The notes under the pieces: generated by a model | The model's database searches: none | Told to the model about the DNA's origin: nothing | The model's input: only the letters and a program-made list of their open reading frames with translations | Shown here: one piece after another, positions 1 to 64,000 of the stretch | Numbering within the stretch: position 1 is the first letter of the stretch | How the letters are laid out: each line of letters opens with the position of its first letter | Translations under genes and position numbers: made by a program | Origin: an uncultured Rubrobacteraceae bacterium | Lineage (GTDB): Bacteria > Actinomycetota > Rubrobacteria > Rubrobacterales > Rubrobacteraceae | DNA: 64,000 nt | Assembly (NCBI GenBank): GCA_902806065.1 | Contig: CADCVE010000001.1 | Location: 124,001-188,000, forward strand | Direction: 5' to 3'

Positions 1-876
1 GGCGCGGTGGTCAACATGATCTACCCTTACGCCGCCCTAAAGTCGGTGAACGTAACCGGAACACAAGAAATCCTGCGCCTGGCCTGCCTACACAAGACCA
101 AGCCCGTACACTACGTCTCGACCAACGGCATCTTCGCGCCCGGCACGCCTCTGTGCAGAGAGGATGTGGCTCTCGACTCTCTAGCCGAAGCTCGCGACGA
201 CGGCTACGGCCAGTCCAAGTGGGTCGCCGAGAAGCTGGTGTGGCAGGCTGCGGAGCGCGGGCTGCCGGTCGCCGTATACCGTCCCGGCAACATCTCCGGC
301 CACAGCACCAGCGGGGCCTCGAACCCCAGGGACTTTCAGGGTGCTCTCATCGCCGAATCTCTACGTCTGAGTTCCGCGCCCCGGGTGGATGGATGGCGCA
401 TGGAGATGACGCCCGTGGATTTCGTGAGCCACGCGATCTGTCACCTCGCCAGTGAGCCGAACAACCTGGGACAGGTCTTCCACCTCGCCGACCCGAACCC
501 CGTGCCGGCCGAAAGAGTCTTCACCTGGCTGGAAGAGATAGGCTACCCTCTCAAACGTCTGGATTACCCGCTCTGGCTGGAGGCGGTGCGCGAGTCGCGG
601 AGTGCACCGTTCTATCGTGAAGCCGACAGCGATGACATCGTCGGCGGCATCTTGGGCGAAGCACCCGAGACGCACGAGCTCTGGGACGGCAATATCTACG
701 ACGACTCCAACACGCGGTATGCGCTGCGGGGGAGTGGTTTGCGGCGGCCCCAAGTCGACGCCTCGCTTCTCCGCAATTACGTGGATCACTTTGTGAGAGA
801 GGGCCGGGTTGAAGAGCCTCCGAAACTCTCCAGCGGGCGTCGGAAGATCTCCCGTTTAGGATCCCGCAATACATAG
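1..876 (+). CDS. Thioester reductase domain, C-terminal part (gene cut by window edge)
   Basis: The reading frame is open from base 1, so the true start lies outside the window. The 291 visible residues are the C-terminal part of an extended short-chain dehydrogenase of the thioester-reductase type (the NAD-binding_4 fold found at the end of carboxylic acid reductases and some NRPSs). It should reduce a carrier-bound thioester with NAD(P)H. Visible marks are the active-site serine strand HYVSTNGIF near residue 37, the catalytic YGQSK (Tyr69, Lys73) and the downstream YRPGNISG strand. The N-terminal Rossmann glycine motif is missing because of the window edge, so it cannot be said whether this is a free-standing reductase or the tail of a multidomain synthetase. 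The family call is firm, the full architecture unknown. Confidence 0.8.
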   Translation, partial: GAVVNMIYPYAALKSVNVTGTQEILRLACLHKTKPVHYVSTNGIFAPGTPLCREDVALDSLAEARDDGYGQSKWVAEKLVWQAAERGLPVAVYRPGNISGHSTSGASNPRDFQGALIAESLRLSSAPRVDGWRMEMTPVDFVSHAICHLASEPNNLGQVFHLADPNPVPAERVFTWLEEIGYPLKRLDYPLWLEAVRESRSAPFYREADSDDIVGGILGEAPETHELWDGNIYDDSNTRYALRGSGLRRPQVDASLLRNYVDHFVREGRVEEPPKLSSGRRKISRLGSRNT

Positions 877-1439
877 CGGTTGCTCGTGGCGCGCAGGTGA
901 GTACGTTAACCTGGTGGTCGAAGGCATGGTCAGGGTTGCACAGTAGACGCACGATGAGCTGGGGCCACCGAAGCAGGATGAGGAGGCCTCGTCGCGCCGG
1001 ATTCTTATTCACGGGGGTGCGGCGTTCTTCAGCCTCTTTTTACGGCCTGCCGTCTCGCAGGTTTGCGGTATCTCTGAGGGGCAGAAGCACTGAATCTAGA
1101 CTCATCTTCTCGTTCCCAAGCCTCCTGGACGACCCGTGGGCGTCGGCCGACTTCTTGGGTGAGGTCGGCGAGGCTCACTACCTCAGAAAACGTATTATCT
1201 CCTGCTGTCGAAAGCCGAAAGAGATCTGTTCTAAGATCTAGGCTCCCTACAGCATCGACCCCAGCGGAGCTTCGCATGGCTCGGTCATATCCGACGTTTG
1301 GTCGTCTGCTACGAGTGGAGGGCGGACAACTTTTTGGTCTCCCGCACCTGGAGTGCATCGTCATCCTACTCGGGTGTTTTGCTGGGTTAGTTTAGGAGAA
1401 GCTCAACGAGGCTACACTGGGACGAAGTATCCGATACTC
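877..1439. other. Non-coding stretch, no supported gene
   Basis: About 560 bases between the reductase and the permease. Short open frames occur on both strands, but none has a recognisable motif, a good ribosome-binding site or conserved-looking protein sequence. A few codons after 897 (YVNLVVEG in one frame) look protein-like but run into a stop at once. It may hold decayed sequence. No terminator hairpin or RNA motif was recognised. Confidence 0.5.
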
Positions 1440-1449
1440 AGGAGTGGCA

Positions 1450-3402
<1,953 letters not shown>

Positions 3403-3767
3403 CTCATCTACTACCAATATCCGAGCTATGCAGGGAAGCGTGACTCTAATCAAGGATGTCGAGAACAGTCACTCGTAGACTTGTGCAAATCGCGAAAACC
3501 TCCGGAAGTCATGTACAGAACTGCGTTGCTAGAATCCAGACGAGGGCACCGGGTAACGAGATGCAGATAATGTCAAGCATTGACGATGCGAAAGGTTTCG
3601 CGTTGCGGGCAGTAGCGACCAGAGACCTCGGTACCACGCGGTGGGCTAATGTATATTCATGGTATGGAAAAAGAATCCATACACTCCCGGGAGCGTGTAG
3701 ATCCCCGACTCCCGAAAGGCGGGCAGGATGCCCGCCGTCCGAGCGACCTACTTAGAGGAGGTCCGAC
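3403..3767. other. Intergenic region upstream of acyl-CoA ligase
   Basis: About 365 bases with no supported gene. It holds a perfect 7-bp inverted repeat (GGCGGGC 3718-3724, GCCCGCC 3730-3736, 5-nt loop) between 3718 and 3736, and the strong Shine-Dalgarno AGAGGAGG of the next gene near 3755. A smaller imperfect inverted repeat around 3661-3681 (GGTATGG...CCATAC) sits in an AT-richer patch that may include the promoter. No clear -35/-10 pair was found. Confidence 0.5.
3718..3736 (+). other. Small perfect hairpin in the 5' leader of the acyl-CoA ligase
   Basis: GGCGGGC, a five-base loop and GCCCGCC form a perfect 7-bp stem about 30 nt before the start codon at 3768. No T-run follows, so it is not a classical terminator. 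It could be an operator, an mRNA-stabilising hairpin or chance in GC-rich DNA. Confidence 0.35.
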
Positions 3768-5348
3768 GTGCAGGAGATAGGGCACACGATAACCCGTGCT
3801 CGTCGCAATACCATTGGCGACGCCATCAGGCGCTCTGTCGCGCGTAACCCGGAGAAGGACGCCCTCGTCTTCGGCGAGCGGGGTTGGAGCTATGCCGATC
3901 TCGACGCGGGGGCCAACCGTGTCGCCAACGCGCTGTTGGCGCGGGGACTCGAAAAAGGTGACAGGGTGGCCGCCTACGGCATGAACTCCGACGCTTACGT
4001 CCTGCTCTGGCTGGGTTGCTCGAAGGCCGGCCTGACCCACGTCCCCGTAAACTTCCACCTCGCTGGCGAGGAGCTGCTCTACATCCTGAATCAGTCCGGC
4101 TCAAAGGCTCTCTTCTACGACCCAGGGTTCGAGGCTAACGTCGAGGAGGTGCGAGACGACGCCGAGGTAATCATCCACGGCACCCTCTACGAGGGAGACG
4201 ACCTCGACGTCGTGAGCCTGGCCCAGAGCGGGGAAGACGCCTCCGAGCCCGACGTGGATCTGGATGAGGAGGACGTGGCACAGATCCTGTACACCTCCGG
4301 GACGACCTCCGCCCCCAAAGGTGCGACGCTGACGCACCGGGCGCTGCTGGCCGAGTACGTGAGCTGTATCGAGGCTCTGGAGTATCGCTACGACGATCGC
4401 GCGCTGCACTCGCTCCCGCTCTACCACTCGGCCCAGATGCACGTCTTCCTCATGCCGGACCTGCTCGTCGGGGCGACGAACTTCGTGGTCGTAGCACCGG
4501 ACCCTGAGCAGTGCTGCGCTCTGATAGAGCGCGAGAAGATCAACTCCATGTTCGCCCCGCCGACGGTTTGGATCTCTTTTTTGCGGCACCGAGCCTTTGA
4601 GGAGCACGACCTCGCCAGCCTCCGGAAGGTGCAGTACGGTGCCTCGATCATGCCCGTACCCGTGCTTCGGGAGCTGCGGGAGAGATTGCCCAACCCCAGG
4701 CTTTATAACTGCTACGGGCAGAGCGAGATCTCACCTCTAGCCACCGTTTTGCGGCCCAATGAGCTTACCGAGGAGAGGCTAGCCTCCGTTGGGCGTCCCG
4801 TCCTGTTCGTCGAAACCAGGGTCGTGGACCCCGAGATGAACGACACTGCGCCCAACGAGACCGGCGAGATCGTCCACCGCTCCCCGCAGCTCATGACGAG
4901 CTACTGGGAGAAACCCGAGGAGACCGAAAAAGAGTTCGAGGGAGGCTGGTTCCACTCCGGGGATCTTGGCTATTTCGACGAGGAAGGCTTCCTCTATGTA
5001 GTGGACCGGGTAAAGGATGTCATAAACACTGGCGGGATGCAGGTATCCGGGCGTGACGTGGAAGACGCGCTCTTCGAACATGAGGCCATCTCCGAGGTCG
5101 CGGTTATAGGACTTCCGGACGAGAAGTGGATCGAAGCTGTCAGCGCCGTGGTCGTCCCCAGGGAAGACGTCGAAAGGGAGAACCTGCGCGAGAAGCTGGA
5201 AGAGCACGCCAGGGAGAAGCTCGCTGATTACAAGCGCCCCAAGCACATCTTCTTCGTGGAGGACTTGCCGCGCAACGCCGCCGGCAAGATCCTCAAGCGC
5301 GAGCTGCGGGAGGAGTTCGCCAACAGAATCACTTCGCGGTGGGAGTAA
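3768..5348 (+). CDS. AMP-forming acyl-CoA synthetase (FadD-like)
   Basis: A 526-residue member of the ANL adenylating enzymes. It should activate a carboxylic (probably fatty) acid to acyl-AMP and then to acyl-CoA. Core motifs appear in order: the phosphate loop ILYTSGTTSAPKG (residues ~173-185), YNCYGQSE near residue 318, the ATP-binding HSGDLGYFDEEG, the hinge VDRVKDVINTGG and the C-terminal catalytic lysine in AAGKILKREL. Length is normal. The GTG start at 3768 has AGAGGAGG seven bases upstream. An SDR, an acyl-CoA dehydrogenase remnant and a 3-hydroxyacyl-CoA dehydrogenase follow on the same strand, pointing to fatty-acid or related acyl-CoA catabolism. Chain-length specificity cannot be read. 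Confidence 0.9.
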   Translation: MQEIGHTITRARRNTIGDAIRRSVARNPEKDALVFGERGWSYADLDAGANRVANALLARGLEKGDRVAAYGMNSDAYVLLWLGCSKAGLTHVPVNFHLAGEELLYILNQSGSKALFYDPGFEANVEEVRDDAEVIIHGTLYEGDDLDVVSLAQSGEDASEPDVDLDEEDVAQILYTSGTTSAPKGATLTHRALLAEYVSCIEALEYRYDDRALHSLPLYHSAQMHVFLMPDLLVGATNFVVVAPDPEQCCALIEREKINSMFAPPTVWISFLRHRAFEEHDLASLRKVQYGASIMPVPVLRELRERLPNPRLYNCYGQSEISPLATVLRPNELTEERLASVGRPVLFVETRVVDPEMNDTAPNETGEIVHRSPQLMTSYWEKPEETEKEFEGGWFHSGDLGYFDEEGFLYVVDRVKDVINTGGMQVSGRDVEDALFEHEAISEVAVIGLPDEKWIEAVSAVVVPREDVERENLREKLEEHAREKLADYKRPKHIFFVEDLPRNAAGKILKRELREEFANRITSRWE

Positions 5349-5429
5349 GGAGTGGAGAGTAGGTCCCGACGAGACGCCAGGGGATTCAGGCGAGATTGGG
5401 CGCTTTAGTGAGGAGAAAGGAGTAAGTGC

Positions 5430-6275
5430 GTGGCGACTGAAAATGCTTCTGCGCCTTTGGAGGGCAAGACGATCTTCATGTCTGGCGGCAGTCGTGGGGT
5501 CGGGTTGGCGATCGCGATGCGCGCCGCCCAAGATGGCGCTAACGTGGCGCTGATCGCCAAGACCGACGAGCCGCACCCCAAGCTGCCTGGCACGATTCAT
5601 ACTGCGGCCGAGGAGATCCGGGACGCGGGCGGCCAGGCGCTGCCGATCGTGGGCGACATCCGCGACGCGGACGCGGTAAACGAAGCCGTCGAGAGGGCGG
5701 TCGAGGAGTTTGGCAGGATCGACGTCGTGGTCAATAATGCCTCCGCGATCAACCTCTCGGGGACCGAGGAGTTGGAGGTCAAAGGCTACGATCTCATGCA
5801 GGAGATCAACGTCCGAGGTACGTTCGTGGTGACCAGGGCGTGTCTGCCCCACCTCAAGAAGAGTGGGGACAACCCGCACGTGCTGACGCTCTCGCCGCCG
5901 CTGAACCTGGATCCCAAGTGGTTCGGGGCGCATGTCGCATACACAATCTCCAAGTACAACATGAGCATGCTCACGCTCGGCTGGGCCGAGGAGTTCCGTG
6001 AGGACGGGATCGCGTGCAACTCTCTGTGGCCGCGGACGATGATCGCTACCGCAGCGGTCATGAACCTGCTAGGAGGAGACGAGGCGATGGCTCAATCGCG
6101 TAACCCTGAGATCCTCGCCGACGCCGCGCACGCGATCCTCGCCCGGGGTCCCGAATGCACCGGCAACTTCTTCATAGACGAAGACGTGCTCGCCGAGGAG
6201 GGGATAACCGACCTCGAACGCTACCGCGCCGACCCTGAGGGTGGTGAACTCGCGGTCGACCTGTTTCTGGATTAG
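5430..6275 (+). CDS. Short-chain dehydrogenase/reductase, HSDL2-like
   Basis: A 281-residue classical SDR. The nucleotide site is SGGSRGVGLAIAMRA (residues ~13-27), followed by the long loop KTDEPHPKLPGTIHTAAEE that marks the HSDL2-like subgroup, then the NNASAI strand and the catalytic YTISK. HSDL2-type proteins are linked to fatty-acid metabolism, which fits the acyl-CoA ligase 80 bases upstream. The serine usually preceding the catalytic tyrosine falls within LTLSPPLN, as in relatives. GTG 5430 has AAAGGAG with seven-base spacing. The substrate is unknown. Confidence 0.85.
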   Translation: MATENASAPLEGKTIFMSGGSRGVGLAIAMRAAQDGANVALIAKTDEPHPKLPGTIHTAAEEIRDAGGQALPIVGDIRDADAVNEAVERAVEEFGRIDVVVNNASAINLSGTEELEVKGYDLMQEINVRGTFVVTRACLPHLKKSGDNPHVLTLSPPLNLDPKWFGAHVAYTISKYNMSMLTLGWAEEFREDGIACNSLWPRTMIATAAVMNLLGGDEAMAQSRNPEILADAAHAILARGPECTGNFFIDEDVLAEEGITDLERYRADPEGGELAVDLFLD

Positions 6276-6532
6276 ATCGCTTCGTTGCAGGGAGTAGTCT
6301 GCGGCGAGACGCTGGGGGCAGGAGTCGGGAACGACAGGGCGCTACTCCCGAAACGAGAAATGAATAGCTCTTATGTTAGTCGATGTGTTGAGTAGACGAC
6401 AAATCCAGAATACAGTCTCACAGAAAGCAAAGGTCTTAGAACTGGAAGAGCGGAAGCGGCTGAAGTCGTCCCAAACGCGTAGGCAATGAAGATGACCACG
6501 GACTCAATAAGGTTTCTGGACCGCGCAACTGA
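6276..6532. other. Gap where the N-terminal half of an acyl-CoA dehydrogenase is missing
   Basis: Six-frame reading by eye finds no acyl-CoA dehydrogenase N-terminal sequence here, although the following frame encodes only the C-terminal half of that family. The junction may mark a deletion. It is AT-richer than its neighbours. The remnant frame is closed upstream by a TGA at 6530-6532. Confidence 0.45.
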
Positions 6533-7204
6533 AGCAATTTAAGTTTAAAGCTAGCGCCAGTAGGCGGGGCTCGCGACATGGAGGACGATACGGTCAAGGG
6601 CTTCCTCTTAGAGAAAGGCACCCCAGGCTTTACCGCCGAGAAGATGGAGAACAAGATGGCGCTGCGCGCCGTGCACAACGCTCTGATCAATCTGGACGAG
6701 TGCCGCATGAAGGAAGAGGACCGGCTGCAAAACGCTAACTCGTTCAGGGATACAGCCAGGGTTCTGCGCATGACACGCGTTGGAGGAGCCTGGATTGCCG
6801 TAGGCTGCGGGATGGGCGCGTACGAACACGCTCTCGCCTACGCGCAGCAGCGCGAGCAGTTTGGCCGTCCTATCGGAGGGTTTCAGCTTATACAAGACCT
6901 GCTGGTGCAGATGCTGGGCAACGTGACGGCTTCCCAGTGTATGGTCCTGCGCCTTTCGCAAATGCAGGATGCCGGGGAGATGAAAGCCGAGCATGCCTCG
7001 CTGGCCAAAGCCTTCGTTACCACCAAAACCCGCGAGACGGTAGCCCATGCCCGCGAGCTCCTCGGGGGAAATGGGGTCCTGATTGACTACAACGTGGGAC
7101 GCTTCTTTGCCGACGCCGAGGCGATCCACTCCTACGAGGGTACGCGCCAGGTTAACTCGCTCATCGTGGGACGCGCCATAACCAGTTTTGGCGCCTTCTT
7201 ATAG
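6533..7204 (+). pseudogene. Acyl-CoA dehydrogenase, C-terminal half only (5'-truncated)
   Basis: From ATG 6578, 208 residues match the C-terminal half of an acyl-CoA dehydrogenase of the glutaryl-CoA dehydrogenase type: VKGFLLEKGTPGF, the helical domain with AQQREQFGRPIGGFQ, and the tail ELLGGNGVLIDYNVGRFFADAEAIHSYEGT, which carries the usual catalytic Glu (in YEGT). Family members are about 390 residues, so the N-terminal helical domain and the start of the beta domain are missing. Homology-like codons (GARD) precede ATG 6578, showing that the frame once continued upstream before the TGA at 6530. It would lack much of the FAD and substrate site and is probably inactive. Context is acyl-CoA metabolism. 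Confidence 0.75.
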
Positions 7205-7434
7205 AGGGAAGGAACGCAAGAGAAGAGGAATAAGATCAGCTACGCCGGCAAAGCAGCAATCTGTCACACATACTAGGGAAGCGGCAGGCCTGACCGAGCC
7301 GGGAGATGATCCCATCACTGGGGGTACGGCGGCGGAGAGTCTGCGCCTTTGATACAGGCCGTGGAGAGACAACTTGTAGATATTAAGGTGAGTGCGGGCT
7401 ACCGCACCGGATTCGTTACCGAGAGGAGTAGATT

Positions 7435-8286
7435 ATGGCGATAAAAAAGATACAGGTAGTAGGGGCGGGACAGATGGGGAGCGGCATCGCTCAAGTAGCA
7501 GTGCAGCGCGGTCTTGCGGTGCATCTGGCAGATGTGGAGCAGGAGATGGTAGAGAAGGGCCTCGAGACGATAAAGAAGAACCTCTCCAGATCCGTTGAGA
7601 AGGAGCGCATCTCTCAGGAAGAGATGGACGATGCGATGGGGCGTATCGATTCTGGGACGGAGTACGCTCAGGACGCGGATCTGGCGATAGAAGCCGCCCC
7701 CGAGACGATGGAGATCAAGACGGAGGTCTTCCGGGCTCTGGACGAGCAACTCAAGGAAGAGGCGATTCTAGCATCGAACACTTCCTCGCTCTCCATTACC
7801 AAGCTTGGGGCGCAGACGAATCGGCCCGAGAAGTTTATAGGAATGCACTTCTTCAACCCGGTGCCGGCCCTGAAGCTCGTCGAGATCATCCGCGGGCTAG
7901 AGACCAGCGACGAGACCTACGACGCGGTCAACGAACTGGCCGAGCGGCTGGAGAAAACGCCGGTAGAGGTGCAAGACTCCCCCGGTTTCGCGGTGAACCG
8001 CATCCTGGTGCCTATGATCAACGAGGCAGTCTATTGTGTCATGGAGGGCGTGTCCGAGCCCGAGGACGTGGACACCGCGATGAAGCTCGGTACTAACCAA
8101 CCCATGGGCCCGCTGGAGCTTGCCGACCTGATCGGCCTGGACACCTGCTTGCACGTGATGGAGGTTTTGCACGAGGGCTTCGGCGACACTAAGTACCGGC
8201 CCTGTCCGCTATTGAAGCGGTATGTCGCTGCCGGCCGGCTCGGACGCAAGAGTGGACGAGGGTTCTTCGAGTATGATCAAAGTTAA
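7435..8286 (+). CDS. hbd: 3-hydroxyacyl-CoA (3-hydroxybutyryl-CoA) dehydrogenase
   Basis: A 283-residue complete enzyme of the single-domain 3-hydroxyacyl-CoA dehydrogenase family, oxidising (S)-3-hydroxyacyl-CoA to 3-ketoacyl-CoA with NAD(P). The Rossmann motif is VVGAGQMGSGIAQVA at residues ~7-21. The catalytic region reads GMHFFNPVPALKLVEII (His then the NPVP loop), and the C-terminal dimer domain contains SPGFAVNRIL and QPMGPLELADLIGLD. ATG 7435 has GAGGAG eight bases upstream. It lies downstream of the acyl-CoA ligase, SDR and acyl-CoA dehydrogenase remnant, as a beta-oxidation or butyrate-type step. Fatty-acid oxidation versus polyhydroxybutyrate-type metabolism is not distinguishable. 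Confidence 0.92.
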   Translation: MAIKKIQVVGAGQMGSGIAQVAVQRGLAVHLADVEQEMVEKGLETIKKNLSRSVEKERISQEEMDDAMGRIDSGTEYAQDADLAIEAAPETMEIKTEVFRALDEQLKEEAILASNTSSLSITKLGAQTNRPEKFIGMHFFNPVPALKLVEIIRGLETSDETYDAVNELAERLEKTPVEVQDSPGFAVNRILVPMINEAVYCVMEGVSEPEDVDTAMKLGTNQPMGPLELADLIGLDTCLHVMEVLHEGFGDTKYRPCPLLKRYVAAGRLGRKSGRGFFEYDQS

Positions 8287-8908
8287 AGCAGTAATTTACG
8301 TGGCATAAGGGTAAGGCAAACACTATAAGGAAGGAGTAAAAAGGTATGGATAAGGTTTGCCGCAGAGAGCTAACAACAGTAAGCTTCCTCAGGCACAGCA
8401 CCTATACACACGGGTATTACCCTGTCTCTCCGCTACAGGCCAGACCCTGATACTGACTCTAATCTCACCCTAACTCAGACGCAACTCCCTACAATACCGG
8501 GCAATCTAGGGAATGAAAAACCGCTTGCTTATGTGGCATTTGCAAGGCCCTGCAATGCTCCGCAATGCCAGACCGCTTACTCGTAATGAGCAAGTCAGCG
8601 GGTTTTCCTGTGACTGCAGGGGAGATGAACAAGTAGGAGAGGCAGGTGGATCTCAGGGCTGCGCCGATGTCGTTTCTCAGTATGATTAACATGGTCGTGA
8701 ATGCAGACATCTACATTGAAGGTGTTGGCCCATAAAACCTCCTCCTCGAAAGAGCTCTCTGAGACCGCGCGAGCGGGGCAAGGCACCCTTGGCCGGTGTG
8801 CCGGACGAGAAGGAGTTCGAGTCCGCCACCGAGGATTTTGGGCTGCGCACATCGGCGGTGGGTCAAAACTCTCGCGGGAAACCCTGCGGGATTTGAAAGG
8901 AGTTCGGC
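8287..8908. other. Long intergenic region with no recognisable gene
   Basis: About 620 bases, less GC-rich than its surroundings between about 8290 and 8600. Short repeats of GCAATG occur around 8555-8570. A minus-strand frame at 8489-8710 and a plus-strand frame at 8701-8919 show no family motifs. No tRNA, integrase or insertion-sequence ends were identified. It could be decayed or horizontally acquired sequence. Confidence 0.4.
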
Positions 8909-8923
8909 ATAAGTTCTGAATCT

Positions 8924-9664
8924 TTGCAGAGCCGGATTGCTGTGGTAACCGGGGCGTCCAGCGGGATCGGGGCGGCGGTGGCCCGCGCGCTCTCGCGCGA
9001 AGGTGCGCACGTAGCGCTGGCGGCGCGTCGGTCAGAAGCGCTGCGTGAAGTGCAAGCAGGGCTCGACCAGCAATGTGGTGCGGCAAAAAGCTTAGTCATG
9101 CCCACCGATATCACCGATCGCCGGCAGGTCAAGTCGCTGATAGCACGCACCGAACAAGATCTCGGCCCCGTCGACATCCTCGTCAACTGTGCAGGGGTTA
9201 TGTTCTATACGCTGATGAAAAACCTCCAGGAGGACGACTGGGAGCGAACCGTGGACGTGAACTGCAAGGGGGCGCTGAACTGCATCGGCGCGGTGCTGCC
9301 CGGGATGATCTCTCGTGGGCGGGGGCACATCGTAACCATCTCTTCGGACGCTGGCCGCAAGGTCTTCCCCGGCCTTTCGGCCTACTCGGCCAGCAAGTTC
9401 TTTGTCGAGGCGCTCTCGCAGGGGTTGCGTCTGGAGACGGTCGGTACGGGGGTAAAGGTGACTACCATCCAACCGGGCAACGTTGCAACCGACCTCCTGT
9501 CGCTCAGCAAGGACGTGGAGGCTCTGGAGATGTACGGACAGCCGGGCGGGGCACGCGTTTTAGACCCCGAGGACGTCGCCGCGTCGGTGATGCACGCACT
9601 GAGGCAGCCGGAGTACGTCGCCGTCAACGAGGTGCTGGTGGAGCCCCGCGATGAGCCTGTCTGA
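8924..9664 (+). CDS. Short-chain dehydrogenase/reductase
   Basis: A classical SDR of about 246 residues: TGASSGIGAAVARALS nucleotide motif at residues ~10-25, NCAGV strand, the catalytic serine in IVTISSDAG and YSASK (Tyr, Lys). The C-terminal region is short and lacks membrane segments. The start is uncertain. TTG 8924 is the first standard start in frame, but the good Shine-Dalgarno GAAAGGAG (8895-8902) is six bases from an in-frame ATA at 8909, which would add five residues. The neighbouring alpha/beta hydrolase begins nine bases after its stop, so the two are probably one operon. The substrate is unknown. Confidence 0.85.
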   Translation: MQSRIAVVTGASSGIGAAVARALSREGAHVALAARRSEALREVQAGLDQQCGAAKSLVMPTDITDRRQVKSLIARTEQDLGPVDILVNCAGVMFYTLMKNLQEDDWERTVDVNCKGALNCIGAVLPGMISRGRGHIVTISSDAGRKVFPGLSAYSASKFFVEALSQGLRLETVGTGVKVTTIQPGNVATDLLSLSKDVEALEMYGQPGGARVLDPEDVAASVMHALRQPEYVAVNEVLVEPRDEPV

Positions 9665-9673
9665 AGGGCCTCC

Positions 9674-10552
9674 GTGACCGGCGCGCTTTCGGGCCTGGTA
9701 GAGCATCGCTACGCGGACCTTGGGCATGTGCCGCTACATTACGTCGAGGCGGGGGAGGGGCCGCTCGTAGTGCTCTTGCATGGGTTTCCGCAGTTCTGGT
9801 ATATGTGGCGGGCGCAGATCCCTGCGCTCGTGGCCGCGGGTTTCCGGGTGGTTGCTCCGGATATGCGCGGCTACAACCTCTCGGAGAAGCCAGGTAGAGT
9901 TTCGGACTACCGGGTCGAGTTGCTTGCGCGCGACGTGGAGCGCCTGATCCTTGCTCTCGGGGCAAAGAGTGCGGTGGTCGTCGGGCATGATTGGGGTGCG
10001 ATCGCGGGCTGGTTTACCGCAATGCAGCATCCGGAGCGCGTGACGAAGCTGGCGATCCTCAACGTCCCGCATCCGGTTCGCTTTGTGCGAGGTCTATTCA
10101 AGTTGGAGCAGTTGCGAAAGAGCTGGTACGTTTTTGCTCTACAGGTGCCCGGCCCGCCGGGGCGACGGATCGAGCGCGAGGTTTTCGCTCGCTTCCTCCT
10201 CGATATCCGCCGCGATCCGGCAAGGCCGGGGACGTTCGGCGAAGAAGACATCGAACGGTACACGGAGGCGATGGCGCGGCCGGGCTCCCTGACCGCTGCC
10301 TGCAACTACTACCGGGCCCTCGTTCGCAGAAACCCCGCTACAACACGGGCGATGCTAAAGAAGATAGAGGCTCCCACGCTCGTGATCTGGGGCGAGCGAG
10401 ACCGCTACCTGAGCCCCGGCTTGGCCGAGCCGAACCGTTCATGGGTCCCGAACCTCCGCGTCGAACGGCTCCCCAACGCGAGTCACTGGGTGGCGGAGGA
10501 CAGTCCCGCAGAGGTTAACGCCTTGCTTCTCGACTTTCTAAACGGTGCGTAA
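9674..10552 (+). CDS. Alpha/beta hydrolase, epoxide hydrolase/haloalkane dehalogenase type
   Basis: A 292-residue alpha/beta hydrolase. The oxyanion motif is LLHGFPQFWYMW, and the nucleophile elbow is GHDWGAIAGW, so the nucleophile is an aspartate. This marks the epoxide hydrolase and haloalkane dehalogenase branch rather than serine esterases. The acid falls around WGERDRYLSPG, and the catalytic histidine is in NASHWVAEDSP near residue 273. A tyrosine-bearing cap lies in the middle. It starts with GTG 9674 nine bases after the SDR stop, so co-transcription is likely. Function is probably epoxide hydrolysis, perhaps detoxification. The substrate is not deducible. Confidence 0.85.
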   Translation: MTGALSGLVEHRYADLGHVPLHYVEAGEGPLVVLLHGFPQFWYMWRAQIPALVAAGFRVVAPDMRGYNLSEKPGRVSDYRVELLARDVERLILALGAKSAVVVGHDWGAIAGWFTAMQHPERVTKLAILNVPHPVRFVRGLFKLEQLRKSWYVFALQVPGPPGRRIEREVFARFLLDIRRDPARPGTFGEEDIERYTEAMARPGSLTAACNYYRALVRRNPATTRAMLKKIEAPTLVIWGERDRYLSPGLAEPNRSWVPNLRVERLPNASHWVAEDSPAEVNALLLDFLNGA

Positions 10553-10638
10553 CGCACGCCTCGGCTGGTTCCAGCATCCGTCCTCGATGCTAGAATTAAT
10601 ATTCGAGAAGCAGGCAAGCGAGGCGTGAGGATCAGGCA

Positions 10639-12099
10639 TTGCAGACACAGGAGAAGCGGACTTATCAGGCGGTCATCGGGCTAGAGTTTCACGTACACCT
10701 CGCGACCAGAACCAAGATGTTCTGCGGTTGCCGGGTCGCCTACGGTGACGAGCCTAACACTCATACCTGCCCGGTTTGCCTGGGTCATCCGGGGGCGCTT
10801 CCGTTTACCAACGAGAAGGCCGTCGAGCTTGGGGTAATGGCCGGGCTCGCCCTGAACTGCGAGGTTGCGTCCAGGGCTGTCTTCGCGCGCAAGAACTACT
10901 TCTACCCGGACCTGCCGAAGGGTTACCAGATCTCCCAGTTCGACGCCCCTATCTGCACCGGCGGCTACCTCGACGTTCCCGTACCCGAGGGTACCGTGCG
11001 CGTCGGTATAACGCGCGTCCACCTCGAAGAGGACGCCGCCAAGAACGTCCACGTCGGTGAATCCGGCCGTATGCACGGCTCGGTCGGCTCGCTCGTGGAC
11101 TTCAACCGCGGCGGTACTCCGCTTATCGAGATCGTCACCGAGCCCGATATCCCCTCACCCGAGGCAGCTCGTGCCACGGCGAACCACCTCAAGGCCATCC
11201 TGCAGGCGATAGGCGTCTCGGAGGCGGACATGGAGAAGGGCCAGCTCCGCTGCGACGCCAATGTAAGCATCCGCAAACCGGACGGCTCCTTCGGCATCAA
11301 GACCGAGTTGAAGAACATGAACTCCTTCCGCTACGTGGAGCGTGGCCTCACCCGCGAGTTGGAGCGCCAGCAGGGGATACTGGAGGAGGGTGGCCGCGTC
11401 ACGCAGGCAACGGTCCACTACGATCCCGTCGCCGATGAAGTCCACGAGCTTCGGAGCAAGGAGGAAGCCCACGACTATCGCTACTTCCCGGAGCCGGACC
11501 TCCTGCCTCTAGAGCTTACTGCGGCCTGGGTCCAAGAGATAAAGAGTCGCCTGCCCGAGCTTCCCGAGGAGAGGAAGGCGCGCTTTATCAAGCAGTATGG
11601 GCTTTCGGAGTACGATGCGGGAGTATTGACAGCCGACGCGGAGCTTGCCGGTTTCTACGAGAAGGTCGCCGCTGAAGCAGACCCCAAGCAGGCCGCCAAC
11701 TGGACGACCGGCGAGTTGCAAGCACTTTTGAACGAGGCGGGGATCGGCATCCCGGAGTCGAAGGTCGAGCCGGGGCATCTGACGGAGTTGATCCGGCTGG
11801 TCGAAAAAGGAACAGTCTCCCGCTCCGCTGCCAAAGACGTCCTCGGCTTCGTCTTCGAAACGGGTGATGCCCCTTCGGCCGTGGTCGAGCGCGAGGGTCT
11901 AGCCTCAATGGGCGGCGACGAACTCTCGGGGACGGTGGACGAGGTTATCGTCGCCAACCCGGCCGAGGCCGGGCGGGTCAGGGATGGGGACAAAAAGGTC
12001 ATCGGCTTCCTCGTTGGCCAGGTAATGAAGGCCACGCGTGGCGGCGCCGATGGTGGCCGGGTGCGCCAGCTACTCATGGAGAAGCTCGACGGCCAGTAG
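10639..12099 (+). CDS. gatB: Aspartyl/glutamyl-tRNA amidotransferase subunit B
   Basis: GatB is the tRNA-binding kinase subunit of GatCAB, which converts Glu-tRNA(Gln) and Asp-tRNA(Asn) to their amidated forms. The 486-residue protein starts with the typical VIGLEFHVHLATRTKMFCGC and continues with NTHTCPVCLGHPGALP, the conserved KNYFYPDLPKGYQISQ and the Mg/ATP-site motif HLEEDAAKN. The C-terminal YqeY-like tail domain is complete. TTG 10639 is the best start, as no ATG or GTG precedes the conserved core in frame. gatC and gatA are not adjacent in this window. The downstream IlvD-like gene begins five bases after the stop. Confidence 0.97.
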   Translation: MQTQEKRTYQAVIGLEFHVHLATRTKMFCGCRVAYGDEPNTHTCPVCLGHPGALPFTNEKAVELGVMAGLALNCEVASRAVFARKNYFYPDLPKGYQISQFDAPICTGGYLDVPVPEGTVRVGITRVHLEEDAAKNVHVGESGRMHGSVGSLVDFNRGGTPLIEIVTEPDIPSPEAARATANHLKAILQAIGVSEADMEKGQLRCDANVSIRKPDGSFGIKTELKNMNSFRYVERGLTRELERQQGILEEGGRVTQATVHYDPVADEVHELRSKEEAHDYRYFPEPDLLPLELTAAWVQEIKSRLPELPEERKARFIKQYGLSEYDAGVLTADAELAGFYEKVAAEADPKQAANWTTGELQALLNEAGIGIPESKVEPGHLTELIRLVEKGTVSRSAAKDVLGFVFETGDAPSAVVEREGLASMGGDELSGTVDEVIVANPAEAGRVRDGDKKVIGFLVGQVMKATRGGADGGRVRQLLMEKLDGQ

Positions 12100-12103
12100 C
12101 CGG

Positions 12104-13348
12104 GTGCGAGACTGCGGCAAGCCCCGCGTCTTCGTTCCGATACCCTCCGAGGCGCTCCTATACATTGGCTCTATCATGGAGGCCGGCGGCGAGCCGATGG
12201 TGTTCGGCCTACCGATGGAACGCCCTTTCGGTGGCGTCGCGCTCCGTCGAGAGTGGGTCGCCGACTGGGCCGAGACCTTCTGTGCCAACAACAAGCTCGA
12301 TGCTCTGCTCTTGAGCGCCGAGGAGCCAGCGGAGCTCGCGGGCCTGCTGATAGCCGCGCTGCGCCTCGACCTGCCGGTGGCCGTTGTGCCGGTGAGAGAC
12401 CCTTTTGCTATCGCCCTTGCAGCTCTGGGGGGGACGCCTATCGCGGAGGACGCCGCCACTATCGCTGTCGAGCTGGGCAAGACCGGCAGACCGCGCCTGC
12501 GGGAACTGGTCGAGGGCTTCTCTCTGGCGAACGCGCTGCGGGCCGGCCTTGCCTCGGGCGCCGGGCCGGAACTTCTAGTACACCTCGCCGCCATCGCGCG
12601 AGAGGCCGGGGTGATCGGATTCCCACAGATGATCCGGGTTCTCGCTCCCGAGAGCCCGAAAGCCGTGGACCTCGGCTCGTCATGGTTCGATACCTACGGC
12701 ACCGCCGGACTGCTCTCTCATCTCGGTGACGCGCTGCACGACACCAGGACCGTAACCGGACGACTGAAGGAAGCCCTCCCGCCCGCTCCTCCGGCCCTGG
12801 AGGATCAGGAGGCTGCCGGTTCACGTTTGGCCTTCGTGCGTGGCCGAGCTTCTGGGACAGAGGTAGTTTGCCGGACGGATAGCGGCGTCGCGGAGGTCTC
12901 CGGACATTGTCGCTTCTTCGGTTTGGAGGAGGATGCTGTTCGGGCGGTGGAGGGGGGTGGGATCGAGCGTTCCGAGTTGCTCGTCGTGGCGGGCTGCGGA
13001 CCCGGCGGGGGGCCGGGTCTGATCCGTCTCGACCGCCTCTCCGGTGCCCTGGACGTAGCCGGCCTGGCCGTTCCCGTACTCACCGACGGGCTCCCTCCCG
13101 ATGATGCTACTGGCGCCTGGGCTTCGCTGATGACGCCGGACGCCGCGGCTGGTGGTGTGATCGCGCGTTTGCGGGACGGGGATTTCTTGCGGATCGACCT
13201 CGAGAAGGGCCTCATTCGCACCGGAGCTGCGGCCGAGGAGATCCGACGCCGCGAGCCCTTCGCGAGCCCCGTACTCTCCACCTACGGCTACGCCGCCCGC
13301 TACGCTCGCTACGCCCTACCCGCACTCGAAGGCGCTGGATTCCGCTAA
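12104..13348 (+). CDS. IlvD/Edd-family paralogue without iron-sulfur ligands, probably non-catalytic
   Basis: About 414 residues with clear collinearity to dihydroxy-acid/phosphogluconate dehydratases, which are ~550-610 residues. LRREWVADWAETFCANNKLD parallels the family's REVIADSVE region, ELLVHLAAIAREAGV parallels the GSTNAVLHLLAIA region, and the end carries TVTGRLKEAL, CGPGGGPGL and DGDFLRIDLEKG. The Fe-S cysteine motifs are gone: LSAEEPAE stands where GGCDKT is expected, and the ACGG block is deleted. The catalytic SGG serine loop is replaced by LTDGLPPDDATG. GTG 12104 lies five bases after gatB, and longer in-frame starts read inside gatB. Function is unknown, perhaps regulatory or substrate binding. 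Confidence 0.75.
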   Translation: MRDCGKPRVFVPIPSEALLYIGSIMEAGGEPMVFGLPMERPFGGVALRREWVADWAETFCANNKLDALLLSAEEPAELAGLLIAALRLDLPVAVVPVRDPFAIALAALGGTPIAEDAATIAVELGKTGRPRLRELVEGFSLANALRAGLASGAGPELLVHLAAIAREAGVIGFPQMIRVLAPESPKAVDLGSSWFDTYGTAGLLSHLGDALHDTRTVTGRLKEALPPAPPALEDQEAAGSRLAFVRGRASGTEVVCRTDSGVAEVSGHCRFFGLEEDAVRAVEGGGIERSELLVVAGCGPGGGPGLIRLDRLSGALDVAGLAVPVLTDGLPPDDATGAWASLMTPDAAAGGVIARLRDGDFLRIDLEKGLIRTGAAAEEIRRREPFASPVLSTYGYAARYARYALPALEGAGFR

Positions 13349-13851
13349 TTATTTCTCTTGCGGATTACTAAAGTGTTCGCGGCCATGTCGCCGGGCCGCT
13401 GCCTCTTTGGCGAGACCAGCATAACGAAAACGCCCACAAGCATATCCGCAAAGAGGAACGCCAGCGCCCGCAACGCCGCACGGCCAGGACCCGGCACGCC
13501 GCCATCCTCCGCCCGGACTACCTCTATCCCCAACAACGCCTTCCCAAGGGTCCGCCCCCGGAAACCGTCGAAGACAACGACGTAGACCAAATACAGGACG
13601 CAGAGTAACAGCACGAACACGAGCAGCAGTATCAGAGTCAGGAGAAGGCTTGAATTTACAAACAGGAGAGGTGTGAACGCTACAGAAGAGGGGAGCGTCA
13701 CTAGAAAGCAGTCAAGTAGGCAAGCTAGCACCCGTCGTCCTACCACCTCGACCTCCCGCTCTTGCTCGTGAGTCAGGTTTTCCAGTGCTTTACTCCCGTA
13801 GACGCCGTATACAAGGACTGTAATGCCCGGAGGCGCTTCGTTCAGCCACAG
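13345..13851 (-). CDS. RDD-family membrane protein, likely CTG start
   Basis: The RDD domain shows as the first helix GRRVLACLLDCFLV, the second hydrophobic stretch FVNSSLLLTLILLLVFVLLL, then GRTLGKALLGIEVV and RALAFLFADM followed by SPKRQRPGDMAA. Three membrane helices are predicted. The function of RDD proteins is mostly unknown; some affect ion transport. The first standard start is GTG 13746, but the frame stays coding-like upstream (PPGITVLVYGVYGSKALEN), and AAGGAG (13864-13859) sits seven bases before an in-frame CTG at 13851, adding 35 residues. The stop is followed by a convergent overlap of 4 bases with the IlvD-like gene. Confidence 0.7.
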   Translation of the reverse strand: MWLNEAPPGITVLVYGVYGSKALENLTHEQEREVEVVGRRVLACLLDCFLVTLPSSVAFTPLLFVNSSLLLTLILLLVFVLLLCVLYLVYVVVFDGFRGRTLGKALLGIEVVRAEDGGVPGPGRAALRALAFLFADMLVGVFVMLVSPKRQRPGDMAANTLVIRKRNN

Positions 13852-14000
13852 GGCGCTTCTCCTTCAGAGGAAAACCCTTTGAGGGTTCAGCGAGATAGCA
13901 ACAGCTTGTAGATTGTCTGAGCTAGAATGTAGCCATCTCGCAAGATAATGACTAGAATAGGTATCTAGTTGTCCGCATCAAGAGAGGAACCTTCGTACCC

Positions 14001-15158
14001 ATGATGAACAAGTATCGTTTGATGTCGCCGGGGCCTACGCCTATCCCACCGGAGGTCTCGGCTGCCGGTGCTTTGCCGATCATCCACCACCGCACGCAGG
14101 AGTTCGGCGAGGTCTTTACTCGTGTGAACGAGAACCTCAAGCGGGTATTTCTGACCGAGAACGACATCTTTACTTACGCCGCTAGCGGGACGGGGGCTTT
14201 CGAGGGCGCGATCCAGAACCTCTTCTCCCCCGGGGATAAGGTCCTGGTAGTAAACAACGGCAACTTCGGCAACCGCTGGGTGAAGATGAGCCGGGCGTTT
14301 GGCCTCGAAGTTACCGAGTTGAAGTACGACTGGGGTGTGAAAGCCGATAACGACGAGGTCGCCGACGCGCTCGCGAACGACCCCGAAATCAAGGCCGCCA
14401 TGTGCGTCCTCTCCGAGACCTCCACCGGTACGGTCAACGACATCGAGGGCTTCACCCGGGCGACACAGAACGTCGTCAGCATCGTGGACGCGGTCTCGGG
14501 CCTTGGGGCCTGCACTCTGCGCACCGATGATTGGGGTGCGGACGTGGTGGTGGCGGGTTCGCAGAAGGCGTTGATGACGCCTCCGGGGCTCGCGTTTGTC
14601 AGCGTCTCGGAGCGGGCGATGCGGATGCACGAGGAGTCGCGGATGCCGCGGTTCTACTTCGATTGGACGGCGGCGAAGAAGGCTTATGCCAAGACCCCGC
14701 CACAGACGGCTTGGACTCCGGCGGTGAGCTTAATTATTCAGTTGGACATTGCCTTGCAGCAGATCATTGCCGAGGGTGTTGAGGAGGTCTTTCAGCGTCA
14801 CGTCCTTCTGGGGCGGGCCGCGCGCGAGGGGATCAAGGGGATGGGCCTCAGGCTCTTCGGGCCGGATGAGGACCTCAACTCGGCCGTTACGGCGGCGTGG
14901 GTGCCGGACGGGCTAGACGGCAAGGCGCTCGTGCGGTTGTTGTTCCGGGAGCACGGGATACAGGTCGCGGGGGGGCAGGGTCCGATGGAGGGTAGGATCT
15001 GGCGCATCGGCCACTGCGGCTACTTCGACTCCTACGACATCATCGCCACCATAGCCGCCGCCGAGCTTGCTCTGGAGTCCCTGGATCACCCGGTGGAGCT
15101 AGGCCGCGGCGTCGGCGCCGCCCAACGCGTCTTCTCCAAGAGCGGGGTGACGGCTTAA
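14001..15158 (+). CDS. Class V aminotransferase (serine-pyruvate/alanine-glyoxylate type)
   Basis: A 385-residue PLP enzyme of the class V family. It begins with MSPGPTPIPPEV and has the usual HHRTQEF substrate loop, the PLP aspartate in IVDAVSGLGA and the Schiff-base lysine in VVAGSQKALMTPPG (near residue 194). Its stop overlaps the start of serA by one base (TAATG), so translation is coupled. With serA next door, the likely role is to transaminate 3-phosphohydroxypyruvate to phosphoserine, standing in for SerC. Serine-glyoxylate or alanine-glyoxylate transamination is the alternative. ATG 14001 has AGAGGAA upstream. A TAGAAT box lies near 13952 but no convincing -35. Confidence 0.88.
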   Translation: MMNKYRLMSPGPTPIPPEVSAAGALPIIHHRTQEFGEVFTRVNENLKRVFLTENDIFTYAASGTGAFEGAIQNLFSPGDKVLVVNNGNFGNRWVKMSRAFGLEVTELKYDWGVKADNDEVADALANDPEIKAAMCVLSETSTGTVNDIEGFTRATQNVVSIVDAVSGLGACTLRTDDWGADVVVAGSQKALMTPPGLAFVSVSERAMRMHEESRMPRFYFDWTAAKKAYAKTPPQTAWTPAVSLIIQLDIALQQIIAEGVEEVFQRHVLLGRAAREGIKGMGLRLFGPDEDLNSAVTAAWVPDGLDGKALVRLLFREHGIQVAGGQGPMEGRIWRIGHCGYFDSYDIIATIAAAELALESLDHPVELGRGVGAAQRVFSKSGVTA

Positions 15159-16741
15159 TGAAGGTCCTTATCACCGAAGCCCTCGCCGAAAGCGGGGTCG
15201 AGCTACTACGCAAGGAGTTCGAGGTAGACGTCCTTCTGGGCCTGAGCCCCGAGGAGCTCGTAGAGAAGATCGGGGCGTACGACGGCCTCATTATCCGCAG
15301 CGCCACGACGGTGACAGCCGAAGTTATCGACCACGCCGACAACCTCAAGGTCGTAGGCCGGGCTGGTATCGGGGTGGACAACATAGACATCGAGGCCGCG
15401 ACGAAGCGGGGCATTATCGTCGCCAACGCCCCGGAGAGCAACACGATAGCGGCCGGCGAGCACACCCTCGGCCTGATGCTGGCAGCGGCGCGTCACATCC
15501 CGGCGGCGGACACCTCCCTGCGCGGCGGCGAGTGGAAGCGGAGCAAGTTCAAGGGCGTGGAGGTCGCCGGAAAGACGCTCGGCCTCGTGGGGCTGGGGCA
15601 CGTAGGTACGATCGTCGCGCGGGGCGCTCTCGGGATGAGGATGCGCGTGCTGGCCTATGACCCGTACGTCTCGGAGGACCGGATGCGCGATATGAACGTC
15701 GCCCGGGCCGAGAGCGTGGACGAGGTGTTGGAGCAGTCCGACTTCGTCTCCTTGCACGTCCCGCGAACGCCGCAGACGATGGGTCTGATCAACGCGGAAA
15801 CCCTGGAGAAGATGAAGCCCTCCGCGTACCTCATAAACGTCGCGCGCGGGGGCATAGTGGACGAGGGGGCGCTGTACAACGCGCTCAAGGAAGGGACCAT
15901 AGCCGGTGCCGCCCTGGACGTCTTCAAGGAGGAGCCTACGACGGACTCACCGCTCTTCTCGCTCCCGAACGCGGTCATCACGCCGCACCTCGGGGCGAGC
16001 ACGGTCGAGGCTCAGGACCGGGCGGGCGTAACCGCCGCCGAGCAGGTCGCGGTGGCGCTGCGGGGGCGGGTACCGATGAATGCCATAAATGCCCCGGTGC
16101 CGGTCGGGGAGGGCGCGGAGTTCGTCGCCCAGTTCTCGGAACTCTGCGAGACCATGGGGAGGGTGCTGTACCAGCTTACGGACAGGCCCGGTAGCTCGTT
16201 GAAGATAGAGTACCGGGGCGAGGTCGCCGCTCACGATACTCGCCTTCTGGACGTCTCAGTGGTGAAGGGGCTACTGGCGGGGATGGTTCATGAGCCGCTA
16301 AACTTCGTCAACACGCCCGCGCTCGCCAAAGAGCGGGGGCTCAGGGTCGAGACGGCGCGTCTCTCCGAGAGCGCCGATTATACGAGCCTGGTCACGCTGC
16401 GCCTCGCCTCCGATGGTGGAGAGGAGAACGTGGTGAGCGGGACTCTCGTCGGGCCGCGAATGCAGCCCCGGATCGTCGATGCTTTCGGCTTTACGGTAGA
16501 TATCGTGCCTCAGAAGCATACGCTCTTCCTCCGCAACGAGGACCAGCCCGGTATGATCGGCAAGGTCGGGAGCATCCTTGGGGAGCATGGGGTCAACATC
16601 GGTAACATGGCCGTCGGGCGCAGCGCCCCCGGTTCCCCGGCCGCAATGGCGATAACGGTGGACGAGCCAATCTCCGACGAGGTCTTGAAGACCTTGCGCG
16701 AGGTTCCTGGCTTCACCGACGCCCGAGCCGTAAGTCTCTAG
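15158..16741 (+). CDS. serA: D-3-phosphoglycerate dehydrogenase (long form with ACT domain)
   Basis: SerA catalyses the first step of serine synthesis, 3-phosphoglycerate to 3-phosphohydroxypyruvate with NAD. The 527 residues match the long actinobacterial form: substrate domain with IIRSATTVTAEVI, Rossmann motif GLVGLGHVGTIVA (near residue 144), catalytic Arg/Glu region NVARGGIVDEGAL and the active-site histidine in ITPHLGASTVEAQ. An intervening ASB domain follows, and the C-terminal ACT domain starts around LFLRNEDQPGMIGKVGSILG, expected to bind serine for feedback inhibition. ATG 15158 overlaps the aminotransferase stop. The short YjzC-like gene follows after four bases. Confidence 0.96.
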   Translation: MKVLITEALAESGVELLRKEFEVDVLLGLSPEELVEKIGAYDGLIIRSATTVTAEVIDHADNLKVVGRAGIGVDNIDIEAATKRGIIVANAPESNTIAAGEHTLGLMLAAARHIPAADTSLRGGEWKRSKFKGVEVAGKTLGLVGLGHVGTIVARGALGMRMRVLAYDPYVSEDRMRDMNVARAESVDEVLEQSDFVSLHVPRTPQTMGLINAETLEKMKPSAYLINVARGGIVDEGALYNALKEGTIAGAALDVFKEEPTTDSPLFSLPNAVITPHLGASTVEAQDRAGVTAAEQVAVALRGRVPMNAINAPVPVGEGAEFVAQFSELCETMGRVLYQLTDRPGSSLKIEYRGEVAAHDTRLLDVSVVKGLLAGMVHEPLNFVNTPALAKERGLRVETARLSESADYTSLVTLRLASDGGEENVVSGTLVGPRMQPRIVDAFGFTVDIVPQKHTLFLRNEDQPGMIGKVGSILGEHGVNIGNMAVGRSAPGSPAAMAITVDEPISDEVLKTLREVPGFTDARAVSL

Positions 16742-16745
16742 CCCC

Positions 16746-16961
16746 ATGACGCCGAGCATCGAGGACACCATCGCCCGCTACCGTGGCTACGGCCCGGCCT
16801 TCAAGCCGGGTGAAAAGGCTCCTGTTAGCGGTACCTACGTCTGCCACCGGGGGACGATGCTGCCCCCGGTGCGCGTCCAGCTTACGAAGGGCGAGGAGTT
16901 CCCGGAGGCCGAGGACCTGGGGACGCACACTCGCTGGCGGGGGACGAACATTCAGGCGTAG
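16746..16961 (+). CDS. Small YjzC-like protein
   Basis: A 71-residue protein with the pattern FKPGEKAPVSGTY, a central VQLTKGEEFPEAE and a final THTRWRG. This resembles the small YjzC-type family (PGxKAPxSGxY ... KGxxFP ... W). Its function is unknown. Four bases separate it from serA, so it is probably co-transcribed. A single CH pair does not form a zinc site. The composition and codon use look genuinely coding. The family link is from motif memory and moderately sure. Confidence 0.7.
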   Translation: MTPSIEDTIARYRGYGPAFKPGEKAPVSGTYVCHRGTMLPPVRVQLTKGEEFPEAEDLGTHTRWRGTNIQA

Positions 16962-16976
16962 GGAGTCCGACAGCCC

Positions 16977-17729
16977 TTACTGGTTGTGCTCGTTGATGAA
17001 GTTGATAGTCTGCTCCGCTATGAGGTCTTTATCGTTGTCCAGCGTGGCGACGTGGTAGGAGTTCTCCAGCCAGAGTAGCTGCTTGTTCGCGCTGCCGAGC
17101 TTCTCCAGGATGTGTGGGCCGTTGTCGGGCGGGACGACGTGGTCTTCGGTGGATTGCAGGATCAAGGCTGGCGCCGAGACGGTCGGGAGCAGGTCATCAG
17201 TGACGCGCATCAGGGTCATGAAGTCCTTGACTGCTGGGATGGGGACCTCCGGGTAGACGAGTTCCTCCACGCCCTCGGCTTTTATGTCCGAGCCGACGCC
17301 CGGCACGGTCGCGGGGGCGTTGGGGTCGAAGACAAGCCGGGCGAGGTCCGGGTTGTCGAGGAACACGCAGGCGTTGATAGGGATGATGCCGCTTATGCGG
17401 CCCGGGCGGGTGGCGGCTAAGTATAGCGAGAACATACCGCCCATCGAGAGCCCGGCGAAGAAGACTTTGCTGGTGCGCTGTTCGAGCCAGATGAGGCTCT
17501 CTTCGATGGAGTGGATCCAATCGAGCGCCGTGCTCCTGGCATGATCTTGCATGTTCGTGCCGTGTCCTTTGAGCCTCGGTCCCACGACCGTGAAGCCCTC
17601 CGCCGCCAGCGCCTCGCCCAAAGGCCGTACGCTCTGCGTCGTCCCGGTAAAGCCGTGGGAGACGAGGACGCCCGTCCCGCCGCCCTCGAAGCTAAAAGGC
17701 TCCGCCCCAGACATGATCTGCTGTTCCAT
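16977..17729 (-). CDS. Alpha/beta hydrolase, carboxylesterase/monoacylglycerol lipase-like
   Basis: A 250-residue serine hydrolase resembling Est30-type carboxylesterases. The oxyanion strand is VLVSHGFTGTTQSV, the nucleophile elbow is FAGLSMGGMFSL (Ser near residue 94), the acid lies in QSTEDHVVPPDN and the histidine in NSYHVATLDND near the end. A short cap lies between. ATG 17729 is chosen over the longer frame start at 17777 because AAGGAGG ends seven bases upstream. It probably hydrolyses short- or medium-chain esters or monoglycerides. It is convergent with the YjzC-like gene and divergent from the DUF4230 gene. Confidence 0.87.
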   Translation of the reverse strand: MEQQIMSGAEPFSFEGGGTGVLVSHGFTGTTQSVRPLGEALAAEGFTVVGPRLKGHGTNMQDHARSTALDWIHSIEESLIWLEQRTSKVFFAGLSMGGMFSLYLAATRPGRISGIIPINACVFLDNPDLARLVFDPNAPATVPGVGSDIKAEGVEELVYPEVPIPAVKDFMTLMRVTDDLLPTVSAPALILQSTEDHVVPPDNGPHILEKLGSANKQLLWLENSYHVATLDNDKDLIAEQTINFINEHNQ

Positions 17730-17830
17730 CCCGTTCCTCCTTGCCTCGCTGTCCCTGGGAAGAGACATTATAGACATGCCCAGCCGAATGCTGTTATCGT
17801 ACTTCCAGTTCTTTTCCGTGCGGGAGGCTT

Positions 17831-18472
17831 GTGGTGATCAGGGGCAAGAAAGGCGGAGGGCTCGGGACCACGCTCGTCCTGGCGCTACTGGTTGTCGTTC
17901 TGTCGGTGGTTATAGGTGTGGGGATCGCCCGCTACGGTAGCGAGGTCTCGGTGCTGAATTTCTTGCTCGGTGACCCGGCGCCGAGGACCACGACCGGTCC
18001 CGTGGTCGTGGAGGGCATTCAGCGGTTGGATCAACTCGCGACCGTGCGCTGGACCGAATCCACAGTCATCACCAAGCAGAGTGGAGGGAACGAGCTGGGG
18101 CAGTTCCTAATCGGCGAGAGGATTTTGCTCGTCGCCGTGGGAGAGGTCGAGGCGGGGGTGGATCTGGCGAGCCTGGGGCCGGATGATGTCGAGGTGGATG
18201 GAGAGAGGGTGACGATCCGGCTGCCGGAGTCCGAGATACTCTCGTCGAGCCTGGACGAGGAGAAGACCGCCGTCTACGACCGGGACCAGGGGTGGTTGAA
18301 TTTCCGGTCGGATGACGCGTTGGTGGAGGAGGCCCGCCGGGAGGCGGAAACGGAGATTACCACCGCCGCCCGGGAGAACGGTATTCTGGACTACGCGAAG
18401 AGCAACGCCGAAGACGGGATCCGGGCATTCGTAACCACTCTGGGCTTCGAAGAGGTCGAGTTCGCGGAGTAG
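17831..18472 (+). CDS. DUF4230 membrane-anchored protein
   Basis: A 213-residue protein with one N-terminal membrane helix (LGTTLVLALLVVVLSVVIGV, residues ~11-30) and a soluble outer domain. The pattern QLATVRWTESTVITKQ, GERILLVAVGEVEAGVDL, VTIRLPESEIL, DRDQGWLN and the final helix with AKSNAEDGIRAFVTTLGF is that of DUF4230. The function is unknown; it is probably exposed at the cell surface. GTG 17831 is used, with GTG 17834 as a close alternative. The gene stands alone. The decayed F420-oxidoreductase tail follows directly. Confidence 0.8.
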   Translation: MVIRGKKGGGLGTTLVLALLVVVLSVVIGVGIARYGSEVSVLNFLLGDPAPRTTTGPVVVEGIQRLDQLATVRWTESTVITKQSGGNELGQFLIGERILLVAVGEVEAGVDLASLGPDDVEVDGERVTIRLPESEILSSSLDEEKTAVYDRDQGWLNFRSDDALVEEARREAETEITTAARENGILDYAKSNAEDGIRAFVTTLGFEEVEFAE

Positions 18473-18503
18473 AATGTCGTGCTGTGATGGACAACGCGGA
18501 AGG

Positions 18504-18620
18504 AACATCCAGGCGTGCATAGACGCCGGATACGACGAGGTCTACCTACAGTAGATCGGGCCGAATCAGAAGGAGTTATTCGACTTCTACGAAAAGGAGA
18601 TCCTCCCCGAGTTCGGATAG
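18504..18620 (+). pseudogene. Remnant: C-terminal tail of an F420-dependent oxidoreductase (LLM class)
   Basis: The plus strand reads NIQACIDAGYDEVYLQ, a TAG at 18552-18554, then IGPNQKELFDFYEKEILPEF and a final stop at 18618. This is the end of F420-dependent glucose-6-phosphate dehydrogenase-like proteins, where the family has two consecutive glutamines before IGP; the TAG replaces the second. Upstream codons (CCDGQRGR) may continue the frame into the end of the DUF4230 gene, but the rest of the oxidoreductase is absent. A protein cannot be made, so this is a relic of a lost gene. Confidence 0.65.
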
Positions 18621-18753
18621 TCGCGCTGCCGGTTACTCCAGGGTTGAGATAAGCTCGGTTCGAGTAGGGTTGGCTGGTTACGGTAGACGACAATCCTCGT
18701 AAGATGATCCAGAAGTGCTTTGTGGTCCGTATCTTTTGCAAAGGAGGCAATCA

Positions 18754-19494
18754 ATGAGCCAGCAACAGCAAATGACGGAAGGTGGTCCCCGTCCCGAGAC
18801 CAGCAGGGGCCATTACATCCTGGAGGTTCTCGGGATCGCGGCTTTCTTCGTGCTCGCGCTGTTTATCGCGGTGGACATCTATCACGGGATGGCGAACTTC
18901 GGCTACCTCTGGCTGCTGCCGTTGCTCGTACTCCTGGCTTACCTGGCCGCGGATCTGATCTCCGGGATCGTGCACTTCCTGGCGGACAACTTCGGGTCTC
19001 CCGAGATGCCGGTCATCGGACCTGGGTTTATAAGTGGCTTTCGTGAGCACCACGTGGACCCGGCCGGGATAGTTACCCACGACTTCGTAGATACCAACGG
19101 CAACAACTGCCTCGTGAGCCTCCCCTTCCTGCTGTTGGTATGGATCGCCGTCCCTATCGAAACGACGGTCGGCGGGTATCTCTTCGCGGCTTTCTCACTC
19201 TTGCTCTGCTTCGCAGTGTTCCTGACCAACCAGTTCCACAAGTGGGCGCACATGCAAGATCCGCCGTCTACGGTGGCATGGCTCCAGAGGCGGGGTGTGA
19301 TCCTCTCCCGGGAACACCACAATGTTCACCACGCCAGCCCCTACGACACCTACTACTGCATCACCGTGGGCTTCTGGAACCCGCTGCTAGATCGAACCCG
19401 GTTCTTCGAGCGAACCGAGCGGCTGCTCCGCAGCATAATTCCCGGAACAGACCCCCGCCTCCGGGTCGAGAGAGAGGGAAGCCTCAACGACTGA
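18754..19494 (+). CDS. CarF/PEDS1-type plasmanylethanolamine desaturase
   Basis: A 246-residue integral membrane protein of the TMEM189/Kua/CarF lipid desaturase family, which introduces the vinyl-ether bond of plasmalogens. Helices lie near residues 20-42, 48-66, 115-133 and 136-155. The metal-binding histidines occur in the family's order: GIVHFLADN, SGFREHHVDP, NQFHKWAH and LSREHHNVHHASPYDTYY. ATG 18754 has AAAGGAGG six bases upstream, so the longer frame start at 18715 is not used. It is convergent with the ABC exporter. CarF proteins are also known for a role in light-induced carotenogenesis in myxobacteria, and this window has crtI-crtB elsewhere. The biochemical role here is inferred by family only. 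Confidence 0.88.
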   Translation: MSQQQQMTEGGPRPETSRGHYILEVLGIAAFFVLALFIAVDIYHGMANFGYLWLLPLLVLLAYLAADLISGIVHFLADNFGSPEMPVIGPGFISGFREHHVDPAGIVTHDFVDTNGNNCLVSLPFLLLVWIAVPIETTVGGYLFAAFSLLLCFAVFLTNQFHKWAHMQDPPSTVAWLQRRGVILSREHHNVHHASPYDTYYCITVGFWNPLLDRTRFFERTERLLRSIIPGTDPRLRVEREGSLND

Positions 19495-19553
19495 GAAGCT
19501 CTCTGAATCCCCGGGATTGAGCCTGTTGGAGGTGCACCGAACTTCGTTGAAGC

Positions 19554-20387
19554 TCAGGCGCGGCTGACCCGGGCTCGCAGGGCGGAGAAGGCGAGCGCGA
19601 ACGACACCACGCCCACTCCAACGACCGCGCCGATGGCGGGGAGCAGGTCGGACGGGGACCAGCCGGAGGAGATGAGGGCGCGCAAACCGGCGAGCAGATA
19701 CGTCACGGGGTTGTAGTCGGCGACGGCGGCCAGCCAGCCGGTGAGCGCTTCCTGTGGCAGGAACGTCGTCGTGAGGAACGCGAAGGGGAAGAAGAGGAGG
19801 AACGAAGAGTTCACCGCCCCGGGGTTGCCGGTGCGCAGCGCGATCGCGTAGGGGAAGCCGGTGAACGCGAGCCCCCACAACCCGCTGAGGAGCAGGAACG
19901 CGAGCACGCCCAGAGGTCCGGTGGCAAAGCCGATCCCGAGGATGAAGCCTAGAGCGAGTACGGGCAAGCACAGCGCCATGACGAGCACGAGATCGGCGAC
20001 CATCAGCCCGAGCAGCAGGCTGTAGCGGTTCACCGGCGAGACGAGCAGACGGTCGAAGTAGCCGGACTGAATGTCGGTGACGAGCGCGGAGGCGCGCGAG
20101 ATGCCCGTTACGGCGAAGACGATCGCGACGGGCAACTGGAAGGCTTCGAAGTCGTTTACCCCGACGAATTGGCCCACATCCGCCAGGGCGCCGACGTTCA
20201 CCGCGAAGAAGAACAGTGGCACGATAAGCGCCGGTATAAAGGCTTCCGGCTCGCGCGGTATCGCCCGCAAGGCCCTTCCGGCGACGCTGATCAAGTCGCG
20301 CCAGAAGCCAGCCGGGCGGGCGCGAATGGCGCCGCTATCGCTCCTGGCGCGGTGGGACGTAGTAGTGGGAGTTGCTCCGGTATTCAC
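19554..20387 (-). CDS. ABC-2 type exporter permease (DrrB-like)
   Basis: A 277-residue permease with six hydrophobic segments (for example AFIPALIVPLFFFAVNVGAL and LLGLMVADLVLVMALCLPVL) and the ABC-2 signature around DIQSGYFDRLLVSPVNR. It resembles the DrrB/daunorubicin-resistance group. Its ATG overlaps the upstream ATPase gene by four bases, so the two are translated as a unit. It would form the membrane part of a drug, lipid or antibiotic exporter. The substrate cannot be inferred. Confidence 0.9.
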   Translation of the reverse strand: MNTGATPTTTSHRARSDSGAIRARPAGFWRDLISVAGRALRAIPREPEAFIPALIVPLFFFAVNVGALADVGQFVGVNDFEAFQLPVAIVFAVTGISRASALVTDIQSGYFDRLLVSPVNRYSLLLGLMVADLVLVMALCLPVLALGFILGIGFATGPLGVLAFLLLSGLWGLAFTGFPYAIALRTGNPGAVNSSFLLFFPFAFLTTTFLPQEALTGWLAAVADYNPVTYLLAGLRALISSGWSPSDLLPAIGAVVGVGVVSFALAFSALRARVSRA

Positions 20388-21385
20388 TGAGACTCCTTTT
20401 CGTCCGTGTCCTCGATGTTGCCGAGCCGGTTGCCGGTCACTTCTAGGAACACGTCATCGAGGGTGGGCGTGCGTAGCGTGAGCCGCTCCACGTCGAGGCC
20501 GGCCTTTTCGAGCGCGATGGCGACGCGCCCGACTACTCGCGCACCATCGGGCGTGGCTATAGTGAGTTCACCGTCGTGCACCTCTACCCGCTCGACCGCT
20601 TCGAGCCCGCGCAGGCGCTCGACTGCCCCGTTGAGCTTGCCGCGGGTACTTGCCACTATGAGGTCCTGACCTACCGACCGTTTGAGCTTTGTAGGCGTAC
20701 CCTCGGCGACTATGCGTCCCTTGTCGATGATGCCGACCCGGTCGGCGAGCTGGTCGGCCTCTTCGAGGTACTGGGTGGTAAGGAAGATGGTGACACCGAG
20801 TTCAGCGTTGAGACGTCGAACTTCCTCCCACACCCGGGCGCGGCTGACCGGGTCCATGCCGGTTGTAGGCTCGTCGAGGAATAGTACGTCCGGGTTGTGC
20901 ATGAGTGCGGCGGCCAGATCCAGGCGGCGGCGCATGCCTCCGGAGTAGCCGCCCACCCGCCGGTCCAGCGCGTCGCCGAGGTCTATGAGCGCCCCAAGGC
21001 CCTTGAGCCGTTGGCTGATCTCGCCGCGCTTGAGCCCGTACAGCCGGCCCTGGAGGCGCAGGAACTCGGCGCCGGTCTGCTTGAGATCGAGCGCCGCTTC
21101 CTGCAAAGCGACGCCGATGCGTAGCCGCACACCGCCAGGATCATCGACGACGTCGTAACCGGCTACTGACGCGCGCCCAGCGGTGGGAGAGAGCAGCGTG
21201 ACGAGCATCCGCACCGTGGTGGTCTTGCCGGCGCCGTTCGGACCAAGGAACCCGTAGATCTCGCCGGGCGCGACCGAGAGATCCACCCCATCGACCGCGA
21301 CCATGTCCCCGAACCGGCGAACGAGCCCCTCGGCGCGGATGGCCGAACCGGAGACGGCCATCTCTTCCTCTGGTCGGGTGTTCAT
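20384..21385 (-). CDS. ABC transporter ATP-binding protein (DrrA-like)
   Basis: A 333-residue ABC ATPase. Walker A is GPNGAGKTTT (near residue 49), the signature is GGYSGGMRRRLDLA, Walker B is VLFLDEPTTGMDP, and the switch region TTQYLEEADQLADR carries Gln where many ABC ATPases have His, a normal feature of the DrrA group. The ~80-residue C-terminal extension with RLTLRTPTLDDVFLEVTG is typical of DrrA. It is coupled to the DrrB-like permease. Role: energising export of a hydrophobic compound, substrate unknown. Confidence 0.93.
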   Translation of the reverse strand: MNTRPEEEMAVSGSAIRAEGLVRRFGDMVAVDGVDLSVAPGEIYGFLGPNGAGKTTTVRMLVTLLSPTAGRASVAGYDVVDDPGGVRLRIGVALQEAALDLKQTGAEFLRLQGRLYGLKRGEISQRLKGLGALIDLGDALDRRVGGYSGGMRRRLDLAAALMHNPDVLFLDEPTTGMDPVSRARVWEEVRRLNAELGVTIFLTTQYLEEADQLADRVGIIDKGRIVAEGTPTKLKRSVGQDLIVASTRGKLNGAVERLRGLEAVERVEVHDGELTIATPDGARVVGRVAIALEKAGLDVERLTLRTPTLDDVFLEVTGNRLGNIEDTDEKESQ

Positions 21386-21524
21386 CTCACCAACAACCCC
21401 ACTACTCCTTCTTTTCGCGGTGATGTTTGACCTCCTCGTCGCCCTGTAATTACCCTCTTGAGTATGGGGCAGTTCCCTCTGGTTCCCAACCCCGTTCTAA
21501 CCGGATGCTAAAGATTTACCGTCC

Positions 21525-22349
21525 TTACGCCGCCCCGGTTCGCAGGCTGCCATCCGCCTTCCGGCGCGGCTTACTCCCCTGGAGCACACTATAGAGGGAT
21601 AGCGCGACAGGTATGGCGGCGACCAACGCTGCACCGGTGGTCAGGAGAGACGCATCGTACTGGTTTAGGACTACTCCAACGAGCGCCCACATGACGGCGG
21701 CCGCGTAGGCCAGATTCCCCTGTAGCGGACCAGCTCTGCCAGCCAGAAGTACCGCCGAGGCTAGAAGACCGCCCGTGAGTAGTAGGGCGACGCCGAGAAC
21801 AGCTTCGCCAGAGCCACCTTGTAGAACTCCGAGGGCGACGAACGTCGTGGCGAAGCTCACCAGAGTAGCCGCCGTGATCCAGCCAAACAACAGCCCCAGC
21901 GGTAGGGCTACCAGCCAGCGCTCGCTTCCGCTCAGCGCGCGCCCGCGGCTCTCGCGCAAGACCCCGAGGTACGCGAGGGCCACGAAGGCAAAGATGCTCA
22001 CGATTACCACCTGCGCCAGGAGGAATTGCCGCGCCGGGAACAGGATCTCCCACAGGCCGTTGGAGAAGAACGCCCCGGCCGAGAACCACCCCACACGCCG
22101 CAACAGCGCGTTGTCGCGGTTACCAGGCAGCGCCTGATAAACAGCGTAGGCCAGGCAGAGCAGGAAGATCGGACTCCAGATCACGAACGCGTAGTCGGCA
22201 GGGACCACCAGCGTGCCGTTCTCCGCAGAGACCCTACCTACATCCAGCCCAAGAAGCAGAATCCCACCAGCCCCTGCCACGACCTGAAAGAGCGCCCCCA
22301 CGACGTTAGCTACCTGGCGCGCCAGGCCCCACTTACCGCCATTACCCAT
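21525..22349 (-). CDS. Polytopic membrane protein, TspO-like
   Basis: A ~274-residue protein with about eight hydrophobic helices. The motif DYAFVIWSPIFLLCLAYAVYQ and the later W-containing helices (NGLWEILFPA, LLFGWITAATLV) recall the tryptophan-rich sensory TspO/MBR fold and its longer bacterial relatives. Substrate or ligand is unknown. ATG 22349 is chosen, seven codons inside the longest frame, because AGAAGGGGG sits five bases upstream. It is divergent from a MarR regulator whose start is about 60 bases away, so MarR control of this gene is plausible. The family call is moderate. Confidence 0.6.
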   Translation of the reverse strand: MGNGGKWGLARQVANVVGALFQVVAGAGGILLLGLDVGRVSAENGTLVVPADYAFVIWSPIFLLCLAYAVYQALPGNRDNALLRRVGWFSAGAFFSNGLWEILFPARQFLLAQVVIVSIFAFVALAYLGVLRESRGRALSGSERWLVALPLGLLFGWITAATLVSFATTFVALGVLQGGSGEAVLGVALLLTGGLLASAVLLAGRAGPLQGNLAYAAAVMWALVGVVLNQYDASLLTTGAALVAAIPVALSLYSVLQGSKPRRKADGSLRTGAA

Positions 22350-22410
22350 ACGTACCCCCTTCTGGTACACTATTTCTATGACAAAGTATTTTTATCATCG
22401 AAGTAAATAG

Positions 22411-22902
22411 GTGTCAATAGCAGGGGACGAGAGTCTGGCTGAATTGGTGCGCGAGCATTCCTCGGCGGTTATGCGCTACGCGGCGGCTACTGCCAAGCGC
22501 ATGGGCATCGAGGCTTCGGAGTTGGCGGCGCTCGAGCATTTGCAGGCAGCGGGGCCGATGACGTTGGGGCGGTTGGGGGAGAGGTTGTCGATGAGCCCCG
22601 GGGCTCTGACGGCTCTGGTGGATCGTCTGGAGCGGAGAGGTTTCGTGGAGCGTACGCCGAATCCTGGGGACCGTAGGAGCGCGCTCGTACACGAGACCGA
22701 GGCGGGGCTGGTGGAGTCGCTCCAGCACCTGTGGCCGTACATCCAGGAAATGAAAGCCATCGAGGATAGTTTCTCGGAGGAGGAACGGACGGTTATTGCC
22801 CGCTTCTTATCAGCGGCCACTGAGGCGACGCACCGGCATGCGGAGTTGCCCGGCGGCGGTAAACGGGGAGACGACGAAGGAGGGGCGAAGACGGGAGAGT
22901 AG
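22411..22902 (+). CDS. MarR-family transcriptional regulator
   Basis: A 163-residue winged-helix regulator. The DNA-binding region is LEHLQAAGPMTLGRLGERLS, then MSPGALTALVDRLERRGFVE and the wing RTPNPGDRRSALVHETEAG, as in MarR. It has dimerisation helices at both ends. GTG 22411 is preceded by AT-rich DNA with no Shine-Dalgarno, so the transcript may be leaderless. It is divergent from the TspO-like gene, and the shared ~60-base region is its likely operator. The ligand is unknown. Confidence 0.9.
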   Translation: MSIAGDESLAELVREHSSAVMRYAAATAKRMGIEASELAALEHLQAAGPMTLGRLGERLSMSPGALTALVDRLERRGFVERTPNPGDRRSALVHETEAGLVESLQHLWPYIQEMKAIEDSFSEEERTVIARFLSAATEATHRHAELPGGGKRGDDEGGAKTGE

Positions 22903-23168
22903 ATGCTTGCTGAGATTCTTTGGTGGTTCGGACCCAGAGCCACACTAAGAGGAGGGCATACGTGGACAAGTCGAGACTAACGATGAGGACTCCATACATA
23001 CTTTCCTAGCCTCTCTGGACTTCGATGAGATGTAGGTTGGTTAATCTACTAGTGCGGCAAACTGCTTAGGGACGTGCGATCAACCTTATTAACCTTACTG
23101 TGGTTTCGTCACTTCTAGGATGTCCTACCACCTAAAGGTTAGAGGAAGGGAAGAGCACACCACGGCCG

Positions 23169-24710
23169 CTAACGCGCTGCATCTGCGGAAACGGGGAGAA
23201 GGCCGAGTTCGGCGGCGCGGGCGGCGGCCTGAGTGCGGTCCTCGACCTCGAGCTTCTCGACGATGTTCCTGAGGTGGTGCTTTACGGTGCCGAGCCCGAT
23301 CTTGAGGTCTTCCTGAATCTGGGGATTCGTCCTGCCCCGTGCCGTGAGCAGCAAGACTTCTTTCTCCCGGAGCGTGAGCGAGCCCAAGACGAGCTCGGCC
23401 TTTTTGCGGGTGTCTATGTCCTCGGCTACCACGATGAAGTAGTTGGGCTTCCCGGTAAAGTCGCCCCCTTCGTACAAGGGTGAGACGTTGATCGAGACCC
23501 AAACGTACGAGCCGTCTTTCCTGAGGTACCGCTTCTCGACAGAGTAGTCGGAGAGCGCGCCTGCGAGTAGCCTCTGCCGGTGTTCCTCGTCCTTACTCAC
23601 ATCCTCGGGGTGGGTTATCTCATGGGGCGTTTTCGAGAGCAACTCCTCGCTAGAGTAGCCCGTGATCTCGCAGAACCTCCTGTTGACCCTCAAGTATGGC
23701 CCGTCGGGGGACAGGTGGGCAAGGTCGCTCGCCATTCCCTCGAAGGTGGCGTTCATGATCCTCTCGTTCTCCTTGAGCCTAACGACGGAGGCCTCCAACT
23801 CGGCGGTCCTCTCCGCCACCCGCCGCTCCAATTCCTCGTTGAGGCGCCTGACCTCTTCCTCGGCCCGGACCCGCTCCGTGACGTCCCGGAGGATCGCCAC
23901 CACGGCGTTCAAGTTCGGGTCGTTCAAAAAGTTATTCATTGCCAGTTCCAGATGCACCCACGAGCCATCCTTGCGCCGGCAGCGGAACACGAACAGCGGG
24001 GCGACACCAGGGGAGTCCCAGATCTCGACGGAGTTTGCCACCACCATCTCCAGGTCTTCGGGGTGGAGCATATCGAGCGCTACCGTGCCCACCAGCTCAC
24101 CGGGAGCGTAGCCTAGGACCCGCTTTATCGAGGGGCTCACGTAGCGCAAGGAGCCGTCTATCTCGAAGATCACGACCGCGTCCCCGACGTGACAAGCTAG
24201 AGACCGGAACGTTTCCTCGGTGCTCTCCACGATTCCTGGGCCGGGAAGGGAACCCTCCCGGTCCGCGACCGCTATCACAAGCCGATCCTCGTCGAAGCCG
24301 TCTACGTAGGCGGCGACCGTTACCGAAGCTTCAAAGGAACCCGCGGATCCGGCAGCGCCGCGCAGCACGCGCAGAGGACCCCTGAAGGAGCCTTTCTCTC
24401 TCTGCTCCTCGCGGGCCGCTGCCAGACGCCGGTCCGAGGGATCGAAGATATCGCCGCCACCTGGCGCTAGTAGCTCCTCGCGCTTGCGCCCCAGCAGCCG
24501 GCAAGCCTCCGCGTTAGCATCCAGGATCCCACCCTGCGCGTCGGCGAACAACACTCCGCCCATGCTCGCCCGGAAAAAGGCATGGTACAGGTGTTCCTCA
24601 CCCCCGAAGAAAGATGCCTCTCCGGAAGGTTTCGCCTGGCCCATACCTCTCGACTCGCCGTCCACCCGCCTCCTATCTACGGCGCTCTCCCCTTGCGCCA
24701 TCTCGTGCAT
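23169..24710 (-). CDS. PAS-domain sensor with LuxR-type DNA-binding domain
   Basis: About 513 residues. Three PAS domains lie in tandem: one around FRASMGGVLFADAQGGILDA, one around LACHVGDAVVIFEIDGSLRY, and one after a coiled coil (VRRLNEELERRVAERTAELEAS) around FCEITGYSSEELLSKTPHEI. The C-terminal LuxR/GerE helix-turn-helix is LTLREKEVLLLTARGRTNPQ onward. It lacks a kinase domain, so it should be a one-component sensor-regulator. Start choice is uncertain: ATG 24710 is used, ATG 24701 is equally possible. A TAGAAT box (24728-24723) lies just upstream, suggesting a very short leader. The signal is unknown. It is divergent from the receiver-LuxR gene. Confidence 0.85.
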   Translation of the reverse strand: MHEMAQGESAVDRRRVDGESRGMGQAKPSGEASFFGGEEHLYHAFFRASMGGVLFADAQGGILDANAEACRLLGRKREELLAPGGGDIFDPSDRRLAAAREEQREKGSFRGPLRVLRGAAGSAGSFEASVTVAAYVDGFDEDRLVIAVADREGSLPGPGIVESTEETFRSLACHVGDAVVIFEIDGSLRYVSPSIKRVLGYAPGELVGTVALDMLHPEDLEMVVANSVEIWDSPGVAPLFVFRCRRKDGSWVHLELAMNNFLNDPNLNAVVAILRDVTERVRAEEEVRRLNEELERRVAERTAELEASVVRLKENERIMNATFEGMASDLAHLSPDGPYLRVNRRFCEITGYSSEELLSKTPHEITHPEDVSKDEEHRQRLLAGALSDYSVEKRYLRKDGSYVWVSINVSPLYEGGDFTGKPNYFIVVAEDIDTRKKAELVLGSLTLREKEVLLLTARGRTNPQIQEDLKIGLGTVKHHLRNIVEKLEVEDRTQAAARAAELGLLPVSADAAR

Positions 24711-24996
24711 CCGGCACAACGTATTCTACCCGTTAGGGATGTGGGCGCGAAAGGGCGAGACTTCGACGGTGCGTCGCTTGCGTGACGATGCCGTCCAAGA
24801 CGGAGGTATTCGAACGATGTCTGAGCCACTACTTTAGGGTCGTCATGGAGAAAAAACCGAAAAACCGTCCGGCCAGACGGTACCGAAGTGTCCGCCTACC
24901 GGATATTGTCCTGGTAGGAAGAGGAACGCGGCGAGGCTCCCCGGTTTAAGCCATCCTTGCGAGCCTTCACAAGCGCGAATTATAAGGAGAGAGATA

Positions 24997-25743
24997 GTGA
25001 GCAGTGAGGTTGAGCCCGCCCCTCGAAACGGTAGTGACGATCCAGCGGTGACGCCGGTAGTGCGCGTGATGCTCGTCGAGTATCACGCGATATTCAGGGA
25101 GATGCTCGCCCTCGTCATCGGCCGCGAGTCGGGCTTCGAGGTAGTTGCCCAGGCGGGCTGTTTGGCCGGGGCGCGTCGGGAGCTCGCGGAGTTGGGAGAA
25201 GGAGGCGTGAACCTGGCGGTCGTGGACCTGCGCCTCCCCGACGGAGACGGGACGGAGTTGATCGGAGAGTTCTGCGGGGAGAACGCACACTGCGCCGTCC
25301 TGGTTCTGACCGCGGACGCCGACCTTGCGGTTCACGGCCGAGCGGTAGAGAAGGGCGCCTCGGGGATTTTGCACAAGTCGGTCGGTATGGGCAAGGTCAT
25401 GGAAGCGGTGCGCCGCTTGGCGGCGGGGGAGGCACTACACTCCCAGAAAGAGGTCGTGGAGCTTTTGCGCCTCGCCGACCGCCGACGCACGCAGGGTCGC
25501 GAGGCCAGGGCTGCCTTCGAGCAACTCACCTCCCGCGAGAAGGACGCGCTGCGGGCGCTAGCCGAGGGGATGGGCGACAAGGAGATCGCGGCCAGGCTCG
25601 GGGTGAGCTCGGGGACGGCGCGCGGGTACGTGTCCAGCATCCTCCAGAAGCTCGGGGTCAACTCCCGGCTGCAAGCCCTCGTCTTCGCCGCCCACCACGG
25701 CCTCGTAGATCTGGGGCCCGGCCCCGCCGAGAGATCCCTGTGA
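24997..25743 (+). CDS. NarL/LuxR-type response regulator with atypical receiver
   Basis: A 248-residue regulator: receiver domain (~residues 22-145) and LuxR-type helix-turn-helix (LTSREKDALRALAEGMGDKE, then AARLGVSSGTARGYVSSILQ). The phospho-acceptor aspartate in AVVDLRLPDGDG and the lysine in ILHKSVG are present. The acidic pair that binds Mg is changed: VMLVEYHAIFRE has Glu-Tyr where VDDH is usual, so phosphorylation may be weakened or unconventional. GTG 24997 has AAGGAGAGA upstream. No histidine kinase is adjacent. The divergent PAS-LuxR gene may be a functional partner. Confidence 0.87.
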   Translation: MSSEVEPAPRNGSDDPAVTPVVRVMLVEYHAIFREMLALVIGRESGFEVVAQAGCLAGARRELAELGEGGVNLAVVDLRLPDGDGTELIGEFCGENAHCAVLVLTADADLAVHGRAVEKGASGILHKSVGMGKVMEAVRRLAAGEALHSQKEVVELLRLADRRRTQGREARAAFEQLTSREKDALRALAEGMGDKEIAARLGVSSGTARGYVSSILQKLGVNSRLQALVFAAHHGLVDLGPGPAERSL

Positions 25744-26218
25744 AGTACACATCTGCCTGCGGGAACCAAAAGAGCGAGAAATATCAGAAACTTCCTGGCG
25801 ATCCCTATCAATTCACGGGTGCGCCCGACGATAAACCCCGCTACGGTTGCTCGTATGGAGAAGTAGAACGAGAAGACGCGCGTTCTCTTGGCCAACGAGC
25901 CCAGGGGCTATCGCGAGGTCATAGCGGACGCCTTTTCGTGACTCAGGCCGCTCCTGGAGATGTTAGTCCAACTGCCTCTGCGCCCAGGCATGCGTACGTA
26001 TGCGTAGGCCGAAAACGGCCCCCGCGATTAAGGGATCGTTAAGGGGCGCCTGCTAAGGTGCCTGTACATACCTACCACTCGGGCCTGCAACACCGATGCG
26101 AGCTTCTCCCGGCGGCGTGCCAGCGGTAGAGGAGTCATCAGGCGCCACCGGCGCGCCTGGACGGGACGAAGCTTCTGTGACAGTCAGCTCAAGGGAGAGA
26201 TCAGGAAAGGAAGGAAAG
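25744..26218. other. Intergenic region with a receiver-like gene fragment
   Basis: No intact gene is supported. It contains a decayed fragment at 25873-26007 described separately. Between about 26093 and 26178 there is a possible long-range hairpin (AGCTTC near 26100 with GAAGCT near 26169). An ATG-led frame extending the next gene to 26096 lacks a ribosome-binding site. No riboswitch class was recognised. Confidence 0.45.
25873..26007 (+). pseudogene. Possible remnant of a small receiver-like protein gene
   Basis: The frame reads KTRVLLANEPRGYREVIADA, then FS, a TGA at 25939-25941 and LRPLLEMLVQLP before a TAG at 26005. The start resembles short actinobacterial proteins beginning VLLANEPRAYREV(L/I)A..LRP, which look like degenerate receiver domains. 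The in-frame TGA and the short length argue for decay. Recognition rests on one motif only. Confidence 0.3.
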
Positions 26219-27772
26219 ATGAGAAAGGCGAGTCTAAAGGCGTTGCGCGGAGCTACCGGCGAGTTTTACGGGCTGGAGAAGTCCGAGCCGGCACTTTGCA
26301 CGGTCGGCGGGCACGAGCAAAAAGGCGCTACGCGAAAGGGAGCGCTGCCTCTGGTGCCGGTGGTGGTGCTATTGGTGGCGCTGGCGCTGGCGGTAGCGCT
26401 GGCGGGGTTCGCCGTGCAACCGGCGGAGGCGCAGACGGCGGGAGGCCCCGTAGTCGCCTGGGGGGGGTTCAACGAGTTCGGCCAGCTCAACGTCCCCTCC
26501 AACCTCTCGGGGGTGAAGGCTATCTCCGCTGGTGGAGTTCACAACCTGGCCCTGAAGGAGGACGGCACCGTCGTCGCCTGGGGGGGAAACTACTACGGCC
26601 AGATCGGCGTCCCCGAAGGCCTCTCGGGGGTGAAGGCTATCTCCGCTGGCCTGTCTCATAGCCTGGCCCTGAAGGAAGACGGCACCGTCGTCGCCTGGAG
26701 GGGGTACAACGCCTACGGTCAGGGCAGCGTCCCCTCCAACCTCTCGGGTGTAAAGGCCATCTCCGCTGGTACTTATCACAACCTGGCGCTCAAGGAAGAC
26801 GGCACCGTCGTAGCCTGGGGAGCCAACGGTCTGGGCCAGACCACCGTCCCGACCGGCCTGGGTGGCGTGAAGGCCGTCTCTGCCGGTGGGAGCCACAGCC
26901 TGGCGCTGAAGGAGGACGGCACCGTCGTCGCCTGGGGACGCAACGCCGAGGGACAGAGCAGCGTCCCCTCCGGCCTCTCGGGGGTGAAGGACATCTCCGC
27001 TGGTGAACTTCACAGCCTGGCGCTCAAGGAGGACGGCACCGTCGTCGCCTGGGGGGACAACCGCTTCGACCATGGCAGCGTCCCCTACGACCTTGGGGGC
27101 ATCACAGCCATAGACGCAAGCGTATATCACAACCTGGCCCTGGACGCCAGCGCCCCGGGTCCCATAACCTCCTTCGCCGCCATAGCTGACGACGGTAAGG
27201 TCTCCCTCTCATGGAAGAACCCCTCGGATACCGACTTCCAGACGGTGAGGGTGCTGCGCTCCACTACTGGGACCGCGACAAGCCCCGAACCTAGCGCCCA
27301 GCAGACCCAGATCTACGAGGGCACCGTCCAGTCCTACGAGGACACGAACCTCGCCAACGGCACCACCTACTACTACACCGCCTTCGCCAAGGACGAAGTT
27401 GGCAACTGGTCGGCCGGTGCGACCCAGAGCGCGAATCCAGCAGACGCTACCGCCCCCACGATCGACTCGGTGACGCCGGCCGCCAGGCCCAAGCCCGCCA
27501 AGAGTACCAACGTCACGGCGACCTTCTCAGAGGCGATGGACGAGGGTTCGCTGAAGGCTAGCGGCACCTTCACCCTCCTCCAGAAGGGCAAGAGCACCCC
27601 GGTTGCGGCCTCGGTGAGCTACGACGCGGCCACCAAGAAGGTCACCCTCACTCCGAGTAAACGCCTCAAGAGCGGAGAGACGTACAAGGTCATGGTGACG
27701 AGAGGGGCGAAGGATGCGGCGGGCAACCCGCTTGCAGCGGCGAAGGTTTGGAGCTTCACGATAAAGCAGTAG
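26219..27772 (+). CDS. Secreted RCC1/BLIP-II-like propeller protein with Fn3 and SbsA-Ig domains
   Basis: A 517-residue exported protein. An N-region of ~38 residues precedes a hydrophobic signal segment (LPLVPVVVLLVALALAVALA) and a likely cleavage site after AEA. Six or seven repeats of ~38 residues follow, each with VVAWGxNxxGQxxVPxxL, SGVKAISAG and H(S/N)LALKEDGT, as in RCC1/BLIP-II propellers. A fibronectin type III domain (ITSFAAIADDGKVSLSWKNP) and a C-terminal SbsA-type Ig domain (AKSTNVTATFSEAMDEGSL) complete it. ATG 26219 has AAGGAAGG just upstream, whereas the longer frame start at 26096 has none. Role probably surface binding. A strong hairpin follows the stop. Confidence 0.85.
   Translation: MRKASLKALRGATGEFYGLEKSEPALCTVGGHEQKGATRKGALPLVPVVVLLVALALAVALAGFAVQPAEAQTAGGPVVAWGGFNEFGQLNVPSNLSGVKAISAGGVHNLALKEDGTVVAWGGNYYGQIGVPEGLSGVKAISAGLSHSLALKEDGTVVAWRGYNAYGQGSVPSNLSGVKAISAGTYHNLALKEDGTVVAWGANGLGQTTVPTGLGGVKAVSAGGSHSLALKEDGTVVAWGRNAEGQSSVPSGLSGVKDISAGELHSLALKEDGTVVAWGDNRFDHGSVPYDLGGITAIDASVYHNLALDASAPGPITSFAAIADDGKVSLSWKNPSDTDFQTVRVLRSTTGTATSPEPSAQQTQIYEGTVQSYEDTNLANGTTYYYTAFAKDEVGNWSAGATQSANPADATAPTIDSVTPAARPKPAKSTNVTATFSEAMDEGSLKASGTFTLLQKGKSTPVAASVSYDAATKKVTLTPSKRLKSGETYKVMVTRGAKDAAGNPLAAAKVWSFTIKQ
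26446..27142 (+). repeat. Tandem ~114-bp coding repeats of the propeller protein
   Basis: Six to seven direct repeats of about 114 bp, each encoding one ~38-residue blade. The segment CTGAAGGAGGACGGCACC recurs nearly unchanged, and the last unit is the most divergent. The close similarity suggests recent tandem duplication or gene conversion. Confidence 0.8.
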
Positions 27773-27796
27773 GACGGCAGGAGGGGCTCGCCGAAA

Positions 27797-27826
27797 GGGG
27801 GCTGGAGCCGCTCGGATCCAGCCCCC
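27797..27826 (+). terminator. Perfect 10-bp hairpin after the propeller gene
   Basis: GGGGGCTGGA, a ten-base loop and TCCAGCCCCC form a perfect GC-rich stem 22 bases after the stop at 27772. No T-run follows, so termination would be of the U-tract-less type common in high-GC actinobacteria. Confidence 0.7.
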
Positions 27827-28259
27827 GGCCTCCAACGCCGGGACCGGTCGGTAGGGGTGAGTCCTTCGGTCCTTCCTGCTTGTGACCATAGACGATATCG
27901 AAGAGCCGTTCCGGGATCCTGCGGTGCGGTTCTTCCTTCTACGACTTTTCTGGAGAACGGGGCCGTCGCGGCGGACGCACTTGTGTATGCACCACGATAG
28001 CCGCGCGGGTCAGTTCAAGGTAGTGATGCGTGAGAAAAGCGACCAGGAGATCCGGAACCCGTAGTACGAGGAGGGCTTCAAGTTCGGCATCCGTGGCATC
28101 GCCAACCGCCATCACCAGCAGTGGCTTGCCCGCGACTAGAAACGAGTTGGGCCACGCTGTTTGTAATAGCAGCGCGGCCCATTACTAGCATCAATTACAA
28201 CTGTCGTACTAATCGAGCTGTCTGGTTGTTTGGTACTGCTCGGGCTTGCCGTTCGTCTC
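27827..28259. other. Intergenic region, possible broken small ORF
   Basis: A GTG-led frame at 27882-28064 (60 codons, starting with TIDDIEEPFRDPAVRFFLLR) stops at TAG but continues in frame as YEEGFKFGIRGIANRHHQQW to a TAG at 28137-28139. I do not recognise a family. It may be a decayed gene or chance coding in GC-rich DNA. Nothing else was seen. Confidence 0.3.
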
Positions 28260-31200
28260 TTACTTTGCAGCCTTGCTTCGGGCCTGCGGTACCTCCGTCT
28301 CTCCGCTGTTGCCGTTCTGGCTTTCGGGGTCGTAGGCCAGGTTGGGGGCGAGCCACCTCTCGGCCTCTTCGAGCGTCATGCCCTTGCGCTCCGCGTAGTC
28401 GTCGGCCTGGTCGCGGCCTATCTCGGCGACACCGAAGTAGGAGGACTCCGGGTGTGAGAAGTAGTAGCCGCTGACCGCTGAGCCCGGCCACATCGCGCAG
28501 CTCTCGGTGAGCTCGATGCCGGCGTTCTCCTCCACGTTCAAGAGGTCCCAGAGGGTGCGCTTCTCTGTGTGCTCCGGGCAGGCCGGATAGCCGGGAGCGG
28601 GACGGATGCCGCGGTACTTCTCCCAGAGGAGGTCCTCACTGTCGAGGTCCTCGTCCGGTGCGTAGCCCCAGAACTCCCTGCGCACCCGCTCGTGCATCAA
28701 CTCGGCGAAGGCCTCGGCGATACGGTCAGCCAGAGCCTTGACCATGATGGAGTTGTAGACGTCGTTCTCTTCCTCGAAGCGCCGCGCGGCCTCCTCCGCC
28801 CCGGTTCCGGCGGTAACGGCGAAGAAACCGATGTAGTCCTCCAGACCCGTGTCCTTCGGGGCGAGGAAGTCTACCAGCGAGCGGTTCGGGCGGCCCGGGG
28901 GCTTCTGCTTCTGCTGGCGTAGGAAGTGGAAGTTCGTCAAGACCTCCTCGCGCGACTCGTCGGTATACACCTCCACGGAATCGTTCGGCAGGGTGTTGGC
29001 CGGGAAGAGACCGATGACGCCGCGGGGTTTGAGCCAGTCCTCTTCGATAACGCGGTCCAGAAGGGCCTGGGCCTCATTGAAGAGCGTGCGCGCCTCCTCG
29101 CCCTTCTCCGGGTCGTCGAAGATCTTCGGGTAGCTGCCCTTCATCTGCCAGGAGTGGAAAAAGGGTGTCCAGGCTATGTAGTTCCGGATCTCCTCTAGCG
29201 GGTAACCATCGAACGTCCGGATTCCGAGCACGTTCGGCCTCGGCGGGGCGTATCCCTTCCAGTCTATCTTCGTCCTGTTCGCCCGCGCTCTTTCGAGCTT
29301 GGCCATCTTCGTGCTGGACCTGCGTCCGGCGTGCTTTATGCGCACCTGCTCGTAATCGGCGGCGATCTGCTCGGCGTAGCCCGCCTTGCCCTTACCTACC
29401 AGGCTCTGCACCACACCCACGGCCCTCGACGCGTCCTTTACGTGAATAATGGGATGGTCGTACCCTGGCGCAATCTTCACGGCCGTATGCGTCTGCGAAG
29501 TCGTCGCCCCGCCGATAAGCAGCGGTATGTCGAAGCCCTCGCGCTGCATCTCCTTCGCGTTATGCACCATCTCATCCAGCGACGGCGTGATAAGCCCTGA
29601 GAGCCCAATGATGTCCGCGTTATTCTCCTTGGCGGCCTCCAGTATCTTCGCCGACGGCACCATTACCCCGAGGTCGATCACCTCGAAGTTGTTGCACTGC
29701 AACACGACCCCTACGATATTCTTGCCAATATCATGTACGTCGCCCTTCACGGTCGCCATAATAACCGTGCCGTTCGGCTTCTGGGCCTCACCCTTCTCCG
29801 CCTCGATAAACGGTAGCAGGTACGCGACGGCCTTCTTCATAACCCGCGCGCTCTTGACTACCTGCGGGAGAAACATCTTGCCCTCGCCGAACAGGTCCCC
29901 GACCACGTTCATCCCGTCCATAAGGGGACCTTCGATCACCTCTATCGGATGGGGGAACCGCTGGCGAGCCTCCTCGGTGTCATCCTCGACGTTATCGGTT
30001 ATGCCCTTGACGAGCGCGTGCTCCAGCCGCTTCTCCACCGGCCACGTCCGCCACTCCAGGTCCTTCTCCTTCACGGAGCCGTCGCCCTGATCCCGGTACT
30101 TCTCCGACAGCTCCAGCAACCGCTCCGTCGAATCGTCCCGGCGGTTCATCACTACATCCTCGACGGCCTCTCGCAACTCTTCGTCTATATCGTCATAGAC
30201 CGCGAGCTGGCCGGCGTTCACGATGCCCATCGTCAGCCCTGCATTGATCGCGTGGTACAGAAACGCCGCGTGCAACGCCTCACGCACCGGGTTGTTGCCG
30301 CGGAACGAGAACGAGACGTTGGAGATCCCGCCCGAAGTCTTGGCGTGGGGGAGGGTCTGGTGTATTTCCCTGACCGCCTCGATGTAGTCTACGCCGTAGT
30401 TGTTGTGCTCCTCGATGCCCGTGGCGATGGCGAAAACGTTCGGGTCGAAGACGATGTCCTCTGCTGGGAAGCCGATCTCCTCGGTGAGGATCTTGTAGGC
30501 GCGGGTGCAGATCTCGACCTTACGGTCCTTGGAGTCCGCCTGGCCCTGCTCGTCGAAGGCCATTACGATCACCGCCGCCCCGTACCTCTTCAGGAGCTGT
30601 GCCTGCCGGATGAACTCCTCCTCGCCCTCTTTCATGCTGATGGAGTTGACTATCGCCTTGCCCTGCACGAGCTTCAGGCCCGCCTCGATGATGGACCACT
30701 TGGACGCGTCGATCATCACCGGAACCCGCGAGATGTCCGGCTCCGCGGCTACGAGGTTCAGGAAGGTGACCATCGCCTCCTCACCGTCAAGCATCCCCTC
30801 ATCCATGTTGATGTCTATAATCTGCGCACCGTTCTCCACCTGCTGCCGCGCCACGTCCAGCGCCGTCTCATAATCGTCGTTCAGAATGAGTTCCTTGAAC
30901 CTCGCCGATCCCGTAACGTTCGTCCGCTCCCCGACGTTCACGAACAGCGAGTCCGGCCCGATATTGAGCGGCTCCAGCCCGGAGAGCCTCAGCTTCTTCG
31001 GAAGCTCCGGAACCTCGCGCGGCGCATGCCCGGAGACGGCCTCTGCCATCGCCCTGATGTGGTCCGGCGTCGTACCGCAGCAGCCCCCGACGATGTTCAA
31101 CCAACCGTTCGCGGCCCACTCCCCGATCTCCGCCGCCATGTACTCGGGGCTCTCATCGTACTCCCCGAACTCATTCGGCAGACCAGCGTTCGGGTACGCG

Positions 31201-32039
31201 CTCACGTGCGTCTCGGCGATCCCCGAAAGCTCCTCTATATACTGCCGAAGCTCCTTCGATCCCAGAGCGCAGTTCAGGCCGACGCTAATTGGCTTGGCGT
31301 GGCTTACCGAGTTCCAGAACGCCTCCGTTACCTGACCCGAGAGCGTCCGCCCGCTCGCGTCGGTGATGGTACCGGAGATCATCAATGGTACGTCCAGGCC
31401 CGCCTCTCCGAGGTAATCCGTGATCCCGAAGATAGCAGCCTTGGCATTCAGCGTATCGAAGATAGTCTCCACGAGCAGCAGGTCCGCGCCGCCCTCCACG
31501 AGTCCCCGCGCCGCCTCCTTGTACGCCGCCGCCAACTCGTCGAAGGTGACGTTCCTGAAGCCGGGGTTGTTCACGTCCGGCGAGAGAGAGGCCGTGCGGT
31601 TGGTGGGGCCGAGGGCGCCGGCCACGAAACGCGGCTTGTCCGGAGTCTTCTCCGTGTAGGCGTCCGCCGCTGCGCGGGCGACGCGCGCCGATTCGTAGTT
31701 CAGCTCGTAGGCCAGGTCCTCCATCTTGTAGTCCGCCTGGGCGATGGTGGTCGAGCTGAAGGTGTTAGTCTCCACGATGTCCGAGCCGGCCTCCATTGTG
31801 GCCTCGTGGATGTTGCCGATGATCTTGGGTTGGGTGAGGGAGAGCAGGTCGTTGTTGCCCTTGAGCTCCCCAGGATGGTCGGCGAATCGTTCCCCGCGGT
31901 AATCCTCTTCCTCCAGGCCGTAGCTCTGAATCATGGTCCCCATAGCGCAATCCAACACGAGGATGCGCTGCTTCAAAGCGTCCCTAAACCTCGAAACCCG
32001 GGCCGCCTGCTCTTCGCCTACCGTACTCTTGAGAACCAT
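28260..32039 (-). CDS. metH: Cobalamin-dependent methionine synthase
   Basis: MetH transfers the methyl group of methyltetrahydrofolate to homocysteine via cobalamin. All four modules of the 1259-residue form are present. The homocysteine domain has [16 protein letters not shown] (zinc cysteines), and the pterin domain starts around [17 protein letters not shown]. The B12 domain has the base-off motif [15 protein letters not shown], whose His ligates cobalt. The AdoMet reactivation domain has [18 protein letters not shown] 32039 has AGAGAGG five bases upstream. A SAM-I riboswitch lies about 320 bases upstream on the same strand, so expression is predicted to fall when SAM is plentiful. A small ORF lies between the riboswitch and metH. 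Confidence 0.98.
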
Positions 32040-32111
32040 GAATTCCTCTCTATGCTATTAACGTTCAAACGTTCGTCTCTCGAAGCTGTCCTGATCGGTG
32101 AATCGACGCGG

Positions 32112-32282
32112 TCAGTTGATGGCTTCGATCACGTTGTCCGCTAGATGTGGCATCGAGGCCGGGGGCATGAGATAAGCCCTGTTGTAGGAACGGTCGGCCG
32201 GAAGCGTATCCAGGTCGCCGCCTACGAGCACTAGCCCGTGGAGCTTCTCTCTGATGCCTAGCGACTTCTCTTTTGCACTCAA
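32112..32282 (-). CDS. Small unidentified ORF between SAM riboswitch and metH
   Basis: A 56-codon frame with a TTG start at 32282, reading AKEKSLGIREKLHGLVLVGG, then DLDTLPADRSYNRAYLMPPA, and ending in NVIEAIN. I do not recognise a family. Its Shine-Dalgarno would be AGAGAGAGG (32301-32293), ten bases upstream, the same strand segment that pairs in the riboswitch expression platform, so its translation would be gated by SAM. It could be a leader-type ORF coupling to metH, a remnant of another methionine gene, or chance. Confidence 0.45.
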   Translation of the reverse strand: MSAKEKSLGIREKLHGLVLVGGDLDTLPADRSYNRAYLMPPASMPHLADNVIEAIN

Positions 32283-32292
32283 TATGGATTGA

Positions 32293-32334
32293 CCTCTCTC
32301 TAGGCGCGCCCCGCCAGGACATAACAGAGAGAGG
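32293..32334 (-). promoter_or_regulatory. Shine-Dalgarno-sequestering hairpin of the SAM riboswitch
   Basis: On the minus strand CCTCTCTCT (32334-32326) and AGAGAGAGG (32301-32293) form a perfect 9-bp stem with a 24-nt loop. The second arm is a good ribosome-binding site. The first arm lies within CCTCACCTCTCTCT (32339-32326), which can instead pair, with one mismatch, to GAGAGATGAGG (32367-32357), the 3' strand of riboswitch helix P1. The two pairings exclude each other. Confidence 0.65.
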
Positions 32335-32357
32335 TGAGGGCGAAGATGTCCCGCAAC

Positions 32358-32480
32358 CTCATCTCTCGGAGTCCCCTCCGCGGGAGTTGGCACCTGCCAC
32401 AGTCCTCCGGCTACTCTAATCCTTCGGGCCATCGGTTGCCGCAGCTTCTCAGGGCCCATCCCTCCACTGCTCTCGATGAG
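32358..32480 (-). ncRNA. SAM-I (S-box) riboswitch
   Basis: Read on the minus strand, the segment matches the S-box core in order: CTCATCGAGAGCAGTGGAGG (P1 5' strand and kink-turn), GGATGGGCCCTGAGAAGC, TGCGGCAACC, the P3 arm, GGTGCCAACTCCCGC, then CTCCGAGAGATGAG closing P1. All the conserved blocks (AGAG..GGAGGGA, GGCCC, GGCAACC, GGTGCCAA.TCC, GATGAG) are present. It binds S-adenosylmethionine and usually represses methionine and SAM synthesis genes. Here it lies upstream of metH on the same strand, 46 bases after the stop of crtB. Confidence 0.95.
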
Positions 32481-32525
32481 CGCCACCCGGGAAAACTCCC
32501 AGACAACTCCTAAATTACACCACGA

Positions 32526-33491
32526 TCATTCTGTAATTGCAATTCCGCCGGGCGCGACCCCACGTCCGCCACGAACCCGCGCCACGACCTCTCCCGGGTC
32601 TCCCCAGGCACACGACGCCGCGACCCGCAGCTTGTGTGGAAGAGACGTCTCCGCCCTGTTCGCAAAGACGTCATAACCCTGCGCCTCGATGCGGTCCAGT
32701 ATCCCCTCGTACAATCGCGCCGCCACGATAACTGGATACCTGTGCCCCCGCGGGATGTAACGCATTCCCCCGTCGGCGATCCGATAGAGCCTCCTCGCCC
32801 GGGAAACCTCGAAACTCATCAACTTCACAAACCTCTCATCCACCACGCCCCGGCCCAACTCCTCCTCCGAATACCCGAAACGCTCCAAATCTTCGAGCGG
32901 CACATACACCCGTCCCCGGACCCAGTCCTCCTTCACGTCCCGCAAGAAGTTCGAGAGCTGCATAGCGACCCCCAACGCCTCCGCGTGCGGGTTCGACGCC
33001 TCGTCCCGCGCCCCTATTACACGGCACATCATCAGCCCCACGACCGCCGCGCTCCCGTACGTGTACTCCTTCAACTCCTCATACGTCTGGTAGCGGAACA
33101 CGCCGGTGTCCATCTTCATGCTTCCCATAAACGCCTCTATTAGCTCCGACCCGATACCGCAGACCACTACCGTGTTCGCGAACGCCCGCAAAACGGGGTT
33201 CGAGACCGCTTTCCCGGCAACCGCCGCCAGGGTCTCTTCCTCGAAGACTTGCAGACCCGCGAGTTGCTCGTCGAGGCTCGTCGCTCCCGGGTTGTCCACG
33301 ATCTCATCCGCGTAGCGCATAAAAGCGTACAAAGCGTGTACGTGCGGCCTGACCTTCTTTGGAAAGAGGCTCGTCGAGAAATAGTAGGTCCTGCTGTGCG
33401 CCTTCTGCACCTGCTGGCACAGCTCATAGCACTCGGCCAGGGGGAGGCTCTTGCGGACGAGCGGCCCCTCGCCGACCGGGTCTAGGCGCAC
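32526..33491 (-). CDS. crtB: Phytoene synthase
   Basis: CrtB condenses two geranylgeranyl diphosphates to phytoene. The 321-residue protein carries the first Asp-rich motif in MRYADEIVDNPG, the second in LSNFLRDVKEDW, and the conserved SRTYYFSTSLFPK start region and GRVYVPLEDLERFG. The start is GTG 33491, which overlaps the TAG of crtI (TAGTG), so the two are translationally coupled; the longer frame reads inside crtI. Together with crtI it gives the start of a carotenoid pathway, in keeping with a pigmented, radiation-tolerant organism. No cyclase or later carotenoid genes lie in the window. Confidence 0.95.
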   Translation of the reverse strand: MRLDPVGEGPLVRKSLPLAECYELCQQVQKAHSRTYYFSTSLFPKKVRPHVHALYAFMRYADEIVDNPGATSLDEQLAGLQVFEEETLAAVAGKAVSNPVLRAFANTVVVCGIGSELIEAFMGSMKMDTGVFRYQTYEELKEYTYGSAAVVGLMMCRVIGARDEASNPHAEALGVAMQLSNFLRDVKEDWVRGRVYVPLEDLERFGYSEEELGRGVVDERFVKLMSFEVSRARRLYRIADGGMRYIPRGHRYPVIVAARLYEGILDRIEAQGYDVFANRAETSLPHKLRVAASCAWGDPGEVVARVRGGRGVAPGGIAITE

Positions 33492-35038
33492 TACTCGGCG
33501 ACCCCGGCGCCCGTCTTGACGCTCTTTGGAGTGGGGGAGGGCCGTCCGAGGTCCCGCCCGATGCGCTCCGCCGCGAGCCTGGCGCCGATAGTGACGAGTG
33601 GCACGCCCGTACCGGGGCGGGTACTCGCGCCCACGAAGTACACGCCTTTTATTGTCTTCGAGGCCATAGGCGGCCGGAAGAAGCCAACCTGGAAGATGCC
33701 GTGTCCGATGCCGAACGCGGCACCCTCTTCGAGGTTGTAGTCCGAGAGCCAATCCTGGGGCGTCTTGACCTTCTCGTAGACGACGTGACTGCGTATGTTC
33801 TCTATGCCGGCCTTCTTCTCCAGCAGGTCGTAGATGCGCTCCTTGAACCCGGGGCCTTCACGCTCCCAGTCCACGTTCTCGCCCAGGTGTGGCGTCGGCA
33901 CGAGGACGTAGAGGGACTCCATACCCGGTGGCGCCGCGTTTTTGTCCGTGCGCGAGGGGACGTTTGTGTAGAAGGACGGGTCGTCGGGGAGACGGCGTTC
34001 GGCGAAGATCTGCTGGAAGTTCTCCCGGTAATTCTTCGAGAGATAGACGTTATGGTGCGACATGTGATCCAGCCTCCTATCCAACCCCAGATAGAGCATG
34101 AACGAGGAAGCGGTATACAGCAGCTTCTCCTGCTTGCGCACCTTCCACTTGAAATCACCCTCTCCCGCCGAGCGCGGCAAGAGCTTCCTATATACATACG
34201 GCAAGTCCGCGTTCGCGAGCACCGCGTCCGCCCCAACTTCCTCGCCGTTTACCCGCACGCCGCGTGTCTTGTCTCCCGAGGTGACTATCTCCTCGACGGG
34301 GCTGTTCAAGTTGATCTCTACTCCGAGGTCGCGGGCGAGCCGGGTTATGGCTTCGATCAGCTCGTACATCCCGCCGCGGGGGAACCAGAGGCCGTCTTCG
34401 GCGAGCTCGGTGTATGGCAGGAGGGCGTAGACCGCGGGCGCCTCGAAGGGTGAGAGCCCGAGGTACATGGTCTGGAATGAGAACGTCTGCCGTAGCTTGT
34501 CCGTCTTGAAGTATTTGGAGACGGAGCGGTAGTAGTTGTTGACGGCCTTGGTCTTGAGCAGGAGCTTGAGGTTGCGGGGGCCGAAGAAGTCGGTTGCTTT
34601 CTCGAAGTCACGCTCCACGAACTCGCTGCGTCCGAGGCGGTATTTGAGGCAGGCGTCGCGCATGAAGCTGTAGAAGCGGGGGGTGACGCCCGGTTCGATG
34701 CGCTCGAGCTCGGGGATCAAGGCGGGTAGGGAGGAGGAGACGCTGATCGAATCTCCGTCCCCGAAGTGGACCCGGTAGTTAGGGTCCAGGTTTATAAGGT
34801 CTATCTCTTCGTCGAGGTCGCGTCCGGCGGCGGCGAAAAGGTCGCGGTATACGTCGGTCATGAGCAGAAGTGTCGGGCCTGTATCGAAGGTGAAGCCGTC
34901 TTCCCGCAGACGGCCCACACGCCCGCCGGTCTGGCCGTTCTTCTCGAAGATCTGGACATCGAAGCCCATGAGCCGGAGGCGGATCGCCGCCGCGAGCCCA
35001 CCCATCCCGGCCCCGATAATTGCCACCCTCTTCGCCAA
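33491..35038 (-). CDS. crtI: Phytoene desaturase (CrtI type)
   Basis: A 515-residue FAD enzyme that desaturates phytoene toward lycopene or neurosporene. It has the N-terminal dinucleotide fold VAIIGAGMGGLAAAIRLRLMG, the substrate-region motif GGRVGRLREDGFTFDTGP and the C-terminal FAD motif VYFVGASTRPGTGVPLVTIG typical of bacterial CrtI. Length is normal. ATG 35038 has GAGAGGTGGAAG upstream. It is first in the crtI-crtB unit and divergent from the RlmI-like gene (about 105 bases between starts). The number of desaturation steps cannot be read from sequence. Confidence 0.96.
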   Translation of the reverse strand: MAKRVAIIGAGMGGLAAAIRLRLMGFDVQIFEKNGQTGGRVGRLREDGFTFDTGPTLLLMTDVYRDLFAAAGRDLDEEIDLINLDPNYRVHFGDGDSISVSSSLPALIPELERIEPGVTPRFYSFMRDACLKYRLGRSEFVERDFEKATDFFGPRNLKLLLKTKAVNNYYRSVSKYFKTDKLRQTFSFQTMYLGLSPFEAPAVYALLPYTELAEDGLWFPRGGMYELIEAITRLARDLGVEINLNSPVEEIVTSGDKTRGVRVNGEEVGADAVLANADLPYVYRKLLPRSAGEGDFKWKVRKQEKLLYTASSFMLYLGLDRRLDHMSHHNVYLSKNYRENFQQIFAERRLPDDPSFYTNVPSRTDKNAAPPGMESLYVLVPTPHLGENVDWEREGPGFKERIYDLLEKKAGIENIRSHVVYEKVKTPQDWLSDYNLEEGAAFGIGHGIFQVGFFRPPMASKTIKGVYFVGASTRPGTGVPLVTIGARLAAERIGRDLGRPSPTPKSVKTGAGVAE

Positions 35039-35142
35039 ACTTCCACCTCTCCGAAGCTCTTGCCTTCCGTTTGCAAGGTATATTGGAGTATACGCCAGGG
35101 ATGCTAGCAGGGCGTGCGAGAGGGCCAGGTAAAGGGGCTTAC

Positions 35143-36354
35143 ATGAGTATGGCGAAGGCTATGACAACAGGTGGCGCGATGAGAGCGGCGGTGCTCACGA
35201 AGAGAGGCGCCGCACGGGCGAGGTCGGGGCACCCCTGGATCTACCGCTCCGACATCACCGACGCTACGGGAGATGTCGGCGACGTCGTCCGCGTCATGGA
35301 CCGGGCCGGACGCTTTCTCGGCCATGCCTTCTATAACCCGAAGAGCGAGATCACACTCCGCATCGTAACCCGCGAAGACGAGCCAATAGACGCAGCCTTT
35401 TTCCGCGCCCGCATGCAGAAGGCCAGGGATTACCGCGCATCGCTTGACATAGACGCCAGCGCCTACCGTATGGTCCACGCCGAGGCCGACGGCATCCCCG
35501 GCCTCGTCATAGATTGCTACGGAGAATACTTCGTCCTCCAGGTAGGCTCGGCCGCCGTCGAGGAGCGCCTATCCTGGATCATCGCCACCCTCGAAGACCT
35601 CTTCGCTCCCACGGGCATCCTCCTCCGCGGCGACTCGCCGTCCCGCAAGAGAGAGGGCCTCGTTGCCAAGACCGAAGTCCTCTCCGGCGAAGTCCCGGAA
35701 TCGGTTGTCGTCCACGAAGGGCCTGCGCGCTACAACGCCGGGCTGCGGGCCGGCCAGAAGACCGGAAGCTTCCTCGACCAGCGTGAGAACCACCTCGCCG
35801 CCGCACGATACATAGGCGAAGCCAAAGGCGGAGCCGGCCGCGTCTTGGACGTCTTCTCCTACGCTGGCGGTTTCACCCTGCACGCTGCTCGCGTCGCGGA
35901 GACCGTGGAGGCCGTGGACTCCAGCGGCGACGCGTTAGAGAGAGCGCGCGCCAATGTGGAGCTAAACAAACTCTCGAACGTTACGTTCACCAGGGCCAGC
36001 GCCTTCGACCTGCTTCGCGAGCGGTCGGACGCTGGGGAGACCTACGACGCCGTCATCCTCGACCCTCCGGCCTTCGCCAAGACTAAGCGCGATCTACGCG
36101 GCGCCGCCCGCGCTTACAAGGAGATAAACCTGCGCGCCATGAAGCTCCTCAACCCCGACGGCATTCTCGTCAGCTGTTCTTGCTCTTATCACTTTTCACG
36201 CGAGCTCATGCAGGAAACATTACGCTCCGCCGCTTCGGACGCAGGGCGTGTCATTCGGGTGCGCGAGTGGCGTGACCAGGCGCTAGATCATCCCCAGGTT
36301 CTCACCATTCCTGAGACCAGCTATCTCAAGTGCGCCGTACTGGAGTGTCTATAG
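35143..36354 (+). CDS. Class I SAM-dependent rRNA methyltransferase (RlmI-like)
   Basis: A 403-residue protein: N-terminal PUA domain (AAVLTKRGAARARSGHPWIY), a linking domain with NAGLRAGQKTGSFLDQRENH, and a Rossmann methyltransferase (VLDVFSYAGGFTLHAARVA, then VILDPPAFAKTKRDLRGA and the catalytic-type SCSCSYHF). This is the layout of RlmI, which methylates C5 of cytidine in 23S rRNA. ATG 35143 is used because AAAGGGG lies five bases upstream; the longest frame (35020) reads into the crtI promoter. A 111-nt stretch of this gene (35926-36036) recurs near 41804-41914 as an isolated fragment. Confidence 0.9.
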   Translation: MSMAKAMTTGGAMRAAVLTKRGAARARSGHPWIYRSDITDATGDVGDVVRVMDRAGRFLGHAFYNPKSEITLRIVTREDEPIDAAFFRARMQKARDYRASLDIDASAYRMVHAEADGIPGLVIDCYGEYFVLQVGSAAVEERLSWIIATLEDLFAPTGILLRGDSPSRKREGLVAKTEVLSGEVPESVVVHEGPARYNAGLRAGQKTGSFLDQRENHLAAARYIGEAKGGAGRVLDVFSYAGGFTLHAARVAETVEAVDSSGDALERARANVELNKLSNVTFTRASAFDLLRERSDAGETYDAVILDPPAFAKTKRDLRGAARAYKEINLRAMKLLNPDGILVSCSCSYHFSRELMQETLRSAASDAGRVIRVREWRDQALDHPQVLTIPETSYLKCAVLECL

Positions 36355-36778
36355 TGGGTGCCAGTAGCAGCTTCTTCAGGATGTCCAAGACGGTCAGGAA
36401 TCGGCTGCGACCGTGAATCCGAACTGTCGAACGAACCCTACCACGTTTGCGTCCTTGGCCTAGCGAAAGCTCCTGGCCAGGCGCCAGGCGGATGCGCCAA
36501 GCTTTGGGGAGCCAAGATTCCGACCAGGAGCCACCGGGTAGTCTTCTAACCCGATTCGCTTTCGCGGGCTACCGGCTATGTATAGGCGCTGTGGTACGCG
36601 CAAGCATTCGTGCCGAATGAAAAGTTGTTTAAAGAAGAATTTGGGTCGGCACAGGTGGTTGCGGAAAGGCTGGATCTCTTCGCTTTCGCTCGTGATTCGT
36701 GACGACGCTGAACGGGCGGCTACCGTCGGTAGGTGTGTGAGGATTTGTCGTTCTCCGCGGGGCTCGACCCGGTACTCT
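36355..36778. other. Intergenic region with no recognised gene
   Basis: About 420 bases between the methyltransferase and the HD-GYP gene. Short frames on both strands lack motifs. A small inverted repeat of GGCC/GGCGCC type lies around 36457-36492. No promoter or RNA element was recognised. Confidence 0.4.
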
Positions 36779-37378
36779 TCAGCCTAGCACGGCCTTGACG
36801 GCCTCGACCACGAACGGGTCGAATTAGCTCCCAGCCCCGGCTTCCAGCTCGGCGATAGCCTCCTCGTGGGAGAGAGCTTTGCGGTAGGGGCGGTCGTTCG
36901 TCATGGCGTCGTAAGCGTCGACAACCGAGATCAAACGAGCCTCCGCCGGGATCTCGTCGCCCGCGAGTCCCGCCGGGTACCCTCGACCGTCGAAGCGTTC
37001 GTGGTGGGCTAGAACCGCCGCCCGGACCCGTTCGAGCCCAGGGATCCCGGAGAGCATCTCGGCCCCGATCTCCGGGTGGCGGCGCATGATCTCCCACTCA
37101 TGCTCGCTGAGCTTCCCGGGTTTACAGAGGATTGAGCTTGGGATGTGTATCTTACCGATGTCGTGCAAGACCGCTGCCTGCCGGGCTGTCCACGTTTCTT
37201 CGGCTCCAAGCTCTAACCTGACCGCCACCTCCCCTACTAGCACTTTGGTACGCTCCACGTGACCCTTCGACGCCGCATTGTGAATTCCCAAAGCCGACGT
37301 TAGAACGGAAACAGGTTTCGCCAGCGTGTCACTTTGCAGGAACAACTTCCGGTATTGGCGCTCTGGAACCACGATCAT
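36779..37378 (-). pseudogene. HD-GYP domain protein interrupted by an in-frame TAA near its C-terminus
   Basis: The frame from ATG 37378 (GGGAGG six bases upstream) gives 184 residues ending at TAA 36826-36824. The HD-GYP core is intact: GHVERTKVLV, VLHDIGKIHIP (the HD pair), AAVLAHHERFDGRGYPAGLA and VVDAYDAMTNDRPYR. This group hydrolyses cyclic di-GMP. In relatives the end reads GAGTQFDP..VEAF; here GAGS, the TAA, then FDPFVVEAVKAVLG continues in the same frame to a TGA at 36781-36779, so a Gln codon seems to have become TAA. Only 14 residues are lost, so the 184-residue product may still fold and work. Confidence 0.75.
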
Positions 37379-37998
37379 CGCTTACCTCCCTGTTCCTATA
37401 ACCTTGGATACCCGTGTATACGGTCGCCGGGGGTGCCTTGTTGAACGCCGGTAGGAAAAATCTTCTCTTTAGTACTTTTGACTAGATGCGGTTCGCAATT
37501 ATACGGTTATGAGTCGGAGGTCATGGATTGGCCTCCCAAGCGCACTTTACGGTCGAACACGTGGGCAAGAAGGGGCTCGATCGGTCCTGAGTACGAGGTA
37601 TACCGGAACCAGGAGCGCCCGCTCGACTTGCGCCTGGAAGGGAACACGATAATGGTGTGGTTGCGCATCGAGAGCGCCGAACTGTAAGAGGCCTGTGCCG
37701 CCACAGAGACCAAGTCCGAGGCCAGGCGCTTCCACTTTCAGACCGTTTCGCGCAGACCCGCTCACGCGGGCGCGTTGCACGCTGCTTTTGTCACGCGGGT
37801 CAGGATCGCGGAGCAGAAGGGGCTTCGAGCATCTAGGGAGCCGACAATGGTTCTTCTCGCCCGGTAAGGGCGGGAGGCGTAGCTCCTCGTCGCGCCCCGC
37901 TTAGTTGGTCTATCCTCCGCCTTCTTTCGCGGTTGAGCTTCTTACCACGGCGGTTAGTATTCATTCCCGTCCGCCGGAGCCATCATCCTCTCCGTCTT
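37379..37998. other. Intergenic region with no supported gene
   Basis: About 620 bases. A plus-strand frame at 37478-37687 (69 codons) has no recognisable motif and no ribosome-binding site. The far end (37900-37998) follows the PD40 gene stop on the minus strand and has no clear terminator. Composition is mixed, with an AT-richer part near 37440-37510. Confidence 0.4.
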
Positions 37999-39003
37999 CT
38001 ACGGTGTCGTCGGCGCCACTGGCACCGGTCCCCAGCTGGGAAGAGTGTCCTCCCCCCTGGCCGTGGTGAGCCTGGTCGTGGCCTTGCCGTTAGCGTTCAT
38101 CGTGTAGATATCACCGGTCGCCGTACTCGTAGGGTAACTATAAAAGGCTATCTGAGTGCCGTCGGGCGAGAAGTCGGGACCGTAATCACTTCCGCTCGTA
38201 CCCGGGAGGCGAGTCTTACGCGAGCCGTCGGCGTTCATCACGAAGATCTTATACTTACCTCCGCCGTTGTTCGAGAAAGCAATCCTCCCGTCGGGGGCGT
38301 AGTCGGGTACTCGGTCGGACGTAGAGTTGTTGGTGAGGCGGGTTGGCCTTCCAGTGCCGTCGGAGTTCATTGTGTAGATCTCATAGTCCCCGTCCCGGTT
38401 CCGGTTGCTCGAGAAGGCGATCCTGGTTCCATCGGGGGAGAAGTCAGGGGCGTAGTCGGTGGCTGGATTGCTGGTGAGGCGCTGGGGCGGGTTGGTGATG
38501 TTGTCCTCGGGGGCGGCGACGAGCATCGTGTAGATCTCGTAGTTGCCGTCCCGGTAACTCTCGAACACTATCCTGGTCCTATCGGGGGAGAAGGTGGGCC
38601 TGAGGTCGGTCGCCGGGTGGTTAGTGAGGCGCACCAGGTTGTCACCGTTGCCGTCGTTGTCTATATCCTGGGTGTCCATGATATAGATGTCCTCGTTGTC
38701 GTCCTCCCGGTCGCTCATGAAGACGATCCTGTTCCCGTCGGGAGAGATGTCGGGACTGAAGTCCAGCGCTGGGTCGGTGGTGAGGCGCTGAGGTTGGTTG
38801 GTATTGTCCTCGAGGGCGGTGTTCATCACGTAGATCTCCTGGTTGCCTGCCCGATCGCTCTTGAACGCGATCTTGCCGTTCGATGGTGCTGCCTGCGCTC
38901 CCGCCGGCTTCGTCCCCGCGATGACCAGCGCCATCAGTAGACCCGCCGCCAAGGCCGCCACTAATATCGTCGCCAATGCCCCGAAGTAGTTGATCTTCGT
39001 CAT
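37999..39003 (-). CDS. Exported PD40/TolB-like beta-propeller protein
   Basis: A 334-residue protein with an N-terminal hydrophobic export segment (ATILVAALAAGLLMALVIAG, cleavage probably after AGAQA) followed by about six WD40-like PD40 repeats. Each has F(S/A)PDG..IAF.S.R.G..(E/D)IY.MN, as in LTTDPALDFSPDISPDGNRI. This is the TolB C-terminal-type propeller. Free-standing exported versions are of unknown function. ATG 39003 has AAAGGAG eight bases upstream, so the longer frame start at 39105 is rejected. It sits downstream of the sigma/anti-sigma pair on the same strand but 210 bases away. Confidence 0.85.
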   Translation of the reverse strand: MTKINYFGALATILVAALAAGLLMALVIAGTKPAGAQAAPSNGKIAFKSDRAGNQEIYVMNTALEDNTNQPQRLTTDPALDFSPDISPDGNRIVFMSDREDDNEDIYIMDTQDIDNDGNGDNLVRLTNHPATDLRPTFSPDRTRIVFESYRDGNYEIYTMLVAAPEDNITNPPQRLTSNPATDYAPDFSPDGTRIAFSSNRNRDGDYEIYTMNSDGTGRPTRLTNNSTSDRVPDYAPDGRIAFSNNGGGKYKIFVMNADGSRKTRLPGTSGSDYGPDFSPDGTQIAFYSYPTSTATGDIYTMNANGKATTRLTTARGEDTLPSWGPVPVAPTTP

Positions 39004-39214
39004 CGCTTCCGCTCCTTTGCTCGGAGCGAGGAAAAGATATCCCCTCGCCTTACTTGTGTCACTCGACTCTTGCTTGTGATAGTGCTCCCGCCACCGATGG
39101 TCCACTGCAAATTCGTATGGCTCTTATACCGGGGTCTGCATTCCCGAAGCCAGTCTTCCGGCAAGTTTCCTCTACCTCCAACACGAAGCCGAGGAGACGT
39201 AGACACATCTACGG

Positions 39215-40663
39215 CTAGGGTTTGTTACCCGGGCCGGGGTCAGGGTTCGGGAAGGGGCAGTCGTCCGTACAGTCGCCACCGCCGTTTCCGCCACCGCCGC
39301 CGTTTCCGCCGCCACCGCCGCCGCCGCCGTTTCCGCCACCGCCGCCGTTTCCGCCACCGCCGCCGTTTCCACCGCCACCGCCATCGCCGCCGTTACCATC
39401 ATCACCGCCGCCGTTACCATCGCCACCGCCGCCGTTACCATCACCACCGCCGCCGTTACCATCGCCGCCGTTCCCATCCCTCGGGCTGGGGATGTCTTCC
39501 TGGGTGGGCTGGTTCTGGGGCGCGGCTTCCGGTGTGGGCGCGGCCTCAGGCGGGGGTACAACTTCCGGCGGGGTCTCGAACGGGGGCGTGATTTCCGGTA
39601 AAGGCGCGCCATCTGGCGCAGTCTCCAGTACAGGTGATGGCTCCGGGAAGGACGGCTCCGGGAGGAACCCGGTTGTGGGTACAACGACCGGCGGCGTCTG
39701 GATGTCAGGAGGGGTGGTACTGATAGGCCCGCCAGCGTTCTCTACCGGGCTGAGGTCGTTTGGTAGAGCGTTGATACCGGACGGTCCGATTCCTGGCGTG
39801 ACGCCCGGCGAGCGGCCCTCGGAGGAGCCTATACTAGCGGGAGGCCCGCTGGTGGCGTTGGTGGACTCCGGGTCTGGGAGACTTCCCGAAGGAGCTTCAG
39901 AAACCTCGGAAGCCTCCTCGCCCACGGGCTCCGGGATGTCTGAGGCGAGCTGTGCGTTTTCCTGGCTGAAGCCGACGTTCGCGGCGACGATCAGGGTTGC
40001 TTCACTCCCGGCGAAGGAGTCTTGCTCGGTGTCCTCCGAGTCTGGCTCGTCAGGATCGGTGCTACTCGTAACCCCTGGCGTCCGGCCTTCATTGCTCAGC
40101 ACCACCGAGATCGTCGATCCCTTCCGGACCCGATCGCCTTGCGCCGGGTTCTGGCTGACGATCGAGCCAGGGGGCTGACCTTCGAGGTCGCGCTCCTCCT
40201 GGGCGTCAACCTCGAAGTCCGGGCCGGCTGCTTTGATCGCGTCTTCGATCGTCCTGCCGCGCAGGTTCGGGACTATCAAGTCCCTGTGGTCTCCGCCGTC
40301 CAGGTCCGACCTGAGTATGGACTCGCCCTCCGGGGTTCCCACCCCGACGGCCACCGCCTCGTCCAACGGCAGCGCAGCTGAGAGGTAGACCGTGATTGGA
40401 CCCTCGTCAAAGGCCTGGAAGCCTCCCGCCTGTACCCGCTCGCCGTCCGCCATTTCGAGCCACACGGCGTAGGCTTGCCCGGGGGTGAGCCCACTGGCTT
40501 CGAGCTCGATCTGAGTGCTGTAACGCGCCGCTCTGAGCGTCGCGGTGGCCGCCAGGTCCCGGAACGCCGCCGGCAGAGCCGTTCGCTCGGAGACCGGTCG
40601 CAGGTCTACCTGCTCTCCCGGGTCCTCCAGCACAAAGATGGTCGTGAGCGCAAATATGACCAA
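39215..40663 (-). CDS. Anti-sigma factor, extracytoplasmic part (RskA-like + PASTA + Gly/Pro-rich tail), frame-shifted from its zinc-finger half
   Basis: This frame holds a membrane helix (AAAAAIILVIFALTTIFVL), an RskA-like domain (LTPGQAYAVWLEMADGERVQ), a PASTA domain (IVPNLRGRTIEDAIKAAGPD) and a long Pro- then Gly-rich tail ending CTDDCPFP. The frame is open and natural-looking back to at least 40741 (ERRRESRRRTPNFGL), upstream of any start codon; the nominal TTG 40663 lies inside the helix and lacks a ribosome-binding site. The zinc-finger ORF upstream ends at 40684 in another frame. A -1 frameshift near 40715-40741 would join them into one normal anti-sigma factor. The PASTA domain may sense cell wall. 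Confidence 0.7.
   Translation of the reverse strand: MVIFALTTIFVLEDPGEQVDLRPVSERTALPAAFRDLAATATLRAARYSTQIELEASGLTPGQAYAVWLEMADGERVQAGGFQAFDEGPITVYLSAALPLDEAVAVGVGTPEGESILRSDLDGGDHRDLIVPNLRGRTIEDAIKAAGPDFEVDAQEERDLEGQPPGSIVSQNPAQGDRVRKGSTISVVLSNEGRTPGVTSSTDPDEPDSEDTEQDSFAGSEATLIVAANVGFSQENAQLASDIPEPVGEEASEVSEAPSGSLPDPESTNATSGPPASIGSSEGRSPGVTPGIGPSGINALPNDLSPVENAGGPISTTPPDIQTPPVVVPTTGFLPEPSFPEPSPVLETAPDGAPLPEITPPFETPPEVVPPPEAAPTPEAAPQNQPTQEDIPSPRDGNGGDGNGGGGDGNGGGGDGNGGGDDGNGGDGGGGGNGGGGGNGGGGGNGGGGGGGGNGGGGGNGGGDCTDDCPFPNPDPGPGNKP
39262..39474 (-). repeat. Low-complexity GGN-rich repeat tract (Gly/Asn/Asp-rich tail)
   Basis: Short repeats of GGCGGC(G)GGNGGNAAC type encode GGGGN and GGDGN units in the anti-sigma tail. 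The tract is nearly pure in places and prone to length change. On the plus strand it appears as CCGCCG/CCGTTT repeats. It is not a CRISPR array: there are no spacers. Confidence 0.8.
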
Positions 40664-40683
40664 GATGATCGCTGCCGCGGCGG

Positions 40684-40962
40684 CTAACCCGAAGTTAGGC
40701 GTTCTCCGGCGGCTCTCCCTCCGACGCTCCCAGAGACTCGTTCGGCAAGGTCCGGCGGCGGCTGCGCGAGGGGGTCTCCGAGCCGGTCCGGGTCGACTCT
40801 TGACAGCAGCGTGGCGACCGGGGCGATCTCCTCAAGCTCGGCCCGGCAGATCGGACAGCCATCCAAATGTGCCCGAAGCTCGGCCTGCTCGGCATCGTCG
40901 AGGTGGCCCAGCGCATATGCGCCGAGCTTCTCCACCAGCGGGCCGTGGCCGTCGAGGTTCAT
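40684..40962 (-). CDS. Zinc-finger (zf-HC2) anti-sigma domain, N-terminal half
   Basis: A 92-codon frame with the anti-sigma zinc-binding motif: YALGHLDDAEQAELRAHLDG then CPICRAEL (His-x3-Cys-x2-Cys). The last natural part reads PPPDLAERV, after which the frame runs into SGSVGGRAAGERLTSG and stops, whereas the neighbouring -1 frame continues with the typical Arg-rich stretch and membrane helix. It is therefore the front half of the anti-sigma gene whose back half lies at 39215-40741. Its ATG 40962 lies inside the end of the sigma ORF. Alone it would be a soluble zinc-finger anti-sigma factor. Confidence 0.7.
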   Translation of the reverse strand: MNLDGHGPLVEKLGAYALGHLDDAEQAELRAHLDGCPICRAELEEIAPVATLLSRVDPDRLGDPLAQPPPDLAERVSGSVGGRAAGERLTSG

Positions 40963-41506
40963 CGGGTCTCCATCCCATCTCGTCGAGCTCTCGCTTGAGG
41001 GCCTTCATCCCGTAGAATACCCGGCTCCTGAGCGTACCCTCGGGAACGCCGATCTCAGCGGTGAGTTCCTTGTAGGATCGCCCCTTGTAGTACGTTTCTA
41101 CAATAGCTTGCCGTTGTTCGTCGCTGACACGCCTCAAGGCCTCCTCCATCTGCCAGGCGACCAGCGTTTCCTCGATCGGGTTGGCCGGGTCCGCCGACTC
41201 TCCCCGCGCCTCTTTCTCTTTTCCTACCACGACCGGGCGAACGGAGCGGGCGCGGTGCAGGTCGATGATAACGTTCTTGCAGATCGCAAACAGCCACGTT
41301 CTTAGGGACCCTATGCCTGAGTCGTGGCGGTCGGCGGCACGCCAGGCTCGCACGAAGGTATCCTGTACCGCTTCCTCCGCCAGCCCCTCGTCTCCTAGCG
41401 ACCGGAGAGAGAGGCGGTAGAGTTCCGCCCCGTGCGCCGCATAAGCTGCCCGCAGGTCGTTTTCGCTGTCTAAAGCCGTCCTGCGGGTATCTGTACGTCC
41501 CCACAT
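40832..41506 (-). CDS. ECF-type RNA polymerase sigma factor
   Basis: A sigma-70 family ECF factor of 224 codons. Region 2 spans LYRLSLRSLGDEGLAEEAVQ, DTFVRAWRAA and LRTWLFAICKNVIIDLHRAR. Region 4 spans LRRVSDEQRQAIVETYYKGR and SYKELTAEIGVPEGTLRSRV. Homology ends near KRELDEMGWRPDE. The last ~43 codons overlap the zinc-finger gene out of frame (131 bases), unusual for ECF pairs, which normally overlap by four bases. A lost base near 40965 could explain it. ATG 41506 is the likely start; the longer frame reads non-coding DNA. It pairs with the anti-sigma downstream. Confidence 0.85.
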   Translation of the reverse strand: MWGRTDTRRTALDSENDLRAAYAAHGAELYRLSLRSLGDEGLAEEAVQDTFVRAWRAADRHDSGIGSLRTWLFAICKNVIIDLHRARSVRPVVVGKEKEARGESADPANPIEETLVAWQMEEALRRVSDEQRQAIVETYYKGRSYKELTAEIGVPEGTLRSRVFYGMKALKRELDEMGWRPDEPRRPRPAGGEARRICAGPPRRCRAGRASGTFGWLSDLPGRA

Positions 41507-42007
41507 CTTGCCGCTGTACCTTCCCCCTCGTTTGGTCTCAGTATGCCACAGCGTCTCGGTTACCAGGACAGCCACGTTACCGGAGACGTGATACCCCTTG
41601 TGGTGAACAAAAGACTGGGGATTCGTCGCCCATATCGAGAGCCCAATGAACTTATTGGAGAGAGGGAGCTCTTGGGTCCCTATGGTACATGCTTGTTGTA
41701 AAGACGACAACGGCCTTGTGCCTACGCACGCCTCTTTTTTTATGGCCTCCATGTTTGTGAATACGGAGAGCAGGGTACTCCCGTTCATTCTTTGGAGTTA
41801 ATTGGCGATACTTTACAGAGTGCCCGCGCCAACGCGGAGCTAAAAGGACTCTCGAACGGTACGTTCACCAGGGCCAGCGCCTTTGACCTGCTACACGAGC
41901 GGCCGGACGCTGGGCCTACTGCCCTGATCTTATGTACTGGAGAACGTTGTCTTCTATACCATGCTTCGCTGGGGCGCCGAGTTACCGCCGCCCCAGCCGG
42001 AACTCTC
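41507..42007. other. Intergenic region carrying a gene fragment
   Basis: About 500 bases without an intact gene. It contains the 111-nt stray copy of the RlmI-like gene (41804-41914). The stretch 41560-41790 is AT-richer and probably holds the promoter of the sigma gene. No RNA element was recognised. Confidence 0.5.
41804..41914 (+). pseudogene. 111-nt duplicated fragment of the RlmI-like methyltransferase gene
   Basis: This segment aligns without gaps to 35926-36036. Blocks such as ACGTTCACCAGGGCCAGCGC are identical, with scattered changes elsewhere, and the reading frame is kept (SARANAELKGLSNGTFTRAS against ERARANVELNKLSNVTFTRA). Similarity starts at GGCGA and ends at GCTGGG on both copies. 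No other part of the gene is present, so it cannot be functional. Confidence 0.85.
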
Positions 42008-42553
42008 TTAGCTGCTCTGTATAGGTTCGCGGACCGGGAGATCTACCTCGGTCTGCATAAAGTCGTTCATGTAGTTGGTGAAGGTGGCGAGGACTACGGT
42101 GGCGACCATTTCTATGATCTGCTCGTCGGTGTAGCCCGCCTCGCGGGCCTCGTTAAACGATCCGTCTGAGGGGTGCCCGCGGTACTCGACTACTTCCCGG
42201 GCGAACCGGAGGGCCGCCGCTCGCTGCTCGTCCTCGGACTCAAACTGTTGCACGCGCTCGATCTCGTCCTCGCTCATGCCTGCTTGCTCCGCCACGGCGG
42301 AGTGAGCCGACAGTCAGTAGACGCAGCCGTTGTAGTTCGAGGTCGCTATGTAGATGGACTCGTGGGTCATTTGGTCGAGGCTGCCGCCCTGGAGTGCACC
42401 ATTGAAGTCCCACCACCCCTGGAAGGACGCCGGGGAGACGGCCATCTGCTTGAGGAAGTTCAGCATCTGCCCGAAGGCTTGCTCACCTTGCTTCATCAGT
42501 GGCTGCGATGCCTCTGGGGCGTTCTCTGGCTCCACGGGTTGAATACGTGGCAT
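42008..42553 (-). CDS. AhpD-like (carboxymuconolactone decarboxylase family) protein with in-frame TGA: candidate selenoprotein
   Basis: One frame from ATG 42553 (AAAGGAG six bases upstream) to the stop at 42008 encodes an AhpD-type thiol peroxidase-like protein of 181 residues, broken only by TGA at 42316-42314 (codon 80). The AhpD active site Glu-x(n)-Cys-x2-Cys-x3-His is complete if the TGA is a Cys/Sec: Glu65 in THESIYIA, Cys77 in NGCVY, codon 80, then LSAH with His84. Conserved family sequence continues on both sides (SAHSAVAEQAGMSEDEIERV after it). A hairpin begins 11 nt after the TGA. Sec-containing AhpD-like proteins are known in bacteria. The alternative is a Cys to stop mutation. 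No sel genes are in the window. Confidence 0.72.
42287..42302 (-). promoter_or_regulatory. Candidate bacterial SECIS hairpin
   Basis: Minus-strand CTCCGC-CGTG-GCGGAG forms a perfect 6-bp stem (7 if C-G closes the loop) beginning 11 nt after the TGA. The apical loop CGUG has G at position two. An outer GCTCA/TGAGC helix can extend it. Spacing and loop G agree with bacterial SECIS rules; there is no bulged U as in E. coli fdhF. Confidence 0.55.
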
Positions 42554-42663
42554 GCATTACTCCTTTCCCATCCCTTACCTTACAATGCCAATCATACCCG
42601 AATTCTCGAATGAATAACTACGGGAGGTACCAGGCGCCACTTAAAGACCGGAAGCAGCGGTGC

Positions 42664-43083
42664 TTAGCGGCCTACCAGCATGGCACGATCCACCTTTATG
42701 CACCGGTCCATAACTACGGTCAGGCCATGCTCCTCAGCGTACCTCGCGGCCTCTTCGTTGATTACACCGGATTGCATCCACAATACCTTCGCCCCGGCAG
42801 CGACGGCATCCTCCGCGACCGGCATGACCTTCTCGCCACGGCGGAAGACGTCCACTATATCCACGTTCTCCGGTACCTCCTCGACGGTCGCATAGGGCTC
42901 CTCGCCCAGGACCGGTCCCGAGAGATTGGGGTTGACCGGGAAGATTCTGTATCCGAAGCTCTGTAGGGCGGCGGCGATGGCGTGGCTCGTGCGGTATGAG
43001 TTATCGGAGAGTCCGACGACCGCCACGGTGCGCGATTCTTCGAGGATGCGTTTGATCTCGCCGGCGCCGGGGTTTTTGTGCAT
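42664..43083 (-). CDS. CoA-binding domain protein (YccU-like)
   Basis: A 139-residue single-domain protein of the CoA-binding Rossmann family: TVAVVGLSDNSYRTSHAIAA at residues ~19-38, IFPVNPNLSGPVLGEEPYAT and the later KVLWMQSGVINEEAARYAEE with DRCIKVDRA at the end. Its closest named relatives are YccU proteins of unknown role. ATG 43083 has AAAGGA five bases upstream. It sits between the flavin disulfide reductase and the AhpD-like gene on the same strand, consistent with a small redox group, though gaps of 22 and 110 bases leave the operon uncertain. Confidence 0.92.
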   Translation of the reverse strand: MHKNPGAGEIKRILEESRTVAVVGLSDNSYRTSHAIAAALQSFGYRIFPVNPNLSGPVLGEEPYATVEEVPENVDIVDVFRRGEKVMPVAEDAVAAGAKVLWMQSGVINEEAARYAEEHGLTVVMDRCIKVDRAMLVGR

Positions 43084-43105
43084 CGTTATCCTTTCTGAAT
43101 TCGAT

Positions 43106-44458
43106 CTACAGGTCCATTTTCTCCAGGGCTTCGAGGTAGGCCTGGGAGAATGTTGGGAACTGGAAGACGCTGTCGAGCAAGGTATCCACGGACATGCGCG
43201 TCCTGACTGCCAGACACGCCCCGTGGATCCACTCTCCCGCCAGCGGCGCTACCGCCCATGCTCCAACCAATACCCGCTCCCGCCTATCCACTACCAGCCC
43301 GAGGTTCCCCCGTGGTTCCTTCTCATAAGTCACGGGGCGCGCCAGCGCCCGCGGCAGCTCCAGGTCGATAGTTGCCACGTCCATCCCCTGCTCCCGCGCC
43401 TCCGCTTCGGTAATGCCCGTCGCGGCGATCTCCGGGTCCGAGAAGACGACCCGCGGGATGCCATGGTAATCTGCCCTTCGGTCTCCGCCCAGAATATTCG
43501 CCGCTACTATCTTCCCCTGATACTGGGCCACGTGCGTGAACAGCGAGATCCCCGTAACATCCCCAATCGCCCAGAGGCCGGGAACTCCATCAACCTGGCA
43601 GCGGTCGTCTACGGCGAGGCCTTTCTCGTCTGGCTCCACCCCAACGGACTCCAGCCCGATACCCTCGACCCTCGGCGTGCGGCCCGCGACGGTTACCAGT
43701 ACGTCCGTCTGCAACTCCTCGCCGTCGTCGAGCGTTATGACCGAGCTACCGTTCTCCTTGCGGGCTTTCTCTACCCTCCGGCCCACCCGCACGCCAATAC
43801 CGTCTTCTTCGAGGATTGGTTTGATGATCTCGCTAACCCTCGGGTCCTCTCTGTTTATAAGGCTGTCGGGACTCTGGACTAGAGTGACCTGGCTCCCCAA
43901 ACGGGAGAGCCACTGGCTGGTCTCTATCCCGTTCGGACCACCACCAACGATGACGGATCGCTCCGGGATCTCGCGCGTCGTGGTCGCCTCACGGTTCGTC
44001 CACACCGTTATGTCTTCGAGGCCCTCGATTGGTAGCACGTTCGACGCGGAGCCGGTCGCCACTACTATATGGTCCGCTTCGAGAATTTCGCCGTTGACCT
44101 CTACACGGCCCGGCCCGGCCAGACGGCCTTCGCCTCTGACGACCGTGGCGCCCTTCTTCTCGTAGCTCTCCACCTCTCCGGAGTCATCGAGGTTACGAAT
44201 GATGTAGTCCCGGTAGTCGAAGATGTCCTCTAGTTTCAGTTCTGTCGTGCCGGTTCCGAAGGCCCTGCTCGCCTCGTTTTGGACCTCCGGTGGCCGGAGC
44301 AGCGTCTTGGACGGTATACATGCCCAGTACGCGCACTCACCCCCGAGCAACTCCCGCTCCACTACCGCAACCTTCTTGCCTGCGCTCAGCAGGAGTCCCG
44401 CCGCGGCTTCACCGCCGGGACCCATGCCCAGGATCACCACATCGAACTTCTCAGCCAC
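43106..44458 (-). CDS. FAD-dependent pyridine nucleotide-disulfide oxidoreductase (class I)
   Basis: A 450-residue flavoprotein. FAD motif VVILGMGPGGEAAAGLLLSA at residues ~7-26, redox disulfide in GGECAYWACIPSKTLLR (Cys-x4-Cys), NAD(P) motif VIVGGGPNGIETSQWLSRLG and the FAD ribityl motif VPGLWAIGDVTG. The end reads FQFPTFSQAYLEAL, so the usual His-Pro/Glu pair of lipoamide dehydrogenases is altered; it fits the mercuric-reductase-like or general dihydrolipoamide-dehydrogenase-like subgroup with unknown electron acceptor. GTG 44458 has GGAGG seven bases upstream. Its neighbours include the AhpD-like protein, and AhpD in mycobacteria is reduced through a lipoamide dehydrogenase, so it could be the reductase for that system (inference). 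Confidence 0.9.
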   Translation of the reverse strand: MAEKFDVVILGMGPGGEAAAGLLLSAGKKVAVVERELLGGECAYWACIPSKTLLRPPEVQNEASRAFGTGTTELKLEDIFDYRDYIIRNLDDSGEVESYEKKGATVVRGEGRLAGPGRVEVNGEILEADHIVVATGSASNVLPIEGLEDITVWTNREATTTREIPERSVIVGGGPNGIETSQWLSRLGSQVTLVQSPDSLINREDPRVSEIIKPILEEDGIGVRVGRRVEKARKENGSSVITLDDGEELQTDVLVTVAGRTPRVEGIGLESVGVEPDEKGLAVDDRCQVDGVPGLWAIGDVTGISLFTHVAQYQGKIVAANILGGDRRADYHGIPRVVFSDPEIAATGITEAEAREQGMDVATIDLELPRALARPVTYEKEPRGNLGLVVDRRERVLVGAWAVAPLAGEWIHGACLAVRTRMSVDTLLDSVFQFPTFSQAYLEALEKMDL

Positions 44459-44521
44459 CTTGCAACCTCCGTTTATCTCTATGCATTTGTTCCGACGATA
44501 CCGCCGGGATCTCTAGAACCT

Positions 44522-45391
44522 CTAGAAGTTTACGCCGAGTGGGACGAGCGCGTGCTCTTTGCCTTTTGCCTCGACCATCACATCGGCCTCCCTCTCTCCG
44601 AGGGCGTCCACCAGCCGGTTCCAATCGGCGAGATCCACGGAGTATGCGTGGGCGCCGGGCTGCTTCTCGGGGTCCTGGCTGGAGAGGTGTAGCTTGGGAC
44701 GCGTCTCCCGCCTCTCCCAGGTTGGCAAAGAGAGGTCAAGCGCCTCCCCTAGCGTGAGACCGGCCGGGTTCAAACCATGATGAAAGGCATCGGTTATCGT
44801 CGGTATGCCCAGGGCCACGGAGGTCGTGACGATCTCCGGTACCGCCCACACGCGCTCGTCGTTCTCCAGCGCCAGGTACCGGAGGACATCACCCTCGCGC
44901 CGCATCACTTCGATAAAACGCTCGCTAGCGCCAGGCTTGTCCGTGTAGGCGCCGCCCATGTGTAACACGAGCACCGAGTCCGAACTGCCTATAAGGTTGA
45001 GGATGCGGGCCACGTAGCGCAACTCTATCAGGCTGCGTTGCGCCACGTCGGGTTTGGGGCTACCGGGTTGAATGTACTGTCCCGGGTGCATGCTCAGACG
45101 GATGCCAAGCTCCCGCGCGCGCCGGCCGGCGCGCCGCAGCTCGTCCTCGTGCTCTCGCTCCCAGTCGTATGGAAACTCGGGGTGGGAGGCGAATGGGATC
45201 AGGGCCTGCCCCATTCTGAAGAGCGGTATCCCGTGCGCAGCGTTCCACTCCAGAATAGTCTCCAAACCGGCGATGTTCTCCCGAACCAACGCCCGCACCT
45301 TCTCGGTGTCTTGAAGGTTCGCAAGCCGTAGACTCCGGTTGGTCCCCGCCGGTATCGTCAGGTTCTGCGTCGGGTAACCTAGCCGTATCAC
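44522..45391 (-). CDS. uvsE: UV damage endonuclease (UvdE)
   Basis: UvsE/UVDE nicks DNA 5' of UV photoproducts and other lesions. The 289-residue protein has the RLGYPTQNL start and a full set of metal ligands by comparison with the Thermus enzyme: His70 (PFASHP), His102 (SMHPGQY), His144 (LVLHMGG), Glu176 (LALENDERV), Asp201/His204 (TDAFHHG), His235 (KLHLSS) and Glu274 with Lys276 (VMVEAKGKE). All expected residues are present, so activity is likely. The start is GTG 45391 with no strong ribosome-binding site. It fits the radiation-tolerant lifestyle of Rubrobacter. Confidence 0.95.
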
Positions 45392-45457
45392 GTCAGGATT
45401 TATACAGTGCCTGGCAGACCATTTATGTGTTCTCTATTATTCCTCTCGCGACCCAAC

Positions 45458-45489
45458 AAAAAGCGCCCCATCTTCGTGGAAGGGGCGCT
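45458..45489 (-). terminator. Intrinsic terminator of the dodecin gene
   Basis: On the minus strand AGCGCCCC (45489-45482), a 12-nt loop with inner TTCC/GGAA-type contacts, and GGGGCGCT (45469-45462) are followed by TTTTT (45462-45458). It lies 21 bases after the dodecin stop and is the best classical terminator in the window besides that of rho. Confidence 0.9.
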
Positions 45490-45510
45490 CGACAAAAACA
45501 ACCGTACTAT

Positions 45511-45732
45511 CTAGCCGGGCCGCTCGCCCTCTTCCAGGATGAAGGTGATGGCCATGTTGACCTTGTAGGCCGAGATGTTGCCGTTCTCGTCGATCATTGC
45601 GTTCATGTCCTTGACCCAGGCACTCTCTACGCCTCTCAGAGTGCTCGTGGCGCGCTTGATGCCTACGTTTATGGCATCCTCGAAACTCCGTTCGGAGGTA
45701 GCGCTAAGCTCCATTACGCGGGCTACAGGCAT
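45511..45732 (-). CDS. Dodecin (flavin-binding)
   Basis: A 73-residue dodecin, the small flavin-storage protein that forms a hollow dodecamer. It reads MELSATSERSFEDAINVGIK, then the conserved AWVKDMNAMID and a last strand VNMAITFILEEGE. The Trp in VESAWVKD stacks on flavin in bacterial dodecins. ATG 45732 has AAAGGAG six bases upstream, and a strong terminator follows. It is a single-gene unit. Flavin sequestration would fit a cell with high light and redox stress. Confidence 0.93.
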   Translation of the reverse strand: MPVARVMELSATSERSFEDAINVGIKRATSTLRGVESAWVKDMNAMIDENGNISAYKVNMAITFILEEGERPG

Positions 45733-45844
45733 GGATGCTCCTTTCCTCGTTTTCCCTGGATACTCCTACTACCCTCATAACTGAGCCGCAAACGCTCATC
45801 AAGACGCTTTTATCTTGGTAACCAGACTCTCGGCGACGCGGTGT

Positions 45845-46585
45845 CTACAGAGTAGCGGTCATTAGTATGTCGCTCGTTGGCGCCGGAGAGCCGCCGGAGG
45901 GTTCCACCGTAACGGCGACGGCGTCGGCGCCTTCGAGGGAGCCTTCGATAGGGGCGGCGGCATCACCTCCGTCGCTGGATGTGAAGACGCCAGCAGGTTC
46001 GGGGACGCCATCGCGCAGGAGCCAGGTCTCGTAGACCTCGCCCTCCGGCGTGGAGGGCAGGTTCTCCGCCACCAGGACACCCCGGCCTTCCCCTACTGTT
46101 ACGACTTCACCCTGGACGCCCTCGGCGGGACCCGAACCTTGCAACTGGTACGTCTGGCGGTTCTCCAGCTCGCCTCGCAGGTCCTCGTTGGCGTCACGCA
46201 GCGATGAGTTCCACGCAAACAGCCCGACGAGGGCTAGGACCGCGACTGCGGCGACCGCTGCGGCGGCAAGCCCGCCCGAACCGAAGAGTCCGCGGCGGAG
46301 GGGGGGCGAGCGGCGTAGGGAATCCCGGGGAAAGACCCCGCCGGATGCTTCGATCCCGGCGAACACGTTGTGGCGAAGTTCGGGGGAGGGTTCGTACTCT
46401 TGTGGGGCGAGGGCCAGGAGGCCCGCGATAGAGCCGAGGTCGTCTGCCTCGGCCTGCAGCTCGGGGTGCGCTGCGAGGTAACCCTCGAACTCCCGGCGCT
46501 CGCCCGCTGAGAGAGCACCCAATGCGTAAGCCTCCTTGAGGTCGTCGAAACGCGCGCGCCAAGGTTCGTGTCGGCGTCCGCTCAT
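45845..46585 (-). CDS. RskA-like anti-sigma factor
   Basis: A 246-residue membrane anti-sigma factor. The cytoplasmic N-terminal domain reads DLKEAYALGALSAGERREFE and lacks the Cys pair of zinc anti-sigmas, one helix spans LAAAAVAAVAVLALVGLFAW (near residue 108), and the outer domain has GRGVLVAENLPSTPEGEVYE and VTVEPSGGSPAPTSDILM, as in RskA. The ATG 46585 overlaps the sigma stop by four bases (ATGA), which rules out the longer frame start at 46975. It should hold the upstream SigK-like sigma factor at the membrane until a proteolytic signal. Confidence 0.9.
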   Translation of the reverse strand: MSGRRHEPWRARFDDLKEAYALGALSAGERREFEGYLAAHPELQAEADDLGSIAGLLALAPQEYEPSPELRHNVFAGIEASGGVFPRDSLRRSPPLRRGLFGSGGLAAAAVAAVAVLALVGLFAWNSSLRDANEDLRGELENRQTYQLQGSGPAEGVQGEVVTVGEGRGVLVAENLPSTPEGEVYETWLLRDGVPEPAGVFTSSDGGDAAAPIEGSLEGADAVAVTVEPSGGSPAPTSDILMTATL

Positions 46586-47166
46586 CCTGGTACCTCCAGC
46601 CCGCGGGAGTCGAAGTGCTCCCGGATCTTTTGCAGCCCTAGCCTCATGCGACCCTTGACGGTCCCGAGTGGTAAGCCGAGCAGCTCCGCTATCTCCCTGT
46701 GCGTGTATCCCGAGTAGTAAGCGAGCTCGAGCACCTTGAGTTGCTCCGGGGGCAAAACACGCAAGGCTACCCTGACCTGATCCCGCTGCACGTTGCGCCA
46801 GGTCACGGCGAAGGCCTCGCTCGGCTGTGAATGGGTAGTGGGTTCGATCTTCTCCTGAGTCCTGCGGCGGCTCGCCGATGAACGCAACTGGTCTATGCCG
46901 CGGTTGTGGACAATAGACAGTATCCACGTACGTACACTGCCCCTCTCCGCCCGGTAGCTCCCGGCCGCCCGCCATACGGTTAGGAAGACCTCCTGCACCA
47001 GATCCTCCGCGGCCTGTCGCTCGCCCATCATCCGGTATGCCAGCGAGTACGCCGCCCGGCTGTGCCGGTCGTAGAGACCCGCGAACGCCCCAGCATCCCC
47101 GCCACCAGCCATGGGCATCAAGTCCTCGTCTGCCAGCAGCAGATATTGTCTCCCTTTATCAGCCAT
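46582..47166 (-). CDS. ECF sigma factor (SigK-like)
   Basis: A 194-residue ECF factor. Region 2 holds YDRHSRAAYSLAYRMMGERQ, AEDLVQEVFLTVWRAA and VRTWILSIVHNRGIDQLRS. Region 4 holds LRVLPPEQLKVLELAYYSGY and THREIAELLGLPLGTVKGRM. ATG 47166 is preferred to TTG 47214. The RskA-like partner overlaps its stop, giving a classic sigma/anti-sigma unit like SigK-RskA of mycobacteria. It is divergent from the ferritin-like/sortase genes, which could be among its targets (inference). Confidence 0.9.
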   Translation of the reverse strand: MADKGRQYLLLADEDLMPMAGGGDAGAFAGLYDRHSRAAYSLAYRMMGERQAAEDLVQEVFLTVWRAAGSYRAERGSVRTWILSIVHNRGIDQLRSSASRRRTQEKIEPTTHSQPSEAFAVTWRNVQRDQVRVALRVLPPEQLKVLELAYYSGYTHREIAELLGLPLGTVKGRMRLGLQKIREHFDSRGLEVPG

Positions 47167-47485
47167 ACCTAAGTCTACGTCAACCGTGTCCCCCCAGATC
47201 ACGCGACGAGACAAATAATCGGCAACAGGGATTGCGTTGTTGCGAAACTACCCCGAAACGTTGGGTTTAAGGTTGTTAATATATATTCCATGTTGTTAAT
47301 ATGTGTTTTGTGGTTAGTTCGATATGGGAATGCGTACGCTAGGTAAGAAAGGGGGCTGTGGCTCCTGCGTTGATCCAGACTTTGTGTTGTTTCGTAGACA
47401 GTAAGTGGAAGTGAGCATCCGGAAGGGATCCGGAGAAAAGAGAAAGGGTCTGGAATAGGACCCTGCTAAGAAAGGAGATTTTCGG
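47167..47485. other. Divergent intergenic region between sigma factor and ferritin-like genes
   Basis: About 320 bases, distinctly AT-rich between 47270 and 47310. It holds two 11-bp direct repeats GTTGTTAATAT (47272-47282 and 47292-47302, 20-bp period) and the palindrome AATATATATT (47278-47287). A tandem ATCCGGA repeat lies near 47417-47434. The promoters for both directions must be here. Confidence 0.6.
47272..47302. promoter_or_regulatory. Direct repeats in divergent promoter region
   Basis: Two copies of GTTGTTAATAT start 20 bases apart, roughly two helical turns, placing them on the same DNA face. They may be regulator or sigma-dependent promoter sites. The assignment is inferred from arrangement only. 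Confidence 0.4.
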
Positions 47486-48157
47486 ATGGATGTAGATACA
47501 GGACGTATCTCTCCGGTCGAGTTCGATCGGGAGCACTCGCGTCGCAGCTTCTTGAAGACTGCGGCGTGGGCTACCGCCGCGCTCTCGGCGGCCGGGATCG
47601 GAGGCTTTGCAGCCTCGACCCGTTTCGCCAGCGCGCAGGCTGGTCCTAACTACCCGACCTACCAGGGTCTGGGTGACGCGGCAATCTTCGGGTTCGCCTT
47701 GCAGCTAGAGCGGTTGGAGGGCACGTTCTACGCGCGCGGTGTGGACGCTGGCTTGTTTAGCGGTCCCGCGCTGGCGCAGATAGCGGCCATCAGAGACCAC
47801 GAGATGGCGCACGTGGATGCCATTGCGGGCACCCTCGCAGCTGTCGGCGCGCCGGTCCCGCCACCGCCAGACCTGACCTACCCGCCGGGCACCTTCGACA
47901 GTCCGGGCGCCTTCTTGCAGTTGGCGGCGACCTTCGAGCCGGTTGGTATTGGCGCGTATGGTGGCGCGGCGGCAGCATTGGAGAGCAAGGATCTCCTCGC
48001 GGCGGCGCTCTCTATTCACAACGTGGAGTGCCAGCACAGGGTCGCCATCAACATCCTCAACGGGGTGTTGCCACCAAACAACCTGGCCTTTGAGCCGAGC
48101 CTGCCGTTTGGGGCCGTGGCCGAGGCTGTTGCCCCGTTCGGCGTCACCGCAGGTTAA
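47486..48157 (+). CDS. Tat-exported ferritin-like domain protein
   Basis: A 223-residue protein with a twin-arginine signal (HSRRSFLKTAAWATAALSAA, residues ~18-37) and a ferritin-like four-helix domain of the Ferritin_2 type: AAIFGFALQLERLEGTFYAR, IRDHEMAHVDAIAGTLAAVG and LSIHNVECQHRVAINIL, with Glu and His at carboxylate-bridged metal positions (E..H pairs). It is exported folded with cofactor. ATG 47486 has AAAGGAG eight bases upstream. It is the first of a tandem pair, with the second 20 bases later. The function is unknown, perhaps metal storage or oxidant defence outside the membrane. Confidence 0.9.
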   Translation: MDVDTGRISPVEFDREHSRRSFLKTAAWATAALSAAGIGGFAASTRFASAQAGPNYPTYQGLGDAAIFGFALQLERLEGTFYARGVDAGLFSGPALAQIAAIRDHEMAHVDAIAGTLAAVGAPVPPPPDLTYPPGTFDSPGAFLQLAATFEPVGIGAYGGAAAALESKDLLAAALSIHNVECQHRVAINILNGVLPPNNLAFEPSLPFGAVAEAVAPFGVTAG

Positions 48158-48177
48158 GGGAGGAGATTAAGTAACTT

Positions 48178-48900
48178 ATGGAGAAACAGACAATTAACGT
48201 ACCGGGCGCGGAAGGATTCGCGCAGCCCCGGACGCGGAGGGATTTTTTCAAGGCCCTCGCAGTAGCCGGCGTAGGCGCGGCAGCAGGTACTACCCTGCTT
48301 ACGAGCGAAGCCTTCGCCCAGGGTGGCGGAGATGCGGACATCTTCAACTTCGCCCTTACGCTGGAGTACCTGGAGCGTGACTTTTACCAGAAGGCGCTCG
48401 ATGCCGGAGTCCTCTCCGGAGCGGCCCTCGGCGTCGTGACCAACCTGCGCGATCACGAGCAGGCGCACGTCGACGCCATCACGGCAGCGCTGCAGGGTGC
48501 CGGTGCTACCCCGGTAGCGAACCCCGGGTTCACCTTCCCACCGGAGTCTCTCGCGAGCCAGGCGGGTGTTATAGAGCTGGCTAGCGTTCTAGAGCCCACG
48601 GGCGTAGGGGCTTACCTGGGCGCGGCGCCGATGATCCAGAGTCCAGACCTCCTTGAGGCCGCCGGGACCATCGCCGGTGTCGAGGGTGACCACGTAGTTG
48701 CCATCAAGAACCTCCAGGGCATCGTGCCTCCGGCCAACGTGGCCTTTGCGCAGGCCCTTACCAAGGACCAGGTTCTCGCGGCCATTGCTCCGTTCATGGG
48801 TATGGGCGGCGGCTCTAGCGGTGGCGGCTCCAGCAGCGGCGGCGGTAAGGCCGGCAGTGGCGGCGGACAGCTACCGAAGTCGGGTGGCCCCGGCGCTTAA
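48178..48900 (+). CDS. Tat-exported ferritin-like protein ending in a sortase-like LPKSGG motif
   Basis: A 240-residue paralogue of the preceding gene: twin-arginine signal (QPRTRRDFFKALAVAGVGAA), ferritin-like helices (FALTLEYLERDFYQKALDAG, LRDHEQAHVDAITAALQGAG), then a Ser/Gly-rich linker and LPKSGGPGA at the very C-terminus (residues 232-240). LPKSG is a plausible sortase signal, but the usual hydrophobic helix and basic tail do not follow in any frame. A sortase gene lies 50 bases downstream. ATG 48178 has GGAGGAG upstream. It may be a secreted protein attached to the wall by an unusual route, or the motif may be non-functional. Confidence 0.88.
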   Translation: MEKQTINVPGAEGFAQPRTRRDFFKALAVAGVGAAAGTTLLTSEAFAQGGGDADIFNFALTLEYLERDFYQKALDAGVLSGAALGVVTNLRDHEQAHVDAITAALQGAGATPVANPGFTFPPESLASQAGVIELASVLEPTGVGAYLGAAPMIQSPDLLEAAGTIAGVEGDHVVAIKNLQGIVPPANVAFAQALTKDQVLAAIAPFMGMGGGSSGGGSSSGGGKAGSGGGQLPKSGGPGA

Positions 48901-48949
48901 TAGGCCTGGAGCGTAGAGCCTGAAGCAACTACTACACGTACACAGCTTT

Positions 48950-49723
48950 ATGGGGAGCAGGGCGCTAGCCGCCTTGCTCCTAACTTTGCTGCTCGTTCTC
49001 CCTGCTTGCGGAGGAGGTGCGTCTTCCGAGCAGGACCAGGCACGGGAGAGCGACGGCCAGGAATCCGCTCAGGTGGATCTGTCCGAAGTCACAGGGTCGG
49101 AACCGGGTGAGTCGTGGACGACCGTGCAGGCGGTGAACCCGGAGGATGTTCTTTCGGAAGAGCAGCGCACGGGAGCCCCGAAGTACAGGGACTGGAACGA
49201 GGAGAGCGGAAGCGAGCCGATCCAGTTGCCCTTTGGTACGTCTGCGGGACCTATCCCGGCCGTCAAGCCCTTCAATTTCGGTCGTGACCCCGGTGGTCCC
49301 GAGGACAAGACTCTGTACCTGACTGTCCCCAAACTTGGAATAGAAGACGTGACCGTCTATGACTCTATAGATGAAGAGAAACTCAAACAGAGTACGATCC
49401 ACGTCCCCGCTACGGGTTTTCCGTGGCAGGGCGGAGCGAACGTATACATCGCCGGGCATCGTCTCGGATACCCGGATACGGACTCACTCTACGTGTTCTA
49501 CGACCTCGACAAGCTCGTGGAGGGAGACGAGATCTCTGTAAAAGACACCGCTGGTGACGAGTATGTTTACCGGGTGAAGGAACAGAAGGTCGTAGCGGGC
49601 GACAACATCGAGGTGATGAACGCGGTCCCGGGGGAGTCGATAATTACCTTGCAGACCTGCACCCTTCCGGACTACGTCGACCGCATCGTGGTGCAGGGAG
49701 AGTTGGTAGAGACGAAGGCCTGA
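48950..49723 (+). CDS. Class E-like sortase with lipoprotein signal
   Basis: A 257-residue sortase: catalytic His170 (VYIAGHRLGYP), Cys237 (ITLQTCTLPDY) and Arg245 (DRIVVQG), with the two-proline spacing of actinobacterial class E enzymes. The N-terminus is a lipobox, LLLVLPAC (Cys20), followed by a Gly/Ser/Glu-rich linker. It would be a lipid-anchored enzyme on the outer face, whereas sortases usually have an uncleaved helix. It follows the LPKSGG-ending ferritin-like protein by 50 bases, a likely substrate. The ATG start lacks a strong ribosome-binding site. Confidence 0.9.
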   Translation: MGSRALAALLLTLLLVLPACGGGASSEQDQARESDGQESAQVDLSEVTGSEPGESWTTVQAVNPEDVLSEEQRTGAPKYRDWNEESGSEPIQLPFGTSAGPIPAVKPFNFGRDPGGPEDKTLYLTVPKLGIEDVTVYDSIDEEKLKQSTIHVPATGFPWQGGANVYIAGHRLGYPDTDSLYVFYDLDKLVEGDEISVKDTAGDEYVYRVKEQKVVAGDNIEVMNAVPGESIITLQTCTLPDYVDRIVVQGELVETKA

Positions 49724-49742
49724 GCATCGGGCGCGTCCGGCC

Positions 49743-50639
49743 GTGTCCGTGCTAACATCCTCCATCAGCGGGGACATGACTGGTAGCCGAGGTTTGGAGG
49801 CAACGCTGCGGTTCAGCGTACTGGCGAGCGGCAGTTCGGGCAACGCTACGTATCTGGAAGTCGAGGAACGGGGTTTACTGATCGACGCTGGGCTCTCTTG
49901 CCGGCGTTTGCGGGGACTACTTGCCCGGATCGGGCGGGATCTCCCGGACATCCATGCCGTGTTGGTGACCCACGATCACGCCGACCATACCTCCGGGGTG
50001 CGATCTCTACTGCGCGAACGCAAAGTTCCGCTCTACGCCGCGCCTGGAGTCGCGGAGGTTGTCAAAACCGCTACGCTAGCCGAACCCGGCGAACCCTTGA
50101 ACCTCGAAGGTGGCATCTCGGTGGCCTTCTTCAGAGTACCGCACGACTCCCCGACCTACGGCCTCCATCTCTCCGACGGAGAGCGAAGCATCGCCCTGGC
50201 GACCGACCTCGGCGAAGTGAACCCCGAGACCCTGGATCTCCTGCGCGGTGTGGATGCCCTTGTCCTTGAGGCGAACCACGATACGGACTGGCTCTGGCGT
50301 GGCCCGTACTCGGCGGACCTCAAGCGGCGCGTGGCCTCCTCACGTGGGCACCTCTCCAACCATCAGGCAACAGACGTGGCTCTTGCCCTCGCCTCACACG
50401 GCCTCAAGGACCTAGTCCTCGCCCATCTCTCAGAGAAGAACAACTCTCCCATGCGGGCGACCGGCACGGTGCGCAAGGCGCTCAAAGACGCTGGTTATGG
50501 TGGTATCCGGGTCAAGGCAGCTCTGGCCCGGCATCCAACGCCCTGGGTCGAGGTCGGGCAGCCCATCGAGGAACGGGAGTACGTGTATAAGTACGGGGGC
50601 CAGGCAGGCGCCGCGTCCCGGCTCTTCGAGGTGGAGTAG
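49743..50639 (+). CDS. MBL-fold metallohydrolase (WalJ/YycJ-like)
   Basis: A 298-residue metallo-beta-lactamase fold protein of the YycJ/WalJ group, whose members are 5'-exonuclease-like enzymes. It has ASGSSGNATYLEVEERGLLI at the front, the metal motif LVTHDHADHTSG, DLGEVNPETLDLL and SEKNNSPM near the end. GTG 49743 is the longest start. ATG 49776 is an alternative with a GGGG tract just upstream. It follows the sortase and precedes rlmH, an arrangement also seen near walR operons in Firmicutes. Confidence 0.88.
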   Translation: MSVLTSSISGDMTGSRGLEATLRFSVLASGSSGNATYLEVEERGLLIDAGLSCRRLRGLLARIGRDLPDIHAVLVTHDHADHTSGVRSLLRERKVPLYAAPGVAEVVKTATLAEPGEPLNLEGGISVAFFRVPHDSPTYGLHLSDGERSIALATDLGEVNPETLDLLRGVDALVLEANHDTDWLWRGPYSADLKRRVASSRGHLSNHQATDVALALASHGLKDLVLAHLSEKNNSPMRATGTVRKALKDAGYGGIRVKAALARHPTPWVEVGQPIEEREYVYKYGGQAGAASRLFEVE

Positions 50640-50650
50640 GGCGCCCGGCT

Positions 50651-51124
50651 ATGATCCGCCGCGCCACTGTAGTCGCGGTGGGCTCCGTGAAAGGCTGGCC
50701 CGACGACGGTTGCCGGGACTACCTGAAGAGGCTGCGGCGATACTTTCCGGTAGAGGTCATCGAGGTCCCCGAGGAGGACCTGAACCGGCGCGCCCCCGAA
50801 GAAGTGCTAACCGCCGAAGCGGCGAGATTGGCAAGACGAACCCCCGCCGGCGCGTATGTGATCGCGCTGGACCGGGAGAAAGGCGAGCCTCTCTCCTCGG
50901 AGAAGCTGGCACGGCGGCTGAACTCCCTGGGCCTCTCGGGGCGGAGCCACGTCGCCTTTATCCTCGGCGGGCCGTTAGGGCTCTCCCCGGATATGCTCTC
51001 AAAGGCGGATGCCCGCGTCTCTTTCGGCACCGTTACGCTGCCGCACGCACTGGCGCGGGTCGTTCTCCTGGAGCAGTTATACCGGGCGGCGAAGATAAAC
51101 CGTGGTGAGAAGTACCACTGGTAG
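50651..51124 (+). CDS. rlmH: 23S rRNA (pseudouridine1915-N3) methyltransferase
   Basis: A 157-residue SPOUT methyltransferase. RlmH hallmarks are YVIALDREKGEPLSSEKLAR, VAFILGGPLGLSPDML and the C-terminal knot LPHALARVVLLEQLYRAAKI, ending RGEKYHW. It methylates Psi1915 in helix 69 of 23S rRNA. ATG 50651 lies 11 bases after the MBL-fold gene, so the two are probably co-transcribed. Length is normal. Confidence 0.96.
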   Translation: MIRRATVVAVGSVKGWPDDGCRDYLKRLRRYFPVEVIEVPEEDLNRRAPEEVLTAEAARLARRTPAGAYVIALDREKGEPLSSEKLARRLNSLGLSGRSHVAFILGGPLGLSPDMLSKADARVSFGTVTLPHALARVVLLEQLYRAAKINRGEKYHW

Positions 51125-51229
51125 ACGGAGACCTTCGCCGGTTTATGCTTGCCGTACAGACTGGCGTTTCCGAGGGCGCAAAGGATCAGGTACGTACTGA
51201 TGGTACCCGGCCTTCTCGGACTGGTTTCG

Positions 51230-51922
51230 CTAGCGAGTGCGGAAGTAGTCTTCGATACCGACCTTCAGGGCCTCGGCTATCTGCTGCTGCCGGGCTCCGC
51301 CGCCCTCGGAGAGGAGACGCCCCTCGTCGCGGTTGGTAATGAACACGGTCTCCGCGATGGTCGCGGGCATGTTGCTCTTGAGCAGCACTCCCGAGGCGTA
51401 CTGGTAAGGCGTCCTGGTGGCGATGGGGCTCGTACCCGTAGCCGCTGGCAAGGTCCGGAGTCCGTCGAACACGCGTAGGGCCAGTTCCTTGTCCTTCTGC
51501 CACTTGCCGTACAGGGTGTTTGTATAGTCTGTGTTGGGGTTCGTCGAGCCGTTCATGTGGATCGAGACAAGGACGTTGGCCCCAGTGGTGTTGGCGAAGA
51601 CGTAGCGGTCGTTGTTGGAGAGGGTCTGATCTCCGGTGCGCGTCATGTAGACCGTGGCGCCCGAAGCTTCCAGAAAGGCCTTCAGCCTATAGGCTACATC
51701 TAGGTTTTGGTCCTTCTCCTTGAGGTTGTACGAGGTGTTCGAGGCTCCGGGATCGCTCCCGCCATGACCGGCATCCAGCACCACTTTTTTCCCTGCCAGA
51801 GATCCCGTGGTTGTCGTCTGTGCCTCGGCACTGGGAGCTGAAAACGTCACGACTAGAAGGCTCGCGGCAAAGACCGCCGCGAGGACCACCACCCATACCC
51901 TCATGAAACGTATCTTCGCCAT
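51230..51922 (-). CDS. N-acetylmuramoyl-L-alanine amidase (Amidase_3), exported
   Basis: A 230-residue exported zinc amidase that cleaves the lactyl-Ala bond of peptidoglycan. The signal peptide is VWVVVLAAVFAASLLVVTFS with a likely site after AEA. Zinc ligands and catalytic residues: VLDAGHGGSDPGAS (His), NLKEKDQNLDVAYRLKAFLE (Glu), VSIHMNGS (His) and the final ETVFITNRDEG (Glu). The fold is complete with no cell-wall-binding domain. It is convergent with rlmH and divergent from the DUF3006 gene. Confidence 0.93.
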   Translation of the reverse strand: MAKIRFMRVWVVVLAAVFAASLLVVTFSAPSAEAQTTTTGSLAGKKVVLDAGHGGSDPGASNTSYNLKEKDQNLDVAYRLKAFLEASGATVYMTRTGDQTLSNNDRYVFANTTGANVLVSIHMNGSTNPNTDYTNTLYGKWQKDKELALRVFDGLRTLPAATGTSPIATRTPYQYASGVLLKSNMPATIAETVFITNRDEGRLLSEGGGARQQQIAEALKVGIEDYFRTR

Positions 51923-52082
51923 GTTTCTCCCTCGGTAGAGCGGAGCAGAAGACCTCCGCCTTGAACAGCATTACCGTACAACTTATCCTGGTAGGGAGGA
52001 TGGCGCAATACCTCGCGAATGGCAATTCTCCAAAGGGCCGGGTGTGAGTAGCTCGCGCACGAAAAAGCGGTAACATACGCGC

Positions 52083-52304
52083 ATGCGGGTGCAATTAGAC
52101 AGGTTCGAGGACAATAGCATGGCTGTGTTGATGCTCTATCCGGAGGGTAGGCGGAGCTTCGACGTACCGCGGGAGTTGCTGCCGGATGGTTCGCGGTCGG
52201 GGGACGTCTTCGAGGTGAGCTTTACGCACGACCGGCGGGAGACCGGACGAATAGCGGCGGAGAACAAGAGCCTGTTGGATGAGCTTCTGAGGCGGGATGG
52301 CTAG
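52083..52304 (+). CDS. DUF3006 small protein
   Basis: A 73-residue protein with the DUF3006 pattern VQLDRFEDNSMAVLMLYPEG, RSFDVPRELLPDGSRSGDVF and a Lys/Leu-rich end. DUF3006 is of unknown function; members often sit beside MBL-fold or DNA-related genes. ATG 52083 has only a weak upstream ribosome-binding site. Its stop overlaps the start of argS by eight bases, so it is translated in the argS operon. Confidence 0.82.
   Translation: MRVQLDRFEDNSMAVLMLYPEGRRSFDVPRELLPDGSRSGDVFEVSFTHDRRETGRIAAENKSLLDELLRRDG

Positions 52305-64000: not shown

Follow-up and report, generated by a model that had tools for sequence, protein, structure and literature searches.

A predicted AhpD-like selenoprotein with selenocysteine at the site of the second redox cysteine in an uncultured Rubrobacteraceae bacterium

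An AhpD-like gene interrupted by TGA and its surroundings

The window, that is, the whole stretch of 64,000 nucleotides that was analyzed, carries on its minus strand an AhpD-like gene of 181 codons, which runs from an ATG at 42553-42551 to a final TAA at 42010-42008. Its sole internal stop is a TGA at codon 80, in the context GCVY-U-LSAH. The gene, the elements within and before it and its upstream neighbors are as follows:

42008-42553, minus strand: gene for a predicted AhpD-like (CMD-fold) selenoprotein (translation with TGA read as U, Pfam, TIGR00778, orthologues, AlphaFold2/Foldseek)
42314-42316, minus strand: in-frame UGA, codon 80, predicted Sec of the CxxU-x3-H active site (TGA in orthologues, Cys in relatives)
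42287-42302, minus strand: predicted bacterial SECIS hairpin CTCCGC-CGUG-GCGGAG (published bSECIS constraints; covariation at the apex)
42560-42564, minus strand: ribosome-binding site AGGAG (read from the sequence)
42664-43083, minus strand: CoA-binding-domain protein, the gene just upstream (Pfam CoA_binding_2, 1.2e-38)
43106-44458, minus strand: flavin disulfide reductase (Pyr_redox_2, CxxxxC; Pfam 2.4e-59)
44522-45391, minus strand: uvsE (UV damage endonuclease), further upstream and conserved (TIGR00629 above cut-off; synteny)

A sequence-only reading of this DNA had described an open frame broken by nothing but the TGA at codon 80 and preceded by a good ribosome-binding site. Both statements are borne out: the translation and 16 of 16 orthologous sequences show the same interruption, and the AGGAG lies 6 nt 5′ of the start codon. 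The same reading had set this TGA apart from other genes of the window said to be broken by TAG or TAA in place of Gln, a contrast that found no confirmation: a scan of the window for other read-through joins yielded candidates without Pfam support, and four of them, across TAG or TAA, gave no Pfam match when read through. A promoter scan around the AhpD-like gene found nothing.

The most constant neighbor is the small CoA-binding gene, which adjoins the orthologue in 9 of the 12 loci examined. The flavin reductase lies upstream of it in 4 of the 12 (in addition to the window), all from the closest relatives, and four loci of other genera lack it there. Related genera keep the arrangement uvsE, (flavin reductase), CoA-binding gene, AhpD-like gene. 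Of the neighborhood with a flavin disulfide reductase and uvsE to which seleno-peroxidase chemistry had been fitted, both members are present, but the reductase is not a fixed part of it; the constant member is the CoA-binding gene. It is possible that the flavin disulfide reductase serves as the electron source for the AhpD-like protein. Lipoamide dehydrogenases have an HPTxSE dyad. The neighboring reductase (43106-44458) has the CxxxxC motif but reads FPTFSQ at the place of this dyad, so that it is perhaps no standard disulfide reductase. Elsewhere in the window, a SAM riboswitch (RF00162, 71.7 bits) is found at 32356-32482 on the minus strand.

Conservation of the TGA and the hairpin, and presence of the decoding machinery

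The gene occurs in 15 of the 40 species genomes that represent the order. These 15 gave 17 orthologous matches, including two contig-end fragments in one genome (G021), and 16 of these span the TGA site. All 16 have TGA at the position of codon 80 and none has another internal stop, with identities to the window protein ranging from 71% down to 52%. More broadly, the in-frame stops in all CMD-domain matches of the 40 genomes comprise 41 TGA, 0 TAA and 0 TAG, the exact stop position having been checked in a part of the 41. Relatives outside the order have Cys (TGC or TGT) at the aligned site, as in CTYCLSAH, SDYCLSVH and CDYCVAAH, and so do plasmid-borne homologues. An in-frame UGA is therefore found where homologues have Cys, the pattern by which a selenoprotein is recognized. 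The alignment of homologues that had been proposed as a check accordingly came out with TGA in orthologues and Cys in relatives, and the decay and other stops that were to count against the proposal are absent from the 16 site-spanning sequences. Furthermore, differences per site at codon positions 1, 2 and 3 amount to 0.229, 0.181 and 0.431 in the part 3′ of the TGA and to 0.286, 0.219 and 0.413 in the stretch 5′ of it; purifying selection of the protein type persists beyond the TGA. A tree of 62 rows groups the window protein in a clade made up of Sec forms throughout (support 98/97), with Cys forms from other actinobacteria, from proteobacteria and from Deinococcus as its neighbors. The Sec and Cys labels on this tree require three changes, at least two of which are forced by well-supported branches, some long-branch placements being unsure.

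According to the bSECIS model, a bacterial SECIS element has a stem of 4-16 bp and a loop of 3-9 nt with a G in the first two loop positions, lies with its loop 16-37 nt from the UGA and folds with at most -7.5 kcal/mol, the loop often following N1-G-[G/U]-N-N2 with N1 paired to N2 (PMC13188914). The hairpin in the window starts 11 nt 3′ of the UGA and has 6 bp, the loop CGUG, a spacing of 17 nt from UGA to loop and an energy of -9.0 kcal/mol. Of 15 orthologues, 14 satisfy the model, the window gene being one of them; the exception is L027, from a fragmented genome. As a control, codons of 13 genes from the genome that contains the window were examined, and 9.1% of these codons are followed by such a hairpin. 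In 12 gapless aligned sequences the pair flanking the GU apex is A-U in 4, C-G in 4 and G-C in 4, a covariation that none of 500 shuffles equalled and no slid version of the alignment came close to. Since these two flanking bases occupy the third positions of an Ala codon and the Val codon next to it, selection on the protein does not link them. L029 and L030 have different codons here and form another stem of 7 bp, in which a one-sided change from G-U to G-C distinguishes the two. Most stem pairs are invariant and lie in conserved codons, and the covariation consists of the one apex pair plus the L029/L030 stem. The hairpin is not shared by the Cys homologues. When single sequences were folded against synonymous shuffles, significance was weak (p 0.006-0.31), as GC-rich codons pair easily.

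The source genome, a draft of 3.75 Mb in 112 contigs that is 95% complete, contains the full set of selA, selB, tRNA-Sec and selD that a bacterial selenoprotein requires, and the search for Sec machinery suggested along with the original proposal thus succeeded for every component. tRNA-Sec is present in one clear copy (66.5 bits, the gathering score being 47; ARAGORN concurs) and adjoins the other two genes on contig C94 in the order selA, selB, tRNA-Sec. Whereas selA was identified by reading the ORF that immediately precedes selB in the same orientation, selB, selD and tRNA-Sec were identified by curated models. The selD gene (L018), on contig C48, is itself interrupted by a single in-frame TGA, at the Cys/Sec site (QKAG-U-ASK), and has a strong SECIS hairpin (-13.3 kcal/mol), so that, by the same kind of reasoning, this genome would already make another selenoprotein. 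Failure to detect selB in three carriers of the AhpD-like gene concerns incomplete genomes in every case (G021, G022 and G038); because nearly all genomes of the order have selB, its co-occurrence with the gene does not discriminate. A global reassignment of TGA is ruled out, as TGA also serves as a normal stop here.

AhpC/TSA-family proteins also occur in the genome, and one of them is itself a likely selenoprotein. A peroxiredoxin-like gene on contig C15 (L148, 32003-32371, minus strand) has an in-frame TGA at its redox site, GDWUPYC; it is likely a second redox selenoprotein and possibly a partner of the AhpD-like protein. A further AhpC/TSA-family match with one in-frame TGA (L149) lies on contig C48 at 30220-30576.

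Given a draft assembly of 112 contigs and the single base that separates TGC or TGT from TGA, one could imagine that a gene with Cys at this site is decaying and that the interruption arose by nonsense mutation, or that it is a base error. However, 16 of 16 orthologous sequences from 15 genomes share the TGA and have no other stop, the part 3′ of it is under selection and the hairpin is conserved, which makes a pseudogene or sequencing error extremely improbable. Scarcely more credible is regulated or leaky termination, whereby the gene would yield a 79-residue N-terminal product or be read through by near-cognate Trp or Cys incorporation without selenium. Normal genes of this genome do end in TGA as well, but the truncated product would be deprived of Sec80, His84 and more than half of the fold, SelB and tRNA-Sec are encoded in the genome, the hairpin matches the model of a SelB target, and relatives have Cys at exactly this site. 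Judged by these comparisons, the TGA at codon 80 of the AhpD-like gene is almost certainly read as selenocysteine, which would stand at the reactive position.

Predicted fold, active site and chemistry

The Pfam CMD domain (PF02627) covers residues 41-118 (E 7.7e-16; 58.3 bits against a cut-off of 23), and TIGR00778 (ahpD_dom) is matched with 52.5 bits, above its cut-off of 27.8. AlphaFold2, run on the orthologue alignment, gave an all-helical model with a pLDDT of 94.7 and a pTM of 0.90, whose best Foldseek matches are SMU.961 (3lvy) and S. pneumoniae AhpD (6e8l), with TM of 0.84-0.87. The curated cut-offs passed and the modeled helical fold of CMD type indicate that the protein belongs to the CMD/AhpD-like family. 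A proton relay has been described for M. tuberculosis AhpD (Glu118, Cys130, His132, Cys133, His137) and for PA0269 (Glu36, Cys48, Tyr50, Cys51, His55) (PMC3141380). Its equivalents in the window protein are Glu65, Cys77, Tyr79, Sec80 and His84, invariant in the 15 aligned orthologues. Thus, Glu65, Cys77 and His84 are intact, as had been read from the sequence, and Tyr79 can be added to them.

The original proposal had placed the TGA at the resolving Cys. In M. tuberculosis AhpD, AhpC is contacted by Cys133, and Cys130 is partly buried (PMC6626918). By homology with Cys133, we infer the opposite assignment, with Sec80 as the exposed attacking residue and Cys77 as the resolving one. The roles of the Cys residues can differ among AhpDs, since the first Cys is reported to be of greater importance in B. 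thailandensis AhpD (PMC6626918). In the mechanism that we propose, SelB with Sec-tRNA would bind the hairpin 3′ of the UGA and Sec would be inserted at codon 80, giving the active site Cys77-Val-Tyr-Sec80-x3-His84, backed by Glu65. Most likely, the selenolate would attack peroxide or a peroxiredoxin partner at its oxidized active site, Cys77 would then resolve Sec80 as a selenenylsulfide, and the latter would be reduced by a cellular dithiol or a flavin disulfide reductase. Both the enzyme activity and the redox partner of the protein are what we infer from its homologues.

Alternatively, the selenoprotein might be neither a peroxidase nor a reductase of AhpC and carry out other CMD chemistry, for example Bmp8-like reductive dehalogenation, perhaps on a CoA-linked substrate. 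The structural matches include Bmp8 (TM 0.80), and no neighbor is more constant than the CoA-binding gene (9 of 12 loci). Against this, AhpD-type proteins come first among both the fold and the sequence matches, the proton relay is fully intact, and the CoA-binding neighbor may be unrelated; we consider such chemistry rather unlikely. As one joint reading, the locus is very probably best explained by an AhpD-like (CMD-fold, peroxidase-related) selenoprotein with Sec at codon 80 and peroxide- or peroxiredoxin-type chemistry. Several independent lines of sequence evidence support the Sec decoding, and homology suggests the chemistry and the partners.

Predicted AhpD-like selenoproteins in the order and in known families

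The order holds at least six further TGA-bearing AhpD-like subfamilies with the stop at the same active-site position (L126, L127, L129, L132, L139-L145). Those with the first Cys have the motifs C(L/V)FULTNH, CHYUVTHH, C(F/H)YU(M/I)PTH and CNYUQSHG, and two subfamilies are without it (NQA(E/R)YU and GGAPU). A SECIS element by the published bSECIS model is found at 13 of 13 checked sites of these further subfamilies. It is reasonably likely that an unusual radiation of AhpD-like selenoproteins has taken place in the order, with at least seven TGA-bearing subfamilies sharing one position, of which the window gene represents the best conserved branch, and that the GxxU/AxxU forms lacking the first Cys are one-selenol enzymes with an external resolving thiol. 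The AhpD-like selenoproteins predicted across the order, alongside sister forms with Cys that these genomes also encode, would provide a system for asking why Sec is retained here. The window gene is, moreover, a cleanly supported selenoprotein candidate in a non-marine Actinomycetota lineage that ordinary annotation would call broken. The score of the window protein stays under the cut-off in all full-length curated models, and the gene would for this reason be missed or split in genome annotation.

Sec-containing AhpD-like proteins are known from bacterial surveys, as the sequence-only reading had stated: CxxU forms were predicted from Sargasso Sea and GOS data (PMC1088965, PMC2398784) and are placed under TIGR01926 in Table 1 of a 2026 review (PMC13188914). 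Rubrobacter xylanophilus is known to use Sec and has five selenoproteins (PMC1794560). With the TIGR01926/COG2128 selenoprotein, the window protein shares the fold family, Sec in place of the second Cys of CxxC, a SECIS element close by on the 3′ side and widespread Cys homologues; it differs in its host, which belongs to an Actinomycetota order and not to marine metagenomes, and in having no NCBIfam model of its own. In the peroxidase-related subfamily TIGR01926 itself it scores 71.9 bits, below the cut-off of 81.8, and one orthologue (G037) reaches 82.0, so that the clade sits at the border of this subfamily. The distant AhpD homolog family of GSU3128 (NF041047) likewise has an AhpD core with CxxU, but its members have 84 residues and the window protein scores 31.6 against a cut-off of 110. 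The YciW-related (seleno)protein NF053654, a (seleno)protein by name, is AhpD-like and aligns over nearly the full length, although with 38.8 bits against a cut-off of 310.

Among the proteins of known structure, S. pneumoniae AhpD (6e8l) and S. mutans SMU.961 (3lvy) share the fold over the whole chain but have Cys for Sec and are 23-24% identical. M. tuberculosis AhpD (1gu9), part of the Lpd-lipoyl-AhpD-AhpC peroxidase, shares the relay Glu-x11-Cys-x-(His/Tyr)-Cys-x3-His, whereas its chain topology differs (TM about 0.55), it has Cys, and no ahpC adjoins the window gene. For AhpD proper, the M. tuberculosis type (TIGR00777), the window protein scores 19.1 bits against a cut-off of 191.95, and with its different topology it falls outside that group. 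Overall, AhpD-like CxxU selenoproteins are a kind already predicted, to which the window gene adds a well-supported member.
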